Assembly: GCF_011046245.1 (NCBI RefSeq)
Contig: NZ_CP049244.1
Coordinates: forward strand, 1,178,001 to 1,242,000
Length of the DNA stretch: 64,000 nucleotides
Reading direction: 5' to 3'
Source of the DNA: Allorhizobium pseudoryzae
GTDB lineage: Bacteria > Pseudomonadota > Alphaproteobacteria > Rhizobiales > Rhizobiaceae
Shown in pieces: positions 1-64,000 of the stretch. Position 1 is the stretch's first letter; every line of letters starts with the position of its first letter. The position numbers and the translations under genes were made by a program. The notes below the pieces were generated by a model, which was not told where the DNA came from, did not search any database, and saw only the letters and a list, made by a program, of their open reading frames with translations.

Positions 1-16
1 CATGGTTCTCCGGCGT
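1..16 (-). other. possible start of a divergent gene outside the window
   Basis: Read on the minus strand, the first bases give GGAGAACC followed by ATG at base 3, a plausible ribosome binding site and start codon of a gene running off the left edge. In other bacteria bkd operons are often divergent from an Lrp-type activator (bkdR), so that is a reasonable guess for the missing gene. Only the start codon is visible and no protein sequence supports the guess. Confidence 0.3.
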
Positions 17-304
17 GCGGAATAGATCAAAACCGGCAGAAACAACGTTCGGAAATTTCACGGCCGCACCGCTACACTGCTCTTCAGCCATTCTGACATG
101 AAGTACCCTTGGGAGGGGGTCGATATGTCGAGACATGACGATGCCTGGAGGAGATGGTGCGGCCGCTCATTCGCACGCTGGTGCGGGCAAGGCCGTCAAA
201 CTGCACGTTCCACCGTCGTCCATACGCCATACGTGAGCTGCCGCTGATGCCCGCTGACTGCTGACACGCAGTTGTCCGACCACACGTCTTTGGAGGAGAA
301 GACC
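17..304. promoter_or_regulatory. upstream region of the bkd operon
   Basis: This stretch has no convincing gene. It should carry the promoter of the bkd operon and perhaps that of the possible divergent gene at the left edge. A short inverted repeat, ATGTC-GA-GACAT, lies at 125-136, but its arms are only 5 bp and I assign it no protein. The ribosome binding site GGAGGAG at 292-298 decides the GTG start of bkdA1. Confidence 0.35.
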
Positions 305-1540
305 GTGAGTTCGCATACCAAACTGAGCTTTGCCCATCCGCCGGCGAGACCCGGCGAAACGCCGGACTTCTCCGCGCTGGAGATCCCCGCTGCCGGGGCG
401 CTTCCCGTGCCGCGGCTCGATATCGCCGCGCAGGACTGCGTCGAACACGCCAATTCGCTGATCCGGGTGATGGATGATCGTGGCGAGGCGGTCGGACCCT
501 GGGCCGACTATCTGTCGGACATGGAGCCGGAAGCCTTGCGCGAAGGTTTGCGCCACATGATGACCTCGCGGATCATCGACATGCGCATGATGAATGCGCA
601 GCGCCAGGGCAAGATGTCCTTCTACATCCAGTCGGTCGGAGAAGAGGCGATCGCCTGCGGTTTCCAGCGGTGCCTGAAGCCGGGCGACATGAATTTCCCA
701 ACCTATCGCCAGCAGGGGCTGCTGATTGCCGGCGGTTATCCGCTTGAAAAGCTGATCGGGCAGTTCTATTCCAACGCCTATGATCCTCTCCAGGGCCGGC
801 AGTTGCCCACTCTGCATTCCGCCCGCGACTACGGCTATTTCACCGTTTCCGGCAATCTCGGCACGCAATATGTGCATGCGGTCGGCTGGGCGATGGCGAA
901 TGCGCTGACGGGCAAGGACAATATCGCGATCGGCTGGATCGGCGACGGCTCGACGGCGTCGAACGATTTTCACACGGCGCTTCTCTCCGCCTCCTCCTAC
1001 TGGCCGCCGGTGATCCTCAACGTCGTCAACAATCAGTGGGCGATCTCTACCTATACCGGCGTGGCGCGCGGGCATGGGCGCACCTATGCGGCGCGGGCGC
1101 TCGGTTACGGCATCCCGGCGCTGCGCATCGACGGGAATGATTATCTCGCCGTCCTGGCGGTCACCCGCTGGGCCACCGAGCGGGTGAGGGCGGGCCACGG
1201 GGCGATCCTCATCGAATGGTACACCTACCGGGTCGGCGCGCATTCCTCCTCGGACGATCCGAGCGCCTATCGACCGAAGGACGAGGCCAAGGCCTGGCCG
1301 CTCGGCGATCCGATCGAGCGGCTGAAGCAGCACCTGATCCTCAGCGACGAATGGAGCGAAGCACGGCATGTGCAGGCGGAAGCGGAGATCCTCGCCGAGG
1401 TGATCGAGGTGCAGAAGCGCGTCGAGGCGGCCGGCACCATGATCGATCCGAAACCCATCCCCGGCGCCAGCATCTTCAAGGGCGTCTATGCCGACATGCC
1501 GGAGCATATCCGCCGGCAGCGCCAGGAAATGGGGGTCTGA
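305..1540 (+). CDS. bkdA1: branched-chain 2-oxo acid dehydrogenase E1 alpha subunit
   Basis: This is the alpha subunit of the thiamine-diphosphate-dependent E1 component. It decarboxylates the 2-oxo acids made from valine, leucine and isoleucine and passes the acyl group to E2 in the cytosol. The 411-residue protein has the ThDP motif, GDG at 213-215 and NN at 242-243, and the family loop HSSSDDPSAY at 313-322. Its length fits Pseudomonas BkdA1. I chose GTG at 305 because GGAGGAG stands 6 bases upstream; an in-frame TTG at 272 has no such site. It is the first gene of a four-gene operon and is followed by bkdA2 after one base. Confidence 0.95.
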   Translation: MSSHTKLSFAHPPARPGETPDFSALEIPAAGALPVPRLDIAAQDCVEHANSLIRVMDDRGEAVGPWADYLSDMEPEALREGLRHMMTSRIIDMRMMNAQRQGKMSFYIQSVGEEAIACGFQRCLKPGDMNFPTYRQQGLLIAGGYPLEKLIGQFYSNAYDPLQGRQLPTLHSARDYGYFTVSGNLGTQYVHAVGWAMANALTGKDNIAIGWIGDGSTASNDFHTALLSASSYWPPVILNVVNNQWAISTYTGVARGHGRTYAARALGYGIPALRIDGNDYLAVLAVTRWATERVRAGHGAILIEWYTYRVGAHSSSDDPSAYRPKDEAKAWPLGDPIERLKQHLILSDEWSEARHVQAEAEILAEVIEVQKRVEAAGTMIDPKPIPGASIFKGVYADMPEHIRRQRQEMGV

Positions 1541-1541
1541 C

Positions 1542-2555
1542 ATGCCGCATCTGACCATGATCGAGGCGCTGCGGGACGCGATGGACGTCATGCTGGCGCG
1601 CGACCCGCAGGTCATCCTCTTCGGCGAGGATGTCGGCTATTTCGGCGGTGTCTTTCGTTGCACCTCCGGCCTGCAGAAGAAATATGGCGAGGAGCGCGTC
1701 TTCGATACGCCGATCAATGAAAGCGCCATCGTCGGGCTCGGCATCGGCATGGCGGCACAGGGGATGAAACCCTGCGTCGAAATCCAGTTCGCCGATTATG
1801 TTTTCCCCGCCTACGACCAGATCACCCAGGAGGCGGCGCGCATCCGCCACCGCTCGAACGAGCAGTTTTCCTGCCCGCTCGTCATCCGCATGCCGACGGG
1901 CGGCGGCATTTTTGGCGGCCAGACGCACAGCCAGAGCCCGGAGGCGCTGTTTACCCATGTGGCCGGCCTCAAGGTGGTGCAACCGGCCACGCCTTACGAT
2001 GCCAAGGGTCTGCTGATCGCTTCGATCGAATGTCCGGACCCGGTGATCTTCCTGGAGCCGAAGCGTCTCTACAACGGTCCCTTCAATGGCGACCACAAGG
2101 CGCCGGCGCAAAGCTGGAAGACCCATGCTCTGGGGGATGTGCCGGAGGGGCACTATGCGATCCCCCTCGGCAAGGCACGCATCCACCGGGAGGGTGAGGC
2201 CGTGACGATCCTCACCTACGGCACGATGGTTTTTGTTGCGGAAGCGGCGGTGGAGAAAGCCGGCATCGACGCGGAAATCATCGACCTGCGCTCGCTGCTG
2301 CCACTCGATCTGGAGGCGATCGAGGCCTCGGTGAGGAAGACCGGCCGCTGCATCGTGCTGCATGAGGCGACCAAGACTTCAGGGCTTGCAGGCGAAATCA
2401 TCGCCTGTGTGCAGGAGGCCTGCTTCTACCACCTGGAAGCGCCGATCCAGCGCGTGACGGGCTGGGATGCGCCTTATCCGCATGCGCTGGAATGGGACTA
2501 CTTTCCCGGCCAGGACCGTGTCTGCCGGGCGCTTGAAGCGGTGATGGAGGTCTGA
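1542..2555 (+). CDS. bkdA2: branched-chain 2-oxo acid dehydrogenase E1 beta subunit
   Basis: This is the beta subunit of the E1 heterotetramer; it completes the thiamine diphosphate site with the alpha subunit. The 337-residue protein begins MPHLTMIEALRDAM and shows the transketolase-like pyrimidine-binding domain (FGEDVGYFGG, DTPINESAIVGLGIG, EIQFADYVFPAYDQ) followed by the C-terminal transketolase domain (DLRSLLPLD, HEATKTSGLAGEI). The ATG at 1542 starts one base after the bkdA1 stop, so the two are translationally coupled. An upstream extension in the same frame would overlap bkdA1 and is not needed. Confidence 0.95.
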   Translation: MPHLTMIEALRDAMDVMLARDPQVILFGEDVGYFGGVFRCTSGLQKKYGEERVFDTPINESAIVGLGIGMAAQGMKPCVEIQFADYVFPAYDQITQEAARIRHRSNEQFSCPLVIRMPTGGGIFGGQTHSQSPEALFTHVAGLKVVQPATPYDAKGLLIASIECPDPVIFLEPKRLYNGPFNGDHKAPAQSWKTHALGDVPEGHYAIPLGKARIHREGEAVTILTYGTMVFVAEAAVEKAGIDAEIIDLRSLLPLDLEAIEASVRKTGRCIVLHEATKTSGLAGEIIACVQEACFYHLEAPIQRVTGWDAPYPHALEWDYFPGQDRVCRALEAVMEV

Positions 2556-2557
2556 CC

Positions 2558-3874
2558 ATGGCAATCCGAACAATCAGGCTGCCGGATGTCGGCGAAGGCG
2601 TGACCGAGGCGGAAGTCGCCGAGATCCTGGTGAAGCCCGGCGATCTGGTGCGCGAGGACGATCCGATCGCCGCGGTGATGACCGACAAGGCGACGGTCGA
2701 GATCACCTCCGCCTATAGCGGCAAGGTGGTCTGGATCGGCGGTGAGGTGGGAAAGACGCTCGCCATCGGCTCCGATCTCATCCGCATCGAGGACGATACG
2801 GCCGCAGGCGCCGAAGAGGAGCCGAAAGCTGTGCCGGTTGCGGAGCCGGCGACCGTAGCGCAAAGCGTCACGCCTGTTGAACCTGCCAAGCAGACGACGC
2901 CTTCACCCATTTCGGCGGTCGATTCCGGCACGCGGACAGCCGTCTCTTCTCCGCAGCCGATGCCGCCGAACGCGGCCATTCCGCCACGCGCGGAGGGCGC
3001 TCCGGTTCTGGCCTCGCCCGCCGTGCGCCAGCGGGCGCGCGACGGTGGCATCGATCTGCGCCAGGTGTCCGGAAGCGGGCCGGCGGGGCGGATCACCCAT
3101 GCCGATCTCGATTCGCTGTTTCAGCAGGCAGGGCAGGGGGGAGGTGCTGCGACGTCCTCTCTCCAACCGCAGCCGGAGACGGTGGAGACGGTCAAGGTTG
3201 CCGGTCTGCGCCGGATGATCGCCCGGCGGATGAGCGAGGCGAATGCCAGCATTCCGCACATCACCGTGGTCGAGGAGGTCGATGTCACCGAGATCGAGGC
3301 GCTCAGGGTCAAGCTCAACGAGACGCGCGGCGACAGGCCGAAGCTGACGCTTCTGCCGCTGATTGCTGCGGCGCTGGTGAAGGCCAAACAAAGCAATCCC
3401 AAAATCTTCGCGCGCTATGACGACGAGGCCGACGAGGTGCAGTATTCGAGCGCCGTCCACATCGGCATCGCCACGATGACCGACGGCGGGCTGATGGTGC
3501 CGGTCCTGCGGCATGCGGAGGCGCTCGATCTCTTCGGCATGGCGACCGAAATCGGGCGGCTGTCGGAGGCCTGCCGGAAGAACAAGGCCAAACGCGAGGA
3601 GCTGTCCGGCTCCACGATCACCATCACCTCGCTCGGGCCGCTCGGCGCGATTGCCACGACGCCGATCATCAACAAGCCAGAAGTGGCGATCCTCGGCATC
3701 AACCGCATGGCCGTGCGGCCGAGTTGGAACGGCACGGCCTTCGTGCCGCGTACGATGATGAACATATCCGCGAGCTTCGATCACCGTGTCATCGATGGCT
3801 GGGATGCCGCTGTCTTCGTCCAGAAGATGAAGGTGCTTCTGGAAACGCCCGCCATGATCTTCATGAAGGATTGA
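2558..3874 (+). CDS. bkdB: lipoamide acyltransferase E2 of the branched-chain 2-oxo acid dehydrogenase
   Basis: This is the E2 core that carries the acyl group on lipoyl-lysine and transfers it to CoA. The order of domains is visible: an N-terminal lipoyl domain with TDKA around the lipoylated Lys44, an Ala/Pro-rich linker (about 85-145), a peripheral-subunit-binding domain at about 148-188 (SPAVRQRARDGGIDL), and a C-terminal catalytic domain ending in the DHRVIDG motif with His409 and Asp413. The 438-residue length with one lipoyl domain is normal for BkdB. It starts two bases after the bkdA2 stop and lies within the operon. Confidence 0.95.
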   Translation: MAIRTIRLPDVGEGVTEAEVAEILVKPGDLVREDDPIAAVMTDKATVEITSAYSGKVVWIGGEVGKTLAIGSDLIRIEDDTAAGAEEEPKAVPVAEPATVAQSVTPVEPAKQTTPSPISAVDSGTRTAVSSPQPMPPNAAIPPRAEGAPVLASPAVRQRARDGGIDLRQVSGSGPAGRITHADLDSLFQQAGQGGGAATSSLQPQPETVETVKVAGLRRMIARRMSEANASIPHITVVEEVDVTEIEALRVKLNETRGDRPKLTLLPLIAAALVKAKQSNPKIFARYDDEADEVQYSSAVHIGIATMTDGGLMVPVLRHAEALDLFGMATEIGRLSEACRKNKAKREELSGSTITITSLGPLGAIATTPIINKPEVAILGINRMAVRPSWNGTAFVPRTMMNISASFDHRVIDGWDAAVFVQKMKVLLETPAMIFMKD

Positions 3875-3877
3875 GCG

Positions 3878-5272
3878 ATGACGGATCTCTCCTGCAACGT
3901 TCTGGTGATCGGAGCCGGGCCCGGCGGTTATGTGGCGGCCATCCGCGCCGGCCAGTTGGGTCTTGAGACGATCATCGTGGAGCAGAAGGCGCACGGCGGC
4001 ACCTGCCTCAACATCGGCTGCATTCCCTCCAAGGCGCTGATCCACGCCGCGCAGGAGTTCTTTGCGGTGCGCGAGGCCTCCGGCGGGCACTCGAAACTCG
4101 GCATCCGCACCTCGGACGTGCGCATCGATCTGGCAAAGACAGTTGCCTGGAAGGATGGCATTGTGCGGCAACTGACCGGCGGGGTCTCAGGCCTCTTGAA
4201 GAAGGCCGGGGTGCGGTCCGTTCAGGGGCGGGCACGCATCGTGGACGGCAAAACCGTTGCGGTGGAGACGGCAGACGGTGTCGTGCGGATCTCCTGCCGC
4301 AACCTGGTGATCGCCACCGGCTCCCGACCGGTCGAGGTTCCGTCACTGCCCTTCGGAGGCAACATCCTGTCATCCACCGAGGCGCTGTCACTGACCGCCG
4401 TGCCCGAAACCTTGGCCGTGGTCGGGGGCGGTTATATCGGTCTCGAGATCGGTACGGCCTATGCGAAACTGGGTGCCAAGGTCTCGATCTTCGAAGCCAA
4501 GCCGCACATCTTGCCGCAGTACGACGAGGAACTGTCGCGGCCGGTCGTGGCGCGGCTGAAGGCGCTTGGCGTGGCGGTGCATGTGAACGCCATGGTGGAG
4601 GGCTACGATTCGGATCAGTCGATGTTGCGCGTGCGGACAGGCTCGGAGGTCACGGAAAGTGCAGCTGAGAAGGTACTGGTCACGGTCGGGCGCCAGCCGG
4701 CGCTGGAAGATCTGGGCCTTGATCAACTCCGCCTTGACATGGAAGGCCGCTTCATCCGCACCGACACGCGCGGGCAGACCTCCATGCGTGGCGTCTATGC
4801 CATCGGCGACGTGACCGGCGAGCCGATGCTGGCGCATCGGGCGATGGCGCAGGGGGAGATCGTGGCGGACGCCATGGTCGGGCATGGCGGCGGGTGGGAC
4901 AAACGCGCGATTCCCGCCGTCTGTTTTACCGATCCGGAACTGGTCGTCGCGGGCCTTCTTCCGGATCAGGCCCGTGATACTGGTCGGGATGTCGGCGTCG
5001 CGACCTATCCGCTGCAGGCGAATGGCCGCGCGTTGACGCTGGAGCGTCCCGATGGCTTCGTGCGGATCGTCTTCGACAAACCATCGGGCCTTGTCCTTGG
5101 ACTTCAGGCGGTCGGCGCCGGTTGTTCGGAACTTGCCGGCGAGTTTGCGCTGGCGCTCGAAATGTGCGCAACGCTGACGGATATCGCTGCAACCATTCAT
5201 GCCCACCCCACACTGGGGGAGACCGTGCAGGAGGCGGCGCTGATGGGCCTTGGCAAGGCGTTGCACGCCTGA
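3878..5272 (+). CDS. lpdV: dihydrolipoyl dehydrogenase E3 of the bkd complex
   Basis: This flavoprotein reoxidises dihydrolipoamide on E2 with NAD. The 464-residue protein has an N-terminal FAD motif (GAGPGG), the redox disulfide in CLNIGC (Cys43 and Cys48), a second dinucleotide fold (VGGGYIGLEIG), the FAD motif YAIGDVTGEPMLAHRA, and the C-terminal HAHPTLGE with catalytic His443 and Glu448. It begins 3 bases after bkdB and is the last gene of the operon, so it is probably the E3 dedicated to the branched-chain complex (LpdV type). A likely terminator follows at 5340-5369. Confidence 0.93.
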   Translation: MTDLSCNVLVIGAGPGGYVAAIRAGQLGLETIIVEQKAHGGTCLNIGCIPSKALIHAAQEFFAVREASGGHSKLGIRTSDVRIDLAKTVAWKDGIVRQLTGGVSGLLKKAGVRSVQGRARIVDGKTVAVETADGVVRISCRNLVIATGSRPVEVPSLPFGGNILSSTEALSLTAVPETLAVVGGGYIGLEIGTAYAKLGAKVSIFEAKPHILPQYDEELSRPVVARLKALGVAVHVNAMVEGYDSDQSMLRVRTGSEVTESAAEKVLVTVGRQPALEDLGLDQLRLDMEGRFIRTDTRGQTSMRGVYAIGDVTGEPMLAHRAMAQGEIVADAMVGHGGGWDKRAIPAVCFTDPELVVAGLLPDQARDTGRDVGVATYPLQANGRALTLERPDGFVRIVFDKPSGLVLGLQAVGAGCSELAGEFALALEMCATLTDIAATIHAHPTLGETVQEAALMGLGKALHA

Positions 5273-5339
5273 ACGGCGCTCCGAAATTCGCCGCATTCCT
5301 CCGCGACTCTGTCCTTAACGGCTGAACCGGATCGCCTTC

Positions 5340-5369
5340 GCACCTCCGCGCGTGACAGGTGTTTTTTTT
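5340..5369 (+). terminator. likely rho-independent terminator of the bkd operon
   Basis: CACCT (5341-5345) pairs with AGGTG (5357-5361) across an 11-base loop and is followed directly by eight T residues (5362-5369). The stem is short, but the T run is the longest in the region and lies 70 bases beyond the lpdV stop. Confidence 0.55.
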
Positions 5370-5628
5370 GGGCGGCGCAGCAATTCCTGCCGCATCATGT
5401 CGTTTTCGCGGCGGGATGACAGACGGAACGCCGCCGGATCTGGCGCGAAACTGCCGCTAATTCCCTGAATAAACACGCAAATGTGATAATCTATCATTTT
5501 CTTCTTGCGCGATACCGCGAACCATGCTGCATTGCACATATGCATAGCCGCTCAGATATTGAGGGAGCGCTTCCAAGATTTTTTCAACCGCGGGGCATGA
5601 CGCCTCTGCCCATTTGGAAGGACTAGCA
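5370..5628 (+). promoter_or_regulatory. leader and promoter region of the UDP-glucose dehydrogenase gene
   Basis: No gene is evident here. From about 5460 the sequence becomes AT-richer than its surroundings, as expected for a promoter. It contains a small inverted repeat TGATA-ATC-TATCA at 5484-5496 and, further down, TTGCACATATGCATA. I could not fit a convincing -35/-10 pair. The ribosome binding site GGAAGGA at 5616-5622 belongs to the next gene. Confidence 0.35.
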
Positions 5629-7032
5629 ATGCGGATCACCATCTTCGGTATAGGGTATGTGGGTCTCGTGCAGGCGGCAGTTCTGGCCGAGACTGGTCAC
5701 GACGTCCTGTGCGTCGACATCGATCCCGACAAGATCGAGAACCTTAAGAAAGGGATCATCCCGATCTATGAGCCGGGCCTCGAGCCGATGGTCAAAGCCA
5801 ATTTCAACGAAGGCCGGCTGCTCTTCACCACGGACATCGGCGCGGGCGTCGATTTCGGCGCGATCCAGATGATCGCGGTCGGCACGCCGCCCGGCGAGGA
5901 TGGTTCGGCGGATCTTCGGCATGTGCTGAAGGTGGCTGCATCGATCGGTCAGGCGATGAACGAGGACAAGATCGTCGTGACGAAGAGCACGGTGCCCGTC
6001 GGCACTGGCCAGAAGGTGGGTGAGGCCATTGCCGCCGAACTTGCCAAGCGCAGCCTTGCAGATAGCCTGTCGGTCAGCATCGTCTCCAATCCGGAATTTC
6101 TGAAGGAAGGATCGGCGGTTGCCGATTGCTCGAAGCCGGACCGGATCATCGTCGGTTGCGACGATACAGAGACGATCGAGGTGATGCGCGAGCTTTACGC
6201 GCCCTTCAACCGCAACCGTGACCGCATGATCGTGATGGACCTGCGCAGCGCGGAATTCACCAAATATGCCGCCAACTGCATGCTGGCGAGCCGCATCAGC
6301 TTCATGAACGAGATGGCAAACCTCGCCGAACTGGTGGGGGCGGACATCGAGCGCGTGCGTGTCGGCATCGGCAGCGATCCGCGCATCGGTTACGATTTCA
6401 TCTATGCCGGCATCGGCTATGGCGGCTCCTGCTTCCCGAAGGATGTCTCTGCCCTCATCCGCACCGCCGAAAGCGTGTCCTACGAACCAACGATCCTGAA
6501 GGCGGTGGAGAGCCGCAACCGTGCCCAGAAGGGCGTGCTGTTCGACAAGATCAGGGATTACTTCGAAGGTGACCTGAAGGGGCGGCGTTTGGCGCTCTGG
6601 GGTCTCGCCTTCAAGGCGAATACCGATGACATGCGCGAATCCCCGGCGCGCGTGCTGCTCGAACAGCTCTGGGCGGTCGGTGCGACGGTGCAGGCGTTTG
6701 ATCCGGAAGCCATGGTGCAATGCCAGGAGATCTACGGCCAGCGCGACGACCTGGTGCTCTGCGGTACCAAGGAAGGGGCGCTTCGCCATGCCGACGGCCT
6801 GATCGTTGCGACCGAATGGAAGAATTTCCGCTCGCCTTCCTTCGATCTGATCCGCCAGGCGCTGAACCATCCGGTCATCTTCGACGGTCGCAACATGTAT
6901 GCGCCGGCAACCGTTGCCCAGCACGGGCTCGACTATTTCTCGATCGGCCGTGCGCCGGTGCGTGTGTCGGGCGAGGCGCTTCAAACGGCCAGGTCTGTTT
7001 CCGCAGCCGAGGCGGTGCTGCACCGGCTCTGA
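5629..7032 (+). CDS. ugd: UDP-glucose 6-dehydrogenase
   Basis: It oxidises UDP-glucose to UDP-glucuronate with two NAD, supplying uronic acid for surface polysaccharides; rhizobial homologues are called RkpK. The 467-residue protein starts with a Rossmann motif (FGIGYVG), carries the conserved NPEFLKEG segment, and has the catalytic Cys268 in [10 protein letters not shown]. The C-terminal third has the family's UDP-binding domain ([15 protein letters not shown]). I chose ATG 5629 because GGAAGGA lies just upstream; the in-frame TTG at 5614 overlaps that site. It stands at the head of a polysaccharide cluster with a glycosyltransferase and a flippase. Confidence 0.93.
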
Positions 7033-7123
7033 TCGTGATCCGTGCTGCCGTCCTTGTTGTGCGGCGGCAGTGCCCAAGCTTTTGCAGGCGGTTTACCCGC
7101 CCACCTGACACCTGAGGTTCTGT

Positions 7124-8443
7124 ATGATCAACAGCAACACGGCGCCGGTCACGGTCATCATCCCCACCTACAATCGCGCGGACCTGATCGCCCAGTCGAT
7201 CGACAGTGTTCTCGACCAGACCTGGCGTCCGCACGAGATCATCGTGGTGGTGGACGGCTCCACCGATGACACGGTGGCACGGCTTCAACCCTATGCCGAT
7301 CGCGTAAAGGTCGTTGTCAAGGAAAACGGCGGCAAGTCGAGCGCCTTGAACCTCGGGCTTTCGATGGCAAGCCAGCCCTATGTCTGGATCTTTGACGATG
7401 ACGACATTGCCACGCCCGATGCGCTGCGGCGCCTGGTGCTGGCGCTCGAGGACAATCCGGAGGCCGGCTTCTCCTATGGCCTGCTCGACAAGTTCTATGG
7501 CGGCTGGCCGGGCGAGGTGACCGAGCCGCTGATCTGCTACCGGTCGTCGGACCAGCGGGCGCTTTATCTGAAACTGATGCAGGATTTCTTTATCTGGCAG
7601 GGCGCCATGCTGGTGCGCAAGAGCTGTTATGACAGCGTCGGCCCCTTTGACATCCGTTTTTCGCGCTCGCAGGACTACCAGATGCTGCTGAGGCTCGCCC
7701 GTCGTTTCGCAGGCGTCGGCGTGCCGGAGGTGATGTTCCACCAGCGCCACCATGAGGGTGAGCGCGGCCCGCAGCATGCCCGCTTCAAATCGAAGGATGC
7801 CGAGGCCGTCTGGGCGCGCTTCAACCGGCTGATGTTCGACGAGATCTACGAAAGCCACGGGCTGGACGAGTTCTGCATCGGCGCCGTGAGCCCGGATCTC
7901 GATGCACGGGCGCAGCTGACCGCGCTTCTGCAGCGGGCGGCGATCATGGCGCGCAAGGGCATCTGGCCACGCGCGATCGCTGACATGATGGCCGCATCCA
8001 CCCGGGCCGCCTTCCTGGAGACCACCGGCGTACCCGTACACCTTCAGGCACAGGAGATGTCGGCGCTGCGGGCTGTTTTTGAGCACGGTGCTCGCTCCGC
8101 CTTTCCGAGTTTTGCCGAGGCGAAGGGGTTTCGCCGCGCGCTTGCCAATTTCACACCCGAGCTTCGGTCGCAGATCATCGGCAACCTGCTTCTGCCCGTC
8201 ACCAACCGCATGAGGCTTTTGCCAAGCCGCGTGAACAAGGCAGAAGAAGCGCGTCAGATCGCATACCAGTTGACCTGCCTCGCACAGCCTGCAGCACTTC
8301 CGGTCTATCTTGCGGCCCGACGGACCGAATACCGTCTCTATGGCGTGGAGCGGCTGAACCCTTCCGCGGACGATACCGCCCTGCGCCTGCGGCGTCCCTC
8401 CGGCCCCTCGGGCGACCTGTCGATGTCCGGTTCCGCTCCATGA
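7124..8443 (+). CDS. family 2 glycosyltransferase
   Basis: An inverting GT-A glycosyltransferase, probably adding a sugar to a lipid-linked polysaccharide precursor at the inner membrane. The N-terminal 250 residues show the GT2 pattern: VTVIIPTYNRA at 9-19, DGSTDD at 44-49 and the acidic run FDDDD at 90-94, which holds the metal- and nucleotide-binding aspartates. About 190 C-terminal residues resemble no domain I recognise and show no clear membrane span. The start ATG follows CTGAGGT. The stop overlaps the start of the flippase gene by four bases (ATGA), so the two are coupled. Confidence 0.88.
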   Translation: MINSNTAPVTVIIPTYNRADLIAQSIDSVLDQTWRPHEIIVVVDGSTDDTVARLQPYADRVKVVVKENGGKSSALNLGLSMASQPYVWIFDDDDIATPDALRRLVLALEDNPEAGFSYGLLDKFYGGWPGEVTEPLICYRSSDQRALYLKLMQDFFIWQGAMLVRKSCYDSVGPFDIRFSRSQDYQMLLRLARRFAGVGVPEVMFHQRHHEGERGPQHARFKSKDAEAVWARFNRLMFDEIYESHGLDEFCIGAVSPDLDARAQLTALLQRAAIMARKGIWPRAIADMMAASTRAAFLETTGVPVHLQAQEMSALRAVFEHGARSAFPSFAEAKGFRRALANFTPELRSQIIGNLLLPVTNRMRLLPSRVNKAEEARQIAYQLTCLAQPAALPVYLAARRTEYRLYGVERLNPSADDTALRLRRPSGPSGDLSMSGSAP

Positions 8444-9939
8444 GTGCGGAAACGCCCGTTCGCAGCGAGTTCGACCCCGACCAGACCAGCTATCGCCGAT
8501 CGGTGCAGGCGGGGGCGATCGTCACCGGCTCCTCGCAGGCAGTGGTGGCGCTCTGCCAGATCGTCTCCGTGATCGTGCTGTCGCGCCTGCTGTCGCCATC
8601 AGATTTCGGCATCGTCGCCATGAGCTGGCCGGTGATCGGTCTTCTGTCGATCTTCCAGGATTTCGGCCTGACCCAGGCGACCGTGCAGCGACCGGGCATT
8701 ACCCGGCAGGATGTCAATTTTCTCTTCTGGCTGAATGTCGGCATCAGCGGGCTGGTGGCACTGGCGATCTTTGCGACGGCACCGCTGGCGGCGGCCTTCT
8801 ATAGCGAACCGAAGATCGCGGCCCTTCTGATGGCGATGAGCTGCCTTGTCCTGATCCAAGGGCTCGGCGCCCAGCATACGGCGCTTTTGAACCGCCGCAT
8901 GCGCTTTCCGGCCCTCTCGGCCATGGAGGTCGCCGGTGCGCTGGGCGGTCTTGGTACTTCCGTCACCTGGGCGCTGCTGTCGCCCTCCTACTGGGCGCTG
9001 TTCGGCGGCTCGCTGGTGACGGTGCTTTTGCCCGTCATTCTCGCCTGGACGCTGAGTGGCTGGCGGCCCGGTCTGCCGCGCCGTGCCGAGGGCGCGCGGG
9101 CGCTCGTCAATTTCGGCGCCGGGCTGACCGGCTTCAACCTGGCGAATTTCGTCGCCCGCAATGCCGACAATGTGCTGATTGGACGTTTTCTCGGCGGTGC
9201 GCAGCTTGGCCTCTACGACCGTGCCTACAAGCTGATGCTGATGCCGCTTCGCCAGGCGACCAATCCGCTGGCGCGTGTGATGGTGCCGACGCTCGCCAGG
9301 CTCTCGGACGAGCCGGCACGCTACCGGCAGGCCTATCTGACCGTCGTACCGCTGCTGCTGATTGCACTGGTGCCCGGGATTGCGGCGCTGATCATCGTGG
9401 CGCCGACCTTCATTCCTTTTCTGCTCGGGCCGGAATGGCAGGAAAGTGCGCTGATCTTCAGCGCGCTTGGGTTCGCCGGCCTGCTGCAGCCGCTCAACAA
9501 CCCGGCGGGCTGGCTGTTCATATCGCAGGGGCGCTCGCGCGATTTCATGATCTGGGGTGTGGTGACCGCCACCACCTCGGTCGCCGCCTTCGTCATCGGT
9601 CTGCCCTACGGCGTTTACGGTGTCGCGGTCTGCTACACGATCAGCGAATATCTGCGCACACCTTTTCTCTGGTGGTTCATTGGCCGCAAGGGCCCTGTGC
9701 GGGTCCGCGACATGCTGAGTGCTGCAGGCCCGACGCTCATTGGGGCGCATCTGGCGATCGGCGGATTTTTCTGGCTGGACCCGGCGCTGCCGGGCAATCC
9801 GATCGCCCAGGCGGCGATTGCCGCATCGCTGACCTATTCCGTCTCCATCCTGATCGCGCTGATCTTTCCGTCCGGGCGAGATGCCGCACGCAACCTCTTG
9901 GGCATGATCCCCCGCCGCCTGCAGCGCAAGAGCAGTTGA
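8440..9939 (+). CDS. polysaccharide flippase of the MOP superfamily (Wzx/oligosaccharide exporter type)
   Basis: A polytopic membrane protein of 499 residues, expected to flip a lipid-linked oligosaccharide across the inner membrane. It has about 12-14 hydrophobic segments, for example AIVTGSSQAVVALCQIVSVI, and the family's N-terminal RLLSPSDFGIVAMSWPVIGL segment. A RNADNVLIGRFLGGAQLGLY segment follows mid-protein; it is typical of the lipopolysaccharide biosynthesis/PST family. It overlaps the upstream GT2 gene by four bases. The acceptor cannot be told from sequence. Confidence 0.9.
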   Translation: MSAETPVRSEFDPDQTSYRRSVQAGAIVTGSSQAVVALCQIVSVIVLSRLLSPSDFGIVAMSWPVIGLLSIFQDFGLTQATVQRPGITRQDVNFLFWLNVGISGLVALAIFATAPLAAAFYSEPKIAALLMAMSCLVLIQGLGAQHTALLNRRMRFPALSAMEVAGALGGLGTSVTWALLSPSYWALFGGSLVTVLLPVILAWTLSGWRPGLPRRAEGARALVNFGAGLTGFNLANFVARNADNVLIGRFLGGAQLGLYDRAYKLMLMPLRQATNPLARVMVPTLARLSDEPARYRQAYLTVVPLLLIALVPGIAALIIVAPTFIPFLLGPEWQESALIFSALGFAGLLQPLNNPAGWLFISQGRSRDFMIWGVVTATTSVAAFVIGLPYGVYGVAVCYTISEYLRTPFLWWFIGRKGPVRVRDMLSAAGPTLIGAHLAIGGFFWLDPALPGNPIAQAAIAASLTYSVSILIALIFPSGRDAARNLLGMIPRRLQRKSS

Positions 9940-9971
9940 TCCCACCTATGCCATCGATCGTCGAGGACACC

Positions 9972-10982
9972 ATGCATTACCGCTCCATCTACGACCTGAA
10001 CGCCACGATTGCCCGGCATGCCTCCCGGCTTCCGGCGGATATCGACCTCGTGGTCGGCATTCCGCGCAGCGGCTTGCTGGCGGCGAACCTCCTCAGCCTG
10101 CTCACCAATCTGCCGCTCGCCGATCTCGACGGCTATCTCGCCGGGCGGCTGACCTCCTCGGGCAAGACGAAAAGCCAGGCGAAGCTGAATGTGACGATGG
10201 AGAGCATCCGGCGGGTCCTGATCCTCGATGACAGCATCAATGTGGGGAGCGCCATGCAGGAGGCGCGCGCGCGCATTGCCGCTGCCGGCTTTGGTCACGA
10301 GTGCACCTATGCCGCCGTTTACGGCCAGCGACCGGAGCATCAGGGCTGCGACTTCATCTTCGAGGTGCTGCCGCAGCCGCGCATCTTCCAGTGGAACCTG
10401 ATGCACCACAATTTCCTCGCCCGCGCCTGTATCGATATCGATGGCGTGCTGTGCCAGGATCCGACCGAGGCGGAAAACGATGACGGCGAGCGTTACGTGG
10501 AGTTCCTGCTGAATGCCCCGCCGCTGCACCGTCCGACCAAACCGCTCGGCACGCTGGTGACCAGCCGGCTGGAAAAATACCGGCCACAGACCGAACGGTG
10601 GCTGGCGGCGCAGGGCATCGTCTATGATAAACTGGTGATGCTGGATCTGCCGAGCGCCGAAGAGCGCCGCCGGCAGGGCGCGCATGGCAGCTTCAAGGCG
10701 GAGTATTACCGTCGCTCCGATGCCATCCTGTTTCTCGAAAGCGAGCTGCCACAGGCGCGCAAGATTGCCCAGATCTCGAGGAAGCCGGTCCTGTGTCTCG
10801 AAACGCATACGCTGTTCGACCAGTCGAACGCGTTTGACGAAGGGCTGCAGGTGGCGCGCAACCTTCAGGCCGCCGCCTATCGGCCCCCGCTCGGGCGGCA
10901 GGTGAAGCAGGCGCTGAAGGCCTCGATCGGGGCAAGCCAGTACGAGAAACTGAAGCGGTTTCGCGCTCGGCTGCAGTTCTGA
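9972..10982 (+). CDS. phosphoribosyltransferase-like protein fused to a HAD-like domain
   Basis: The 336-residue protein has two halves. Residues 1-145 look like a type I phosphoribosyltransferase: VGIPRSGLLAANLL near 27-40 and the PRPP-loop-like VLILDDSINVGSAM at 82-95. Residues 150-300 start with ACIDIDGVLCQDPT, in which Asp155 and Asp157 match HAD motif I, and continue with an LVTSRLEKYRPQTERWL segment like HAD motif II. I chose ATG 9972, preceded by GAGGA; ATG 9948 is in frame but lacks a site. It follows the flippase by 32 bases, so a role with polysaccharide synthesis is likely but unproven. Substrates are unknown. Confidence 0.75.
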   Translation: MHYRSIYDLNATIARHASRLPADIDLVVGIPRSGLLAANLLSLLTNLPLADLDGYLAGRLTSSGKTKSQAKLNVTMESIRRVLILDDSINVGSAMQEARARIAAAGFGHECTYAAVYGQRPEHQGCDFIFEVLPQPRIFQWNLMHHNFLARACIDIDGVLCQDPTEAENDDGERYVEFLLNAPPLHRPTKPLGTLVTSRLEKYRPQTERWLAAQGIVYDKLVMLDLPSAEERRRQGAHGSFKAEYYRRSDAILFLESELPQARKIAQISRKPVLCLETHTLFDQSNAFDEGLQVARNLQAAAYRPPLGRQVKQALKASIGASQYEKLKRFRARLQF

Positions 10983-11018
10983 CGACAGCCGAGGTGCTGC
11001 CGGCGCTGTTCTGTCGTC
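10981..11018 (+). other. stem-loop after the phosphoribosyltransferase-like gene
   Basis: GACGACAG (10981-10988) pairs perfectly with CTGTCGTC (11011-11018). The first arm overlaps the stop codon. No T run follows, so this is at most a weak or factor-dependent terminator, or an RNA-stabilising 3' hairpin. Confidence 0.4.
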
Positions 11019-11069
11019 CGGCGCCCTCCGCTATCTGCAGAAAAACGGAAAAAATAGGTAATATCATTG

Positions 11070-11136
11070 TTTTAGGGGAAGGCAAGCGGCGCGGGGGTGA
11101 CCCCCTATCCCCTAAAATATGAAGGCCCGGAGGGCC
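11070..11136 (+). promoter_or_regulatory. nested inverted repeats upstream of ftsK
   Basis: An outer perfect inverted repeat, TTTTAGGGGA (11070-11079) and TCCCCTAAAA (11108-11117), encloses an inner hairpin GGGGG-TGA-CCCCC (11093-11105). A third small hairpin, GGCCC-GGA-GGGCC, follows at 11124-11136. Together they make one of the most stable-looking structures in the window. No T run follows. It could be an RNA leader structure or a large operator. Its location makes the ATG at 11119, which sits just past the outer right arm, an unlikely start for the next gene. Confidence 0.5.
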
Positions 11137-11205
11137 GGTCGAAAGGAGCCATTAACCTTTATTTTCTATTTCATAGACCTGCCAAATGAGTATGTGGTCG
11201 GTATC

Positions 11206-14019
11206 ATGCAGTTTCCCAGAACGAACTTTCATCAAGCCTCCCAAAACCCGTCCGAGGATGCGCCGGAGGCCACGGGAAACACACAACCGGCCCAGCAGAG
11301 GCCGGTGGTCGATCCCAATGCCGCAACGATTGAACAGGCGCCCTGGCAGGCGGCCTTCAAGCTTGCGCCGAATGTGCGGTTCACCCGCACCCCGGAAGCC
11401 GTGATTGCCCGTCCGCGCACGCGTGACCAGGTCCAGCCCGTGGCACCGGAAGAGCGTGTGCCGGCGGCAGCCGGGCGGCTGGTCGAGCCGGTTGATGTGG
11501 TGGCACCGGCAGATGCCAACCCGGCGCTCGCACCCGAACTCCTGGTGCAGGCACTGCAGGGGGCAGCTTCTGCCATGCAGGCGCCGCAGACCGCGCCGAT
11601 GGCGCCGCAGCCCAAGGTGAAACCGCAGCCGTCGCCACGCGCCTTGATCTTCAAGCGTGCCCGCCCGCAGGACGAGGGGAAACCCGACAGCCCGGCAGCT
11701 CCGATCGAAACGGTCGCTCCCGTCGCGATGGTCGCTGCGTCCGTGGCACCCATGGCACCCATGGCGCCATCCGCCGCTCAGCTGCCCGGGCCGGCAATAC
11801 AGGGTCACCTCGAACAGCCGGTTGCCGCGCCGAGCGGCCCCGTGTCGCCCTCCACGCGTGTCTGGCTCTCCGACTTTGCTTTCTTTGAAGGCGGGATCGT
11901 TCCCGATCTACCGCCGCTGGTTCCGCAGACCGTGGCGCCGGTGCAGGCCGCCGCTGCAGCGCCGACACCCCCTACGGCTCCGAAACCGATATTCGGCCGT
12001 CCCGCCGAAATCATTCGCCAGCAGAAGCCGCTGACCGTATCCTCGATTACGGCGCTTTACCGCGAAGTGCGGACTGCGGCTCGGCCGGTGGCTGTCAGCC
12101 AACCGCTGCAGGTGGAGGCCCAGCCTCAGCTTTCCTCGCCGGTCACGCCGCCGTTGTCGGTCGCGCCGGGCGAGATGGAAACCATCGAGGCGATCGTCGC
12201 CCATGCCATGCATGCGCCCGTTGCCGCGCCAGCACCGATCCAGAATGCCACGCTGCCCCCCGCCGTTTCGCCCGTCGCCCGGCCCGTGACGGCGGCAGCC
12301 GAACCGGCTGTTTCTGCGCCAATGCCGGCGCCGGTGGTCGAGGAAGTAACCGTCGCGCCTGTGGCCCAAGTGGCCGCACCGGTGCAGCCGGTGCAGCGCG
12401 GCGTGATCCCGGTCTCGCGCCGCAAGGCAGAGGGGCTGCTGGGTCTCGGTGGCGCGATGACTGTTCGCCCGAGCGACGATCAATACGATTTCCCGCCGAT
12501 TTCCCTGCTGCAGGAACCCTATGGCCAGCAGACGGAAGCCATGCAGCCGGACACGCTGCAGCAGAGCGCCGGCCTGCTCGAAAGCATCCTGGAAGATTTC
12601 GGCGTCAAGGGCGAGATCATCGATGTGCGCCCCGGCCCGGTCGTCACGCTCTATGAATTCGAGCCGGCACCGGGGGTCAAATCCTCGCGGGTCATCGGCC
12701 TTGCCGACGACATCGCCCGCTCCATGTCGGCGCTCTCGGCCCGCGTGGCCGTGGTGCCCGGCCGCAATGTCATCGGCATCGAGCTGCCGAATGCGGTGCG
12801 TGAAATGGTGTTCTTCCGCGAACTCATCGAGTGCGAGGATTACTGGGAGACGAAACATCGCCTGCCACTCTGCCTCGGCAAGACGATCGGCGGAGAGCCG
12901 GTGATCGCCGAGCTTGCAAAGATGCCGCATCTGCTCGTCGCCGGCACCACCGGTTCCGGCAAATCGGTCGCGATCAACACGATGATCCTGTCGCTGCTCT
13001 ACCGGCTGCGCCCGGAGGAATGCCGCCTGATCATGATCGACCCGAAGATGCTGGAGCTTTCAGTGTATGACGGCATCCCGCATCTGTTGACCCCCGTCGT
13101 GACCGATCCGAAGAAGGCCGTTCTGGCGCTGAAATGGGCCGTGCGTGAGATGGAAGACCGCTATCGCAAGATGTCGCGGCTCAGCGTGCGCAACATCGAC
13201 GGTTACAATGCCCGTGCCGCTCAGGCCCGTGAAAAGGGCGAGACGATCACTGTCAGCGTGCAGACCGGTTTTGACCGCAACACCGGCGAGATCGTCTACG
13301 AGGACCAGGAACTCGATCTGTCGCCGATGCCCTACATCGTCGTCGTCGTCGACGAGATGGCCGACCTGATGATGGTCGCGGGCAAGGAGATCGAAGGCGC
13401 GATCCAGCGTTTGGCGCAGATGGCGCGCGCCGCCGGCATTCACCTGATCATGGCGACGCAGCGTCCGTCCGTTGACGTCATTACCGGAACGATCAAGGCG
13501 AACTTCCCGACGCGGATCTCCTTCCAGGTCACGTCGAAGATCGACAGCCGCACCATTCTCGGCGAACAAGGCGCCGAACACCTGCTCGGCCAGGGCGACA
13601 TGCTGCACATGGCCGGCGGCGGGCGCATCAGCCGCGTCCACGGCCCCTTCGTCTCGGATGCCGAAGTGGAGCACGTCGTCACCCACCTGAAGGCGCAAGG
13701 GCGTCCAGATTATCTCGGCACCGTCACCGAAGACGAAAACGAGGTGGATGCCGAGGATGAGGGCGATGCCGCTGTCTTCGACAAGACCGGCATGGGCGCG
13801 GAAGACGGCGATGATCTCTATGAAAAGGCCGTCAAGGTGGTGATGAAGGATCGCAAGTGCTCGACCTCCTACATCCAGCGCCGCCTGTCGATCGGGTATA
13901 ACCGCGCCGCGTCTCTCGTCGAACGCATGGAGCAGGAAGGTCTTGTCGGCCCGGCCAACCATGTGGGCAAGCGCGAGATCATTTCCGGCAAGGGCGGCGG
14001 CTCGCAGAGCGAGGATTGA
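11206..14019 (+). CDS. ftsK: FtsK/SpoIIIE-type DNA translocase without membrane domain
   Basis: A hexameric ATP-driven DNA pump of the FtsK family, normally acting in chromosome segregation at the septum. From about residue 440 the motor is complete: Walker A GTTGSGKS at 580-587 with Lys586, Walker [13 protein letters not shown], and the [12 protein letters not shown] segment. The C-terminal winged-helix gamma domain ([20 protein letters not shown]) should read KOPS-like sites. The first ~430 residues are Pro/Ala-rich with no transmembrane segments, whereas classical FtsK has four. The start is uncertain: ATG 11206 gives 937 residues; ATG 11119 lies in a structured leader and its extra codons look non-coding. 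A CtrA-like half-site TTAACC occurs at 11152-11157. Confidence 0.88.
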
Positions 14020-14040
14020 TCGTCACGCAGTCGCAGGCGT

Positions 14041-14163
14041 TCTCCCTCCCTCGCCCCGCTTGCGGGGAGAGGGTTGGGGTGAGGGGCTAATTTTCTGAAG
14101 TGTTTGCGGGTCTGCCCCTCATCCCGCTGCCGCGACCTTCTCCCCGCAGGCGGGGAGAAGGGA
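14041..14163. repeat. RIME-like intergenic palindromic repeat
   Basis: Two hairpin units sit back to back. The first pairs CCCCGC (14055-14060) with GCGGGG (14063-14068), continuing into a GAGAGGGTTGGGGTGAGGGGC segment. The second is CCTTCTCCCCGC (14136-14147) and GCGGGGAGAAGG (14150-14161), perfect 12-bp arms with a 2-base loop. The CCCCTCATCCCGCTGCCGC segment and the overall layout match the intergenic mosaic elements known from Rhizobium and Sinorhizobium. It lies between two convergent genes (ftsK and the monooxygenase) and may serve as a bidirectional transcription stop or an RNA end. Confidence 0.75.
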
Positions 14164-14226
14164 CATGACGCGCTGGCCCACTCCATCATCATCGCCTTTT
14201 TGTTAAGGCGGCAGGATACGTATTAC

Positions 14227-15576
14227 TCACCCCTTGCGGGCAGCCGCATAACGGTTGACCGGCATGGAAATGCCGAGGTTTTCGCGCAGGGTCGAGCCTT
14301 CGTATTCGTCGCGAAACAGGCCGCGGCGGCGCAGTTCCGGCACCACGAGCTCGACGAAATCGGTGAGGCTGGCGGGTAGCGTCGGGCACATCAGGATGAA
14401 GCCGTCGGCGGCGCCCGCCTCGAACCATTCCTCCATGAAATCGGCGATCTCCGTTGGCGTGCCGGTGATGCCGTTGCCGGTGCTCTTTTCCGCGTAGTGG
14501 CGGATGAGGTGGCCGAGCGTGTGGCCCTTGCGGATGTAGTCCGTCAGTTCCTCGAACAGCGCCTTCGAGCCCTTCGGTTCGGCGGGAAGCCGCTCCATCG
14601 GGAAGGGCTCATCGAGCGCCGCACCGGAGAGATCCGTCTCGAGGAACTCGCCCAGCATCCAGCGGCCGACATCCGGATGCAGATTGTCGATGAGGAAATC
14701 GACCTTGGCCTGCGCCTCCGCCTTGGTTTGTCCGACATTGATGACGACGCCCGGCATCATCTTCAAATCGCTCGTCTGGCGGCCATATTTCGCCATGCGG
14801 CCTTTGACGTTTTCGGCAAAGGCCTTGTTGCGTTCCAGGTTCGAGGCAAGGCTGAAGACGATTTCGGCGGTGCGGGCGGCAAGCTCCATGCCGGGTTCAG
14901 AGCCGCCGGCCTGGGCAATGATCGGTCGTCCCTGCGGCGAGGCGGCGATATTGAGAGGGCCGCGCACCTGAAAATGCTTGCCCTTGTGGTTGAGCGTGTG
15001 CAGCTTGTCCTTATCGTAATAGAGGCCGGACGCCTTATCGAGCACCAGCGCATCCGGTTCGAAACTGTCCCAGAGGCCGAAGACGACATCGACGAATTCC
15101 GCACCGCGCTCATAACGCCAGCTGTGCGGCGGCAGCCCGTCGAAATTGTAGTTGTAGCCCGTTTCGTCGTGATCCGAGGTCACGACGTTCCAGCAGGAGC
15201 GCCCGCCGCTCAAGTGATCGATCGAGGCAAAGATACGGGCGATGTTGAAGGGTTCGTAGAAGCTGGTGGAGGCCGTCGCGACAAAACCGAGCTTCTCGGT
15301 CAGCACCGACAGCGCCGAAATCAGCGAAAGGGGCTCGAAGCGGTTCATCTTGGTCGGCGAGCGAGACAGGGCTTCGGGATCACCGATCGCCGCGGCCGGT
15401 GAATCGGCCAGGAACATGAAGTCGAACTTTGCCGCTTCCGAAATCTTTGCCACCTTCAGAAGGTGGTCGATCTTGTTGGCGCCGTTGACATCGACATCCG
15501 GATGCCGCCAGGCGGCCGGGTTGAAACCGAAGGTGTAGACGAATGTGCCAAGCTTGAGCTTGTCGGGGCGGGCCAT
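14227..15576 (-). CDS. LLM-class flavin-dependent monooxygenase (NtaA/SnaA/DszA family)
   Basis: A reduced-FMN-dependent oxygenase of the bacterial luciferase fold. The 449-residue protein has the family N-terminus (LGTFVYTFGFNPAAWRHP), the FDFMFLADSPA segment, NVVTSDHDETGYNYNFDGLP and the AQAGGSEPGMELAARTAEIVF stretch near the FMN phosphate. Family members cleave C-N or C-S bonds in nitrilotriacetate, sulfones or S-modified cysteine. It is the last gene of the importer operon, 12 bases after the GntR gene, and AAAGGA precedes its start. The link to an amino acid importer recalls the Bacillus yxe/ytm operons, so an S- or N-substituted amino acid is a plausible substrate. Confidence 0.85.
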   Translation of the reverse strand: MARPDKLKLGTFVYTFGFNPAAWRHPDVDVNGANKIDHLLKVAKISEAAKFDFMFLADSPAAAIGDPEALSRSPTKMNRFEPLSLISALSVLTEKLGFVATASTSFYEPFNIARIFASIDHLSGGRSCWNVVTSDHDETGYNYNFDGLPPHSWRYERGAEFVDVVFGLWDSFEPDALVLDKASGLYYDKDKLHTLNHKGKHFQVRGPLNIAASPQGRPIIAQAGGSEPGMELAARTAEIVFSLASNLERNKAFAENVKGRMAKYGRQTSDLKMMPGVVINVGQTKAEAQAKVDFLIDNLHPDVGRWMLGEFLETDLSGAALDEPFPMERLPAEPKGSKALFEELTDYIRKGHTLGHLIRHYAEKSTGNGITGTPTEIADFMEEWFEAGAADGFILMCPTLPASLTDFVELVVPELRRRGLFRDEYEGSTLRENLGISMPVNRYAAARKG

Positions 15577-15588
15577 GACGGCATCCTT

Positions 15589-16374
15589 TCAGGGCGATGT
15601 TTTGGAATTCAATGGGTGGAGCGGTTTGAAGCGGGCCGTCAGCGCGTGGCTTCCTCCGGGATAGCTCAGGTGGACGCGGGTCACAGTCTCCTCGAGGCGC
15701 CAGGTCTGGCGCTCGACGACAAGGATCGGTGCTCCGGACGAAAGCCCCAGAAGGTCTGCCCGCCGGTCGGAGGCCGCATCCGCCGAAATATGATGTTCCG
15801 CCGCGTTCCAGGGCACATGATTGACCAGCCAGCGACCGGGTGCGAGATCCTCAAATGCCTCCGCCTCGGCGTGCGGCGCTGCAGACAGATTGATGATCCG
15901 CTCTTCGAGGCAGAACGGGGCGTCATTGCCGAGATGCAGGACGGTGAGCGCGAGAAGCCTGCAGCGGGCGGGAAGGCTCGCAAGCTGACGCTCGGTCTTG
16001 GTCGGCGGACGCACAATTCGTTCGATGACCGTGAAGCGATAAACGAGATTCTGCGCACGCACCTCGTCGCCGATATCGTAGATTTCGAGGATCGCGCTGT
16101 GGGATTCCTGCGGCATCACGACACTGCCGGTCTTGCGTCGGCGCAGCAGCAGTCCGGCGCGCGCAAGCTCCGTCAGCACCTTGTTCACCGTCATCCGCGA
16201 GCAGCCGTAGGTCTCCGTCAGCGCTTGTTCGGACGGAATGCGGTGGCCGGCCGGCCAGCGTCCCGAGAGGATGTTGCTTTCGATATCCCGCAGAATGCGC
16301 CGATGCAGCGAGACCGGCGCCGCAGAACCGCGATCGGTTGGGTACGACATCGGTGTCTGCGGGGGGCTATCCAT
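15589..16374 (-). CDS. GntR-family regulator, HutC-like (UTRA domain)
   Basis: A 261-residue repressor-type regulator. The N-terminal winged helix is at about 22-92 (IPSEQALTETYGCSRMTVNKVL). The C-terminal UTRA effector domain has PFCLEERIINLSAAPHAEA and WLVNHVPWNAAEHHISA, strongly resembling HutC, the urocanate-responsive repressor. No histidine-degradation gene is present, so it probably senses a substrate or intermediate of the adjacent importer/monooxygenase pathway. It lies 3 bases after the ATPase gene and would be produced by the operon it is likely to control. An internal Met at position 9 is a second possible start. Confidence 0.82.
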   Translation of the reverse strand: MDSPPQTPMSYPTDRGSAAPVSLHRRILRDIESNILSGRWPAGHRIPSEQALTETYGCSRMTVNKVLTELARAGLLLRRRKTGSVVMPQESHSAILEIYDIGDEVRAQNLVYRFTVIERIVRPPTKTERQLASLPARCRLLALTVLHLGNDAPFCLEERIINLSAAPHAEAEAFEDLAPGRWLVNHVPWNAAEHHISADAASDRRADLLGLSSGAPILVVERQTWRLEETVTRVHLSYPGGSHALTARFKPLHPLNSKTSP

Positions 16375-16377
16375 CGA

Positions 16378-17169
16378 TCAGGCCAGCATGGAGGCGCCGC
16401 GATCCAGATAGGTATCGAGGAACTGTTCGAGGCGCGGATGGCGGGGCTTGGCAAAAATCTCCGACGGCGGGCCGGTGAAGAGCAGACGCCCTTGGTCGAG
16501 AAAGCTGATCTGGTTGCCGACGGTGGCCGCAAAGCCGATCTCGTGGCTGACCACCACCATGGTCATGCCTTCGGCGGCGAGATCCCGCATCACGTTCAGC
16601 ACTTCGCCGGTCAATTCCGGATCGAGCGCCGAGGTGGGCTCATCAAACAGCATGATCTTCGGCGAAAGCGCAAGGGCGCGGGCGATCGCCACACGCTGCT
16701 GCTGTCCGCCGGAGAGCTGCGACGGGTAGTGACCGGCGCGGTTGGACAGCCCCACCTTGGTCAGTTGCACCATGGCCCGGTCTTCGGCCTCGGATTTCGG
16801 CATTTTGTGGACCGTCTTCAGCGCCTCCGAAACATTGCCGAGTGCCGTCATGTGCGGCCAGAGATTGAACTGCTGGAAGACCATGCCGATCTGCGCGCGG
16901 ACCGCGCGGATCTGGGCGGCCGGCAGGCGTTCGCGGTCCCCCTTGGCATTCTCGAAGAAGCCGAGGGCTTCGCCGTTGACGGTGATCATGCCCTCGCTTG
17001 CCTCCTCCAGAAACGCGAGGCAACGCAAAAGCGTGCTTTTGCCGGAACCGGAGGGGCCGATGAGGCAGGAGACCTTGCCTTCCGGTACGTCGAGATCGAT
17101 CTCCTGCAGCACGGTGGTGGTGCCGAAACGCTTGACGAGGCTGCGGACGGAAATGGCGGGAAGCGTCAT
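16378..17169 (-). CDS. polar amino acid ABC importer, ATP-binding subunit
   Basis: The energising ATPase (263 residues) of the importer. It has Walker A GPSGSGKS at 38-45, FQQFNLWPHMTALGN after the Q-loop, signature LSGGQQQR, Walker B LFDEPTSALD, and VVVSHE for the H-loop. FQQFNLWPHM and the overall length are typical of HisP/GlnQ-type subunits. The start ATG overlaps the stop of the upstream permease gene by four bases. An open frame continues far upstream in the same phase, but that part lies within the permease gene and is not coding. Confidence 0.93.
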   Translation of the reverse strand: MTLPAISVRSLVKRFGTTTVLQEIDLDVPEGKVSCLIGPSGSGKSTLLRCLAFLEEASEGMITVNGEALGFFENAKGDRERLPAAQIRAVRAQIGMVFQQFNLWPHMTALGNVSEALKTVHKMPKSEAEDRAMVQLTKVGLSNRAGHYPSQLSGGQQQRVAIARALALSPKIMLFDEPTSALDPELTGEVLNVMRDLAAEGMTMVVVSHEIGFAATVGNQISFLDQGRLLFTGPPSEIFAKPRHPRLEQFLDTYLDRGASMLA

Positions 17170-17834
17170 GATGCGGCAAACCTGAAGGTGGAGAGACGGG
17201 CTTCGGCCAGGCGGCCGAGGCGGGCGGCGGCCTCGACAATCACCCAGTAGATGATGGCGAGCAGGAAGATGGCTTCCAGGAAGGCGTATTCCTGCGATCC
17301 GATGGCGCTGACGGTCGTGGTGAGTTCCGGCACCGTGATGATCGACAGGACGGCGGATTCCTTCAAGAGGATCACCGCGAGGTTGACGGACGGCGGCAGC
17401 ACGATGAGCGCCATTTCGGGCAGAAGGATGCGCCGGATGATCTGGAAACGCGTGAGGCCGAGGCATTCGCCGGCCTCCACATGGCCATGCGGCACGGAGG
17501 CATACCCGGCGCGGAAGATTTCCGAATAATAGGCGGCGGCATAGATGCTGAGGCCAAACAGGCCGCAGGGGATCGGATCGAGCGAGATTCCAATGAACGG
17601 GCCGCCGTAATAGACGAGAAAGATCTGGATCAGGAACGGCGTGCCGCGCAGAACCTCCACCGCAAGCCCGAGCGGCAGGTCGATCAAGCGGCCGCCATAG
17701 CGGCGCAATGTGGCGACGACGAAGCCGATGAGGATGCCGAGCACCATGCCGGCAATCCAGAGCGCCAGCGTGACGCCGGTCCCGCTGATGATTTCCGGAA
17801 GATGGTTCAAGATGACGTTGGGATCGAAGATCAT
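17166..17834 (-). CDS. polar amino acid ABC importer, permease
   Basis: A 222-residue inner membrane permease of the HisM/GlnP type. It has an N-terminal span (GTGVTLALWIAGMVLGILIG), the RGTPFLIQIFLVYYGGPF segment, the EAA loop with EIFRAGYASVPHGHVEAGECLG, and two more spans. It pairs with the second permease encoded immediately upstream. It overlaps both neighbouring genes by four bases. Confidence 0.92.
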   Translation of the reverse strand: MIFDPNVILNHLPEIISGTGVTLALWIAGMVLGILIGFVVATLRRYGGRLIDLPLGLAVEVLRGTPFLIQIFLVYYGGPFIGISLDPIPCGLFGLSIYAAAYYSEIFRAGYASVPHGHVEAGECLGLTRFQIIRRILLPEMALIVLPPSVNLAVILLKESAVLSIITVPELTTTVSAIGSQEYAFLEAIFLLAIIYWVIVEAAARLGRLAEARLSTFRFAAS

Positions 17835-18475
17835 TTGGCGGCTCCCGGCAGGGACCGTTCGCCATAGCGCCCGGCGAGCGCCACGGCCCAGCAGATCACG
17901 AGATAGATCAGAGCCGCGGAGGAAAAGATCTCGATCGGCATGTAGGTCGATGAGGCGAGATCCTGCGCCATGCGGGTGATCTCGATAATGCCGACGACCG
18001 AGACGAGCGAGGACGATTTCAGGATCATAATCGCCTCGTTGACCAGCGCCGGAAAGGTGAGACGCAAAGCGATCGGCACCTTGATCCGGAGAAACACCTG
18101 CCGGGCGGAAAAGCCGGCCATGTCGGCGGCCTCGATCAAGCCCTTCGGCACGCTTTCGAACCCGCCGCGCAGGTTTTCCGCCTGATAGGCGGCGGTGCAG
18201 AGCGACATGCCGATGATCGCCGCGACGATGCTCGGCACGTTGAGGCCGATGAAGGGCAGGAGATTGTAGATGAGCAGCAACTGCACCAGAAGCGGCACGC
18301 CGCGGAAGAAGCTGATGAAGAACTCCGCCGGTCGCCGGTAGAGAGCTTTGCCGGACAGGAGCGCGGCCGACAGGCCGATGGCGATCAGGAAACCGAGCGC
18401 AATCGAAATGACGCTGATGCCGATCGTCCAGACGGAAGCCTGGACCAGCAGGGAGAAAAGTTTAAACGACATCAA
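17831..18475 (-). CDS. polar amino acid ABC importer, permease
   Basis: A 214-residue inner membrane permease, first of the two. It shows the N-terminal span ASVWTIGISVISIALGFLIA, the FRGVPLLVQLLLIYNLLPF segment, the EAA loop (AENLRGGFESVPKGLIEAADMAG) and a final span near the C-terminus (IYLVICWAVALAG). It lies 93 bases downstream of the binding-protein gene, with a stem-loop in between, and overlaps the next permease gene by four bases. Confidence 0.92.
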   Translation of the reverse strand: MMSFKLFSLLVQASVWTIGISVISIALGFLIAIGLSAALLSGKALYRRPAEFFISFFRGVPLLVQLLLIYNLLPFIGLNVPSIVAAIIGMSLCTAAYQAENLRGGFESVPKGLIEAADMAGFSARQVFLRIKVPIALRLTFPALVNEAIMILKSSSLVSVVGIIEITRMAQDLASSTYMPIEIFSSAALIYLVICWAVALAGRYGERSLPGAAK

Positions 18476-18532
18476 GATGATCCGTCGCGGCGAATGTGAC
18501 CGGAGCGTGAGGCGCGCGGCCGGGCGGCGGGA

Positions 18533-18559
18533 TCAGGCCGACCCTGTGGGCCGGCCTGA
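18533..18559 (-). promoter_or_regulatory. intercistronic stem-loop between binding protein and permease genes
   Basis: TCAGGCCG (18533-18540) pairs with CGGCCTGA (18552-18559) over an 11-base loop. It sits in the 93-base gap after the binding-protein stop. In importer operons such hairpins commonly protect the binding-protein mRNA and lower downstream expression; that role here is inferred from location. Confidence 0.5.
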
Positions 18560-18568
18560 CGGGACGGT

Positions 18569-19396
18569 TCAGATGGCCGGTTCCTTGACCGAATCCGGGG
18601 TGTCGAACTTCGTGCCGAACCACTTTTCCTGCAGCTTGGCCATGCGGCCATCGCCCTTCATCTTGATGAGCGCGGCATCGATCGCATCCATCAGCGAGGC
18701 GTAGTCCGCATCCTTGCGGCCGACATAACCGAAATAGGTCTTCTTGCCGAAAGGCGGCAGGACCAGTTCGAACATGCCCGCGCGCTGCTTGGCGACGAAG
18801 GCGATGTTCGGCAGCGAATTGGCAACGGCGACGATGCGGCCGGCGGCCATGTCGGCATAGGCGTCGTTGAAGGCCGGGTATTCGCGGATGTCGACCTTGG
18901 AGGGCAGGGTGGCGGAATATTCCGTCAACTGAGCGAGCTGGGCGGTGGCCTTTCCGACGCCAACCGCCTTGCCGGCGATGTCTTCCGGCTTGCTGATCGG
19001 AGCGCCGGCCTTCTTGAGGATTGCAACGGTCGCTTCGGCGATCGGCGACGAGAAGCGGTAACGTTCCATGCGCGCCTTGGTGATGGTCGCAGGGCCGGCG
19101 ACCACGTCGAACTTGCCGGCTTCCAGACCCGGAAGCACGCCTTCCCATGGCAGCGTGACCCATTCGATCTTCACGCCCAGTTCCTTGCCGATCTCGTCGA
19201 ACAGATCGACATTGAGGCCGGCATGCGTGCCGGCGTCAATGAAATCGAAGGGTGCGAAGGCGGTTTCCGTTCCGACCTTCAGAACGCCTGCCGTCTTGGC
19301 CTTGGCGAGAATGTCGTCCGCATGGGCGGAAAGCGTGGCGCCAAACAGCATGGCTGCGCCAAGTGCTGCCTTGAGGAAATGTCTTTTGTGCATCAT
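18569..19396 (-). CDS. polar amino acid ABC importer, periplasmic binding protein
   Basis: A 275-residue family 3 solute-binding protein. A signal peptide (charged start, then LKAALGAAMLFGATLSAHA) is cleaved near residue 26. The mature part starts with GVLKVGTETAFAPFDF and has GLNVDLFDEIGKELGVK, DVVAGPATITKARMERYRFS and a C-terminal GDGRMAKLQEKWFG, all typical of the family. The ligand cannot be read from sequence. The gene heads the six-gene operon; GGGAG precedes the first of two adjacent ATG codons. Confidence 0.92.
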   Translation of the reverse strand: MMHKRHFLKAALGAAMLFGATLSAHADDILAKAKTAGVLKVGTETAFAPFDFIDAGTHAGLNVDLFDEIGKELGVKIEWVTLPWEGVLPGLEAGKFDVVAGPATITKARMERYRFSSPIAEATVAILKKAGAPISKPEDIAGKAVGVGKATAQLAQLTEYSATLPSKVDIREYPAFNDAYADMAAGRIVAVANSLPNIAFVAKQRAGMFELVLPPFGKKTYFGYVGRKDADYASLMDAIDAALIKMKGDGRMAKLQEKWFGTKFDTPDSVKEPAI

Positions 19397-19439
19397 GGTG
19401 GACTCCCGTTCCTTCGATGTGTCCGCGGCTGTTCCCGTT

Positions 19440-19501
19440 ACCGACCGTTTGTCGGTCGCTTATGACTATACAAATAGAGCCAGCCGCAGGGCGCGTGTCA
19501 A
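19440..19501 (-). promoter_or_regulatory. candidate promoter and operator of the amino acid importer operon
   Basis: On the minus strand a perfect TTGACA (-35) lies at 19501-19496, and TCTATT (possible -10) at 19478-19473 with 17 bp between. Just downstream, at 19440-19456, is the inverted repeat ACCGAC-CGTTT-GTCGGT, placed where a repressor would block transcription. A second possible -10, TATAGT (19470-19465), is too far from that -35. A TTGTATA half-site here recalls HutC operators, but the second half is poor. Confidence 0.45.
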
Positions 19502-19830
19502 CGGGATATGTTTACTTTTTCTGCATGCATGTTTTTTGATCATGTTCGCCACGATTGTCTGTGGATGACCTCACGACACAGGCGGCCTTGGAAATGTCAC
19601 GCAGGCGTGGTCTGACGCGTCCGGCTGTGCCGACGGGGCGCACGCCGCTCGGGCAAATCGAATATGAAGCACTTGTGACACACCACCTGAAACTTTGACG
19701 TCGGTTGCCTCGCAGCATCCCTCGGTTTGTTTGCGGCGCACCACGGATTTCGTATATCTTCAAACGTTGAACCTCGGCCCTCCCCAGCGGGTCTGCCGCG
19801 GCCTCGCGGAACGCTGATGACTGTTTGCTG
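19502..19830 (+). promoter_or_regulatory. intergenic region upstream of the ABC-like gene
   Basis: I find no gene in this stretch. A weak promoter candidate on the plus strand is TTGCGG (19731-19736) with TATATC (19753-19758), 16 bp apart, about 75 bases before the ATG. The region before the start codon has no strong ribosome binding site. Confidence 0.3.
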
Positions 19831-22551
19831 ATGGAACCCAACCTACTTCGATATATCTGGAATCATACCCGCAAGCAGCAGATCTGGATTCTCGCGATCG
19901 TGCTCTTGTCGATGATTCCCTATTTCGCGGCGTTCGATCTGCCGAAACAGATCATCAATGGCCCCATCCAGGGTGAAGGTTTCGACACGCCGGATTCGAC
20001 CGCGCTGTTCATGGCGTTCGATTTCCAGGTGCCGGTTGTCGGCTGGACGATCTCGTATGAGGGGATCGAGCTGGACCGGTTGTCGATGCTGATGGCCCTC
20101 AGCGGCGTCTTCCTGCTGCTGGTCGTCATCAACGGCCTCTTCAAGTTCTACATCAACACCTACAAGGGGCGCCTCGGCGAGCGGCTTTTGCGGCGCATCC
20201 GCTACGAGCTCGTCGACCGGGTGCTACGCTTTCCGCCGAGTGCGCTGAAGCAGGTGCACGGCGCGGAAGTCTCGACGATGGTGAAGGACGAGGTGGAGCC
20301 CTTCGGTGGCTTTACCGGCGATGCCTTCGTACAACCGGCAATGCTGGGCGGACAGGCGGCCGCGGCGCTGTTCTTCATCTTCCTGCAGAATTTTTCGCTC
20401 GGCATGATTGCCGCCGTCATGGTGGCGATCCAGGTCGGTATCATTCCGAAGATGCGCCGGCGCCTGATCGATCTCGGCCGCCAGCGCCAGATCACCGCGC
20501 GCCATCTGGCAGGCAAGGTCGGTGAGATCGTCGATGGCATCGAGACGATCCATGCCTTCGATACGTCGAACTACGAACGCGCCGACATCGCCCATCGTCT
20601 CGGGCAGATCTACAAGATCCGTTTCGACCTCTACCAGTGGAAGTTTCTCGTCAAGTTCGTCAACAACTTCCTGTCGCAGCTGACGCCCTTCCTGTTCTAT
20701 TCGATCGGCGGATATTTCGCCTTGCGCGGTTCGCTCGACGTCGGGCAGCTCGTCGCCGTCATCAACGCCTACAAGGATCTGCCGGGACCGCTGAAGGAGC
20801 TGATCGACTGGGACCAGGCGCGCCAGGACGTGCAGGTCAAGTACGAGCAGCTTCTCGAGCAGTTCGATCCGGGACAATTGATCGATGCGAGCCTGCATCA
20901 GCCGAGTGCCATGATGCCCGTACAGGCTGATGGTCCGCTCTGCGCCCACAATGTCACGATCGTTGACGGCAGCGGCGTGAAGATCGTCGAGAACACGACG
21001 CTCAGGATCGAACCCGGCGAAACGATTGCGATCATCGACAATGCCGGCAGCGGCGCCGAAGGCATCGCCAAGGCTTTCGGACGGCTTGTCTGGCCGGTGT
21101 CCGGGCGCATCACGCTCGCGGACGAGGATATCCTGGAACTGCCGGAATCGGTGTCCGGCCGACGGATTTCCTACGTGTCGCCGGACAGCTATTTTTTCCA
21201 CGGCACATTGAAGGACAATCTCCTCTACGGCTTGAAGCACGCGCCCACCTCGACGGTCAGCTACGAGGGGCGTGATGCGCTGACGCGCCGCTGGGAAATC
21301 AGCGAAGCGAAGCTTGCCGGCAACCCGGATCTCGATCTCAATGCCGACTGGATCGACCGTCGCTCGACCTCCATCCTGCGCGGGTTCGATGATGACCTGA
21401 AGCAGTCGGTGATGCGGGCGCTCGATGCGGTTCAGCTGACTGAAGATGTCATGGAACTGGCGCTGCATTCCTTCCTCGATCCGGAAGAGAACCCTCTTCT
21501 GGCCGAGCGGGTGGTTGCGATGCGCCACGCGTTGCGCCAGACGCTGGAGGAAGAGGGGCTTGCGCATATCGTGGCGCATTTCGACCCGGTCGATTACAAC
21601 AGCGAGGCAACGGTCGGCGAAAACCTCTTCTTCGCCGCGACGCGTGGCGCCGGAAACGGTGACGCCGACATCACCGAAAGCCCCGAGGTGTTCGATGTCC
21701 TGGACACCACGAAACTCTCCGACATGCTTTACGGCATGGGGCTGACGATTGCGGAAAACCTGGTCGAAATCTTTGTCGGGCTGCCGCCGGATCATCCGTT
21801 CTACCAGCAGCTGGAACGGATTACGGCGCAGGATGTCACCTTCTACCAGCAATTCCTGCAGCGCCTGTCGTCGCGCACGGAGAAGGGCGTCTCCGAGGAG
21901 GAGCGGCGGGCGATCATCCGGCTCAGCCTGCATTACATCGAGCCGCGCTACCGTCTGGGTGTGCTGACGCCGGAGGTGATGGAGACGATCGTTGCGGCTC
22001 GCGACCGCTTCTACGACAACCTGCCGTCCGCGATCCGCAACCGGGTGGAGCGTTACGATCCGCACCGCTACATGGCGGCTGCGACACTGCGCGAGAACGT
22101 GTTGTTCGGCAAATTGTCTTATCGTGTCGCCGACGCGCCGGCGAAGATCCGTCCCGTTGCCGCCCGCATCATGGAACAGCAGGGCCTGTTCGAAAGCTTT
22201 ATCGCTCTCGGCCTCAGCTTCGACGTCGGCTCGGGCGGGCGTCGTCTGACAATCGCCCAGCGTCACAAGCTTGCATTGGCCCGCGCTCTGGTGCGTCGCT
22301 CGGATTTCTACATCCTCAATCGAGCCCTACCGGGCCTGGATCGGCGTGTCCAGGAAGAGATCGTCGCGACAACCATGCAGTTTCTGCACGAGCAGAACTC
22401 GCGAGCGTCCGTCGTGTGGGTTCTTTCGAACACATCGCTGTCACGATTGTTTCATCGGGTGATCGTATTCGACCGGGGTCAGATCGTTGAAGACGGCACG
22501 TTCGAAACGCTCGACAAGGAAAGTGGTATTTTCAAATCGCTGGTGGCGTGA
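19831..22551 (+). CDS. ABC-exporter-like protein with degenerate nucleotide-binding domain
   Basis: A 906-residue protein with an N-terminal exporter-type membrane domain (about six spans up to residue 310) and a nucleotide-binding domain that has lost its catalytic residues. At the Walker A site NAGSGAEG (404-411), Ala409 and Glu410 replace Lys and Ser/Thr. The signature is LTIAQ (806-810), the Walker B Asp is Asn830 with Arg831 in place of Glu, and no H-loop His is seen. Walker A and signature are ~400 residues apart instead of ~100. In between, a Q-loop-like unit ending in (G/A)T-x-x-(E/D)N-x-(L/F) occurs at 458, 593 and 751. It is followed after 25 bases by a cyclic-nucleotide-binding protein. 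ATP-driven transport looks unlikely; function unknown. Confidence 0.8.
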   Translation: MEPNLLRYIWNHTRKQQIWILAIVLLSMIPYFAAFDLPKQIINGPIQGEGFDTPDSTALFMAFDFQVPVVGWTISYEGIELDRLSMLMALSGVFLLLVVINGLFKFYINTYKGRLGERLLRRIRYELVDRVLRFPPSALKQVHGAEVSTMVKDEVEPFGGFTGDAFVQPAMLGGQAAAALFFIFLQNFSLGMIAAVMVAIQVGIIPKMRRRLIDLGRQRQITARHLAGKVGEIVDGIETIHAFDTSNYERADIAHRLGQIYKIRFDLYQWKFLVKFVNNFLSQLTPFLFYSIGGYFALRGSLDVGQLVAVINAYKDLPGPLKELIDWDQARQDVQVKYEQLLEQFDPGQLIDASLHQPSAMMPVQADGPLCAHNVTIVDGSGVKIVENTTLRIEPGETIAIIDNAGSGAEGIAKAFGRLVWPVSGRITLADEDILELPESVSGRRISYVSPDSYFFHGTLKDNLLYGLKHAPTSTVSYEGRDALTRRWEISEAKLAGNPDLDLNADWIDRRSTSILRGFDDDLKQSVMRALDAVQLTEDVMELALHSFLDPEENPLLAERVVAMRHALRQTLEEEGLAHIVAHFDPVDYNSEATVGENLFFAATRGAGNGDADITESPEVFDVLDTTKLSDMLYGMGLTIAENLVEIFVGLPPDHPFYQQLERITAQDVTFYQQFLQRLSSRTEKGVSEEERRAIIRLSLHYIEPRYRLGVLTPEVMETIVAARDRFYDNLPSAIRNRVERYDPHRYMAAATLRENVLFGKLSYRVADAPAKIRPVAARIMEQQGLFESFIALGLSFDVGSGGRRLTIAQRHKLALARALVRRSDFYILNRALPGLDRRVQEEIVATTMQFLHEQNSRASVVWVLSNTSLSRLFHRVIVFDRGQIVEDGTFETLDKESGIFKSLVA

Positions 22552-22576
22552 TTGAATAACGTCCAGCGCAATAGAT

Positions 22577-23053
22577 ATGGTGGACGCCATGCTGCTGAAC
22601 GACGAGGTCACGCTTCTTCGCCAGGTTCCCTACTTCAGTAGGATCGACCCGTGCAAGCTGAAGCTCCTCGCGTTTACATCCGCGAGGGTCTGTTATCGTC
22701 CGGGCGAGGCGATCTTCCAGTGTGGTGACGCCTCCGACAGCGCCTATGTGATCATCGATGGCACCGTGGAGCTGGTCGTATCCGGGCCATCCGGCGAAAA
22801 TGTGGTCGGTTCTGCCGCGCGCAATTCCATCATTGGGGAGATGTGCCTGTGGGGTGATGCGCCGCGGCGCGGCCATGCGCGCGCCGTCACCGATGTGGAG
22901 GTTCTGCGCATCGGCAAGGACTGTTTCCTGAAGGTGATGGCGGACAATCCGCGCATGGGCATCGAAGTCAGCCGCGCGCTGGCGGAAACGCTCCGCGACC
23001 GGGCAAACGGCATCGGGAAACGGCCTGTCGCGGTGCTTGAACCGGCGGACTGA
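22577..23053 (+). CDS. stand-alone cyclic-nucleotide-binding domain protein
   Basis: A 158-residue protein made almost wholly of one CRP-like cyclic-nucleotide-binding beta-roll: LLRQVPYFSRIDPCKLKLLA, YRPGEAIFQCGDASDSAYVI, the IIGEMCLWGD turn and HARAVTDVEVLRIGKDCF. No helix-turn-helix DNA-binding domain follows, so it is not a CRP/FNR transcription factor. In the phosphate-binding loop the usual PRSA is PRRG, so ligand binding is uncertain. It starts 25 bases after the degenerate ABC gene and is probably co-transcribed; a regulatory-subunit role for that protein is my inference. Confidence 0.85.
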   Translation: MVDAMLLNDEVTLLRQVPYFSRIDPCKLKLLAFTSARVCYRPGEAIFQCGDASDSAYVIIDGTVELVVSGPSGENVVGSAARNSIIGEMCLWGDAPRRGHARAVTDVEVLRIGKDCFLKVMADNPRMGIEVSRALAETLRDRANGIGKRPVAVLEPAD

Positions 23054-23097
23054 CGCTTTTCCACAGATTTGTCATCCGAAAACGGAGCCCGCTGCGT

Positions 23098-23580
23098 CTA
23101 CCGCCGGCGATAGTGGAAATAGCGACCTTCCTGTACCGTCGGCAGGCGCGGAAGCTCTTCCAGGTCCGGGTGGCTCAGCGGCAGGCCACTGACGGCATAG
23201 CCGCCGGAGGCCAGCATGCCGGCCACCATCTGTGGCAGCCAAGTGAGCGTCACCGCATCCTTCTCGTCGTATCCCGTGCCGATATCGGCATGAACGAGCG
23301 CGGCCTCGGCGCCAATGAGGCCCTGACCGGTCTCGCGAATTTCGCCCTCGATGAAATCCTGCGGGTCCGGAGTCCCTCCGGCATGCGAGGCGAGCTTGCG
23401 GTCGAATGCGATGATCCGCCGATTCGGAAAATTTTCGCGCAGGTGGCTGTACGTGCGCCCATTGCCGAGGCCGATCTCGACGATGATGCCGCTGTCTGGC
23501 AGCACGCACGTGTCACGCACATGGTTCAGCATGTCACGCTGCGCGCTCATGCGGTTGATGAAACTGTCGAGTCTGCTCAC
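23098..23580 (-). CDS. class I SAM-dependent methyltransferase
   Basis: A 160-residue protein with SAM-binding motif I VEIGLGNGRTY at 34-44 and a motif II-like IIAFDRKL. It resembles the small rhizobial methyltransferases of the Methyltransf_17 type, but I cannot check this. The GTG start at 23580 is chosen because AGGAG stands 6 bases upstream; the open frame continues further but overlaps the end of the upstream gene's coding region. It lies 28 bases after the nucleotide-sugar dehydrogenase gene on the same strand. The target is unknown. Confidence 0.75.
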   Translation of the reverse strand: MSRLDSFINRMSAQRDMLNHVRDTCVLPDSGIIVEIGLGNGRTYSHLRENFPNRRIIAFDRKLASHAGGTPDPQDFIEGEIRETGQGLIGAEAALVHADIGTGYDEKDAVTLTWLPQMVAGMLASGGYAVSGLPLSHPDLEELPRLPTVQEGRYFHYRRR

Positions 23581-23608
23581 ATCCGTCTCCTGGCCGCGGC
23601 CGTTCTTC

Positions 23609-24952
23609 TCAAGCCTTGACGACCTTGTCCGACGCGATGGCGCGGCGGGCAAATACATTTCGGGTATCGACGATCAGCGACGAGTCTTGCGCGAGTGCCG
23701 CGTAATCGATCCGGTCGTGGTCGGTCGCGATGACCACCGCATCGAAGCCCGCAAGGGTGTCTGCCGAAAGCGCGACGGAGCGTCGCCCCTTCAGGTGGCC
23801 GTATTCACGGGTGCGCGGCACCTCCGCAATGAAGGGGTCGTGATAGGAAACATCCGCGCCGCGCTCCAAAAGCAGTTCCATCAGCCGAAGCGATGGGCTT
23901 TCGCGGATGTCCGGAACGTTCTTCTTGTAGGCGAGGCCGATGATCAGCACCTTCGAGCGGCTGAGCGCCCGGCCGAGACGGCGATCCAGGGCTTCCGCCA
24001 GCTTTTCGACGACGTGCCGCGGCATCGCAGTGTTGATCTCGCCGGCAAGCTCGATGAAGCGCGTCGGCTGCTCAAACTCGCGCGATTTCCAGGTGAGGTA
24101 GAAGGGATCGATGGGGATGCAGTGCCCGCCGAGTCCCGGCCCCGGATAAAAGGGCATGTAGCCGAAGGGTTTGGTCTTCGCCGCGTCGATCACCTCCCAG
24201 ACGTCGATGCCCATCGCGTCGTAGACGAGCTTCAATTCGTTGACGAGTGCGATGTTGACCGCGCGAAAAATGTTTTCCGTCAGCTTCACGGCTTCGGCCG
24301 TTCGGGTACAGGAGACCGGCACGATGGTCTTGACCACGGCGCCGTAGAAAGCCTGCATCAGCGCAGAGGCATAGTCGCCATCGCCGGCGACAACCTTTGG
24401 AATGGTCGAGGTCTCGAAATCACGGTTGCCGGGATCTTCGCGTTCGGGCGAATAACCGAGATAGAAATCTTGGCCGGCTTTCAGCCCGGTCTTTTCCAGG
24501 ATCGGCTTCATCACCTCTTCGGTGGTGCCGGGATAGGTGGTCGATTCCAGCACAATGAGCTGGCCGGGCCTCAGGCGCTTGGCGATGTCCCGGCAGGTGT
24601 TTTCCACATAGGTGAGGTCCGGATCGCGGTAGCGCGTCAGCGGGGTGGGCACGCAGATGGCAATCACATCGCATTCGGCAAGCCGGTCGAAATCGCAGGT
24701 CGCGGCAAACCGTCCCTCGCCGTGCTCCTTGGCAAGAACGGCATCCGATACGGCATCAATATAGCTCTTGTGGCGATCGATCTCGGTGATCTTGTCCGGG
24801 TCGATATCGAAACCGAGCACGGAAAAGCCGGCGCGCGACATGCTCATGGCAAGCGGCAGGCCGACATAACCGAGCCCGATGACACCGGCCTTTGCGGTTT
24901 TGCTCTGAATGGCGGCCAGAAGATCCGTCCGGCTGTTCTGTTCCTGGTCCAC
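23609..24952 (-). CDS. nucleotide-sugar dehydrogenase, UDP-N-acetylglucosamine type
   Basis: A two-step NAD-dependent oxidase turning a UDP-N-acetylhexosamine into the uronic acid for surface polysaccharide. The 447-residue protein has the Rossmann motif GLGYVG at 26-31, the SPEREDPG segment and catalytic Cys278 within GPGLGGHCIPIDPFYLTW. That last motif is typical of WbpA-like UDP-GlcNAc 6-dehydrogenases rather than UDP-glucose dehydrogenases. GTG 24952 is preceded by AAGGTG; the frame is open far upstream, but that part is antisense to the GT4 gene. It complements the UDP-glucose dehydrogenase at 5629. Confidence 0.88.
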   Translation of the reverse strand: MDQEQNSRTDLLAAIQSKTAKAGVIGLGYVGLPLAMSMSRAGFSVLGFDIDPDKITEIDRHKSYIDAVSDAVLAKEHGEGRFAATCDFDRLAECDVIAICVPTPLTRYRDPDLTYVENTCRDIAKRLRPGQLIVLESTTYPGTTEEVMKPILEKTGLKAGQDFYLGYSPEREDPGNRDFETSTIPKVVAGDGDYASALMQAFYGAVVKTIVPVSCTRTAEAVKLTENIFRAVNIALVNELKLVYDAMGIDVWEVIDAAKTKPFGYMPFYPGPGLGGHCIPIDPFYLTWKSREFEQPTRFIELAGEINTAMPRHVVEKLAEALDRRLGRALSRSKVLIIGLAYKKNVPDIRESPSLRLMELLLERGADVSYHDPFIAEVPRTREYGHLKGRRSVALSADTLAGFDAVVIATDHDRIDYAALAQDSSLIVDTRNVFARRAIASDKVVKA

Positions 24953-25141
24953 GCGCGCATCACCTTTTATCAACCTGTTCCGGCTGCTCAGTTGAGTGGC
25001 CGAGGCCCGCCTGTCAAGATCACGGTGTGTCACGGCTGCTCGACCGGGCGTGGCAGATGCGGTTGGTTGACGAGGATACGGCGCGGGAAAAATGGGGGCG
25101 GCCCTTGCATTCTGCCCCTTGCCTCCCTCTATCTCTGCGGC

Positions 25142-26224
25142 ATGAAGATCGCCTTTTACGCTCCCCTGAAATCGCCCGAGCATCCGGTTCCCTCCGGTGA
25201 CCGGCTGATGGCGCTCCAACTGCTGCAGGCTCTGACGCTCGCCGGGCATAGGGTGGAGGTGGTCTCGCAGTTGCGCGCCTACTCTGCGTCGCCCGACGTG
25301 CCGCCGGACCACGCGGCGGATGCGGCGGCGGAACGCCATCGCATCGCGGCGGACTGGGAGACGGCTGGTCCGCCGGATCTCTGGTTCTGCTACCATCCCT
25401 ATTACAAGGCGCCGGATCGGCTTGGTCCGTCCCTCTGCCGGGACTTCAACATACCCTATGTGACGGCAGAATGTTCCTATTCGCACAGACGCAACATCGG
25501 CGGCTGGGCGGTATCCCAAGCGCTGGTTCGCGACGGCGTGCGGCAGGCAGCGGTCAACATCTGCCTGACGGAGCGGGATCGCCGCGGGTTGGAAGATGCC
25601 GTACCGGAGGCGCGCCTCGCCGGACTTCCCCCCTTCATCGACGCGACCCCGTTCCTTGCCACAGATCCGCGGCCGCAAGCCGGTCATCTCGTGACGGTCG
25701 CGATGATGCGGCCGGGCGACAAGCTGAGCAGCTACAGCGCCTTGGCGGCAGCACTCTCGCGGCTTCTCGACGAAGACTGGAGCCTGAGCCTGATTGGCGA
25801 CGGGCCGGAACGGGAGGCGATCGGGGCCTTGTTTTCGCACATCCCGGCCGGTCGGCTGCGCTGGCATGGTCAGCTGAAGCCGGCGGAGATTGCTGCGGTT
25901 TTCTCCTCTGCATCCCTCTATGTCTGGCCGGGGCACGGCGAGGCCTACGGGCTTGCCTATCTCGAAGCCCAGGCGGCGGGGCTTCCCGTGATTGCCGAGG
26001 CGGTTGCCGGCGTGCCGGAAGTGGTCGTGCATCAGCGCACCGGCCTTCTGACGGCGCCGGGAGATCCACAAGCGTATGCGGAAGCCATCCGCACGTTGCT
26101 GCGTGACACGGCGCGACGCAAGACCTATGCCGAGGCGGCGCGGCAGTTTGTGGCGGGCGAGCACTCGCTGGCATCCGCCACCAAGAGGCTCGATACCATT
26201 CTCCGCTCGGTCGTGAAGGAGTGA
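25142..26224 (+). CDS. family 4 glycosyltransferase
   Basis: A retaining GT-B glycosyltransferase of 360 residues. It begins MKIAFYAPLKSPEHPVPSGD. The C-terminal half carries the GT4 pattern: SLIGDGPERE, then LYVWPGHGEAYGLAYLEAQ with the conserved glutamates, and GLPVIAEAVAGVPEVV. No signal peptide or span is seen. No strong ribosome binding site precedes the ATG, but it is the only start at the beginning of the family domain. The next gene overlaps its stop region, so the two are coupled. Confidence 0.88.
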   Translation: MKIAFYAPLKSPEHPVPSGDRLMALQLLQALTLAGHRVEVVSQLRAYSASPDVPPDHAADAAAERHRIAADWETAGPPDLWFCYHPYYKAPDRLGPSLCRDFNIPYVTAECSYSHRRNIGGWAVSQALVRDGVRQAAVNICLTERDRRGLEDAVPEARLAGLPPFIDATPFLATDPRPQAGHLVTVAMMRPGDKLSSYSALAAALSRLLDEDWSLSLIGDGPEREAIGALFSHIPAGRLRWHGQLKPAEIAAVFSSASLYVWPGHGEAYGLAYLEAQAAGLPVIAEAVAGVPEVVVHQRTGLLTAPGDPQAYAEAIRTLLRDTARRKTYAEAARQFVAGEHSLASATKRLDTILRSVVKE

Positions 26225-26226
26225 CG

Positions 26227-26958
26227 ATGTCTGAAACCCAGGTAATGGCCCTGCTCGACCACCTCGCCGATCAGGGCAAGGTCGTGAATTTCTGGCTGCG
26301 TGACGATGATGCTGTCTTGCCGACCCCGGCGCTCGACCGTCTGCTGACCCTGACGCGCACGGCCGGCGTGCCGCTGACTTTGGCGGTGATCCCCGAACAG
26401 ACCGGGCAGCCGCTCGTGGACTGCCTGAGGGGAGAGCCGCATGTGGCTGTCGCCGTGCACGGCTGGTCGCACCGGAACCATGCGCCGCCACAGGCCAAGA
26501 ACCAGGAGCTCGGCCTCCACCGGCCGATCGATGAGGTTCTGGGCGAGTTGAAGCACGGCCTTGAAAAGCTTGACGCGCTCCATGGCCCGCAGTTCCTGTC
26601 CATGCTGGTTCCGCCCTGGAACCGGATCGCGCCGGAGATAGTCGAACGACTGCCGGCTTTGGGCTTCGGCAGCCTCTCTGTCTTCGGTCGCGAGAAGCCG
26701 GCGCCATTACCCGTGCTCAACACCCACATCGATATCATGGACTGGCGCGGAACCCGCGGAGGCCATCCGTCGGAGGTGCTTTTCGGCGACATCCTGGCCT
26801 ATCTGGAGAGCGATCAGCCGGTGCGCGCCATCGGCGTGCTGACACACCATCTGGTGCATGACGAACAGGCCTGGGCCTTTCTCGAACGGCTGTTTGAACG
26901 AACCGCCGGACACCCGGCGTGCCGCTGGGCTGCCGCCGCGGATCTGATCGGCAACTGA
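26227..26958 (+). CDS. polysaccharide deacetylase-family protein
   Basis: A 243-residue cytosolic protein resembling carbohydrate esterase family 4 (NodB fold). It has the acidic LRDDDAV with Asp26-28, then VPLTLAVIPEQ, and the metal-binding HGWSH with His78 and His82. The later motifs are less clear (PPWNRI at about 137-142). It may deacetylate a sugar in a polysaccharide precursor, which fits the GT neighbours. ATG 26227 is preceded by AAGGAG; an overlapping GTG at 26221 is the alternative. It converges with the GT32-like gene. Confidence 0.82.
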   Translation: MSETQVMALLDHLADQGKVVNFWLRDDDAVLPTPALDRLLTLTRTAGVPLTLAVIPEQTGQPLVDCLRGEPHVAVAVHGWSHRNHAPPQAKNQELGLHRPIDEVLGELKHGLEKLDALHGPQFLSMLVPPWNRIAPEIVERLPALGFGSLSVFGREKPAPLPVLNTHIDIMDWRGTRGGHPSEVLFGDILAYLESDQPVRAIGVLTHHLVHDEQAWAFLERLFERTAGHPACRWAAAADLIGN

Positions 26959-26965
26959 CCCCGCC

Positions 26966-27919
26966 CTACCAGGATTTCCAGCCGATCAGCAGGCCGAGAT
27001 CCCGATCCTGCGCGTCCTGCCGTGCGCGCTCGACATCGGCGACATCCGCGCGGCGGGGCAGGTTGGCGGCGACGAACCGGGCATCCGGCACGTGGAACGT
27101 CGTGCCGCGGAAGAGCAGCGTCATGATCAGCGGTCCGGTGGACCACCAGGCCGGGCCATCCGGCAGAAGCCGTGTCACGTCCGGCAGGATGGCGAGCATT
27201 CGCTCGAAGACCGGGTGAGCGGCGGGCGTGGCGATGAAGGAATTCGTCAGCAGCAGGCTGCCCATGCCCGTCTCGCGCGACGTATCCTCGGCAAGCGCCG
27301 ATAGCCCCGTGAGCGGCAGGAGATCGGCAAAGCTCAGGTCGTCGCGGGCGGGGTACCAGTCGCAGTCGACATAGATGCCGCCCTCTTTTGCCAAAACCGC
27401 ATAACGGGCGATATCGACGGCGCCCGGATAATCGCCCGCCGCCAGCATGTGCGCGAAGGTCGGGTGATCGTGGATGCCGATCGCTTCGAGGTCCGCTTCG
27501 CGCCACAGCCGGTATTGCAGGCCATGGCGTTGCGCATGAGTGCGCCAGGCTTCGATGCCAGGGGGCAGGGGAAGGGTGCCGATCCAGATCTGGTGGAGGA
27601 CGGGCGGCACGGCGTCGCGATTGCGCGCGTTCATGGCCCGCCGTTCTGCACTGGAAAAGCCGACGAAGGGCGCCAGGAGATCGGGCGGCGGCACCAGCGT
27701 CTGCTGCAGGCCCATGCGCTCCACCATGCGCTTCTCGGCCTTGGCGAGCTTCAGGTAGGCCGAGTGCAGCTTGCGCGGGAGGCCGAGCAGCGTTGTGTGC
27801 CCCAGTTCGCCATCGTTGTGCGCTTCGGCGGCGAGGGCATCGAGTCTCGTGCGCGCCAGGGCATGATCACCGGCTGCGATCGCCGCGCGGATCTCCAACA
27901 GTCTCTGCCGTGGTGTCAT
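26966..27919 (-). CDS. GT32-like glycosyltransferase with DXD motif
   Basis: A 317-residue protein whose centre matches the DXD sugar-binding region of family 32 glycosyltransferases. It has VPPVLHQIWIGTLPLP, then DIARYAVLAKEGGIYVDCDW with Asp185 and Asp187, followed by a conserved tail with WWSTGPLIMT. The first ~100 residues are helical and not recognised. It stands alone on its strand and converges with the deacetylase gene, 7 bases apart. Confidence 0.85.
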   Translation of the reverse strand: MTPRQRLLEIRAAIAAGDHALARTRLDALAAEAHNDGELGHTTLLGLPRKLHSAYLKLAKAEKRMVERMGLQQTLVPPPDLLAPFVGFSSAERRAMNARNRDAVPPVLHQIWIGTLPLPPGIEAWRTHAQRHGLQYRLWREADLEAIGIHDHPTFAHMLAAGDYPGAVDIARYAVLAKEGGIYVDCDWYPARDDLSFADLLPLTGLSALAEDTSRETGMGSLLLTNSFIATPAAHPVFERMLAILPDVTRLLPDGPAWWSTGPLIMTLLFRGTTFHVPDARFVAANLPRRADVADVERARQDAQDRDLGLLIGWKSW

Positions 27920-27992
27920 CTGGCTATGTCTTCCTGTGTCATCCCGTGTCCTGGCCCTTGTTCACCCGGTTCATGTCGCAATTGCGCACAAA

Positions 27993-28020
27993 TTGACAAG
28001 CTTTGCCCGAATTTCTCGGG
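27993..28020 (+). promoter_or_regulatory. TTGACA and small hairpin in the region before the first Opp importer
   Basis: The 271-base gap between the GT32-like gene and the importer holds a perfect TTGACA (27993-27998) and, 7 bases on, the inverted repeat CCCGA-ATTTC-TCGGG (28006-28020). No good -10 lies at the right distance, so the promoter call is tentative. I see no gene in the rest of the gap. Confidence 0.25.
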
Positions 28021-28190
28021 AACTGTCATCTTCCGGATAGGGTTTTTGAATCAGATCAATACGTTGATGGACCGGACGGTGATGTAGTCGTTGATCATAG
28101 ACATGAGCAAGACGCTGCGATACGGTCTTGAAAAACAGTGGGGACAGGCCTGCCTGAGCAAGATGCCGGGCGGTTTCGGGAACATACTTG

Positions 28191-30074
28191 ATGACTGAAC
28201 GCTCGGATCTGCTCCGTGTCGATGATCTTGCGGTCTCCTTTCCGGTGATGGGCGGAGAGATTCGCGCCGTGCGGGGCATCAGCATGCGCCTGAGGCCGGG
28301 CAAGGTCACGGCGCTGGTGGGCGAATCTGGTTCGGGCAAATCGGTGCTTGGCCGCAGCATCATCGGCATCGAATCCGAAGCGGCCCGGGTGGTCGGCAGC
28401 GCCGTGTTCACCGATCCGGAGACGGGCGAGCAGATCGATCTTCTGAAGCTTCCGCGAGGCGGCCGCAAGATCCGCGCCATTCGCGGCAACCGCATCGGCA
28501 TGATCTTCCAGGAGCCGATGACCTCCTTTTCGCCCATGCATACCGTGGGAAACCAGATCGAAGAAAGCCTGAAGATCCATTCGGTTCTCTCCCCAAAGGA
28601 GCGACGGGAACGCTGCGAGGAAATGCTGGGACTCGTCGGCTTTACCGACCCCGCGCGTGCCTTCGACATGTATCCCTTCGAGCTGTCCGGCGGCATGCGC
28701 CAGCGTGCGATGATCGCAATGGCGCTGATCTGCAAGCCGTCGCTTCTGATTGCCGACGAGCCGACGACGGCGCTCGACGTCACCATTCAGGCACAGATCC
28801 TCAAGCTCCTGCGGGAGTTGCAATCCAAGCTCGGAATGGCCGTGCTGCTGATCACGCACGATCTTGGCGTGGTGGCCAGCATGGCGGACGAGGTGGTCGT
28901 CGTCTATCGCGGCGAGGTGATGGAGGCTGGACCGGTGGAGGCGATCTTCCGCAATCCCAGCCACGCCTACACGCAAGGGCTGATGAATGCCGTGCCGGAT
29001 TTCGATATGGCCCGCGACGAGCGGTTGAAGCCGCTGCGCGAAATCCGCGTCGAGACAGCCGGGCTTCTGGAGAAATGCGAGGTCATGGCCGGCGCATCGC
29101 CCGTACTGCTGAGCGTGCGCCATGTGACGAAATCCTTCCACTCCAAACGGGGTGGCGGCTTTGGTCTTGCCCCCCCGCCGCCCACACTTGCGGTCAACGA
29201 TGTCAGCTTCGATATCCTGCGTGGGGAAACCCTTGGTCTCGTCGGTGAAAGCGGCTGCGGCAAGACGACCCTCAGCAAGATCCTGATGCGTGGCGTGACC
29301 GCGGATTCGGGCGAGATTTCCTATCTCGGTGAACAGCGCCCGATCGACGTGCTGAAGGCCGAGGGGGACGATCTCGAGACGCTGCGCAAGCGCATCCAGA
29401 TGGTGTTCCAGGACCCGGTCTCGTCGCTCTCGCCGCGCATGACGATCCGCAACATCATCGCCGAGCCGCTGGAAATTCATCGCCGTGGCGACAGCCGGGC
29501 CCGCCAGGATGCCGTCAACCGACTGGTGCGGGCGATCGGCCTGCCGGAAAGCACGCTTTCGCGGTATCCGCACAGTTTTTCCGGTGGCCAGCGCCAGCGG
29601 ATCGGCATCGCGAGAGCCCTGGCGCTCAGCCCCAACCTGTTGATCTGCGACGAACCCGTGTCGGCGCTGGATGTGTCGATCCAGGCGCAGATCCTCAACC
29701 TGATGAAGGATCTGAAGCGGGATCTGGGGCTGACCTACCTCTTCATTTCGCACAATCTCGCGGTGGTGAACTACATGGCGGATCGGGTGGCGGTGATGTA
29801 TGCCGGTCGGATCGTCGAGATCGCACCCTGCGACGTGATCATGCGCCAGCCGGTGCATCCCTACACGAAAAAGCTTCTGGCGGCGGTACCGGTGCCAAAT
29901 CTTGACCATCCACTGGATTTTGCCGCTGTCGGCACGCCAAGTTCGGTGGCGAAAAAGGAATGGGCACGGCAGTTCCTGGCAGAGGACGCCGGCGATCTGA
30001 CCCATGCCGATCTCGGCGGCGGACACCTGGTGCTGGCGCGTCGCAATGTCGATGCGCGGGAGTTGCGGCCATGA
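28191..30074 (+). CDS. Opp-type ABC importer, fused double ATP-binding protein
   Basis: A 627-residue protein joining the OppD and OppF ATPases of a peptide/oligosaccharide-family importer in one chain. The first domain has GESGSGKS (Lys50), LSGGMRQR and [12 protein letters not shown]. The second has GESGCGKT (Lys358), FSGGQRQR and LLICDEPVSALD. All catalytic motifs are intact in both. It heads a four-gene importer operon, unlike the second Opp system at 46453 where the two ATPases are separate and come last. ATG 28191 is used; a TTG codon directly before it is the alternative. The binding-protein gene overlaps its stop by four bases. Confidence 0.93.
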   Translation: MTERSDLLRVDDLAVSFPVMGGEIRAVRGISMRLRPGKVTALVGESGSGKSVLGRSIIGIESEAARVVGSAVFTDPETGEQIDLLKLPRGGRKIRAIRGNRIGMIFQEPMTSFSPMHTVGNQIEESLKIHSVLSPKERRERCEEMLGLVGFTDPARAFDMYPFELSGGMRQRAMIAMALICKPSLLIADEPTTALDVTIQAQILKLLRELQSKLGMAVLLITHDLGVVASMADEVVVVYRGEVMEAGPVEAIFRNPSHAYTQGLMNAVPDFDMARDERLKPLREIRVETAGLLEKCEVMAGASPVLLSVRHVTKSFHSKRGGGFGLAPPPPTLAVNDVSFDILRGETLGLVGESGCGKTTLSKILMRGVTADSGEISYLGEQRPIDVLKAEGDDLETLRKRIQMVFQDPVSSLSPRMTIRNIIAEPLEIHRRGDSRARQDAVNRLVRAIGLPESTLSRYPHSFSGGQRQRIGIARALALSPNLLICDEPVSALDVSIQAQILNLMKDLKRDLGLTYLFISHNLAVVNYMADRVAVMYAGRIVEIAPCDVIMRQPVHPYTKKLLAAVPVPNLDHPLDFAAVGTPSSVAKKEWARQFLAEDAGDLTHADLGGGHLVLARRNVDARELRP

Positions 30075-31972
30075 TCACACGACGCCAGGCGCTGGCCCTC
30101 TTGGCCGGCACCTTCCTTCCGAAACAGGCGTTTTCCGCCTATCTGGAATCCGACTATCTCGAGACGATGGAAGCGGGAGGGGCGCTTCCGCCGATTGGCG
30201 AGCGGCTGCCGAAAAACCCACGGGTCGTCGATCTTGCCGCGAACGGCAAGCTGACCGGCCGTTTCGGCGGTTCAATCCGCATGTTGATCGGCGGGCAGCG
30301 TGACATCCGCTATATGCCGGTCATCTCCTATGCCCGCCTCGTCGGGTTCAACGAGCGGCTGGAATTCGAGCCGGACCTCGCGGAAAGTTTCGAGGTTCAG
30401 GACGAGCGCGTCTTCACCTTCAAGCTGCGCGAGGGGCATCGCTGGTCGGACGGGACGCCGTTCACCGCGGAGGACTTCCGGTTCGTCTGGGAGGACATGT
30501 TCAACTTCAAGGAACTCTACAAGGGCGGCATTCCGGCCAGTCTCAAGCTGCACGGCAAGGGCCCGCGCTTTGAGATTCTCGATCCGCTCACCATCCGCTA
30601 TTCCTGGGACGAGCCCAATCCGGATTTCCTGACCGACGTCGCCTCGGCCTCGCCGCTTCGCCTGATGATGCCGGCGGCCTATCTCCGGCAGTTCCACAAG
30701 AAGTACCAGACGAAGGAAAGACTGGACGAACTGGTGGCGCGGGAGCGGGTGAAGGACTGGGTGGCGCTTTTCCAGCGCATGTCGCGCACGGTGCGGCCGG
30801 AAAACCCGGATCTGCCGTCACTGGACGCCTGGTGCAACCGCACGACGCCGCCTTCCGGTCGTTTCGTCTTCGAGCGCAATCCCTATTATCACCGGGTCGA
30901 TGAAAAGGGGCAGCAACTGCCCTATGTCGATCGCATCCTGATGGATGTCGGCTCGCCCGATCTGATCGCGGCAAAGACCGGCACCGGCGAAAGCGATCTG
31001 CAGTTCTCCAACCTCGATTTTTCCGACTACACGTTTCTGAAGAATGCCGAGCAGCGCTATCCGCTGACCGTCGATCTGTGGAAGCGTATCCAGGGATCGC
31101 GCGTCTGCATGTTCCCCAACCTCAACTGCAAGGATGAGGTCTGGCGCTCTCTCTGGCGGGATGTGCGGGTGAGACGGGCGCTGTCGCTCGCCATCAACCG
31201 CATGGAAATCAACAAGGCGGTGTTCTTCGGTCTTGCCAAGGAAAGCGCCAACACTATCCTGCCCGCAAGTCCGCTCTTCCGGCCCGCGTACCGCGATGCC
31301 TGGGCGATGTTCAATCCGGCGGAAGCAAACCGTCTTCTGGATGACGTGGGGCTGACCGAACGGGACAGTTACGGCACGCGAATCCTGCCGGATGGCCGCC
31401 CGGCGAAGGTGACGGTGGAATCGGCCGGCGAAAACACCGTCGAGGGTGATGTCCTCGAACTCATCCGCGATTACTGGGCCGAGATCGGCATCAAAATCTT
31501 CGTGCGGGTGTCGCAGCGCGAACTCCTGCGCCGGCGCCTGAAGGGCGGCGACACGATCATGACCGTCGGCCAGGGTATCGACAACGGCATTCCGACCGCC
31601 GACATGTCGCCGAAGGATCTGGCGCCCACCAGCGACGATCATCAGCACTGGCCGCTCTGGGGCCTGCACGCCATGTCCGGCGGAAGCGATGGCCATGCGC
31701 CGGATCTGCCGGAAGCGGTGCAGCTTCTCGACCTGCTGAAGGCGTGGCAAAGGGCGCCGAACGCCACCGAACGCACCGGTCTCTGGCACCAGATGCTGGC
31801 CCTTTACACCGACCAGGTCTTCACCATCGGCACGGTCAATGCCACGCTTCAGCCGATCGTTCATGCCGAACAGCTGCGCAACGTGCCGAAGGACGGCCTC
31901 TACGGCTACGATCCGCTCTCCTATCTCGGCGTCTATATGCCCGACACATTCTGGTACGACCGCGATGCGTGA
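30071..31972 (+). CDS. Opp-type ABC importer, binding protein
   Basis: A 633-residue family 5 solute-binding protein. The N-terminus MITRRQALALLAGTFLP has a twin arginine followed by a hydrophobic stretch, so Tat export is possible. The mature part has the family pattern (FTFKLREGHRWSDGTPFTAEDF, PSGRFVFERNPYYHRVD, VRRALSLAINRMEINKAVFF). It is of the same subfamily as the binding protein at 46453 (both have an ERLPKNP/QRLPEKP segment near the start of the mature protein). That subfamily often serves oligosaccharides in rhizobia. It overlaps the ATPase gene by four bases and the permease gene by eight. Confidence 0.9.
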   Translation: MITRRQALALLAGTFLPKQAFSAYLESDYLETMEAGGALPPIGERLPKNPRVVDLAANGKLTGRFGGSIRMLIGGQRDIRYMPVISYARLVGFNERLEFEPDLAESFEVQDERVFTFKLREGHRWSDGTPFTAEDFRFVWEDMFNFKELYKGGIPASLKLHGKGPRFEILDPLTIRYSWDEPNPDFLTDVASASPLRLMMPAAYLRQFHKKYQTKERLDELVARERVKDWVALFQRMSRTVRPENPDLPSLDAWCNRTTPPSGRFVFERNPYYHRVDEKGQQLPYVDRILMDVGSPDLIAAKTGTGESDLQFSNLDFSDYTFLKNAEQRYPLTVDLWKRIQGSRVCMFPNLNCKDEVWRSLWRDVRVRRALSLAINRMEINKAVFFGLAKESANTILPASPLFRPAYRDAWAMFNPAEANRLLDDVGLTERDSYGTRILPDGRPAKVTVESAGENTVEGDVLELIRDYWAEIGIKIFVRVSQRELLRRRLKGGDTIMTVGQGIDNGIPTADMSPKDLAPTSDDHQHWPLWGLHAMSGGSDGHAPDLPEAVQLLDLLKAWQRAPNATERTGLWHQMLALYTDQVFTIGTVNATLQPIVHAEQLRNVPKDGLYGYDPLSYLGVYMPDTFWYDRDA

Positions 31973-32972
31973 ATTCATCCGTTACATCCTCTGGCGCATG
32001 CTGGTGATGATCCCCACGCTGCTGCTGATTTCGATGCTGATCTTCACGATCATCGAATTGCCGCCGGGCGATTATTTCGAAAGCTATGTGGAGGAGCTGA
32101 AGGCGATCGGCGAAAAGGCCGACATGGAGCAGATCGAGCAGTTGCGGGCGCAATATGGCTTCGATCAGCCGCTGCCGATCCGCTACCTGAACTGGGTCGG
32201 CGGCATGTTTGTCGGCGATTTCGGTTATTCCTTCGAATACCGGCTGCCGGTCTCAGACGTCGTCGGCGACCGGTTGTGGCTGACGATCCTGGTCTCCACC
32301 GTCACCATCATCCTCACCTGGCTGATCGCCTTTCCGATCGGCATCTATTCCGCCACCCACCAGTACAGCTGGGGTGATTACGGGCTGACGCTTCTCGGGT
32401 TGATCGGCCTTGCCGTGCCCAATTTCGTGCTGGCACTGGTGCTGATGTACCTCGCCAACATCTGGTTCGGCACGTCCATCGGCCATCTGATGGACCAGAG
32501 ATACCTCAATGAACCGATGAGCTGGGACAAGTTCAAGTCGATCCTGGAGCATTTGTGGATCCCGGTGATCATCATCGGCACCGCGGGAACGGCGGCAATG
32601 GTGCGGCGGGTGCGGGCCAATCTTCTGGATGAATTGCACAAGCAGTATGTGATGACGGCGAAGGCGAAGGGCCTTCACCCCTTCCGCCGCCTCGTCAAAT
32701 ATCCGCTGCGCATGTCCTTGAATTTCTTCATCTCCGACATCGGCTCCATCCTGCCGGCGGTCATCTCGGGTGCGGAAATCACGGCGGTCGTGCTGTCGCT
32801 CGAAACCACCGGCCCGATGCTGATCCGCGCCCTGCAAAGCCAGGACATGTATCTCGCCGGCTCCTTCCTGATGTTCCTTGCCTTCCTCACCGTGATCGGC
32901 GTTCTGATCTCCGACATCGCCCTTGCGCTGCTTGACCCGCGCATCCGTCTGCAGGGAGGAAGCACGAAGTGA
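31965..32972 (+). CDS. Opp-type ABC importer, permease (OppB-like)
   Basis: A 335-residue inner membrane permease. It has the N-terminal YILWRMLVMIPTLLLISMLI span, the GDFGYSFEYRLPVSDVVGDR segment, several further spans, and the EAA loop YVMTAKAKGLHPFRRLVKYP. The insert of about 45 residues after the first span (up to YGFDQPLPIRYL) is normal for the family. The start ATG lies inside the end of the binding-protein gene. The GTG of the next permease gene overlaps its stop. Confidence 0.92.
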   Translation: MREFIRYILWRMLVMIPTLLLISMLIFTIIELPPGDYFESYVEELKAIGEKADMEQIEQLRAQYGFDQPLPIRYLNWVGGMFVGDFGYSFEYRLPVSDVVGDRLWLTILVSTVTIILTWLIAFPIGIYSATHQYSWGDYGLTLLGLIGLAVPNFVLALVLMYLANIWFGTSIGHLMDQRYLNEPMSWDKFKSILEHLWIPVIIIGTAGTAAMVRRVRANLLDELHKQYVMTAKAKGLHPFRRLVKYPLRMSLNFFISDIGSILPAVISGAEITAVVLSLETTGPMLIRALQSQDMYLAGSFLMFLAFLTVIGVLISDIALALLDPRIRLQGGSTK

Positions 32973-34141
32973 ACACGCGCACGCCGGAGACATCGGATAC
33001 GTTGCCGCATTTTGTGCGGCAGGACCCGTTCGATCCCTATGCCGATGACCTGGCGAGTTCCGGTTCGCTCGCGGATCAGGCGTCGCAGCTGAAACTGATG
33101 TGGTGGCGCTTCAAGCGGCATCGGCTGGCGCTCATCTCCGGCATCGCGCTGCTGATTGCCTATCTGATGATCGCGGTTGCCGAGTTCCTGGCGCCCTACA
33201 AGGTGCATACGCGCAACATGGATTTCATCTATGCACCGCCGCAATCGGTGCATCTCTTCCATGACGGCGCGTTCATCGGCCCCTTCGTCTACGGCCAGGC
33301 GATGACGCTCGACATGCAGACGCTCCGGCGCGTCTATACCGACGACAAGACCGACATCCAGAAGCTGCGTTTTTTCTGTTCCGGCGAAACCTACCGGTTC
33401 TGGGGACTGTTCGAGGCAGATCTGCACTTCGTCTGTCCCGCGGAAAACGGCCATTTCTTCCTGCTCGGAACGGATCGCCTGGGACGCGACATCTTCTCCC
33501 GCATTCTCTATGGCGCGCGGATTTCGCTCACCATCGGCCTGCTCGGCGTGATGACCAGCTTCGTTCTCGGCATTGTGATCGGCGGCCTTGCCGGTTACTG
33601 GGGCGGCTGGTTCGACCTCGTCGTTCAGCGCATCATCGAGGTCTTGCAGTCCATTCCGACGATCCCGCTGTGGCTGGCGCTCGCCGCCATCATGCCGGTC
33701 GATTGGAGCCCGTTGTTCGTCTATCTCGGCATCACCTTTATCCTGGGGTTGCTGGACTGGACGGGGCTTGCGCGTGCAGTCCGCTCCAAGCTACTGGCGC
33801 TGCGCGAAGAGGACTATGTGCTGGCCGCGCAACTGATGGGGGCGGGGAGTGCCCGCATCATCGGGCGCCACCTCGTGCCCGGCTTCATGTCGCACCTGAT
33901 TGCCAGTGCCACACTCACAATTCCGGGAATGATCCTTGGCGAAACCACCCTCAGCTTCCTAGGTTTGGGCCTGAGGCCGCCGATCACCAGCTGGGGCGTG
34001 CTTCTGACGGAGGCCCGATCGGTGAGCGTTCTTGCTCTTTATCCGTGGCTTCTGTTCCCGGTTATACCGGTCATTTTCGTGATCCTCGCCTTCAATTTCC
34101 TGGGCGATGGTCTTAGAGATGCCGCCGACCCGTACAAATGA
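32969..34141 (+). CDS. Opp-type ABC importer, permease (OppC-like)
   Basis: A 390-residue permease, longer than usual OppC because of a ~100-residue periplasmic insert between the first span (LISGIALLIAYLMIAVAEFL) and the GTDRLGRDIFSRILYGARIS segment. The same insert is seen in the permease at 49506, which supports common ancestry of the two systems. The EAA loop (DYVLAAQLMGAGSARIIGRHL) and the terminal FNFLGDGLRDAADPYK are typical. The GTG start is preceded by GGGAGG and overlaps the upstream stop. Confidence 0.92.
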   Translation: MNTRTPETSDTLPHFVRQDPFDPYADDLASSGSLADQASQLKLMWWRFKRHRLALISGIALLIAYLMIAVAEFLAPYKVHTRNMDFIYAPPQSVHLFHDGAFIGPFVYGQAMTLDMQTLRRVYTDDKTDIQKLRFFCSGETYRFWGLFEADLHFVCPAENGHFFLLGTDRLGRDIFSRILYGARISLTIGLLGVMTSFVLGIVIGGLAGYWGGWFDLVVQRIIEVLQSIPTIPLWLALAAIMPVDWSPLFVYLGITFILGLLDWTGLARAVRSKLLALREEDYVLAAQLMGAGSARIIGRHLVPGFMSHLIASATLTIPGMILGETTLSFLGLGLRPPITSWGVLLTEARSVSVLALYPWLLFPVIPVIFVILAFNFLGDGLRDAADPYK

Positions 34142-34202
34142 GATACTCGGATTGCGCGGGGGAGCGTGTCCGGCACTTGGAATTCGAAGGAGAAGACAGA
34201 GT

Positions 34203-35405
34203 ATGCCGAGACGAAACGCCCGTATTCTGATGTACAGCCATGACACGTTCGGGCTTGGTCATCTGCGCCGCTGTCGCACCATTGCGCATTCGCTCGTCGA
34301 GGATTTTCGCGGACTGAATGTATTGATCATCTCCGGTGCGACGATTGCCGGCGCGTTCGACTACCGGGCGCGCGTGGATTTCGTGAAGATCCCGAGCGTC
34401 ATCAAGTTGCGCAACGGCGAATACACGTCGATGGACCAGCATATCGACCTTCAGGAAACCCTGAAGATGCGTCAGTCGATCATTCGCCACACGGCCGAAA
34501 CCTTTGAGCCGGATATCTTCATCATCGACAAGGAGCCGCTTGGCCTGCGCGGTGAGGTGGAGGATACCCTTGCCTACCTGAAGACCCGCGGCACGACGCT
34601 GGTGCTGGGTCTTCGCGACGTGATGGACGCGCCGCACCTGCTTGAGGCGGAATGGAAACGTCATGATGTGCTGCCGAAGATCGGCAACCTTTATGACGAC
34701 GTGTGGATCTACGGACCCCCGGATTTCTACGATCCGCTGACCGGCATCGATGTGCCGGCGAGCGTGCGCAACAAAATGAATTTCGTCGGGTTCCTGCAGC
34801 GGAAATCCTATGCCGAAGCGGTGGAGCCGGGGTCGGATGCGGGTGATTACATCCTCGTGACCACCGGCGGCGGTGGCGATGGCGCAGACTTGGTGCGCGA
34901 CGTGATTGCCGCCTACGAGGCCGACCCGACGCTGACGCAGAAAGCGGTGATCGTGCTGGGTCCGTACATGTCGGCGGAGCAGCGTGCCCATTTCCGGGAG
35001 GCATCCCAGCGCCACCCGTATCTGGAAATCCTCGAATTCGACAACCGCCTCGAAGATCGTATCGCCGGCGCCAAGGCGGTGATCGCCATGGGCGGCTATA
35101 ACACCTATTGCGAGATCCTGTCCTTCGACAAACCGGCGCTCATTGTGCCGCGCACGCAGCCGCGCGAGGAGCAGTTGATCCGCGCGACCCGGGCACAGGA
35201 ACTCGGCCTGATCAGCATGCTGTCTGCCGAGGATTCCGCCGACAGCATCCGTTTTGCCGCCGCGATCAAGGATTTGTTGAAGCGAGATCCTCCCTCCGTC
35301 AGCGCGCCCGGACTGCAGCTGGAAGGCCTGCCGACGATTTCCCGGATCGTCGAAGGGTTGTTGCGGCAAAAGGGAAACCCGCATCTCTATCTGGCGCAAG
35401 GCTAG
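34203..35405 (+). CDS. GT-B glycosyltransferase of the COG4671 type
   Basis: A 400-residue protein with a MurG-like architecture. The N-terminus reads ILMYSHDTFGLGHLRRCRTI, with the family's GLGH motif, and the C-terminal half has VTTGGGGDGADLV and AMGGYNTYCEILSFDKPALI, the nucleotide-sugar-binding signature of this fold. ATG 34203 is preceded by AAGGAG; the frame is open upstream into the permease gene but without a site. It begins a set of three glycosyltransferase genes. The acceptor is unknown. Confidence 0.82.
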   Translation: MPRRNARILMYSHDTFGLGHLRRCRTIAHSLVEDFRGLNVLIISGATIAGAFDYRARVDFVKIPSVIKLRNGEYTSMDQHIDLQETLKMRQSIIRHTAETFEPDIFIIDKEPLGLRGEVEDTLAYLKTRGTTLVLGLRDVMDAPHLLEAEWKRHDVLPKIGNLYDDVWIYGPPDFYDPLTGIDVPASVRNKMNFVGFLQRKSYAEAVEPGSDAGDYILVTTGGGGDGADLVRDVIAAYEADPTLTQKAVIVLGPYMSAEQRAHFREASQRHPYLEILEFDNRLEDRIAGAKAVIAMGGYNTYCEILSFDKPALIVPRTQPREEQLIRATRAQELGLISMLSAEDSADSIRFAAAIKDLLKRDPPSVSAPGLQLEGLPTISRIVEGLLRQKGNPHLYLAQG

Positions 35406-35412
35406 AACCCGC

Positions 35413-36660
35413 ATGCCCTCCATGAAGAAGATCGTGGTTCTCCTGAAAGGTTATCCGCGCCTTTCGGAGACCTTCATCGCGCAGGAACTGCTCGGCCTGG
35501 AACGGGCCGGTTTCGACCTCGAGCTGGTGGCCATGCGCCGGCCGACCGACAAGAAACGCCATCCCATCCACGACGAGATCCAGGCGCCTGTCTGGTACCT
35601 GCCCGAATATCTGCATGAGGAACCGCTTAGGGTGCTGAGGGCGCTGACAAAGGTGCGCAGGATGCCCGGCTTTTCGGCGGCGCTGGCCGCATTCTGGAAA
35701 GACCTGAAGCGGGATGTCTCCCGCAACCGGTTCCGGCGGTTCGGCCAGGCCGCGGTGCTGGTGGCCGAGTGGCCGAAGGATGCTGGCTGGCTGCACGTGC
35801 ATTTCATCCACACCCCCGCCTCCGTCGCAAGATATGCGGCGATGATGAATGGCCTGTCGTGGACCGTGTCGGCGCATGCCAAGGACATCTGGACCTCTCC
35901 GGATTGGGAGCTTCAGGAGAAGCTCGCCGATGCCGACTGGGCGGTGACCTGCACCCGCGTCGGGTTCGATCAGCTGACGACACTGTCCCGTGGGCGCAAC
36001 AACGTGCACCTCAGCTATCATGGGCTTGATCTCGACCGGTTTCCCCATTTTACCGCCGAACGACCGGCGCGTGACGGATCGGACCCAGCCGATCCGATCC
36101 GGATCGTGAGCGTCGGACGGGCGGTCAAGAAGAAGGGCTATGACGTTCTCTTGCAGGCGCTGGCCAGACTGCCCAGGGAAATCGCCTGGAATTTCACGCA
36201 TATCGGCGGCGGTGACGAATTGCCGCGGCTGAAGCAGCTGGCGGAAACGCTGGGCTTGTCCGGGCGCATCACCTGGAAGGGCGCGCTCGACCAGAAGGAC
36301 GTGCTGCAGCATTACCGCGACAGCGACCTTTTCGCGCTGGCCTGCCGCATCACCGCGGATGGGGATCGGGACGGTCTGCCGAATGTGATGGTCGAGGCCG
36401 CAAGCCAGGGGCTTCCCGTCGTCTCGACTACCGTTTCGGGCATCGTGGAACTGTTCACGGATCAGGAGAACAGTCTTCTCGTGGAACCTGAGCAGCCAGC
36501 CGCGCTGGCCTTTGCGCTCGAGAAGATGATCCGCGATCCGGAGCTGCGCCGTCGGTTGGCGACAAAGGCCGAAGAACGGGTGCGTCGCGACTTCGACCAC
36601 CAGAACAGCATTCGCGACCTCGATCGCCTGTTCACGGCAAGCTGGTCGCGCGGGAGCTGA
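35413..36660 (+). CDS. family 4 glycosyltransferase
   Basis: A retaining GT-B enzyme of 415 residues. It starts KKIVVLLKGYPRLSETFIAQE, a segment common in exopolysaccharide GT4 enzymes. The C-terminal domain has IRIVSVGRAVKKKGYDVLLQ, GGGDELPRLKQLAETLGL and DRDGLPNVMVEAASQGLPVV with the conserved glutamate. It starts 7 bases after the previous gene and ends 16 bases before the next, so the three are one transcription unit. Confidence 0.9.
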   Translation: MPSMKKIVVLLKGYPRLSETFIAQELLGLERAGFDLELVAMRRPTDKKRHPIHDEIQAPVWYLPEYLHEEPLRVLRALTKVRRMPGFSAALAAFWKDLKRDVSRNRFRRFGQAAVLVAEWPKDAGWLHVHFIHTPASVARYAAMMNGLSWTVSAHAKDIWTSPDWELQEKLADADWAVTCTRVGFDQLTTLSRGRNNVHLSYHGLDLDRFPHFTAERPARDGSDPADPIRIVSVGRAVKKKGYDVLLQALARLPREIAWNFTHIGGGDELPRLKQLAETLGLSGRITWKGALDQKDVLQHYRDSDLFALACRITADGDRDGLPNVMVEAASQGLPVVSTTVSGIVELFTDQENSLLVEPEQPAALAFALEKMIRDPELRRRLATKAEERVRRDFDHQNSIRDLDRLFTASWSRGS

Positions 36661-36676
36661 GCCGAGAGCCTGAGCA

Positions 36677-37834
36677 ATGACGGATACACCGCCGATGAAA
36701 AAACGCGTCTTCTTCTATGTCCAGCATCTGCTGGGCATCGGCCACATCGTGCGCGCAAGCCGCATTGCCGAGGCGATGCAGGCGACCGGCCTGGACGTGA
36801 CGATGGTGACCGGTGGAAAGCCTGTCGATGGGTTTCCGGGGCCTTCGCTGAAGCACATCGCACTGCCGCCGGTGATTGCCTCCACCGCCGGCTTTTCCGG
36901 CCTTGCGGATATCGACGGCGTATCCGTGGATGAAGCCTTCCTCACGCAGCGACGAGACAGGCTTTTGTCCGCCTTCCGCGACTGTGAGCCGGACGTCGTG
37001 GTGATCGAGGCCTTTCCATTCGGCCGGCGCCAGATGCGTTTCGAACTCCTGCCATTGCTGGATGCGATCAAGGCCGCGCCACGCCGGCCGCTGCTGTTCA
37101 GCAGCGTGCGCGATATCCTCCAGGAAAACCGCAAGGCCGGACGCGACGCGGAAACGGTGCAACTGCTGGAAGACCATTTCGATGGTGTGCTGGTGCATGG
37201 CGACCCGCAATTCGTCCGGCTCGAAGAGACATTCCCGCTGGCAGAGCGGATCGCGGAGAAGGTACATTACACCGGTCTTGTGGCACCCGAACCGCCGGAG
37301 CCCGCTAAGGATCGCTTCGACTTGATCGTTTCGGCCGGCGGCGGTGCGGTCGGGGCGGCACTCATCGATGCGGCCATCCAGGCGCAGGCTCTGCTGCAGG
37401 ATCCGCGCAGCTGGTGCCTGATCACCGGGCCAAATCTGCCGCAGGAGGATTTCGATCGCCTGTCCCGCCAGACGCCTGCGCATGTCACCTTGGTGCGCTT
37501 CCGGCGCGATTTCCCCAATCTGCTGATGAATGCGAGCTTGTCCATCTCGCAGGCCGGCTACAACACCGTGGGCGACCTCCTGAGGGCGCACTGCGCTGCC
37601 GTGCTGGTGCCTTTCGCGTCCGGCGGGGAAACCGAGCAGACGGTGCGGGCGGAAAAACTATCGGCGCTCGGTTTCGCCGAGGTGGTGCCGGAGGATGGCT
37701 TGAACGGCGACCGTCTGGCCGCGGCCATTCGCAACGCGGATCGGATGACACGCCGCCCGTCGGTTGCCATTGCCGCCGATGGCGCCCGGCAGACCGCGGC
37801 CTTGATCCGAGATATGCTTTCGTCACGCGGGTGA
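36677..37834 (+). CDS. GT-B glycosyltransferase of the COG4671 type
   Basis: A 385-residue relative of the protein encoded at 34203. It begins KKRVFFYVQHLLGIGHIVRA, with GIGH in the place of GLGH, and has LIVSAGGGAVGAALID and SISQAGYNTVGDLLRAHCAA in the C-terminal domain. Two members of the same family flanking a GT4 suggest sequential addition of related sugars. Met7 is a possible later start. No membrane span is seen. Confidence 0.82.
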   Translation: MTDTPPMKKRVFFYVQHLLGIGHIVRASRIAEAMQATGLDVTMVTGGKPVDGFPGPSLKHIALPPVIASTAGFSGLADIDGVSVDEAFLTQRRDRLLSAFRDCEPDVVVIEAFPFGRRQMRFELLPLLDAIKAAPRRPLLFSSVRDILQENRKAGRDAETVQLLEDHFDGVLVHGDPQFVRLEETFPLAERIAEKVHYTGLVAPEPPEPAKDRFDLIVSAGGGAVGAALIDAAIQAQALLQDPRSWCLITGPNLPQEDFDRLSRQTPAHVTLVRFRRDFPNLLMNASLSISQAGYNTVGDLLRAHCAAVLVPFASGGETEQTVRAEKLSALGFAEVVPEDGLNGDRLAAAIRNADRMTRRPSVAIAADGARQTAALIRDMLSSRG

Positions 37835-37961
37835 GGCGTGCGGCAAAGTTAATACATCGTCGGAATATGCTAAGTCGTTAAGTGTTTTCATGCTTTAGTT
37901 TGCAAACATGATTCGGCCGCTTGCCTTGGGGTGGCGGCGCTCTCCATATTGAGTTTGATAT

Positions 37962-39410
37962 ATGACGACGCATCTGACTTCCGAGATTTTCAACCTCGCA
38001 CCCATTCCGATGTGGATCGAGGACTTCAGCGGGGTAAAGCGTCAGTTCGAGGAATGGCGGGCGGACGGCGTGACCGATATCCGCGGGTTCCTGCGGGCCG
38101 ATCTCCGTCGTGTCGCCGACTGTGCGAGCCGTATTCGTGTCATCGACGTCAATCGCAAGACGCTCGATATTTTCGAGGCGCAGGATCGTCAGCATCTGAC
38201 GGACAATCTCGGTCGGATCTTCCGCGACGAGATGCTGGAAAGCCATATCAACGAACTGTCCGCTTTGTTCGACGGGCGCACCGAGTTCGAAAGCAGCACG
38301 GTGAATTATACGCTGTCGGGCAAGCGTATGGACATTCAGTTGCGCGGAACCGTGATGCCGGGCTTCGAGGCCACGCTCGGGCAGGTCCTGCTGACGACGG
38401 AGGATGTGACGGAGCGCGAGGAAGCGCGCCGGGCGGAAGCCAGCAACCGACGCTATGCCGAAGGTATCTTCGAACATTCTCCGGTCTCTCTCTGGGTCGA
38501 GGATTTCAGCCGCATCAAGCAGATGCTGCAGGACGTGCGCGTTTGCGGCATCGTCGATTTCCGCGTGTTTACCGATGTCCATCCAGAATTCGTGCGCCAG
38601 TGCATGAGCGAGATCCGCGTCATCGACGTGAACCAGGCGACGCTCGATCTGTTCTGCGCCGCCGACCGGCAGACGCTGTTCCACCGTCAGAACGAGATCT
38701 TCCGCGACGAGATGGAAAAGCATTTCAAGGAACAGCTGATCGAACTTTGGAACGGCAATCTTTTCCACCAGCGCGAAGTCATCAACTATGCACTGGATGG
38801 ATCGGAACGCTACGTGCTGTTGCAATTCTCGGTCTTGCCGGGACATGAGCACGACTGGTCGCTGGTTCAGGTTGCGCTGACCGATATCACGGCCCGTAAG
38901 AAGGCCGAGGCCTATCTCGAATATCTCGGCAAGCACGACGTGCTGACGAAGCTGCATAACCGCGCCTTTTATATCGACGAAATGAACCGGCTGGAGCGCA
39001 AGCCGTTGCGTCCGGTCTCGGCGATCGTCATCGATCTGAATGGGCTCAAGGAAACCAATGACAACCTGGGCCACGACGCCGGCGACGCACTGTTGCGGCG
39101 GCTGGGAGAGGTGCTGAACGGTGCTGTGCATCTTCCCAACCATGCGGCCCGCATCGGCGGCGATGAGTTCGCGGTGCTGATGCCGGGCGCAGACCGACAG
39201 GCGACCCACGCCATGGCGGATACGATCCTCGAACTCCTGAAGATCAACAACCAGTTCTATTCCAGCGCGCCGCTCAGCATCTCCATGGGGCTGGCGACCA
39301 GCGAGGACGGCGAAACCGTCGAGGCCGTGGTGAAGCGCGCCGACATGATGATGTACGAACACAAGCGGGCTCAGCATCTTCCGGGCGGCTCGCTGATGCG
39401 CAAGGGGTAA
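37962..39410 (+). CDS. PAS-PAS-GGDEF diguanylate cyclase
   Basis: A cytosolic 482-residue protein expected to make cyclic di-GMP. Residues 1-150 and 155-310 are two related PAS-type domains (PMWIEDFS / SLWVEDFS; RIRVIDVN / EIRVIDVN; GRIFRDEM / NEIFRDEM), so they arose by tandem duplication. The catalytic GGDEF at 399-403 is intact, preceded by VIDLNGLKETND. The RxxD inhibitory site normally found a few residues before GGDEF is absent. There is no EAL domain, signal peptide or membrane span. It stands as a single gene after the glycosyltransferases, so a link to exopolysaccharide control is possible. Confidence 0.9.
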   Translation: MTTHLTSEIFNLAPIPMWIEDFSGVKRQFEEWRADGVTDIRGFLRADLRRVADCASRIRVIDVNRKTLDIFEAQDRQHLTDNLGRIFRDEMLESHINELSALFDGRTEFESSTVNYTLSGKRMDIQLRGTVMPGFEATLGQVLLTTEDVTEREEARRAEASNRRYAEGIFEHSPVSLWVEDFSRIKQMLQDVRVCGIVDFRVFTDVHPEFVRQCMSEIRVIDVNQATLDLFCAADRQTLFHRQNEIFRDEMEKHFKEQLIELWNGNLFHQREVINYALDGSERYVLLQFSVLPGHEHDWSLVQVALTDITARKKAEAYLEYLGKHDVLTKLHNRAFYIDEMNRLERKPLRPVSAIVIDLNGLKETNDNLGHDAGDALLRRLGEVLNGAVHLPNHAARIGGDEFAVLMPGADRQATHAMADTILELLKINNQFYSSAPLSISMGLATSEDGETVEAVVKRADMMMYEHKRAQHLPGGSLMRKG

Positions 39411-39442
39411 GTCTGGACCATCAGGCTTGCTTGCCGATATCT

Positions 39443-39454
39443 GAAAAAAATTTC
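39443..39454 (+). promoter_or_regulatory. candidate LacI operator, upstream copy (GH28 promoter)
   Basis: GAAAAAAATTTC matches 10 of 12 positions of the palindrome GAAAATATTTTC found at 46465. It lies 149 bp upstream of a better copy (39592), start to start. The pair brackets the promoter region of the GH28 gene, an arrangement suited to repression by DNA looping. Confidence 0.45.
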
Positions 39455-39579
39455 ACTTGTGGAAGTGGCCGCTCGGGGCTCACTCAGAGCCGCTTGTGCA
39501 GAATTTTGGCTTGAAACGAGGAATATTTGGGCTACTACTTCGCTGAACTGCCTTTCGGACAAGAAGCGGAGGAAAAACC

Positions 39580-40929
39580 TTGCCCATTAATGAAAATATA
39601 TTCATTGCGCAGGCCGGCCTTTGTACGCACGCTTTGCAACAGGCGTTGAACGATTGTGCTGCGCAGGGCCTTCGCCTCGTCCTGGGGCCGGGCGTGCATC
39701 TGTGCGGCGCGCTTCGCCTGCCGACCGGCACCGATCTCCACCTGACTGATGAAGCCGTGCTCCAGTTCGTGCCGGACTACGATGCCTATCGCGACAACCG
39801 CATCGACGTGATTGCGGAAGCCTCCGATACCGCCATGATCCTCGCGGAGGGCGCCTCGAATATCCGCATCGGCGGCAAGGGGCGGATTCTTGGTCCGGGA
39901 GCTGATTTCATCGTCGGGCGGCTGGAGGATATGGGAACCCATGTTCCGGCGGCGCTGCGCCCGCGCGTTCTGGTGCTGAAGGACTGCGAGAATGTCCGGC
40001 TTGAGGATTTTCGCATCCAGTCATCGCCGATGTGGACGATCCATCTGATTGCCTGCCGCAATGTGGAGGCGCAACGCCTGTCCATCGACAATGACCGGGA
40101 AATGCCCAACACCGACGGAATCGTTGTCGATTCCTGCGATAACGTCCTGATCCGTCATTGCACGATCGCGACCGCCGACGATGGCGTCGTACTGAAGACG
40201 AGTGACGGCCCGGATGGGTCTGCCGTCGGCAGCTGCCGCAATGTCATTGTGGAACACTGTGAGATCGAAAGCCGCAGCTGCGCGCTGAAGATCGGCACGG
40301 AAAGCCATGGCGACGTCGAAAACATCCGCTTCAGTGATTGCAGGCTGCCGCGTTCCAACCGCGGCATCGGTCTGTTTTCGCGCGACGGCGGGCTGATCCG
40401 CAATGTCGAGGTGCTCCGCATTAACGTCGAGACGCATGAGACGCCGGACGGTTTCTGGGGGTCGGGCGAGGCGATCACGATGAATGTGGTGGATCGCCGT
40501 CCGGGAAAGCCGGCGGGCCGGATCGAGAATGTCGTCTTCGAGGACATTACAGGCCGGATGGAAGGTGCGATCAATCTGGTGGCCGACAGCCCGTCCGGCA
40601 TTGCCCATGTCCGGCTGAACCGTATCGCCATTGCGCAGGTGGATGGTCCGCACCGGGGCCACACTTATGACGTTCGTCCCACGCATTTCGATCTGGCGCC
40701 TTCGCCGGATGCGGCTGGCCGCGCCAATGCCTGGGTGAAAGACGAAAACGGCAAGGTGATCGGCCTCGTTGCCTATCCGGGTGGCATGCCGGCGCTCTTT
40801 GCCTCCAACGTCGAAGATCTTTCCGTTGCGGATGTCGCGTTTTCGCGGCCATCGCCGTTGCCGGCGGGCTGGAATGCCGAGGCCACCGTGATCCTGGATG
40901 GTCAACCGGTCGTCTGGTCGGCCAAATAG
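39580..40929 (+). CDS. GH28-family glycoside hydrolase (polygalacturonase-like)
   Basis: A right-handed beta-helix enzyme of 449 residues that probably cleaves galacturonosyl or related bonds in imported oligosaccharides; there is no signal peptide. GH28 landmarks are visible: NTDG with Asp179, ADDG with Asp200 and Asp201, and ESHGD with His243 (usually GHG). The RIK motif is not obvious; NRGIGLFSRDG occupies its place. The TTG start at 39580 is supported by GGAGG at 39568-39572. Residues 5-9 (ENIFI) are encoded by a candidate LacI operator. It heads an operon with the GH38, PHP and LacI genes. Confidence 0.85.
   Translation: MPINENIFIAQAGLCTHALQQALNDCAAQGLRLVLGPGVHLCGALRLPTGTDLHLTDEAVLQFVPDYDAYRDNRIDVIAEASDTAMILAEGASNIRIGGKGRILGPGADFIVGRLEDMGTHVPAALRPRVLVLKDCENVRLEDFRIQSSPMWTIHLIACRNVEAQRLSIDNDREMPNTDGIVVDSCDNVLIRHCTIATADDGVVLKTSDGPDGSAVGSCRNVIVEHCEIESRSCALKIGTESHGDVENIRFSDCRLPRSNRGIGLFSRDGGLIRNVEVLRINVETHETPDGFWGSGEAITMNVVDRRPGKPAGRIENVVFEDITGRMEGAINLVADSPSGIAHVRLNRIAIAQVDGPHRGHTYDVRPTHFDLAPSPDAAGRANAWVKDENGKVIGLVAYPGGMPALFASNVEDLSVADVAFSRPSPLPAGWNAEATVILDGQPVVWSAK
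39592..39603 (+). promoter_or_regulatory. candidate LacI operator at the GH28 start codon
   Basis: GAAAATATATTC matches 11 of 12 positions of GAAAATATTTTC and sits within the larger inverted repeat AATGAA-AATATA-TTCATT (39589-39606). It starts exactly 12 bases after the first base of the TTG start, the same offset as the copy at 46465 relative to its ATG. Confidence 0.55.
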
Positions 40930-40963
40930 CATCCCTTGATGGCTCTGGAGGAGGGGCCGCCTG

Positions 40964-43900
40964 ATGAAGCGTATCCGTAAACTCGACAACTTGCTGGCTC
41001 GCCTGCAGGAGCGCATTTTTGTGCCGCTTCAGGTGGAGGTGCCGCTGGTCTATGCGCCGGCAGCCGCAAGCGAACGGCCCGTCATGGTCGCCTCCGATCG
41101 CGCCGGCTGGACGCCGGTCAACCGCGACCTCATCTGGGGGGAGCCGGATGGCTATTACTGGTTCGGCGGTCGGGCGCGTCTGCCGGATGGCGTCGATGGC
41201 AAGCGCATTGTCGTGCATGTGGAAGCCGCCTTCGGCAGCGTCATGGGCCGCAGCGACCCGCAATGCCTGGTGCGGGTCGATGGCGCGATCCGCCAGGGGG
41301 TGGATGGCAATCACCGCGAGTTCCTGCTGACGAATGACGGGCGTCCTAGCCGGGAATTCGATATCCTGATCGAGGCCGGCACCATCGAGGACCGTCGCCA
41401 GCTGGGCTTCGGCTGCCATCTTCAGGTGCATGACCTTGAGGTGGATGACCTTTATTATGATCTGCGCGTACCGCTCGATGTGGCGCGCCTGCTGGCGGAC
41501 GATGACCCGCGCCGGCACTTCATCCTGAATGCGGTGGAGGCGGCGATTGACGTTGTGGATCTGCGGCCGGGCAGCGATGCGCGCTTCCGGGCCTCGCTGG
41601 CGGATGCCAAGGCCAAGGCGGCGGCGATCTACACCGCGCAGGATTTTGAAGACAAGCCGGTGATCGTGGCGACCGGTCATACGCATATCGACGTTGCCTG
41701 GCTGTGGCGGGTGCGCGAAACCCGGCAGAAGATGGCGCGTTCCATGGCGACCGCCCTGTCCCTGATGCAGGACTTTCCGGACTATCGCTTCATGTACAAC
41801 CAGTGCGTCCTGCTCGACTATTTGGCGGAGGACTACCCGGAACTGTTCGACCGGATTTCTGCCGAAGTCAAAACGGGACGCTTCGAGATCGAAGGGGCGC
41901 TCTGGCTGGAGCCGGATGTCAATATCGCTGGTGGCGAGGCATTGGTGCGCCACATTCTCTACGGCGTCGACTATCACCGCAAGACGTTCGGCGTCAGGCC
42001 CAAAATGATCTGGCTGCCGGATACGTTCGGTTACTCGGCATCGCTGCCGCAGTTGATGGAAAAGTCGGGCCTCGATACGTTCGTCACCCACAAGCTGTCG
42101 TGGAACGATACGAACCGCATGCCGAACGAAACCATGTTCTGGCAGGGTATCGATGGCACGAAGGTCGCCGCCTATTTCCTCACCACCCAGCCGTATGATT
42201 CAAAAAGCATCGGCACGACCTATTGCCCGAACCTGAAGCCGACGCATGTGATGGGCACCTGGCGACGGCATGGGCAGCAGGCACTGAATTCCGAACTCTT
42301 TCTGGTCTACGGCCACGGAGATGGCGGCGGCGGGCCGACGCGGGAGATGCTGCAGAACATCCGCCGCATGGAGCGCGGCATTCCGGGCTGCCCGAAGGTG
42401 GACCACGCGCCGATGCGGCCCTTTTTCGAGCGTCTGCTTGCGCGGATGGAAGCGGAGCCGGAGCGTTTTCCGATCTGGGTCGGCGAACTCTATGCCGAAT
42501 TCCACCGCGGCACGCTCACCTCCGTTGCCAAGAACAAGCGCAACAACCGTCTGGCGGAAATTGCCCTGCGGGACGTCGAGACGCTGGCGGTGATGGCGGA
42601 ACAGTTCGCCGGTGTGGCCTATCCGGCAGAGGAGATCCGCAGGCTCTGGGATATCGTCATGCTGAACCAGTTCCACGACATCCTTCCGGGATCGTCGATC
42701 GGCGCCGTTTACGATGACAGCGACGAGGACTACGCCCGCTTCTTTGCGGCGATCGATGCGCTCACGCAATCTTTGGCGGATGCGCTCGTCAAGGCCGGTG
42801 ACCAGCGACTGCTGAATGCGGCGGGACGGAGCCGTGACGGATGGCTGGTGAGCGGGGAGGCGCCCGCAGAAGGGCAGGGACAGGCGATTATGCGCGCCGA
42901 TGGCTCGACCGCCCACCTTCTGGCGGTACGCGCGGTTCCGGCGCTGTCACTGTCCGATCTTCGTCAGCACCTCGCAACCGTGGCTGACGGGCTTTCGGTG
43001 TCCGAGACACATCTCGAAAACGACCGGCTGTCGATCCGCTTCGACGCGCTTGGCCGGATGACTTCGATCCTGGATCGGAAGAACGGGCGGGACATCCTGC
43101 CACCGGGCGGGCTCGGCAACCAGCTGCAGATCTTCCGCGACATGCCGGCGCAGTTCGATGCCTGGGATATCGATGCGGATTTCGAAGACCACCCCTATGC
43201 GCTCGATCGACCGGCGAGCGTCACGGTGGTCGAGCGCGGCCCCTTGCGCGCCGCCATCCGCTTCGAATGGCATTACGAGCGCTCGCGCATCGTCCAGGTG
43301 GTTTCGCTGGCAGCCGGGGCGGCACAGGTGGAGATCGACTGCTTCATCGACTGGCATGAGCACAACACGCTGTTGAAGGCGGCCTTCCCGGTCGCGGTCA
43401 ATGCCGCGTCCGTCGATGCGGAAATCCAGTTCGGCCATGTCCGGCGGGCAAGCCATCGCAACACGTCCTGGGACAGTGCACGCTTCGAATGTTCGATGCA
43501 GCGCTGGGTCGATGTGAGCGAACCGGGCTTTGGCGTCGCGCTGCTGAACGACTGCAAATACGGTTATGACGCCAAGGGCAGCACGGTGCGGCTGACGCTG
43601 TTGCGCTCGCCGACCTATCCGTGGACCGAGGCCGACCAGGGCGAACACCGGTTCCGCTATGCGCTGATGGTGCATGACGGCGACAAGCAGGCCGTGCACG
43701 ATGCCGCGGAGGACTTCAACTTGCCGCTTCGGCTGGTGCAGGGCAGCGGGGATGTGGCTTCGAAAGAAGCGTCGCTGGTCGAGATCGAAACCGAGGGTGT
43801 GTCTCTGGAGGCGATCAAGCGGGCGGAAGACGGCGATGGCGTGATCGTTCGCCTGTGGGAAACGCAAGGACGCCGCCGCGAGGCATCGGTGAGGCTGCAC

Positions 43901-44035
43901 CCGTGTTTCGGCGAGGCGCACCTGGTCGATCTTCTGGAAGAGGGCGGCGATCCGCTCGATCTGCAGGGCGGCCGTTTGAAACTGTCCTTCAAGCCATTTG
44001 AAATCATGACCTTGAGACTGAGGGGGAGCCGATGA
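40964..44035 (+). CDS. GH38 alpha-mannosidase
   Basis: A large (1023-residue) retaining alpha-mannosidase without signal peptide, so intracellular. The GH38 motifs are clear: zinc-binding GHTHIDVAWLW with His239 and Asp243, the nucleophile Asp353 in WLPDTFGYS, HGDGGGGPT, and the zinc-binding NQFHDILPGSSIG. The C-terminal half is the family's beta-domain, and the N-terminal ~230 residues are the extra domain found in bacterial members. GGAGGAGG precedes the ATG. It is the second gene of the operon, 34 bases after GH28, and overlaps the PHP gene by four bases. Confidence 0.93.
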   Translation: MKRIRKLDNLLARLQERIFVPLQVEVPLVYAPAAASERPVMVASDRAGWTPVNRDLIWGEPDGYYWFGGRARLPDGVDGKRIVVHVEAAFGSVMGRSDPQCLVRVDGAIRQGVDGNHREFLLTNDGRPSREFDILIEAGTIEDRRQLGFGCHLQVHDLEVDDLYYDLRVPLDVARLLADDDPRRHFILNAVEAAIDVVDLRPGSDARFRASLADAKAKAAAIYTAQDFEDKPVIVATGHTHIDVAWLWRVRETRQKMARSMATALSLMQDFPDYRFMYNQCVLLDYLAEDYPELFDRISAEVKTGRFEIEGALWLEPDVNIAGGEALVRHILYGVDYHRKTFGVRPKMIWLPDTFGYSASLPQLMEKSGLDTFVTHKLSWNDTNRMPNETMFWQGIDGTKVAAYFLTTQPYDSKSIGTTYCPNLKPTHVMGTWRRHGQQALNSELFLVYGHGDGGGGPTREMLQNIRRMERGIPGCPKVDHAPMRPFFERLLARMEAEPERFPIWVGELYAEFHRGTLTSVAKNKRNNRLAEIALRDVETLAVMAEQFAGVAYPAEEIRRLWDIVMLNQFHDILPGSSIGAVYDDSDEDYARFFAAIDALTQSLADALVKAGDQRLLNAAGRSRDGWLVSGEAPAEGQGQAIMRADGSTAHLLAVRAVPALSLSDLRQHLATVADGLSVSETHLENDRLSIRFDALGRMTSILDRKNGRDILPPGGLGNQLQIFRDMPAQFDAWDIDADFEDHPYALDRPASVTVVERGPLRAAIRFEWHYERSRIVQVVSLAAGAAQVEIDCFIDWHEHNTLLKAAFPVAVNAASVDAEIQFGHVRRASHRNTSWDSARFECSMQRWVDVSEPGFGVALLNDCKYGYDAKGSTVRLTLLRSPTYPWTEADQGEHRFRYALMVHDGDKQAVHDAAEDFNLPLRLVQGSGDVASKEASLVEIETEGVSLEAIKRAEDGDGVIVRLWETQGRRREASVRLHPCFGEAHLVDLLEEGGDPLDLQGGRLKLSFKPFEIMTLRLRGSR

Positions 44036-45267
44036 GCGGCGGGAACCAGCATTTCACCTATGTGATCGACAGCTTTCCGGAGGGAGAAAAATCGTTCGTC
44101 GAGATCCCCTTCGAGGTGGGCGCGGACATCGAGCGGATCGAGGTGAGCTATCACTTCCCCTTCGGTGGCGGCGGAAGCGTGATCGATCTCGGCGTCGCGC
44201 AGAATGGGCGCATGCGCGGCTGGACCGGTTCCGAGCGTGGCCACATCACCCTGGAGGAGGACCGCGCCACGCCGGGCTACGATCGAGGGCCGCTTGCCGG
44301 TTCCTGGCATGTGGTGCTCGGCATCGTGAAGATCGGCCCGAACTGCAAGGTGGATCTCGACATCCGGCTTGTCGCCCGCACGCCCCGCTGGGTGGTGGGC
44401 GACCTGCACAGCCATTCGGAACATTCCGATGGCGGCGTGACGGTGCTGGATGCCATGTACCGGGCACGTTCGGCAGGGCTGGATTTCGTGGCGATCACGG
44501 ATCACAACACGGTTTCGCAGAACACGATCCGTCCTGACGATCCGGGTCTTCTGGTCATTCCGGCGATAGAACTGACCTCGTTTTACGGCCACACCAACTT
44601 CTTTGGCCTGGAAAAGCCGGTGGCGGACTGGCGTTGCCGCTCGCCGAAGGACGTGGCCGACAAGATGGCCGAAGCGCGGGCGAATGGCGCGACGATCATC
44701 ATCAATCACCCGTTCCAGAATTCCGATGGCGGCCGCTGGCAGGCAGGCTTCGAGGTGGATTTCGATGCCTACGAGATCTGGAACGGCAACTGGTCCGTGA
44801 TGAATGAGCAGGGGCTCGCCTTCTGGCAGGAATTGTTGTCCTCCGGGCGAAAGATCCCGGCGACCGGCGGCAGTGATTTCCATCTGAAGAACCGCCGGCG
44901 ACACGGCAGCCCGGCCAACCGTCTCCATGTGGAGACGTGTTCCATCCGGGGCGTGCTGGAAGCGGTTCGCAAAGGCCGCAACGTGATCACGTTCCAGCCC
45001 GATGAGACCATGGCCATGCCAGCGGCAGACGATCTTCCGATGTTTGGCGACAGCGTGGCTGCAGGGCAGGTGATCGGCGTGCAGTTTTCGGGCCTCGTCG
45101 CCGGCGATGAAATCCGCACGATCACGGAAAACGGCGTGGTGGCCAAAGAGCAGGTGACGGAGGCACGGCATATTCTGGAGAGACGCTTCGAGGGGCGTTT
45201 CGTGCGCTTCGAAGTCTGGTACGGTGATCGTCCGAAACTCTTCACCAATCCGTATTATGCCGAGTAG
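44032..45267 (+). CDS. PHP-domain metallohydrolase of the CehA/McbA family
   Basis: A 411-residue protein with a ~115-residue N-terminal beta-rich domain and a PHP metal site: GDLHSHSEHSDGG (His126, His128, Asp133), ITDHNT (Asp157, His158), IPAIELTSFYGHTNFFG, INHPF and GGSDFH (Asp282, His284). Relatives hydrolyse phosphoesters or carbamate esters. Within a sugar-degradation operon it may remove a phosphate or other ester substituent from the oligosaccharide, but this is inference. It overlaps the mannosidase gene by four bases and is followed by the LacI gene. Confidence 0.85.
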   Translation: MSGGNQHFTYVIDSFPEGEKSFVEIPFEVGADIERIEVSYHFPFGGGGSVIDLGVAQNGRMRGWTGSERGHITLEEDRATPGYDRGPLAGSWHVVLGIVKIGPNCKVDLDIRLVARTPRWVVGDLHSHSEHSDGGVTVLDAMYRARSAGLDFVAITDHNTVSQNTIRPDDPGLLVIPAIELTSFYGHTNFFGLEKPVADWRCRSPKDVADKMAEARANGATIIINHPFQNSDGGRWQAGFEVDFDAYEIWNGNWSVMNEQGLAFWQELLSSGRKIPATGGSDFHLKNRRRHGSPANRLHVETCSIRGVLEAVRKGRNVITFQPDETMAMPAADDLPMFGDSVAAGQVIGVQFSGLVAGDEIRTITENGVVAKEQVTEARHILERRFEGRFVRFEVWYGDRPKLFTNPYYAE

Positions 45268-45276
45268 GAGCAGCAC

Positions 45277-46317
45277 GTGGACAAGCGGTCGGACCGTAAG
45301 GTCGGCATCAAGGATGTCTCCCGGGAAGCGGGCGTGGCGCTCAGCACGGTCTCGCATGTTCTGAATGGCACGGCACCCATCTCGCAGGAGGTGCGGGTTC
45401 GGGTGCTCGAGGTCGCCCGTCGTTTGGGCTATCTCGCCAAACGGCAGCAGAAGGGCGCGATTGCCTCGCTGACCACGCTTTACCTTGTCGTGCCACCGGC
45501 AAACCTGCCGCACAACGATCTCAACCTCGTCTCATGGACGCTTCTGACGGCGCTCTCGCGTGAATGCGAGCGGCGGGGCGTGCGAATCGTGGCGCATAAC
45601 GGCGCGCCGGACCTGAGCGGCGCGGAGGTGTTGGCGGGTGCGCGAGCGGCCGGTGCGGAAGGCATCGTCATTGTGTACGACGACAATCCGAAATTGCTGA
45701 AGTCCGTGCGCCAGTCGGATATCGCAGCCGTGCTTCTCAATGGCGAAGACCCGACGATGAGCATCGACACCGTGGCGCCCGCCAATCGATATGCGGCACG
45801 GCTCGCCACCGACTGGCTGATCAGCCGCGGGCACCAGAAGATCCTGCATCTCACCTGGCGGGGGCGCAGCACCATCCAGCGGCGTCTGGACGGTTTCTAC
45901 GACGCTTACGAACAGCGCGACCTGCCGCGCGAACAGGCAGGTGTGCTCTATGCGCGCGGCTACGAGCCCAATCACGGCCGCGAAGCCCTTCGGCAGTTCC
46001 TTGCCGAGCACAACGGCCTCGACGGCTATACCGCCATCTTCTGTGCCGCGGACAACCTGGCAATCGGGGTTCTGGCCGAATGTCATGCACAGGGGCTGAA
46101 GGTGCCGGATGACCTGGCCGTCGTTGGTTTTGATGGCGTCGCGCCCGTCGATCTCACGGTCCCGTCGCTCACCACCGTCCGCGTGCCGCTGGAGGCGCTG
46201 GCTGCTGCCACCGTCCAGGCTTTGGAGAAGCGTCTGTCGATCGGCGCTGCCGACCAGCCGACCTGCCGTATCGAGCTAGGATGTCGCCTGGTGGAGCGGG
46301 AGAGCGGCGGAATTTGA
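45277..46317 (+). CDS. LacI-family transcriptional repressor of the oligosaccharide locus
   Basis: A 346-residue regulator. The N-terminal helix-turn-helix and hinge are VGIKDVSREAGVALSTVSHV followed by LNGTAPISQEVRVRVLEVAR. The rest is the periplasmic-binding-protein-like effector domain (FCAADNLAIGVLAECHAQG, VVGFDGVAPVDLTVPSLTTV). GTG 45277 is preceded by TAGGAG. It is the last gene of the GH28-GH38-PHP operon and stands just before the importer operon. Paired palindromes at the start of both units (39443/39592 and 46337/46465) are the likely operators. Confidence 0.92.
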   Translation: MDKRSDRKVGIKDVSREAGVALSTVSHVLNGTAPISQEVRVRVLEVARRLGYLAKRQQKGAIASLTTLYLVVPPANLPHNDLNLVSWTLLTALSRECERRGVRIVAHNGAPDLSGAEVLAGARAAGAEGIVIVYDDNPKLLKSVRQSDIAAVLLNGEDPTMSIDTVAPANRYAARLATDWLISRGHQKILHLTWRGRSTIQRRLDGFYDAYEQRDLPREQAGVLYARGYEPNHGREALRQFLAEHNGLDGYTAIFCAADNLAIGVLAECHAQGLKVPDDLAVVGFDGVAPVDLTVPSLTTVRVPLEALAAATVQALEKRLSIGAADQPTCRIELGCRLVERESGGI

Positions 46318-46336
46318 TCAATTCCTCCCATTAAAT

Positions 46337-46348
46337 GAAAATATTTTT
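46337..46348 (+). promoter_or_regulatory. candidate LacI operator, upstream copy (importer promoter)
   Basis: GAAAATATTTTT matches 11 of 12 positions of GAAAATATTTTC and abuts a possible -35, TTGACT (46349-46354). It lies 128 bp upstream of the perfect copy at 46465. No good -10 was found at the usual distance from that -35. Confidence 0.5.
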
Positions 46349-46452
46349 TTGACTTGATTTTTCAGGCCGCCTGACCAATCGTCGTTTTTGAGGCGGATGT
46401 GATGAGAAATAAGGCGGACATCCGCATGTTCTCAATCAAAGGGAGGATGAGC

Positions 46453-48357
46453 ATGCAAAGAAGAGAAAATATTTTCATACATTCGATTGGTGTTCTGCTG
46501 GCCACGTGTGTGGCAACGTCAGCCTTCGCATTCCAGGAGTCGCCGATGTTGAGCGCGCTGGTGAAGGAGGGAAAGCTGCCTGCGGTTGATCAGCGGCTTC
46601 CGGAAAAGCCGACCGTTGTCGAGGTGCCGGAAATCGGTCAGTACGGCGGCGACTGGCGTCGCGCCTACAAGGGGCCGGGCGACCGCTGGGGCCCGACCAA
46701 GCTGATGGAAGAGCGCGTCGTGAAGTGGTCGCAGCAGCCGGGCGGTCCGCTGAAGCTGAAGCCGGGTTATATCTCGTCCTATTCCGTGAGCGAGGATTCG
46801 CGCGAATTCACCTTCACGCTTCTCAAGGGCCTGAAATGGTCCGATGGCCAGCCGGTGACCACCGAGGATGTCCGCTTCTGGTATGAGGACGTGTTCCTCA
46901 ACAAGGCGATCCTCGCCAATATCGACCAGACACTGGCGCCCGGCGGCAAGCCGATGCAGCTGGAGATCGTCGATGAGCAGACCTTCAAGGTGAAGTTCGA
47001 CCAGCCTTACGTCTACTTCCTCGAAATCCTGGCAAAGGATTCGACCGGCGACCCGAGCCTCGACCGCCCGAGCTTCCTGTTTCCGAAGCACTACCTGAAG
47101 CAGTTCAACAACAAGTACGCCTCCGAAGACGAACTGAAGGCGGCTGCGGCCAAGTTCGGCGTCGCGAAGTGGACCGATCTCTGGGGTTCGAAGGGTGCGG
47201 CAACCGCCTGGTGGCAGAACCCGGATCTGCCGGTCATCACGGCCTGGAAGATCGAGAAGCCGGCCCCGTCGGATGTCGTGACGATGGTGCGCAATCCGTA
47301 TTATTATGCGGTGGACCAGGCCGGCAACCAGCTGCCCTATATCGACCGCATCTCGCATCGTCTGTTCAGCGATCAGGAAGCGTTCAACCTGATGATCGTG
47401 CAGGGCCAGGTCGACATGCAGATGCGTTATGTCGAGCCGCAGGACTTCACCTTCTACAAGGAGAACGAAAAGAAGGGTAACTACGCGGTGCACCGCTGGA
47501 CGCAGGCACAGACCTGGTCGCTCGTGCCGAACCTCAACATGAAGGACGAGGCGCTGCGCGGGCTCTTTGAAAAGAGCGACTTCCGCCAGGCGCTCAGCAT
47601 CGGCATCGACCGCGAGACGATCAACGAGCTGATCTTCTCCGGCCTTGCCGAAGCCCGTCAGGCCTCACCCGTCACCGGTTCGCCGAACTACGATGCCGAG
47701 CTGGAAAAGCACTGGGCCGAATACGACCCGAAGAAGGCCAATGCCCTGCTCGACAAGGTGGGGCTCGACAAGCGTGACAGCGAAGGCTTCCGTCTGCGTC
47801 CCGATGGCAAGCGCGTGCAGATCGTCGTGGAGATGCAGCATGCCAACGGCCCGAAGACGATGGAAATCATCGCGGCCAACTACAAGGACATCGGCATCGA
47901 GCTTCTGCCGCGCATCATCGACCGGACGCAGTGGGATGCCAACCGCGACAACAACTCCTTCCAGATGCAATGGTATCCGTTCGACCGCTTGTCGGTCGTG
48001 GCGGCCGACCCGCGCATCATGATGGGCAATGACAGCTACGCGCACCAATACTATCTCTGGTACTCGACCAAGGGTTCCTCGGGGATCGAGCCGCCGGCCG
48101 ATCATCCCATTCGCCGTGTCTTTACCGACTGGGACAAGGCCTCCAAGGCGTTGAACCGCGAGCAGGCCGATGCGGCGCTGAATGACCTCATCAAGACCTT
48201 CGTCACGGAAGGCTGGGTTATCGGTGTCGTCGGCGAATCTCCGGCGCTCTCGATCGTCAAGACGAACTTCAAGAACTTCCCGGACAACCTGATCGAGGAC
48301 GACATCACGCGCGGCATCGGCCTTGGTGCTACGCAGCAGATGTGGATGAAGCAGTAA
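46453..48357 (+). CDS. Opp-type ABC importer, oligosaccharide-binding protein
   Basis: A 634-residue family 5 solute-binding protein. A signal peptide runs to AFA at residue 26. The mature protein has the family pattern (FTFTLLKGLKWSDGQPVTTE, MVRNPYYYAVDQAGNQLPY, FRQALSIGIDRETINELIF). Its locus, rich in glycoside hydrolases, argues for oligosaccharides rather than peptides. ATG 46453 is chosen because GGGAGG (46441-46446) is then 6 bases away; an ATG at 46447 touches that site. Codons 5-9 (ENIFI) lie in a perfect candidate LacI operator. It heads a five-gene importer operon. Confidence 0.9.
   Translation: MQRRENIFIHSIGVLLATCVATSAFAFQESPMLSALVKEGKLPAVDQRLPEKPTVVEVPEIGQYGGDWRRAYKGPGDRWGPTKLMEERVVKWSQQPGGPLKLKPGYISSYSVSEDSREFTFTLLKGLKWSDGQPVTTEDVRFWYEDVFLNKAILANIDQTLAPGGKPMQLEIVDEQTFKVKFDQPYVYFLEILAKDSTGDPSLDRPSFLFPKHYLKQFNNKYASEDELKAAAAKFGVAKWTDLWGSKGAATAWWQNPDLPVITAWKIEKPAPSDVVTMVRNPYYYAVDQAGNQLPYIDRISHRLFSDQEAFNLMIVQGQVDMQMRYVEPQDFTFYKENEKKGNYAVHRWTQAQTWSLVPNLNMKDEALRGLFEKSDFRQALSIGIDRETINELIFSGLAEARQASPVTGSPNYDAELEKHWAEYDPKKANALLDKVGLDKRDSEGFRLRPDGKRVQIVVEMQHANGPKTMEIIAANYKDIGIELLPRIIDRTQWDANRDNNSFQMQWYPFDRLSVVAADPRIMMGNDSYAHQYYLWYSTKGSSGIEPPADHPIRRVFTDWDKASKALNREQADAALNDLIKTFVTEGWVIGVVGESPALSIVKTNFKNFPDNLIEDDITRGIGLGATQQMWMKQ
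46465..46476 (+). promoter_or_regulatory. candidate LacI operator at the importer start codon
   Basis: GAAAATATTTTC is a perfect 12-bp palindrome starting exactly 12 bases after the A of the start ATG. Together with the copy at 46337 it brackets the leader of the importer operon. Confidence 0.6.
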
Positions 48358-48379
48358 GTCTGCTGATCTGTCACACGAC

Positions 48380-48422
48380 CCGGTGCCCGCCATTCCCGCT
48401 TCTTCCGGACGGTGGGCACCGG
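48380..48422 (+). promoter_or_regulatory. intercistronic stem-loop after the binding-protein gene
   Basis: CCGGTGCCC (48380-48388) pairs with GGGCACCGG (48414-48422), and the stem continues inward for three more pairs including one G-T. It lies in the 154-base gap between binding-protein and permease genes and has no T run. It probably stabilises the upstream mRNA and lowers permease expression, as in other importer operons. Confidence 0.55.
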
Positions 48423-48511
48423 ATTCATCCCCGCACATTCATTCTGGTTCCTGACGAACGACGGTCTTGATCTGCAAGATCGGATGGTTGCTCAGGCCCG
48501 GAGGGTTCGAA

Positions 48512-49498
48512 ATGCTGAGTTATATTGGCCGGCGTCTGTTGTGGGCCATCCCCACGCTGATCTTCGTGTCGTTCATTTCCTTCGTCATCATCCAGCTGCC
48601 GCCGGGTGATTTCGTCACGGCCTATGCGGCCCAGCTGCGCAACAGCGGTGACTACATCACCGAGGCGCAGGAAGCCGCGCTTCGCGCCGAATGGGGCCTG
48701 AACGATCCGCTTCTCGTGCAATACTGGCGCTGGATCTCCAACATCATTTTTTACGGCGACTTCGGACGCTCGCTGGAGTGGAATTCCGCCGTCAGCGACC
48801 TGATCTGGGAGAGGCTGGGGCTGACGCTCGCCATCTCGACGCTCAGCATGGTCTTCACCTGGCTGATCGCTATTCCCGTCGGCGTCTATTCCGCCACCCG
48901 CCAATATTCGGTCTTCGACTACGTCTTCACCGTTTTCGGTTTCCTCGGAAAGGGTGTGCCGGATTTCCTGCTGGCGCTGATCCTGATGTGGATGACCTTC
49001 GTCTGGCTCAACATGGATGTCGGCGGTCTCGTGTCGCCGCAGTTTGAAGGCCAGCCATGGGATCTGGCGAAGTTCGGCAACATGCTGACCCATATCTGGA
49101 TTCCGCTGGTGGTGCTGGCAACCGGCGGTGCTGCTGGCCTCATCCGTGTCATGCGCGCCAACATGCTGGACGAATTGCGCAAGCCCTATGTGGAAACTGC
49201 CTATGCGCAAGGTTTTGGCGAACGCACGGTGGTGTGGCGTTATCCGGTGCGCGTTGCGCTCAACCCCTTCATCTCGACGGTCGGCTGGGCCCTGCCGGCG
49301 CTGTTTTCCGGCGATGTCATCACCGCCGTCGTTCTCAACCTGCCGACCACCGGCCCGCTGCTTCTGCAGGCGCTCAAGATGCAGGACATGTATCTGGCCG
49401 GCAGCTTCATCCTGATCCTCAGCGTCTTCACCGTCATCGGGACGGTGCTCTCCGACATCCTTCTTGCGCTTTCCGATCCGCGCATCCGGTTCTCATGA
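48512..49498 (+). CDS. Opp-type ABC importer, permease (OppB-like)
   Basis: A 328-residue inner membrane permease. It has the N-terminal span YIGRRLLWAIPTLIFVSFIS, GDFGRSLEWNSAVSDLIWER, and the EAA loop YVETAYAQGFGERTVVWRYP, then final spans ending in LSDILLALSDPRIRFS. It is closely similar in layout to the permease at 31965. GGAGGG precedes the ATG; the in-frame sequence further upstream belongs to the intercistronic gap. Confidence 0.92.
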   Translation: MLSYIGRRLLWAIPTLIFVSFISFVIIQLPPGDFVTAYAAQLRNSGDYITEAQEAALRAEWGLNDPLLVQYWRWISNIIFYGDFGRSLEWNSAVSDLIWERLGLTLAISTLSMVFTWLIAIPVGVYSATRQYSVFDYVFTVFGFLGKGVPDFLLALILMWMTFVWLNMDVGGLVSPQFEGQPWDLAKFGNMLTHIWIPLVVLATGGAAGLIRVMRANMLDELRKPYVETAYAQGFGERTVVWRYPVRVALNPFISTVGWALPALFSGDVITAVVLNLPTTGPLLLQALKMQDMYLAGSFILILSVFTVIGTVLSDILLALSDPRIRFS

Positions 49499-49505
49499 GG
49501 CGCCC

Positions 49506-50669
49506 ATGACCGATATTCAGATCCTTCCTCCGCAATCCTTCAGCCCGCAGGTGCCGCCCTTGGCGCCGAAGGAGCAGTTCAACGCCGACGCGACCTATAC
49601 TGCCAAGCCCTGGACACTGATCTGGTGGCGCTTTCGCAAACACAAGCTGGCGGTCGTCTCGCTGGTCTTCATGGCAATCCTGGCATTCCTGGCTGTCTTT
49701 GCAGATGTCATGTCGCCTTATACGCCGAACACTATCAGCCGGCTCAACACCTTTGCGCCGCCAACGGTGGTGCGGATCTTCCATGAGGGACAGCTGCACC
49801 GTCCGTTCATCTACCCGATGAAGCGGGCGCGCGACATTGAAACGGCCCGCGTTGTCTATCAGGAGGATCGCAGCAAGGTTCTGCCGATCCAGTTTTTCGT
49901 CTCCGGCGAGACCTACAATCTGCTGGGGCTGGTCGAGACCGATCTCCACTTCTTCGGCATCGACGACAACCGCCAGCAGATCAACATTCTCGGCACGGAT
50001 TCGCTTGGCCGCGATCTCTTCACCCGTCTGCTCTACGGCGCACGGGTGACGCTTTCGGCAGGTCTGATCGGCGTTGCCTTCTCCTTCGTGCTCGGCCTCG
50101 CGCTCGGCGCCATCTCGGGCTATTACGGCGGCTGGCTGGATTCCATGATCCAGCGGCTGATGGAGTTCATCCGCTCCATCCCGACGATCCCCCTGTGGAT
50201 GGGGCTTGCGGCGGCACTGCCGATCGCCTGGGATCCGCTCTTCGTCTACGTGCTGATCACCATCATCCTGTCGCTGATTGGCTGGACCCATCTGGCCCGT
50301 GTGGTGCGCGGTCGCTTCCTGTCCCTGAAATCCGAGGATTATGTTCTGGCGGCGCGGCTCGCCGGTGCATCGGAGTACCGCATCGTCACCCGCCACATGC
50401 TGCCTGCCATGACGAGCTACATCATCGCCGCCGTCACGCTGGCGATCCCGGAAATGATCCTCGGCGAGACGGCGCTCAGCTTCCTCGGCCTCGGTCTTCG
50501 CCCGCCCGTCGTCAGCTGGGGTGTCCTTTTGCAGGACGCGCAGAACCTGCGCACCATTTCGCTTGCCCCCTGGCTACTGGCGCCGGGTGTCGCCGTCATC
50601 CTGGTGGTGCTCGCCTTCAACTTCATCGGCGATGGCCTGCGCGACGCCGCAGACCCCTACGGCCAGTGA
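49506..50669 (+). CDS. Opp-type ABC importer, permease (OppC-like)
   Basis: A 387-residue permease with a first span at about 50-68 (VVSLVFMAILAFLAVFADVM) and a ~100-residue periplasmic insert before GTDSLGRDLFTRLLYGARVT, as in the permease at 32969. The EAA loop is DYVLAARLAGASEYRIVTRH, and the C-terminus FNFIGDGLRDAADPYGQ is typical. It starts 7 bases after the upstream permease gene. Confidence 0.92.
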   Translation: MTDIQILPPQSFSPQVPPLAPKEQFNADATYTAKPWTLIWWRFRKHKLAVVSLVFMAILAFLAVFADVMSPYTPNTISRLNTFAPPTVVRIFHEGQLHRPFIYPMKRARDIETARVVYQEDRSKVLPIQFFVSGETYNLLGLVETDLHFFGIDDNRQQINILGTDSLGRDLFTRLLYGARVTLSAGLIGVAFSFVLGLALGAISGYYGGWLDSMIQRLMEFIRSIPTIPLWMGLAAALPIAWDPLFVYVLITIILSLIGWTHLARVVRGRFLSLKSEDYVLAARLAGASEYRIVTRHMLPAMTSYIIAAVTLAIPEMILGETALSFLGLGLRPPVVSWGVLLQDAQNLRTISLAPWLLAPGVAVILVVLAFNFIGDGLRDAADPYGQ

Positions 50670-50681
50670 CGGATACTGATC

Positions 50682-51728
50682 ATGACGTATAATTCGAACT
50701 CTTCCATGCCGCCGGATCGCCTGCTGCAACTTGATGATGTCGGCGTGCATTTCCCCACTCGTGATGGGCTGGTCAAGGCGGTCAACGGGGTCTCCTACCA
50801 CGTCAACAAGGGCGAGGTACTGGGCATCGTCGGCGAAAGCGGCTCCGGCAAATCGGTGACTGCGCGCTCCATCATGCGGCTGCAGCCGAAGAATGCCATC
50901 AATGCCAGCGGCACGATCCGCTTTCGGCGCAAGAGCGGCGAGGAACTGCTGATCAACGAGCAGGACCGGTTGAGCCGCACCATGCGCGACCTGCGCGGCA
51001 ACGAGATCGGCATGATCTTCCAGGAGCCGATGACGGCGCTGTCTCCGGTGCACACGATCGGCACGCAAATTGCCCGCACCGTCATGCTGCATCGCAAAGT
51101 CTCGAAGGCTGCCGCCCGTGCCCGTGCGGTCGAACTGCTCGGCAAAGTGCAGATGCCGCGGCCGAACGACATCGTCGATCGCTATCCGCATCATCTCTCC
51201 GGCGGCATGCGCCAGCGCGCCATGATCGCGCTCGCCCTGGCGTGTGATCCGGCGCTGCTGATCGCCGACGAGCCGACCACCGCGCTCGACGTGACGACGG
51301 AGGCACAGATCCTTGAGCTTCTGAAGCAGTTGAAGGATGAGATGAACATGGCGATCGTGTTCATCACCCACAATTTCGGGGTCGTCGCCGATATCGCTGA
51401 CCGCGTCGCCGTCATGTATCTCGGTCGTGTGGTGGAGACGGGAACGGTCGATGAGATCTTCTATGAGCCCAAGCATCCCTACACGCAGGCGCTTCTGCAA
51501 TCGATCCCGCGTCTCGGCCAAAGCCATGGACGCCGACTGCGCACCATCGCCGGCATGGTGCCCGATCCCTACAATGTGCCAACCGGCTGTTCCTTCCATC
51601 CGCGCTGCATGAACGCGGTCGGCGGCGTCTGTGATGTGCAGGCGCCGGACGATGTTGCGTTTGCAAGCGGCCAGCGTGCCCGCTGTCATTTTGCGGGTCA
51701 GATCAACGTCGCGGAGGCCGCCCAATGA
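50682..51728 (+). CDS. Opp-type ABC importer, ATP-binding protein (OppD-like)
   Basis: A 348-residue ATPase with [16 protein letters not shown] and [12 protein letters not shown] intact, plus the C-terminal oligopeptide-transporter domain. That domain has the cysteine pattern GCSFHPRC and the later RCHF, which in relatives may hold an iron-sulfur cluster. It ends with an ATGA overlap into the OppF-like gene. Confidence 0.93.
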
Positions 51729-52780
51729 CCCATCCGTCTCAGACCGCGCCCGCTGTCATGCAGGACGATACGATCATTTCTGTACGCAGTGCGCGCAAGT
51801 ATTTCCCGGTCCAGGAAGGCTGGCTTCGCACAGTCAAGGGTTACGTGAAGGCCGTCGATGACATTACCTTCGACATCAAGAAGGGCGAGACCTTCGGGCT
51901 TGTCGGCGAAAGCGGCTCCGGCAAATCCTCGATCGCCCGCCTGATCCTGCGCGCCTATGACCTGACGGGCGGCGAGATCCTTTTTCGTCGCGCGAATGGC
52001 GAGGTGGTGGACGTCTCGACGCTGTCGGATCGCAGCCTGCGCGACATTCGTCGCGAAATGCAGATGATCTTTCAGGACCCGTATTCGTCGCTCAATCCGC
52101 GCATGACCCTGCTCGATCTGGTCGGCGAGCCGATGGTGATCCATGGTGTGGGCAACGAAAGAGAGATCCGCGACCGTGTCGCCGAGCTGCTGCGTCTCGT
52201 CGGCCTACGTCCGGAATATCTCAACCGCTACCCGCATGCCTTTTCCGGCGGCCAGCGCCAGCGCATCGGCATCGCCCGCGCACTTGCGCTCAACCCGAGC
52301 TTCATAGCGGCGGATGAGGCGGTCTCCGCGCTCGACGTGTCGGTCGCGGCGCAGAATATCAACCTGATGCAGGACCTTCAGGAACAGTTCGGGCTGACCT
52401 ATCTCTTCATCACCCACGATCTCGGCATGGTGGAGCATATCTCCGACCGCATCGGCGTCATGTATCTGGGCCGGCTGATGGAAGTCGGCCCGACGGACGA
52501 GATGTTCGCCAAGCCGCTGCATCCCTATACCGAAGCGCTGCTGGCCGCCGTTCCGCAGCCGGACCCGCGCGGTAACCGCACCCGCAAGCGCGTGCCCCTG
52601 AAGGGCGAGATTGCCGATGCGATGAATATCCCCGCCGGCTGCCCGTTTCATCCGCGTTGCCCCTATGCCGTTGCCAAGTGCCGGGGCGAGGTGCCGGAAC
52701 TGCGCATGCTGCCATCTGGCCGGCAGGTGCGTTGCCATTACGCGGAGACGCTGGATCTCGTCGGAGTGGCAGCGGCATGA
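51725..52780 (+). CDS. Opp-type ABC importer, ATP-binding protein (OppF-like)
   Basis: A 351-residue ATPase with [16 protein letters not shown] and a Walker B segment of the form FIAADEAVSALD, where Ala replaces the usual Pro after the catalytic Glu. The C-terminal domain again has a cysteine pattern, GCPFHPRCPYA and RCHY. It is the last transporter gene, and its stop overlaps the start of the HAD-domain gene by four bases, tying import to the enzymes downstream. Confidence 0.92.
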   Translation: MTHPSQTAPAVMQDDTIISVRSARKYFPVQEGWLRTVKGYVKAVDDITFDIKKGETFGLVGESGSGKSSIARLILRAYDLTGGEILFRRANGEVVDVSTLSDRSLRDIRREMQMIFQDPYSSLNPRMTLLDLVGEPMVIHGVGNEREIRDRVAELLRLVGLRPEYLNRYPHAFSGGQRQRIGIARALALNPSFIAADEAVSALDVSVAAQNINLMQDLQEQFGLTYLFITHDLGMVEHISDRIGVMYLGRLMEVGPTDEMFAKPLHPYTEALLAAVPQPDPRGNRTRKRVPLKGEIADAMNIPAGCPFHPRCPYAVAKCRGEVPELRMLPSGRQVRCHYAETLDLVGVAAA

Positions 52781-54078
52781 CGATGGCAGATAATTGCACA
52801 GGTGCTCTGGCCGAGCTTCGTGTCGAGGGGCAGGATGACGATGCGCGTCTTGCAGAACGGCATCGGCCGCTGTTGATGCTGGACGCGGCAGAGCCCTTCC
52901 GGCCTCTCGCGGCAGGCTTTGCCATCTATCGGCAGGAGGCGCAGTCGGTGTCCTCGAAATTCCGCATCCGACCCGTGGCGGATCGCGTTATCGAATATGC
53001 GATCTGGTACGACTGGGACATCCAGCATCTCTATGACCTCGAACATGTCTGGGTGCATGTGGATGCGGCGGGCGACGTGGTGAAGGTGGAAGCCTCGCGC
53101 CACGGTTCGCGGCGGGCGATGATCCGTCCGGATGGGACGCTGCCGGTGCGTTCGGGACGACCGGTGCTCTATCTGGAGCCGGGCAAGCACGCGCACTGGG
53201 CGGATGGCGGGGAGATGCAGGCGAAAGGCGGCACGCTGATTGCCGCCATGTGCGGCGCCTTCGCCGGCGACCAGGGTATCCATCTCTCGAACCGCTTTTC
53301 CGATGCCGGTCGCATCGGCGCGACCCCGCATGAACAGCGGCTGGCACGGCTGAAGATGAAGCGGATGGCCTTTGCGCCGCGCTTCGATTTTACCCGCACC
53401 AGTGACGAAGAGGGCGGGATGGTGCTCGTTTCCTGGTCGCGTCTCGACAGCTGGATTCCGCGTCGGGTGGCGTCGCTGGTGCGCGATCTGCCGCGCGAGG
53501 TTCCGCATCTGGCCGCCGTCTTCCTCGATTGCGGGGATACGCTCGCCAACGAGGCGACGGAAGAAAAAATCCCCGGCACCGAGATCGTCACCCGGGCGGA
53601 GATGATCCCAGGTGCGACCGAAACGGTGCACCGGCTTGCAGCCAGCGGTTACCGGCTGGCGCTGGTGGCGGATGGCCCGCGGCAGACCTTCGAGAATATC
53701 CTCGGTGCCCACGGGCTTTGGGAGTGTTTCGAGGCGCATGTGATTTCCGGTGATGTCGGCGAGCTGAAGCCATCGGCTAAAATGTTCGCCGCCGCTGCCG
53801 AGGCGCTCTCACTGAGCGAGGAGGATCGCGCCCGCACCGTCATGGTCGGGAACAACCTCGAACGGGACATTCTCGGCGCCAACCGCTTCGGCCTGATCAG
53901 CATTTTCCTCAGCTGGTCCAAGCGCCGCAGCCACAAGCCGCGTCTCCGCCGCGAGCGGCCGCGGCTGTCGATTGCCCATATCTGGCAGCTCCCCGAACAG
54001 CTCGAACGGATCGAGCTGAGCCTGCCTTTGCCAAATGCACCTGCCACCGAAGCCGGGCGCAGGAAGGACATGCCATGA
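52777..54078 (+). CDS. HAD-superfamily hydrolase with unknown N-terminal domain
   Basis: A 433-residue protein. The C-terminal part is HAD-like: FLDCGDTLAN with nucleophile Asp251, LALVADGPRQTFENIL, a lysine in GELKPSAKMF, and VGNNLERDILGA. The second aspartate of motif I is Gly253, as in DxGxTL members, so a plain phosphatase role is not assured. Residues 1-240 (YAIWYDWDIQHLYDLEHVWV, LYLEPGKHAHWADGGEMQAK) match no domain I know. It is coupled by ATGA overlaps to both the importer ATPase gene and the next gene, so its job should concern the imported sugar. Confidence 0.72.
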   Translation: MTMADNCTGALAELRVEGQDDDARLAERHRPLLMLDAAEPFRPLAAGFAIYRQEAQSVSSKFRIRPVADRVIEYAIWYDWDIQHLYDLEHVWVHVDAAGDVVKVEASRHGSRRAMIRPDGTLPVRSGRPVLYLEPGKHAHWADGGEMQAKGGTLIAAMCGAFAGDQGIHLSNRFSDAGRIGATPHEQRLARLKMKRMAFAPRFDFTRTSDEEGGMVLVSWSRLDSWIPRRVASLVRDLPREVPHLAAVFLDCGDTLANEATEEKIPGTEIVTRAEMIPGATETVHRLAASGYRLALVADGPRQTFENILGAHGLWECFEAHVISGDVGELKPSAKMFAAAAEALSLSEEDRARTVMVGNNLERDILGANRFGLISIFLSWSKRRSHKPRLRRERPRLSIAHIWQLPEQLERIELSLPLPNAPATEAGRRKDMP

Positions 54079-56582
54079 CAGGATTGAAGAAGGCTGCAGA
54101 CAGCGCGGCAGGAAGCGGATTTGTTGTTCGACAGGACCAATCGGTCACGGCCTGGGTGATGTCGTCCGTCCATGCGCAATATTATCCCGGCGAGCCGGCT
54201 CTCGCGGAAGATCGCGTCGGCTACCGCTTCATCAACGGCTTCGTTGATGTGGGCGATCTGCCCTGCCGCGTGGCTCTGTGGAAGGACGTGAAGACGCGCA
54301 GCGTCGCGCTCGAAGAGTTTGCCGTCGAGGCGCTGAACCTGCCGGGCTTCAACCGCCGCGTCGAATTTTCCGGATTCTGGCACAGGCCGACACGATTGTC
54401 CCGCTGGCTGAAAAACCGGATCATCGCGCCCAAGGACGGTAATTATCGCTTCCGCCTCGCCACCTGTGGCGGCGTGCATATCTGGGTGGATGGGGTGCTG
54501 AAGACGGCATTCGAGCCGTTCAAGCGCAACAAGGAAGGCGTCACAGAAATCGTACTGCCGATGACCGCACGCGGCTCAGAGGTGGTTGTTCTCTGCGAGG
54601 AACTCGCGGAGCGCGACGCACTCTGGTATTTCGAGCTGGCGCTTCTGTCCGAGGCAAGCCTTCTCGTTGATCTGCCGGTCGAAAGCAGCGAGGAGACGCT
54701 GGATCTCCTGAAGGCGCTGGCGACCAGCGTGCGCCCCGCACCGCTGCATGTGCGGGACGGCAAGCTGAGGCTCCTCTTCGAACAGGCCGCGACAGTGGAT
54801 GTCACGGTCGAGGGCAGGATCCTGCCGAGCGTCCACATGCGCGACAAGCCGCCGCTCCTGGATGCCAGGGCCGTGCTGAGAGCCGGCGAGCGGATGCTTG
54901 ATCTCGCCGATGTGCTTCATCTGCCGGATGGCTTCCACCCGCTCGATCTGACCTTCCGGATCGACGATGTCAGCATCGCGCGGCATATCGGCTTTGCGAC
55001 CTTGCGCGAGGAAAAGCGTGACCTGCGCCGGCAGTCGCTCGATGCGCGCAAGACGGCGGCGCTGCAATTTGCGGCAGAGCATGGCGAACAGCGGGCCGGC
55101 AAGGCGATTGCGACGCTCCACCTCGGTCGCCCTGTCGATGACGGGCTCCGCGAGGTGATCGGCAATACCCTGGCGTCGATCAACGAGCGGCGCGATTGCT
55201 CGGATTTCGTCATGGTGCCGCTGCTATGGGTCTATGGCTCCTATCAGGATCGATTGCCGCAGGACCTGCAGCAGGCGATCCGAGCGGCCATTCTCGATTA
55301 CCGCTACTGGGTGGATGAGCCCGGCAATGATGTGATGTGGTTCTGGAGCGAGAACCACGTCCTGTGCTTCCATGTCTCACAATATCTCGCAGGTCGGTTG
55401 TTGCCGCGGGCCGGTTTTGCCTGCTCTGGCCGCACGGGCCGGGAACAGGAGCGGCTTGCCACGGAACGGCTGATAAAGTGGTTCGACAGCGTGGAAGCCC
55501 ATGGTCTCGCCGAATGGAATTCGGCCGCCTATTACCCGATCGATTTCATTGGCCTGCTGGCGCTCGAACATCTGGGGGATGGCGACATCAAGAAGCGCGC
55601 CAGGGCGCTGCTCGACCGCCTGTTCACGATGATTGCGTTGCATACGCTGGGCGGCGTGCCGGCCGGTTCCATGGGCCGCGCCTATGACAAGGAACTGCGC
55701 GCCGGGCCGCTGACCGAACTTGCGCCCTTTGCGACGGTCGGCTTCGGCGAAGGCTGGTTCAACCAGGGCGTCGCGGCTCTCACCATGTTCGCAGCCGGCA
55801 GCTACGCGCCGCCGGAGAGGCTGGCCGCTTTGACATCACCGCCCGCTGGCGAGGCTTTGACGGCCCATTACGTGCAGGGACACGACGAGGCGGCACGGCT
55901 CGTGCTCTACAAGACGGCGAATGTGCAGCTATCATCCATGATGGACGGTAAGCCCGGCGGTCGCGGTCACCAGCAGCATGTGGTGGACCTTCGCTTTGCC
56001 GGCGATCCCTTCGCGCGGGCCTGGGTCAACCATCCCGGTGAAGACGATCCATGGGGCAGTCAGCGTCCTTCCTATTGGGCGGGCAACGGTTCGATGCCGC
56101 GCGCCGCGCAATACAAGAATATCGCCCTGCTGCTCTATGATCTCGGCGAAAATCCGCGGATCGGCTTTACCCATGCCTATGTCGAGGCCGATGCCTTCGA
56201 CGAGGTTCACCTGGAGAACAACTGGCTGATCCTGCGCAGCGGCAAGGGCTATGCCGCTCTCACCGCCACAGGAGAGATCGAACCCGTGAGCGGCGGACCG
56301 GGTGCCGGCATCGAGTATCGCGTTGCCGGCACCAGAAGCGGCTGGGCCGTTCTGGTGGGCGAGGGGACGGATGAGGCCGCCTTCGCCCGCTTCCGCGAAA
56401 GCCTGGCCGGCTACCGGCTGTCGCTCGACGTCGATCTGCCCCGGTTGCGCTTCAGCCAACCGAAGACCGCCACCCTTTCGCTCGACTGGCACGACGGCCT
56501 GTCGATCGATGGGGCTCCGTACACGTTCCCGAACCGCACGCTCGAACCCGCCATACGGGTGCTGGATGCCGTCCGTTTCTGA
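54075..56582 (+). CDS. unrecognised 835-residue protein of the oligosaccharide locus
   Basis: I do not recognise this protein. It has no signal peptide or membrane spans. Residues ~95-195 look like a beta-sandwich carbohydrate-binding or PA14-like module (APKDGNYRFRLATCGGVHIW). The centre (~360-610) is helix-rich and aromatic (YWVDEPGNDVMWFWSENHVL, GLAEWNSAAYYPIDFIGLLA), recalling alpha/alpha-toroid lyases and hydrolases. The C-terminal ~200 residues are beta-rich (GGRGHQQHVVDLRFAGDPFA). This order resembles polysaccharide lyases or toroid-fold glycoside hydrolases. It lies between the HAD gene (four-base overlap) and the unsaturated uronyl hydrolase gene, so a carbohydrate-active role is likely. 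Confidence 0.6.
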   Translation: MTGLKKAADSAAGSGFVVRQDQSVTAWVMSSVHAQYYPGEPALAEDRVGYRFINGFVDVGDLPCRVALWKDVKTRSVALEEFAVEALNLPGFNRRVEFSGFWHRPTRLSRWLKNRIIAPKDGNYRFRLATCGGVHIWVDGVLKTAFEPFKRNKEGVTEIVLPMTARGSEVVVLCEELAERDALWYFELALLSEASLLVDLPVESSEETLDLLKALATSVRPAPLHVRDGKLRLLFEQAATVDVTVEGRILPSVHMRDKPPLLDARAVLRAGERMLDLADVLHLPDGFHPLDLTFRIDDVSIARHIGFATLREEKRDLRRQSLDARKTAALQFAAEHGEQRAGKAIATLHLGRPVDDGLREVIGNTLASINERRDCSDFVMVPLLWVYGSYQDRLPQDLQQAIRAAILDYRYWVDEPGNDVMWFWSENHVLCFHVSQYLAGRLLPRAGFACSGRTGREQERLATERLIKWFDSVEAHGLAEWNSAAYYPIDFIGLLALEHLGDGDIKKRARALLDRLFTMIALHTLGGVPAGSMGRAYDKELRAGPLTELAPFATVGFGEGWFNQGVAALTMFAAGSYAPPERLAALTSPPAGEALTAHYVQGHDEAARLVLYKTANVQLSSMMDGKPGGRGHQQHVVDLRFAGDPFARAWVNHPGEDDPWGSQRPSYWAGNGSMPRAAQYKNIALLLYDLGENPRIGFTHAYVEADAFDEVHLENNWLILRSGKGYAALTATGEIEPVSGGPGAGIEYRVAGTRSGWAVLVGEGTDEAAFARFRESLAGYRLSLDVDLPRLRFSQPKTATLSLDWHDGLSIDGAPYTFPNRTLEPAIRVLDAVRF

Positions 56583-56611
56583 CTGCGATTTGACATTACA
56601 GGATCCTTGCC

Positions 56612-57700
56612 ATGCTGATGCAGCCCGATCTTCTTTCCCAGACCCTGTCCCGCGTCGCCGTGGGGCTCGCCCGCCTGAAGGGCATCAATGAAACGGCTGC
56701 GGTATCCGACGGCTCCTACGATCTGCAGTTCGATGAATGGGACTGGGAAGTCGGCGTCGGCATCTACGGCCTCATCCGCCACGCGGAAGCCGTCGGCGAC
56801 CGCTCTCTGATCGAGGCGATCGCCCGCTGGTACGACTGGCAGATCGGCCGCGGCCTGCCGCCGCGCCAGGTGAACTCCTCGTCTCCCATGCTGCCGCTCG
56901 CGGTGTTGATCGACCATGTCGATCGGCCGGACTGGGAGGAGCTGGTGAAGGACTGGGCCGACTGGCTGATGACGAAGCTCGCCCGCACAGAGGACGAGGG
57001 GTTCCAGCACGTGGTGAAGGAGCGCCCGAACGAGGGCGAGCTCTGGGACGACACGCTGTTCATGACGTGCCTATTCCTCGCCCGTGCCGGCCAGCGTTTC
57101 GGCCGGCAGGACTGGATCGAGGAGGCCTTCTACCAGTTCATGGTGCATGAGCGGTTCCTCGCCGATCCGGTCACCGGCCTCTGGTATCACGGCTGGACCT
57201 TCAACGGTCGGCACAATTTCGCCAATGCCTTCTGGGCGCGCGGCAATTCCTGGATCACCGTCGCAATCCCCGAGCTGTTCAGCCTGGTCAACGAGATCCC
57301 GGACCACCTGCGCCGGCACCTCACCTATATCCTGCGCGCACAGGTCGCGACGCTTGCCAAGCATCAGCGCGCGAACGGCATGTTCACAACGCTCGTCTGC
57401 GATCCGGACTCGCCGGAAGAGACCTCGGCCACCGCCGGCATCGCTTATGGCATCCTGCGCGGCATCGACCTTGGCCTGCTTGATCCTGAGCTGAAGCCGG
57501 TGGCGCGCAAGGCGCTTGCCGCCGTGCTGCAGCGCATCGACGAAACGGGCATCGTGCTGGAAGTCTCGGACGGCACGCCGATGGGCCATACGCTGGATTT
57601 CTACCGGCAGATCCCCAACGTGCCGGCTCCCTATGGTCAGGCGCTGGTGATGCTGCTTCTGGTGCGGGTGATGGCCGAGAAGGAAGGGCTGGAGGGCTGA
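56612..57700 (+). CDS. unsaturated uronyl hydrolase (GH105/GH88 type)
   Basis: A 362-residue (alpha/alpha)6-barrel enzyme that removes a 4,5-unsaturated uronic acid from the non-reducing end of oligosaccharides left by polysaccharide lyases. Landmarks are ELWDDTLFMTCLFLAR with Trp145, Asp146 and Asp147 (catalytic Asp region), GLWYHGWTF, FWARGNSW and the late TSATAGIAYGILRGI. No signal peptide, so it acts on imported material. It is the last gene of the operon, 29 bases after the unknown protein. GH105 enzymes act mostly on unsaturated galacturonyl-rhamnose, but glucuronyl substrates are possible. Confidence 0.88.
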   Translation: MLMQPDLLSQTLSRVAVGLARLKGINETAAVSDGSYDLQFDEWDWEVGVGIYGLIRHAEAVGDRSLIEAIARWYDWQIGRGLPPRQVNSSSPMLPLAVLIDHVDRPDWEELVKDWADWLMTKLARTEDEGFQHVVKERPNEGELWDDTLFMTCLFLARAGQRFGRQDWIEEAFYQFMVHERFLADPVTGLWYHGWTFNGRHNFANAFWARGNSWITVAIPELFSLVNEIPDHLRRHLTYILRAQVATLAKHQRANGMFTTLVCDPDSPEETSATAGIAYGILRGIDLGLLDPELKPVARKALAAVLQRIDETGIVLEVSDGTPMGHTLDFYRQIPNVPAPYGQALVMLLLVRVMAEKEGLEG

Positions 57701-57715
57701 GCCCTCCAGATAAGT

Positions 57716-58969
57716 TCAGGCCGCGTAACGGCTGATCGCCAGATCCTTCGTCTCGATATCGGCTTGTCTGCCGCTGACGATATCGGCCAGCACCTTGGCC
57801 GAACCGCAGCTCATGGTCCAGCCAAGCGTGCCGTGGCCGGTGTTGAGATAGAGGTTGCGGACCTTGGTGGCGCCGATCACCGGCGTCCCGTCCGGCGTCA
57901 TCGGGCGAAGGCCCGACCAGAAATTGGCCTTCGAGACATCGCCGCCCGGGAAAAGGTCGGTGACGGAATGTTCCAGCGTCCGGCGGCGCGCTTCGCCAAG
58001 ATCATTGGTGTAGCCGGAGATTTCCGCCATGCCGCCGACGCGGATACGGTCGCCGAGACGGGTGATCGCGATCTTGTAGGTTTCGTCCATGACAGTCGAT
58101 TCCGGCGCGCGCGAGGCATCGGTGATCGGGATCGTCAGCGAGTAGCCCTTCACCGGATAGACCGGCAGGTTGATGCCGTGCGGCTTGACAAGGAGCGGTG
58201 AATAGCTGCCGAGTGCCACGACCACGGCATCCGACGCGATCGTGCCGCGATCGGTCACGACGCCCTTCGCTTCGCCGCCCTGGACGTCGAGCCCCTTGAT
58301 GTTGACGCCCCATTCGAAACGGACACCCATGCCGGTGGCCTTTTCTGCAAGGATATTGGTGAACTTGAAGCAGTCGCCGGTTTCATCCTTGGGGGTGAGG
58401 AGGCCGCCGACGATCTTGTGGCGGACATGGGCGAGTGCGGGCTCGACGCGGATGCAGCCTTCCGGATCGAGCACTTCGAAAGGAATACCATCGGCGGCGA
58501 GCGCCTTCACGTCCTTGGCAGAGGCTTCGAGTTGGGCTTCGGTCCGGAAGAGCTGCAGCGTTCCCTGCATGCGCTGGTCGTAGTCCACATTGGTTTCGGC
58601 GCGCACCTCGGCGAGCGCGAGGCGGCTGTAATCGGCAAGCCGCAGCATACGACTCTTGTTGATGGCATAGCGCTCCGAGGTGCAGTTCATCAGCATTTTC
58701 AGCATCCAGGAGAGCATCGGACCATCGAGCTTCGGCCTCAGGATCAGCGGCGCGTGCTCCATGAAGATCCACTTTAGCGCCTTCTGCGGAATGCCAGGCG
58801 CAGCCCAGGGCGAGCAGTAACCGAAGGAAACCTCGCCGGCATTGGCAAAACTCGTTTCCAGCGCCGGGCCCGGCTGGCGATCGACGACGGTCACCTCGTG
58901 GCCGGCCTTGGCGAGATAATAGGCGGATGTGACGCCGATGACGCCTGCGCCGAGAATGGTGATCTTCAT
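57716..58969 (-). CDS. dadA: D-amino acid dehydrogenase
   Basis: An FAD enzyme that oxidises D-alanine and other D-amino acids to 2-oxo acids, passing electrons to the respiratory chain at the membrane. The 417-residue protein starts with the FAD motif [20 protein letters not shown] and contains [15 protein letters not shown] and [15 protein letters not shown], both typical of DadA. GGAAGA precedes the ATG. It lies 30 bases downstream of the alanine racemase gene, forming the pathway L-alanine to D-alanine to pyruvate. It converges with the uronyl hydrolase gene. Confidence 0.95.
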
Positions 58970-58999
58970 GATGGTCTTCCCCGTCTTCTTGTTCTGTCG

Positions 59000-60118
59000 T
59001 CAGAGATAGGTGCGGTGATACCGCTGGCCGATGCTGGTCAGCACTTCCCAGGAAATCGTGCCGGCACATTCCGCCACGTCTTCCAGGGACTGGTGGGGTC
59101 CAAGAAACTCGACTGTCGAGCCGAGTTTGAGCGTCCCCTCCGGCAGGTCGCTTATATCGATGATGGTGCTGTCCATGGAGACGCGACCGACGATCGGCAG
59201 CCGCACATTGTCGTGGAAGAAGGCGCCGCGATTGCTGAGCGCCCTCAGGATACCATCGGCATAACCGAGCGCCACGGTGGCGAGACGACGCTCCTGCGGC
59301 GCCACATAGGTGGCTGAATAACCGACCGCCGTACCGGCGGGCACGGTGCGCGTCTGGATGACGGCGGCTTCGATCCGGACCACCGGTTCCATCGGTTTGT
59401 CGAGAAGATCGGTCGGACGTCCGCCGTACAGCGCGATACCGGGACGCACGAGCGCGCCTCGGTAGGCTTCGCCGAGAAACGAGCCGGCAGAATTGCCGAA
59501 GGAGATCGGCACGCCGGGGAAGATGGAAGAAAACCGCCGCATCGCTTCTGCTTGGAGGGCATTGTGCGGGTCTTCCGACTCATCCGCACAGGCAAGGTGG
59601 CTCATGATGTAGCGGAGGGCAATGCCATCGAGGAGTGCGGGATCGGCGGCCAGGGCTTCGGCTTCTTCCGCCGACATGCCGAGGCGCGACATGCCCGTAT
59701 CGAACTGCAGCAGCGCCGGAAGGACCTTGCCCGACAGCTTCCCCGTGCTGCGCCAGCGACCCACCTGTTCCAGCGAATTCAGCACCGGGATGATGCCAAG
59801 CGTCGCGCAATCGCCTTCGGTGCCCGGCTGCAACCCGTTCAGCACGTAGATCTGGGCGTCGGGAGCCAGGAGCGGGCGAAGCGACAGGGCTTCGGCATAT
59901 TGCGCCACGAAGAAATGCCGGCAGCCTTCATCATAGAGCGCCGGTGCGATCCGTTCAGCGCCGAGCCCGTAGGCATTGGCCTTCACCACTGCCGCGGCTT
60001 CGGCGGGAGCCGCCGTTAGGGCAATGCGGCGATAGTTGCGGAGCAGAGCGGCAAGATCGATCGAAACGAAACCCGGCGCGCCGGCCTTCTCCCAGTTCTG
60101 TGTGGAACGCATGTCCAT
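59000..60118 (-). CDS. alr: alanine racemase, catabolic type
   Basis: A PLP enzyme interconverting L- and D-alanine. The 372-residue protein has AAVVKANAYGLG with the PLP lysine Lys46 and the catalytic tyrosine in VGYSATY (Tyr267). The C-terminal beta domain has GRVSMDSTIIDIS. Being upstream of dadA and divergent from an Lrp-type regulator, it is probably the catabolic enzyme (DadX role) rather than the cell-wall one. ATG 60118 is used; ATG 60112 is equally possible, as neither has a strong ribosome binding site. Confidence 0.93.
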   Translation of the reverse strand: MDMRSTQNWEKAGAPGFVSIDLAALLRNYRRIALTAAPAEAAAVVKANAYGLGAERIAPALYDEGCRHFFVAQYAEALSLRPLLAPDAQIYVLNGLQPGTEGDCATLGIIPVLNSLEQVGRWRSTGKLSGKVLPALLQFDTGMSRLGMSAEEAEALAADPALLDGIALRYIMSHLACADESEDPHNALQAEAMRRFSSIFPGVPISFGNSAGSFLGEAYRGALVRPGIALYGGRPTDLLDKPMEPVVRIEAAVIQTRTVPAGTAVGYSATYVAPQERRLATVALGYADGILRALSNRGAFFHDNVRLPIVGRVSMDSTIIDISDLPEGTLKLGSTVEFLGPHQSLEDVAECAGTISWEVLTSIGQRYHRTYL

Positions 60119-60180
60119 GGCCCAACCCCGCAAGGCTTGTCGTTGAGAACAGGATATGACTAAGATCATGCGTGAATTGC

Positions 60181-60228
60181 GCATCATTTGCATGATTTGT
60201 GCGAATGTGCTCGTATTGCTCAACAATA
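60181..60228. promoter_or_regulatory. palindromes in the alr-lrp divergent promoter region
   Basis: The 135-base gap between the divergent genes is AT-rich and holds two inverted repeats: ATCAT-TTGC-ATGAT (60183-60196) and the 15-bp TATTG-CTCAA-CAATA (60214-60228). The second has the length and symmetry of Lrp-family sites. The gap probably carries both promoters and the operator of the Lrp-type regulator. Confidence 0.45.
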
Positions 60229-60253
60229 CCTCAAATTCACGAAGGAAACGGGC

Positions 60254-60718
60254 GTGTCGGCTTCCCTGGATGCGATCGATCGCAACATCATCCGGCTTTT
60301 GCGGCTGGATGCACGCATGAGCAGCGCCAAAATGGCAGAGTCCGTTGGCCTGTCTGCGTCGGCCTGTCTGCGACGTATTCGCACGCTCGAAGAAACCGGC
60401 GTCATCCGCGGCTATACAGCGCTGATCGGCTCGGCGGAGGAGGGGGCGACGCTGGCCGTGATGATCAACATCACGCTCGACCGGCAGACGGAGGATTATC
60501 TGAACCGCTTCGAGGACGCGGTGCGCAAGCATCCGGAAATCCGCGAATGCTACCTGATGACCGGCGACTGGGATTATTTCCTGCGCGTCGAGGTGGAAAG
60601 CCCGCGCGAGTTCGAGCGGATTCACACGGAAATCCTCTCCAAGCTGCCGGGCGTCAGCCGTATCCATTCAAGCTTTTCAATCCGCAATGCGCTGACGGCG
60701 CGCGGTCGCCGGCGCTGA
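60254..60718 (+). CDS. Lrp/AsnC-family regulator of alr-dadA
   Basis: A 154-residue regulator with an N-terminal helix-turn-helix (LDAIDRNIIRLLRLDARMSS then AESVGLSASACLRRIRTLEE) and a C-terminal RAM ligand-binding domain (IRECYLMTGDWDYFLRVEVE). It is probably a DadR-type protein sensing alanine. GTG 60254 is preceded by AAGGA; an upstream in-frame start would run into the promoter palindromes. It is divergent from alr-dadA. Confidence 0.92.
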   Translation: MSASLDAIDRNIIRLLRLDARMSSAKMAESVGLSASACLRRIRTLEETGVIRGYTALIGSAEEGATLAVMINITLDRQTEDYLNRFEDAVRKHPEIRECYLMTGDWDYFLRVEVESPREFERIHTEILSKLPGVSRIHSSFSIRNALTARGRRR

Positions 60719-60738
60719 CCATTCGGCGCGGATATTCG

Positions 60739-61632
60739 TCAGGGCCATTCGTGATATTGAAACTGCGGGGCGGATGCCGGCTGCTCGGCGGTTTTGCGCA
60801 AGGACAGCCTGTACTGCGCCGGTGCCTGGCCGGTCCGGCGTTTGACGAAACGGCTGAAATGCGCGGGATCCTTGAAATTCAGGCTGTCGGAGATCGCCTG
60901 AATGGAGGCTGGAGAGCGCTCCAGCCGCTGCAGCGCCTCCTGCAACAGTCTGTCATGGACCAGGTCGAGCGGTGACCGCTGAAGATGCCGGGTCGCGATG
61001 GCATGCAGACGGTCGGTGGTGATGCCCAGCCGTTCTGCATAATAACGGATCGGACGGTGGCGGCGGAATTCGGCCTCCACCACCTGCCGGAAACGCTGCA
61101 GGATCGTCAGCCCATCGCCGTTGACGCCGGGGTTGGCGTCGAACCGTCCGGCCACGCGCCAGAGCGACAGGCATAGGAGCCGCAGCAAGGCGTCCGTGGC
61201 CATGTTGGAGGCGGGGCGATCCTCGTCCTGTTCATCCGCAAGAAGGCTGACCAAGGTCTCCAGCCGCGTCAGCAGTGGTCGCTCGATATCCGGCGCAAGG
61301 GTGAGGCTTGAGAGCGTGGTGCGGAGCGCGGGCGTCTCCGGCTCGTCGCCGAGCGCCGACGACAGTTGCTCGCCGGAGGCGCTGAGCAGATCACCACGTG
61401 CACCCGCCTGCACAGTGAGCCGCCGGTGTTCGGCGGGAGGCATCAGAACCAATGCCGGAGCCTCCATGCGCAGTTCCTCGCCGTCGAAGGAGAGGGTTGC
61501 GCGACCGGAGCGCAGGAGAAGGACATGCGTCATCCAGCGCAGCGGCTGCCCGCTCAGTGCGAGCGTACGCTGCTGGAGCGCCGGTTCGAGCTGCAAGATC
61601 CGGACGCCCGGCAGTCGAATAGCCTGTGGCAT
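60739..61632 (-). CDS. AraC-family transcriptional regulator
   Basis: A 297-residue activator. The N-terminal ~130 residues are a cupin-like sensor (RSGRATLSFDGEELRMEAPA). The C-terminal two helix-turn-helix domain has YYAERLGITTDRLHAIATRH and ASIQAISDSLNFKDPAHFSR, then FVKRRTGQAPAQYR. ATG 61632 follows GGGAGGAAG at a good distance; the open frame that extends upstream is antisense to the aldehyde dehydrogenase gene. It is divergent from the two aldehyde dehydrogenase genes and probably controls them in response to an aromatic or aldehyde substrate. Confidence 0.9.
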   Translation of the reverse strand: MPQAIRLPGVRILQLEPALQQRTLALSGQPLRWMTHVLLLRSGRATLSFDGEELRMEAPALVLMPPAEHRRLTVQAGARGDLLSASGEQLSSALGDEPETPALRTTLSSLTLAPDIERPLLTRLETLVSLLADEQDEDRPASNMATDALLRLLCLSLWRVAGRFDANPGVNGDGLTILQRFRQVVEAEFRRHRPIRYYAERLGITTDRLHAIATRHLQRSPLDLVHDRLLQEALQRLERSPASIQAISDSLNFKDPAHFSRFVKRRTGQAPAQYRLSLRKTAEQPASAPQFQYHEWP

Positions 61633-61680
61633 CCAGACTTCCTCCCATCGTGATGACCAGAAAGCGATCAGAGGAGACCA

Positions 61681-61686
61681 TATAAT
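61681..61686 (+). promoter_or_regulatory. perfect -10 hexamer in the araC-aldehyde dehydrogenase gap
   Basis: TATAAT lies 62 bases before the aldehyde dehydrogenase start. No good -35 is found 16-18 bp upstream (CAGAAA there), which would fit a promoter needing the AraC-type activator. Confidence 0.35.
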
Positions 61687-61747
61687 GATATTCCTCTCGC
61701 GTCCAAAATAGTTAGTGTCGTCTACAGCCTGGGAGGAGGCAATCGGA

Positions 61748-63250
61748 ATGGCAGAGGCAGTCAGCCGTGCAGATGCGCGTGATATCGCGCCGCGCGAACC
61801 CGTTTTCGCCGACCTGCTGATCGAAGGGCATTCGATCGCAGCGCGCTCGGGTGCCGTTTTCCAGCGCACCAATCCGATCACCGGCGAAGTGGTGACGATC
61901 GCAGCAGCAGCGGACACACAGGATGTGGATGATGCCTGCTGCGCTGCTGCCGCGGCATTTTCCGCCTGGTCCGCAACACCTCCGCACAGGCGCGCGGCGA
62001 TCCTTCGCCAGGCAAGAACAATTCTCCAGGCGCGTGCCGACGATATTGCCGCCATCATGTCGTTGGAAACCGGCGGTACGCTGGACTGGTGCCATTTCAA
62101 CGTGACACTGGCCGGCCAGATCCTGGAACAGGCTGCCGCCGTCGCGGGTAAGGTTGACCGACCCGAACTTCCGGCACCTCTGTCGGATACCGCTTCCTTC
62201 GTCGTGCGCCAGCCGGCGGGTGTCTGCCTTGCCATCGCGCCGTGGAACGCCCCGATCGTGCTGGGCGTGCGTTCCTTCGCCTTTGCCATCGCCTGGGGCA
62301 ATACCGTCGTTCTGAAAACCTCCGAACTTTGCCCTGCGACGCAGCGGTTGCTGGGCGGCATCATGACGGAGGCCGGTTTGCCGGCGGGCGTCCTCAACAT
62401 CCTGTCGCATGCGCCCGAGGCCGCGCGCGATATCGTGGAAGCGCTGATTGCCCACCCGGTGGTGCGGCGGATCAATTTTACCGGCTCCACCCGCGTCGGA
62501 CGCATCATTGCAGAGATCAGCGCGCGGCACCTGAAACGCTGCCTGCTGGAGTTGAGCGGCAAGGCACCTCTCGTCGTGCTGGCCGATGCCGATCTTGATG
62601 CGGCAGCCGATGCTGCGGTTTTCGGCGCCTTCTTCAACCAGGGCCAGATTTGCATGTCGACCGAGCGGATCATCGTCGAGGACAGCGTGGCCGACGCGCT
62701 GCTGGACCGGATGATCGGCAGGGCAGAGAAGCTGAAGGCGGGAGATCCGGCCTTTGCGCCCCAGCCACTCGGTGCATTGATCTCAGAAAACGCCGGACGA
62801 CGCCTCGCCGGTTTGATCGACGACGCCACGCGCAAAGGCGCGCGCGTCTGCCTGGGCGGCAAGGTGCGCGGTACATTGATGGACGCGACGATCATCGATG
62901 GCATCACACGCGACATGCGTCTCTACAGCGAAGAGATCTTTGGTCCAGTTGCGGTCGTCATCCGCGTTGCGGATGCGGATGAGGCGGTCACCATCGCCAA
63001 TGATTGCGACTATGGTCTCTCCGGCGCCGTCTTCAGCCAGGATCTCGCCCGTGCCTTCGACGTGGCAATGCGCATCGAAACCGGCATCATGCACATCAAC
63101 GGCGCGACGGTGACCGATGACCCTGCCATGCCCTTCGGCGGCGTCAAGGGTTCCGGTTATGGCCGCATCGGCGGGCTTTCGGCTCTCGATGAGTTTACCG
63201 AGCAACGCTGGGTGACGGTCTCCACGACCCGACACCCCTACCGCATGTGA
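61748..63250 (+). CDS. aldehyde dehydrogenase (salicylaldehyde/vanillin dehydrogenase-like)
   Basis: An NAD(P)-dependent enzyme oxidising an aldehyde to the acid. The 500-residue protein has the cofactor region VCLAIAPWNAPIVLG and FTGSTRVG, the general base Glu268 in LELSGKAP and the catalytic Cys302 in NQGQICMSTERI. The closest pattern I know is the aromatic aldehyde subgroup. GGGAGGAGG (61731-61739) fixes ATG 61748; an in-frame GTG at 61715 is less likely. It precedes a second, related dehydrogenase by 47 bases. Confidence 0.9.
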   Translation: MAEAVSRADARDIAPREPVFADLLIEGHSIAARSGAVFQRTNPITGEVVTIAAAADTQDVDDACCAAAAAFSAWSATPPHRRAAILRQARTILQARADDIAAIMSLETGGTLDWCHFNVTLAGQILEQAAAVAGKVDRPELPAPLSDTASFVVRQPAGVCLAIAPWNAPIVLGVRSFAFAIAWGNTVVLKTSELCPATQRLLGGIMTEAGLPAGVLNILSHAPEAARDIVEALIAHPVVRRINFTGSTRVGRIIAEISARHLKRCLLELSGKAPLVVLADADLDAAADAAVFGAFFNQGQICMSTERIIVEDSVADALLDRMIGRAEKLKAGDPAFAPQPLGALISENAGRRLAGLIDDATRKGARVCLGGKVRGTLMDATIIDGITRDMRLYSEEIFGPVAVVIRVADADEAVTIANDCDYGLSGAVFSQDLARAFDVAMRIETGIMHINGATVTDDPAMPFGGVKGSGYGRIGGLSALDEFTEQRWVTVSTTRHPYRM

Positions 63251-63297
63251 GCGGGCGGACCATTACTCAAAACAACAACCACAGAAGAGGAGATACC

Positions 63298-64000
63298 ATG
63301 TTCGACATTCAGCAGATCATCGGCGGCAAGAAGGTCGGTGCGATTTCCGGCAAGACCTTCGATCGCATCGATCCCTTCACCGGCAAGGTTGCCACTCGTG
63401 CGCCGGCCTCGGGCATCGAGGACGTGAAGGTTGCCGTAGCCGCGGCGCAGGCGGCGTTCCCGGCCTGGTCGCGCACGGGACCCGGTGCCCGCCGCGCGCT
63501 GCTTCTGAAAGCCGCCGACGTGATGGAAACGAAGGCCGGCCAGTTTTCCGAACTGATGATCGCCGAAACCGGCGGCACAGCGCCGTGGGGTGGTTTCAAC
63601 ACGATGCTGGCCGCGGGCATGTTGCGCGAAGCGGCATCCATGACCACCCAGATCCAGGGCGAGGTCATCCCGTCCAACAAGCCCGGCACGATCGCCATGG
63701 GCATCCGCCAGGCTGCCGGCGTGTGCCTCGGCATCGCCCCGTGGAATGCACCGGTCATCCTGGGTACGCGCGCCATTGCCATGGCGATTGCCTGCGGCAA
63801 CACGGCAATCCTGAAGGCGTCGGAAGCCTGCCCCGCCATGCATGTGCTGATCGGTGAGGTGCTCGTCGAAGCCGGTCTGCCGGATGGCGTCATCAACGTG
63901 CTCACCAATGCGCCGGAAGATGCCGCCGCCGTCGTTGAAGCGCTGATCGCGGCACCGGAAGTCCGCCGCGTGAACTTCACCGGTTCCACCAAGGTCGGCC
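63298..64000 (+). CDS. aldehyde dehydrogenase, cut by the window end
   Basis: The first ~234 residues of a second aldehyde dehydrogenase. The part visible has VCLGIAPWNAPVILG and VRRVNFTGSTKVG, closely matching the preceding gene, so the two are tandem paralogues. The catalytic Glu and Cys lie beyond the right edge. AGAAGAGGAGAT precedes the ATG. It is in the same operon as the upstream gene. Confidence 0.9.
   Translation, partial: MFDIQQIIGGKKVGAISGKTFDRIDPFTGKVATRAPASGIEDVKVAVAAAQAAFPAWSRTGPGARRALLLKAADVMETKAGQFSELMIAETGGTAPWGGFNTMLAAGMLREAASMTTQIQGEVIPSNKPGTIAMGIRQAAGVCLGIAPWNAPVILGTRAIAMAIACGNTAILKASEACPAMHVLIGEVLVEAGLPDGVINVLTNAPEDAAAVVEALIAAPEVRRVNFTGSTKVG

Follow-up and report, generated by a model that had tools for sequence, protein, structure and literature searches.

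In this work we describe a gene pair whose first product, P0001, is an ABC-exporter-like membrane protein that has lost every ATPase motif, carries internal repeats in its nucleotide-binding domain (NBD) and is encoded just ahead of a small cyclic-nucleotide-binding (CNB) protein, P0002. The pair lies in the window, the whole stretch of 64,000 nucleotides that was analysed. Judged from its sequence, P0001 is a member of a large, old alphaproteobacterial family, of which we found no description in a literature search. ABC proteins are defined by their use of ATP, and this family is notable for strong constraint combined with the loss of ATP use, the gain of NBD repeats and a tie to a sensor of the cyclic-nucleotide type. 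The best explanation, which we put forward tentatively, is an ABC exporter that lost its ATPase and was turned into a membrane complex controlled by a CNB subunit, in many species beside glycan genes. The parts of P0001 on which the argument turns are the following.

19831..22551, forward strand: P0001, ABC-exporter-like membrane protein without ATPase motifs, 906 aa (Pfam, alignments, predicted structure)
19831..20865, forward strand: transmembrane domain, about residues 1-345 (Pfam, family alignments, predicted structure)
20917..22548, forward strand: NBD fold, about residues 363-906, broken by about 270 inserted residues (predicted structure)
21034..21066, forward strand: degenerate Walker A, residues 402-412, IDNAGSGAEGI (alignments)
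22246..22260, forward strand: degenerate signature LTIAQ, residues 806-810 (alignments)
22318..22323, forward strand: degenerate Walker B Asp and catalytic Glu, N830 R831 (alignments)
22429..22431, forward strand: degenerate H-loop, N867 in place of His (alignments)

The reading frame opens with an ATG whose methionine hardly varies, if at all, across the family alignments, and it runs uninterrupted through 906 codons. That the protein is exporter-like with an intact membrane domain, as the original prediction had it, agrees with the Pfam matches to ABC_membrane (PF00664, 7.5e-20) and ABC_tran (5.4e-08). Structural matches of the predicted model (mean pLDDT 82.1) cover residues 2-906, and both the exporter membrane domain and the NBD fold of type IV ABC exporters are present. 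The transmembrane domain is the most conserved part of the protein in the family alignments; after its first helix, the model places short strands at residues 58-81 with low to middling confidence. The proposed enlargement of the NBD is likewise borne out by the predicted structure, in which the NBD-like part takes up about residues 363-906. In Walker A the lysine is replaced by A409, followed by E410, and the stretch departs from GxxGxGK[ST]; LTIAQ stands where LSGGQ is expected, and the Q-loop glutamine position aligns with P451.

The claim that every ATPase motif is lost thus holds for P0001 itself. It does not extend to the relatives, since 96 of the 152 full-length family members that we aligned and scored retain at least one ATPase feature. 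Homologues with intact motifs at the same positions, which would have counted against the original prediction, were looked for among these members: LSGGQ occurs in none, and no member has the complete set. SGG[QE] strings were also never seen at the signature position among the 240 proteins listed. Single features persist unevenly, with lysine at the Walker A position in 52/152 members (GK[ST] in 5/152), the Walker B aspartate in 32/152 (Asp and Glu together in 5/152) and a histidine within the H-loop stretch in 33/152; in two relatives, L118 and L119, the Walker motifs are nearly complete. Since some relatives keep the Walker A lysine or the Walker B Asp and Glu, part of the family may still bind ATP.

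Could the protein then be an exporter that, despite its unusual motifs, still binds ATP or is slowly driven by it, or does it form a heterodimer with a partner that contributes the working site? In exporters with one degenerate site, such as TAP and TM287/288, the other site stays consensus. P0001 shares with them degenerate motifs in an exporter NBD. The predicted NBD fold is complete, its segments are under purifying selection, and the retained Walker features noted above point the same way. There is also precedent, heterodimeric exporters with one degenerate site being well known (PMC7756269). However, LSGGQ is absent from all aligned members, so that a homodimer would have no classical site in trans, and the window copy has no motif at all. 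A second exporter-like open reading frame lies in the fetched region at only 2/152 loci (L062 and L197), a count confined to partners encoded nearby. Moreover, in a sample of one bacterial class the family occurred in 132/385 genomes, and 120 of these 132 contained a single match. We therefore regard an ATP-driven or heterodimeric exporter as unlikely.

It is hardly credible that an exporter gene is simply decaying here, even though all motifs are lost in P0001 and, among second copies in relatives, one (L047) is broken and another (L039) has no CNB gene. The loss of the signature is common to all aligned members, and the 906 codons are open. Across four segments in each of ten pairs, dN/dS ranged from 0.00 to 0.19, with dS above 1 in some of the comparisons; the highest value, 0.19 in the NBD core, came from the window's own pair. 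These values indicate purifying selection in every segment of the ten tested pairs, in line with the earlier judgement that this is not a decaying pseudogene.

The original prediction also noted three Q-loop-like units in the enlarged NBD, with TL/TV motifs at residues 458, 593 and 751.

21166..21240, forward strand: unit 1, Q-loop-like, residues 446-470 (alignment, profile comparison)
21493..21648, forward strand: unit 2, duplicated Q-loop/helical segment, residues 555-606 (profile comparison)
21973..22125, forward strand: unit 3, duplicated Q-loop/helical segment running into the signature region, residues 715-765 (profile comparison)

These units are genuine internal repeats, although each of the three positions was off by one and should read 459, 594 and 752. 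In profile comparison, units 2 and 3 matched with a probability of 99.4% (E 9e-22) over 49 columns, or 84 in longer segments, and unit 1 matched unit 2 at 92% and unit 3 at 96%, whereas five control pairs within P0001 reached 0.2, 0.4, 0.7, 4.4 and 29.5%. Compared with type IV ABC exporters such as MsbA, TM287/288, TmrAB, IrtAB and PCAT1, P0001 has about 270 extra residues of duplicated Q-loop/helical segments; its family differs from them further in having no working ATPase motif set and a CNB partner at nearly all loci.

This partner is encoded by a gene starting 25 bases past the stop codon of P0001.

22577..23053, forward strand: P0002, stand-alone CNB domain protein, 158 aa (PF00027, 4e-19)
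22835..22888, forward strand: phosphate-binding cassette of P0002, residues 87-104, GEMCLWGDAPRRGHARAV (CNB alignments, comparison with Clr)

As had been proposed, none of the Pfam matches of P0002 is a DNA-binding domain. SthK, PKA, PKG and Crp-type chains match it. With bacterial cyclic-nucleotide-gated channels such as SthK and Crp-type receptors such as Clr it shares a CNB domain with a Gly-Glu...Arg cassette. The family differs in having an ABC exporter fold in the membrane, and its CNB domain, which lacks a DNA-binding part, mostly stands as a protein of its own. Other bacterial proteins with a CNB domain are the family 2B encapsulins and the bacteriocin-associated proteins of TIGR03896; the NCBIfam matches of P0002 to these are weak and far under the curated cut-offs (39 against 400 bits and 30 against 161 bits, respectively), and their partner domains differ. 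A survey of the pair's conservation, which the original prediction had called for, found the CNB gene next to the ABC gene or fused with it in 145/152 members, directly downstream in 126/152 and fused in 19/152; among named loci it is downstream in 78/80. The pair thus stays together at most loci, and the second outcome that would have refuted the original prediction was not seen. An adjacent CNB gene is missing at 7/152 loci, at one of which (L145) it lies 624 bases away. A tree built from 75 membrane domains requires four changes between the fused and separate states, of which well-supported branches imply at least three. The coupling of the two genes is well supported, with physical contact seen as the natural fusion in 19 members.

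Does the CNB domain still hold a cyclic nucleotide? In Clr the ligand is held by cassette positions G85, E86, R95 and S96 (PMC10127613), and Glu and Arg are retained at the corresponding positions in 133/147 CNB proteins of the family. P0002 keeps G87, E88 and R97, and R98 replaces the following Ser/Thr. Among window-type CNB proteins only 15/26 retain both Glu and Arg, and the cassette thus appears to be eroding in the window's own clade. The window copy may respond to another ligand or may only tether its partner.

The gene neighbourhood also bears on the link to a cyclic nucleotide. A class III cyclase gene was found in 35 of the 152 fetched regions, an MBL-fold hydrolase gene in 28 and either of them in 45; 31 of these 45 also contain a glycosyltransferase gene. 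A GT28-like glycosyltransferase was present in 86 regions and a methyltransferase in 53, all of these counts coming from profiles built from 1-6 sequences each. One annotated Phyllobacterium region has the whole set side by side. The window genome itself has a second copy, 56% identical to P0001, in an operon of the order MBL, Fer2/cyclase, DUF3095, ABC and CNB. The CNB protein of this operon has a canonical cassette, its MBL protein has THxHxDH, and alignment of its cyclase shows the two metal-binding Asp, the Lys/Asp pair and the Asn/Arg. No cyclase or MBL gene lies within the 18 kb scanned near the window copy. The suggested link to cyclic nucleotides is therefore upheld for the family, by the cassette and the cyclase genes, and is weaker for the window copy.

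Beyond P0002 lie a methyltransferase gene and a glycan block.

23098..23658, reverse strand: SAM methyltransferase PF12692, convergent neighbour (Pfam)
23609..24928, reverse strand: nucleotide-sugar dehydrogenase (by inspection), glycan block, C-terminal 439 aa of the mechanical open reading frame 23609-26707
25142..26224, forward strand: family-4 glycosyltransferase, about 360 aa (name and start by inspection), glycan block
26221..26958, forward strand: polysaccharide-deacetylase-like protein (name by inspection; one relative is so annotated), glycan block

All four genes recur at 11/11 further window-type loci with wide flanks; a relative's copy of the dehydrogenase has a UDPG_MGDP_dh match in Pfam. 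At order and class level, respectively, the family-4 glycosyltransferase is found at 24/48 and 48/80 loci and the deacetylase-like gene at 23/48 and 24/80. The glycan link is not general: glycosyltransferases are missing near all seven second-copy loci and occur near only 2/19 fused members, and the fused loci without glycan genes lower our confidence in the best explanation. Gene neighbourhood is association and says nothing of what would pass through the membrane.

The same neighbours bring up the possibility of a non-conducting regulatory or scaffold subunit, in which the ABC fold, as in sulfonylurea receptors, would organise and regulate other enzymes such as glycosyltransferases, and the CNB protein would report the cyclic-nucleotide level. 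Sulfonylurea receptors and CFTR (ABCC8/9 and ABCC7) are ABC exporter folds serving roles other than ATP-driven pumping, with ATP binding retained. P0001 resembles them in its exporter fold, and SUR2 chains are among its structural matches, though ABC exporters generally match about equally; those proteins have no CNB subunit and their gene context is unrelated. Glycosyltransferase, deacetylase-like and methyltransferase genes at many loci would suit a scaffold, as would GGDEF-domain fusions that lack a GG[DE]EF string and look like binding modules (22 of the 120 relatives listed). Nevertheless, none of the neighbour families searched is common to all 152 loci, and the membrane domain is the most conserved part and exists alone in a sister subfamily without an NBD, which a conduit fits at least as well. 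We consider the scaffold doubtful.

This NBD-less subfamily also bears on whether the membrane domain has a role with copper or some other metal, regulated by the cyclic-nucleotide part. A multicopper oxidase or CopB gene adjoins at 3/4 of the loci scanned (L102, L104 and L108), two of which also show PCu(A)C or YHS matches too weak for the Pfam cut-offs, and a weak YHS match follows one same-genus second copy (L042). However, the scan covered only four such loci, ten proteins in all, and the full-length family is found more often near glycan genes, which makes a metal-related role improbable.

How might the favoured CNB-controlled complex work? The ABC-fold protein would be an inner-membrane protein, probably homodimeric, whose enlarged, ATP-blind NBD-like domain would act as both docking site and lever. 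On the cytosolic side the small CNB protein would bind to it, being part of the same chain in the fused members. In some relatives the cyclic nucleotide could come from the class III adenylate cyclase encoded nearby, and the MBL-fold hydrolase, also a neighbour, might degrade it. Binding or release of the ligand would move the CNB domain and hence the membrane domain, which would be opened, closed or recruited, and in many species the process served would be the glycan assembly or export encoded next door. A more specific version, somewhat unlikely in our view, is an ATP-free exporter fold that a cyclic nucleotide gates through its dedicated CNB subunit: either a passive conduit or a lipid or glycan flippase under cAMP control, with the multiplied NBD segments as a signalling lever and a sister subfamily that has no NBD. 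We infer the gating, and the terms 'non-transporting' and 'ligand-gated' used in the original prediction have the same standing. If true, the family would illustrate the conversion of a pump into a membrane device under signal control, and would hint at a cAMP branch in rhizobia that targets the membrane and not transcription. The records of some relatives name the two genes 'ABC transporter ATP-binding protein' and 'Crp/Fnr family transcriptional regulator', and both names are probably wrong. The genetically tractable symbiont S. meliloti carries an ABC-CNB pair on pSymB.

The ABC-exporter-like protein of the window is encoded by an open frame of 906 codons, with Pfam matches to the membrane region of ABC exporters (7.5e-20) and, weakly, to ABC_tran (5.4e-08). 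The original prediction held that all of its ATPase motifs are changed, and the sequence agrees at each of them.

Reading frame and ATPase motifs of the window's ABC-like protein
Window 19831-22551, plus strand: open reading frame
Walker A: IDNAGSGAEGI, with A409
Signature: LTIAQ, residues 806-810
Walker B Asp/Glu: N830/R831
H-loop residue: N867

Is this loss peculiar to the window's protein? We aligned the protein with 151 others from fetched regions (n=152), leaving out partial, broken, membrane-only and NBD-only matches; the motif columns depend on automatic alignment. The Walker A position is K in 52 members, with GK[ST] in 5; the Walker B Asp is aligned in 32, the Glu in 49 and both in 5; the H-loop stretch has an H in 33. 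None of the 152 carries LSGG[QE], and two database searches together listed 240 proteins in which SGG[QE] never falls at the signature position. No homologue with intact Walker and signature motifs was thus found among the 152; none of the scored features occurs in 56 rows, and the best row, locus L119, has five of six. On this evidence the decay is old and graded, and complete in the window's protein. One rival reading, an exporter with residual ATP binding, could draw on L119 and on the members with a Walker A Lys, and would have to accommodate the signature missing from all. The prediction that this is no decaying pseudogene also held: in ten pairs of relatives dN/dS was 0.00-0.19 in all four segments (membrane domain, NBD core, insert, NBD end), and the window's own pair gave the highest value, in its NBD core, with dS above 1 in some comparisons. 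Two second copies in same-genus genomes look impaired, one (G005, L039) having no adjoining CNB gene and the other (G016, L047) being split between two frames. In loci L111-L115 the profile matches mainly the swollen NBD, and the membrane domain poorly or not at all; L114 has an MBL-fold hydrolase (MBL) gene nearby, and L115 a cyclase.

Three mutually similar units with TL/TV motifs had been proposed at 458, 593 and 751; the units stood, and their positions are 459, 594 and 752. In profile comparisons of sub-alignments from the 152 members, unit 2 matched unit 3 with 99.4% probability (E 9e-22, 49 columns; 84 columns and E 5e-20 with longer segments), and unit 1 matched units 2 and 3 with 92% and 96%, five control pairs giving 0.2, 0.4, 0.7, 4.4 and 29.5%. 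Because the units match each other above the controls, duplication of a Q-loop/helical segment is the best reading of the insert in the NBD.

The partner frame, for a cyclic-nucleotide-binding (CNB) protein (158 aa, PF00027 4e-19), starts 25 bases past the ABC stop. Of the 152 loci, 126 have a CNB gene immediately downstream on the same strand and 19 have it fused into the ABC frame, so that the pair stays together in 145; seven loci (L039, L125, L145, L147, L186, L189, L191) have no adjoining CNB, that of L145 being 624 bases off. Seventy-eight of the 80 named loci have it downstream, and one of the two exceptions, L320, stops at a contig end. Four of the unpaired loci (L125, L147, L186, L189) all keep the Walker A Lys, too few for a trend. 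Mapped on a tree built from 75 membrane domains, the fused and separate forms require four changes, at least three by well-supported branches, and recurrent fusion or splitting of this kind argues for a physical ABC-CNB partnership. A search with a fused query listed 120 proteins; such a query, together with the search length window, favours fused matches. Of the 120, 109 have a CNB domain and 22 a GGDEF domain too (hand count). These ABC-CNB-GGDEF fusions, 22/120 of the relatives listed, fall within P0183-P0240 in our protein numbering, and none of the 22 contains the string GG[DE]EF.

In Clr of S. meliloti, G85, E86, R95 and S96 hold the sugar-phosphate of the ligand (PMC10127613). Among 147 CNBs (one locus, L113, was left out with a match below 60 bits) the Gly is invariant, Glu is found in 137, Arg in 143 and both in 133, with Ser/Thr after the Arg in 128; a cyclic nucleotide is the putative ligand. 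The window's CNB keeps G87, E88 and R97 and has Arg at the Ser/Thr place. The 26 window-type CNBs (L001 and L009-L033, grouped by identity, plus tree or synteny where checked) have Asp for Glu in 7 and Gln for Arg in 4, keeping both in 15, and the other CNBs of the same listing keep both in 14/14 (hand count). By this measure the window's copy is the more eroded of the two in its genome. We consider a cyclic-nucleotide-controlled ABC fold most likely: the CNB would dock on the NBD-like domain, the docked CNB would set the state of the membrane domain, and the whole might serve a glycan process in many species. What the data show is the coupling (by pairing and fusion), the lost ATPase motifs and the constraint; where the CNB docks, the dimer state, the gating, its direction and the cargo are inferred.

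Where might the nucleotide come from? The second full-length copy in the window's genome, 56% identical to the window's protein, sits in an operon-like row of MBL-fold hydrolase, 2Fe-2S/class III cyclase, DUF3095, ABC and CNB genes, and one relative has the same row with a second cyclase. The second-copy cyclase can be aligned with adenylate cyclases of known structure and retains both metal Asp as well as the Lys/Asp pair and Asn/Arg. The MBL keeps THxHxDH, and the solved structures that it matches are those of RNase Z proteins. Around the 152 members, in regions with flanks mostly of 6 kb and often ended by contig ends, there is a cyclase in 35, an MBL in 28, either in 45, DUF3095 in 6, a methyltransferase in 53 and a GT28-like glycosyltransferase in 86, at least one of these in 119; the profiles behind these counts each drew on one to six sequences. 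The 18 kb scanned around the window's copy showed neither a cyclase nor an MBL gene. DUF3095 (L038:12872-14080 in the second-copy locus) recurs in 13/80 named loci and was named in no paper found in the literature library.

In synteny-surveyed loci the gene adjoining the ABC gene is the GT28-like one, in most cases divergent, and GT4 and deacetylase-like genes come after it; one annotated row on a Phyllobacterium plasmid holds glycosyltransferases, ABC, 'Crp/Fnr', metallophosphoesterase, MBL, deacetylase, GT4, cyclase and methyltransferases. The window's copy adjoins a glycan block (methyltransferase, nucleotide-sugar dehydrogenase, GT4, deacetylase-like and DXD-type transferase genes) which is present in 11/11 further window-type loci, and glycosyltransferases are present in 31/45 loci having a cyclase or MBL. 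Against a general glycan role count the second copies, with glycosyltransferases near 0/7, and the fused members, with only 2/19. On the opposite strand beside the pair (window 14227-19396) lie genes for an ABC importer of amino-acid type, a GntR regulator that carries a UTRA domain and a flavin-monooxygenase-like frame, the last named by inspection; GntR and a binding protein occur in 3/11 window-type wide loci.

Since a membrane-domain-only subfamily exists (L102-L110), the membrane fold is employed in nature without any NBD. Among the 120 proteins (341-509 aa) that a search with one such query listed, no ABC_tran domain is shown, and two contain a GK[ST]-like string somewhere; full-length relatives are kept off this listing by the limits on match length (0.55-1.75 of the query). 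Six of seven NBD-less rows group beside the full-length family on the midpoint-rooted tree and one inside it. Another rival reading is that the family forms a non-conducting scaffold. A metal-related role, the third rival, is suggested by copper-resistance genes beside 3 of 4 NBD-less loci scanned, and faces the glycan genes near many full-length members. The adjoining genes in these three are multicopper oxidase or CopB genes, and NBD-less membrane domains (central frames of L102, L103, L104 and L108) are often named 'ATP-binding protein'.

No paper describing the ABC-CNB family was found in open-library literature searches. Profile searches (E <= 1e-60; partly overlapping samples) found the family in 132/385 genomes of the class sample, 99/297 of the order sample and 32/398 of the phylum sample, where 31 of the 32 carriers belong to the window's class; the exception, genome G548, matches in the membrane domain only, on a 3,186-base contig. 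A few metagenome proteins among the matches listed for the fused query are labelled as gammaproteobacterial. Plasmid records match at 1e-60 in 261/72,556 cases. The loci studied were hand-picked, 140 from places in the sample searches, spread over genera, with others from further searches; carriers named among the best 80 include Rhizobium, Agrobacterium, Sinorhizobium, Mesorhizobium, Phyllobacterium, Shinella, Brucella/Ochrobactrum and Pseudooceanicola. The pSymB copy of S. meliloti 1021 (NC_003078.1 841723-844411) aligns in two pieces and that of S. meliloti 2011 in one, and other S. meliloti records show one or the other form.
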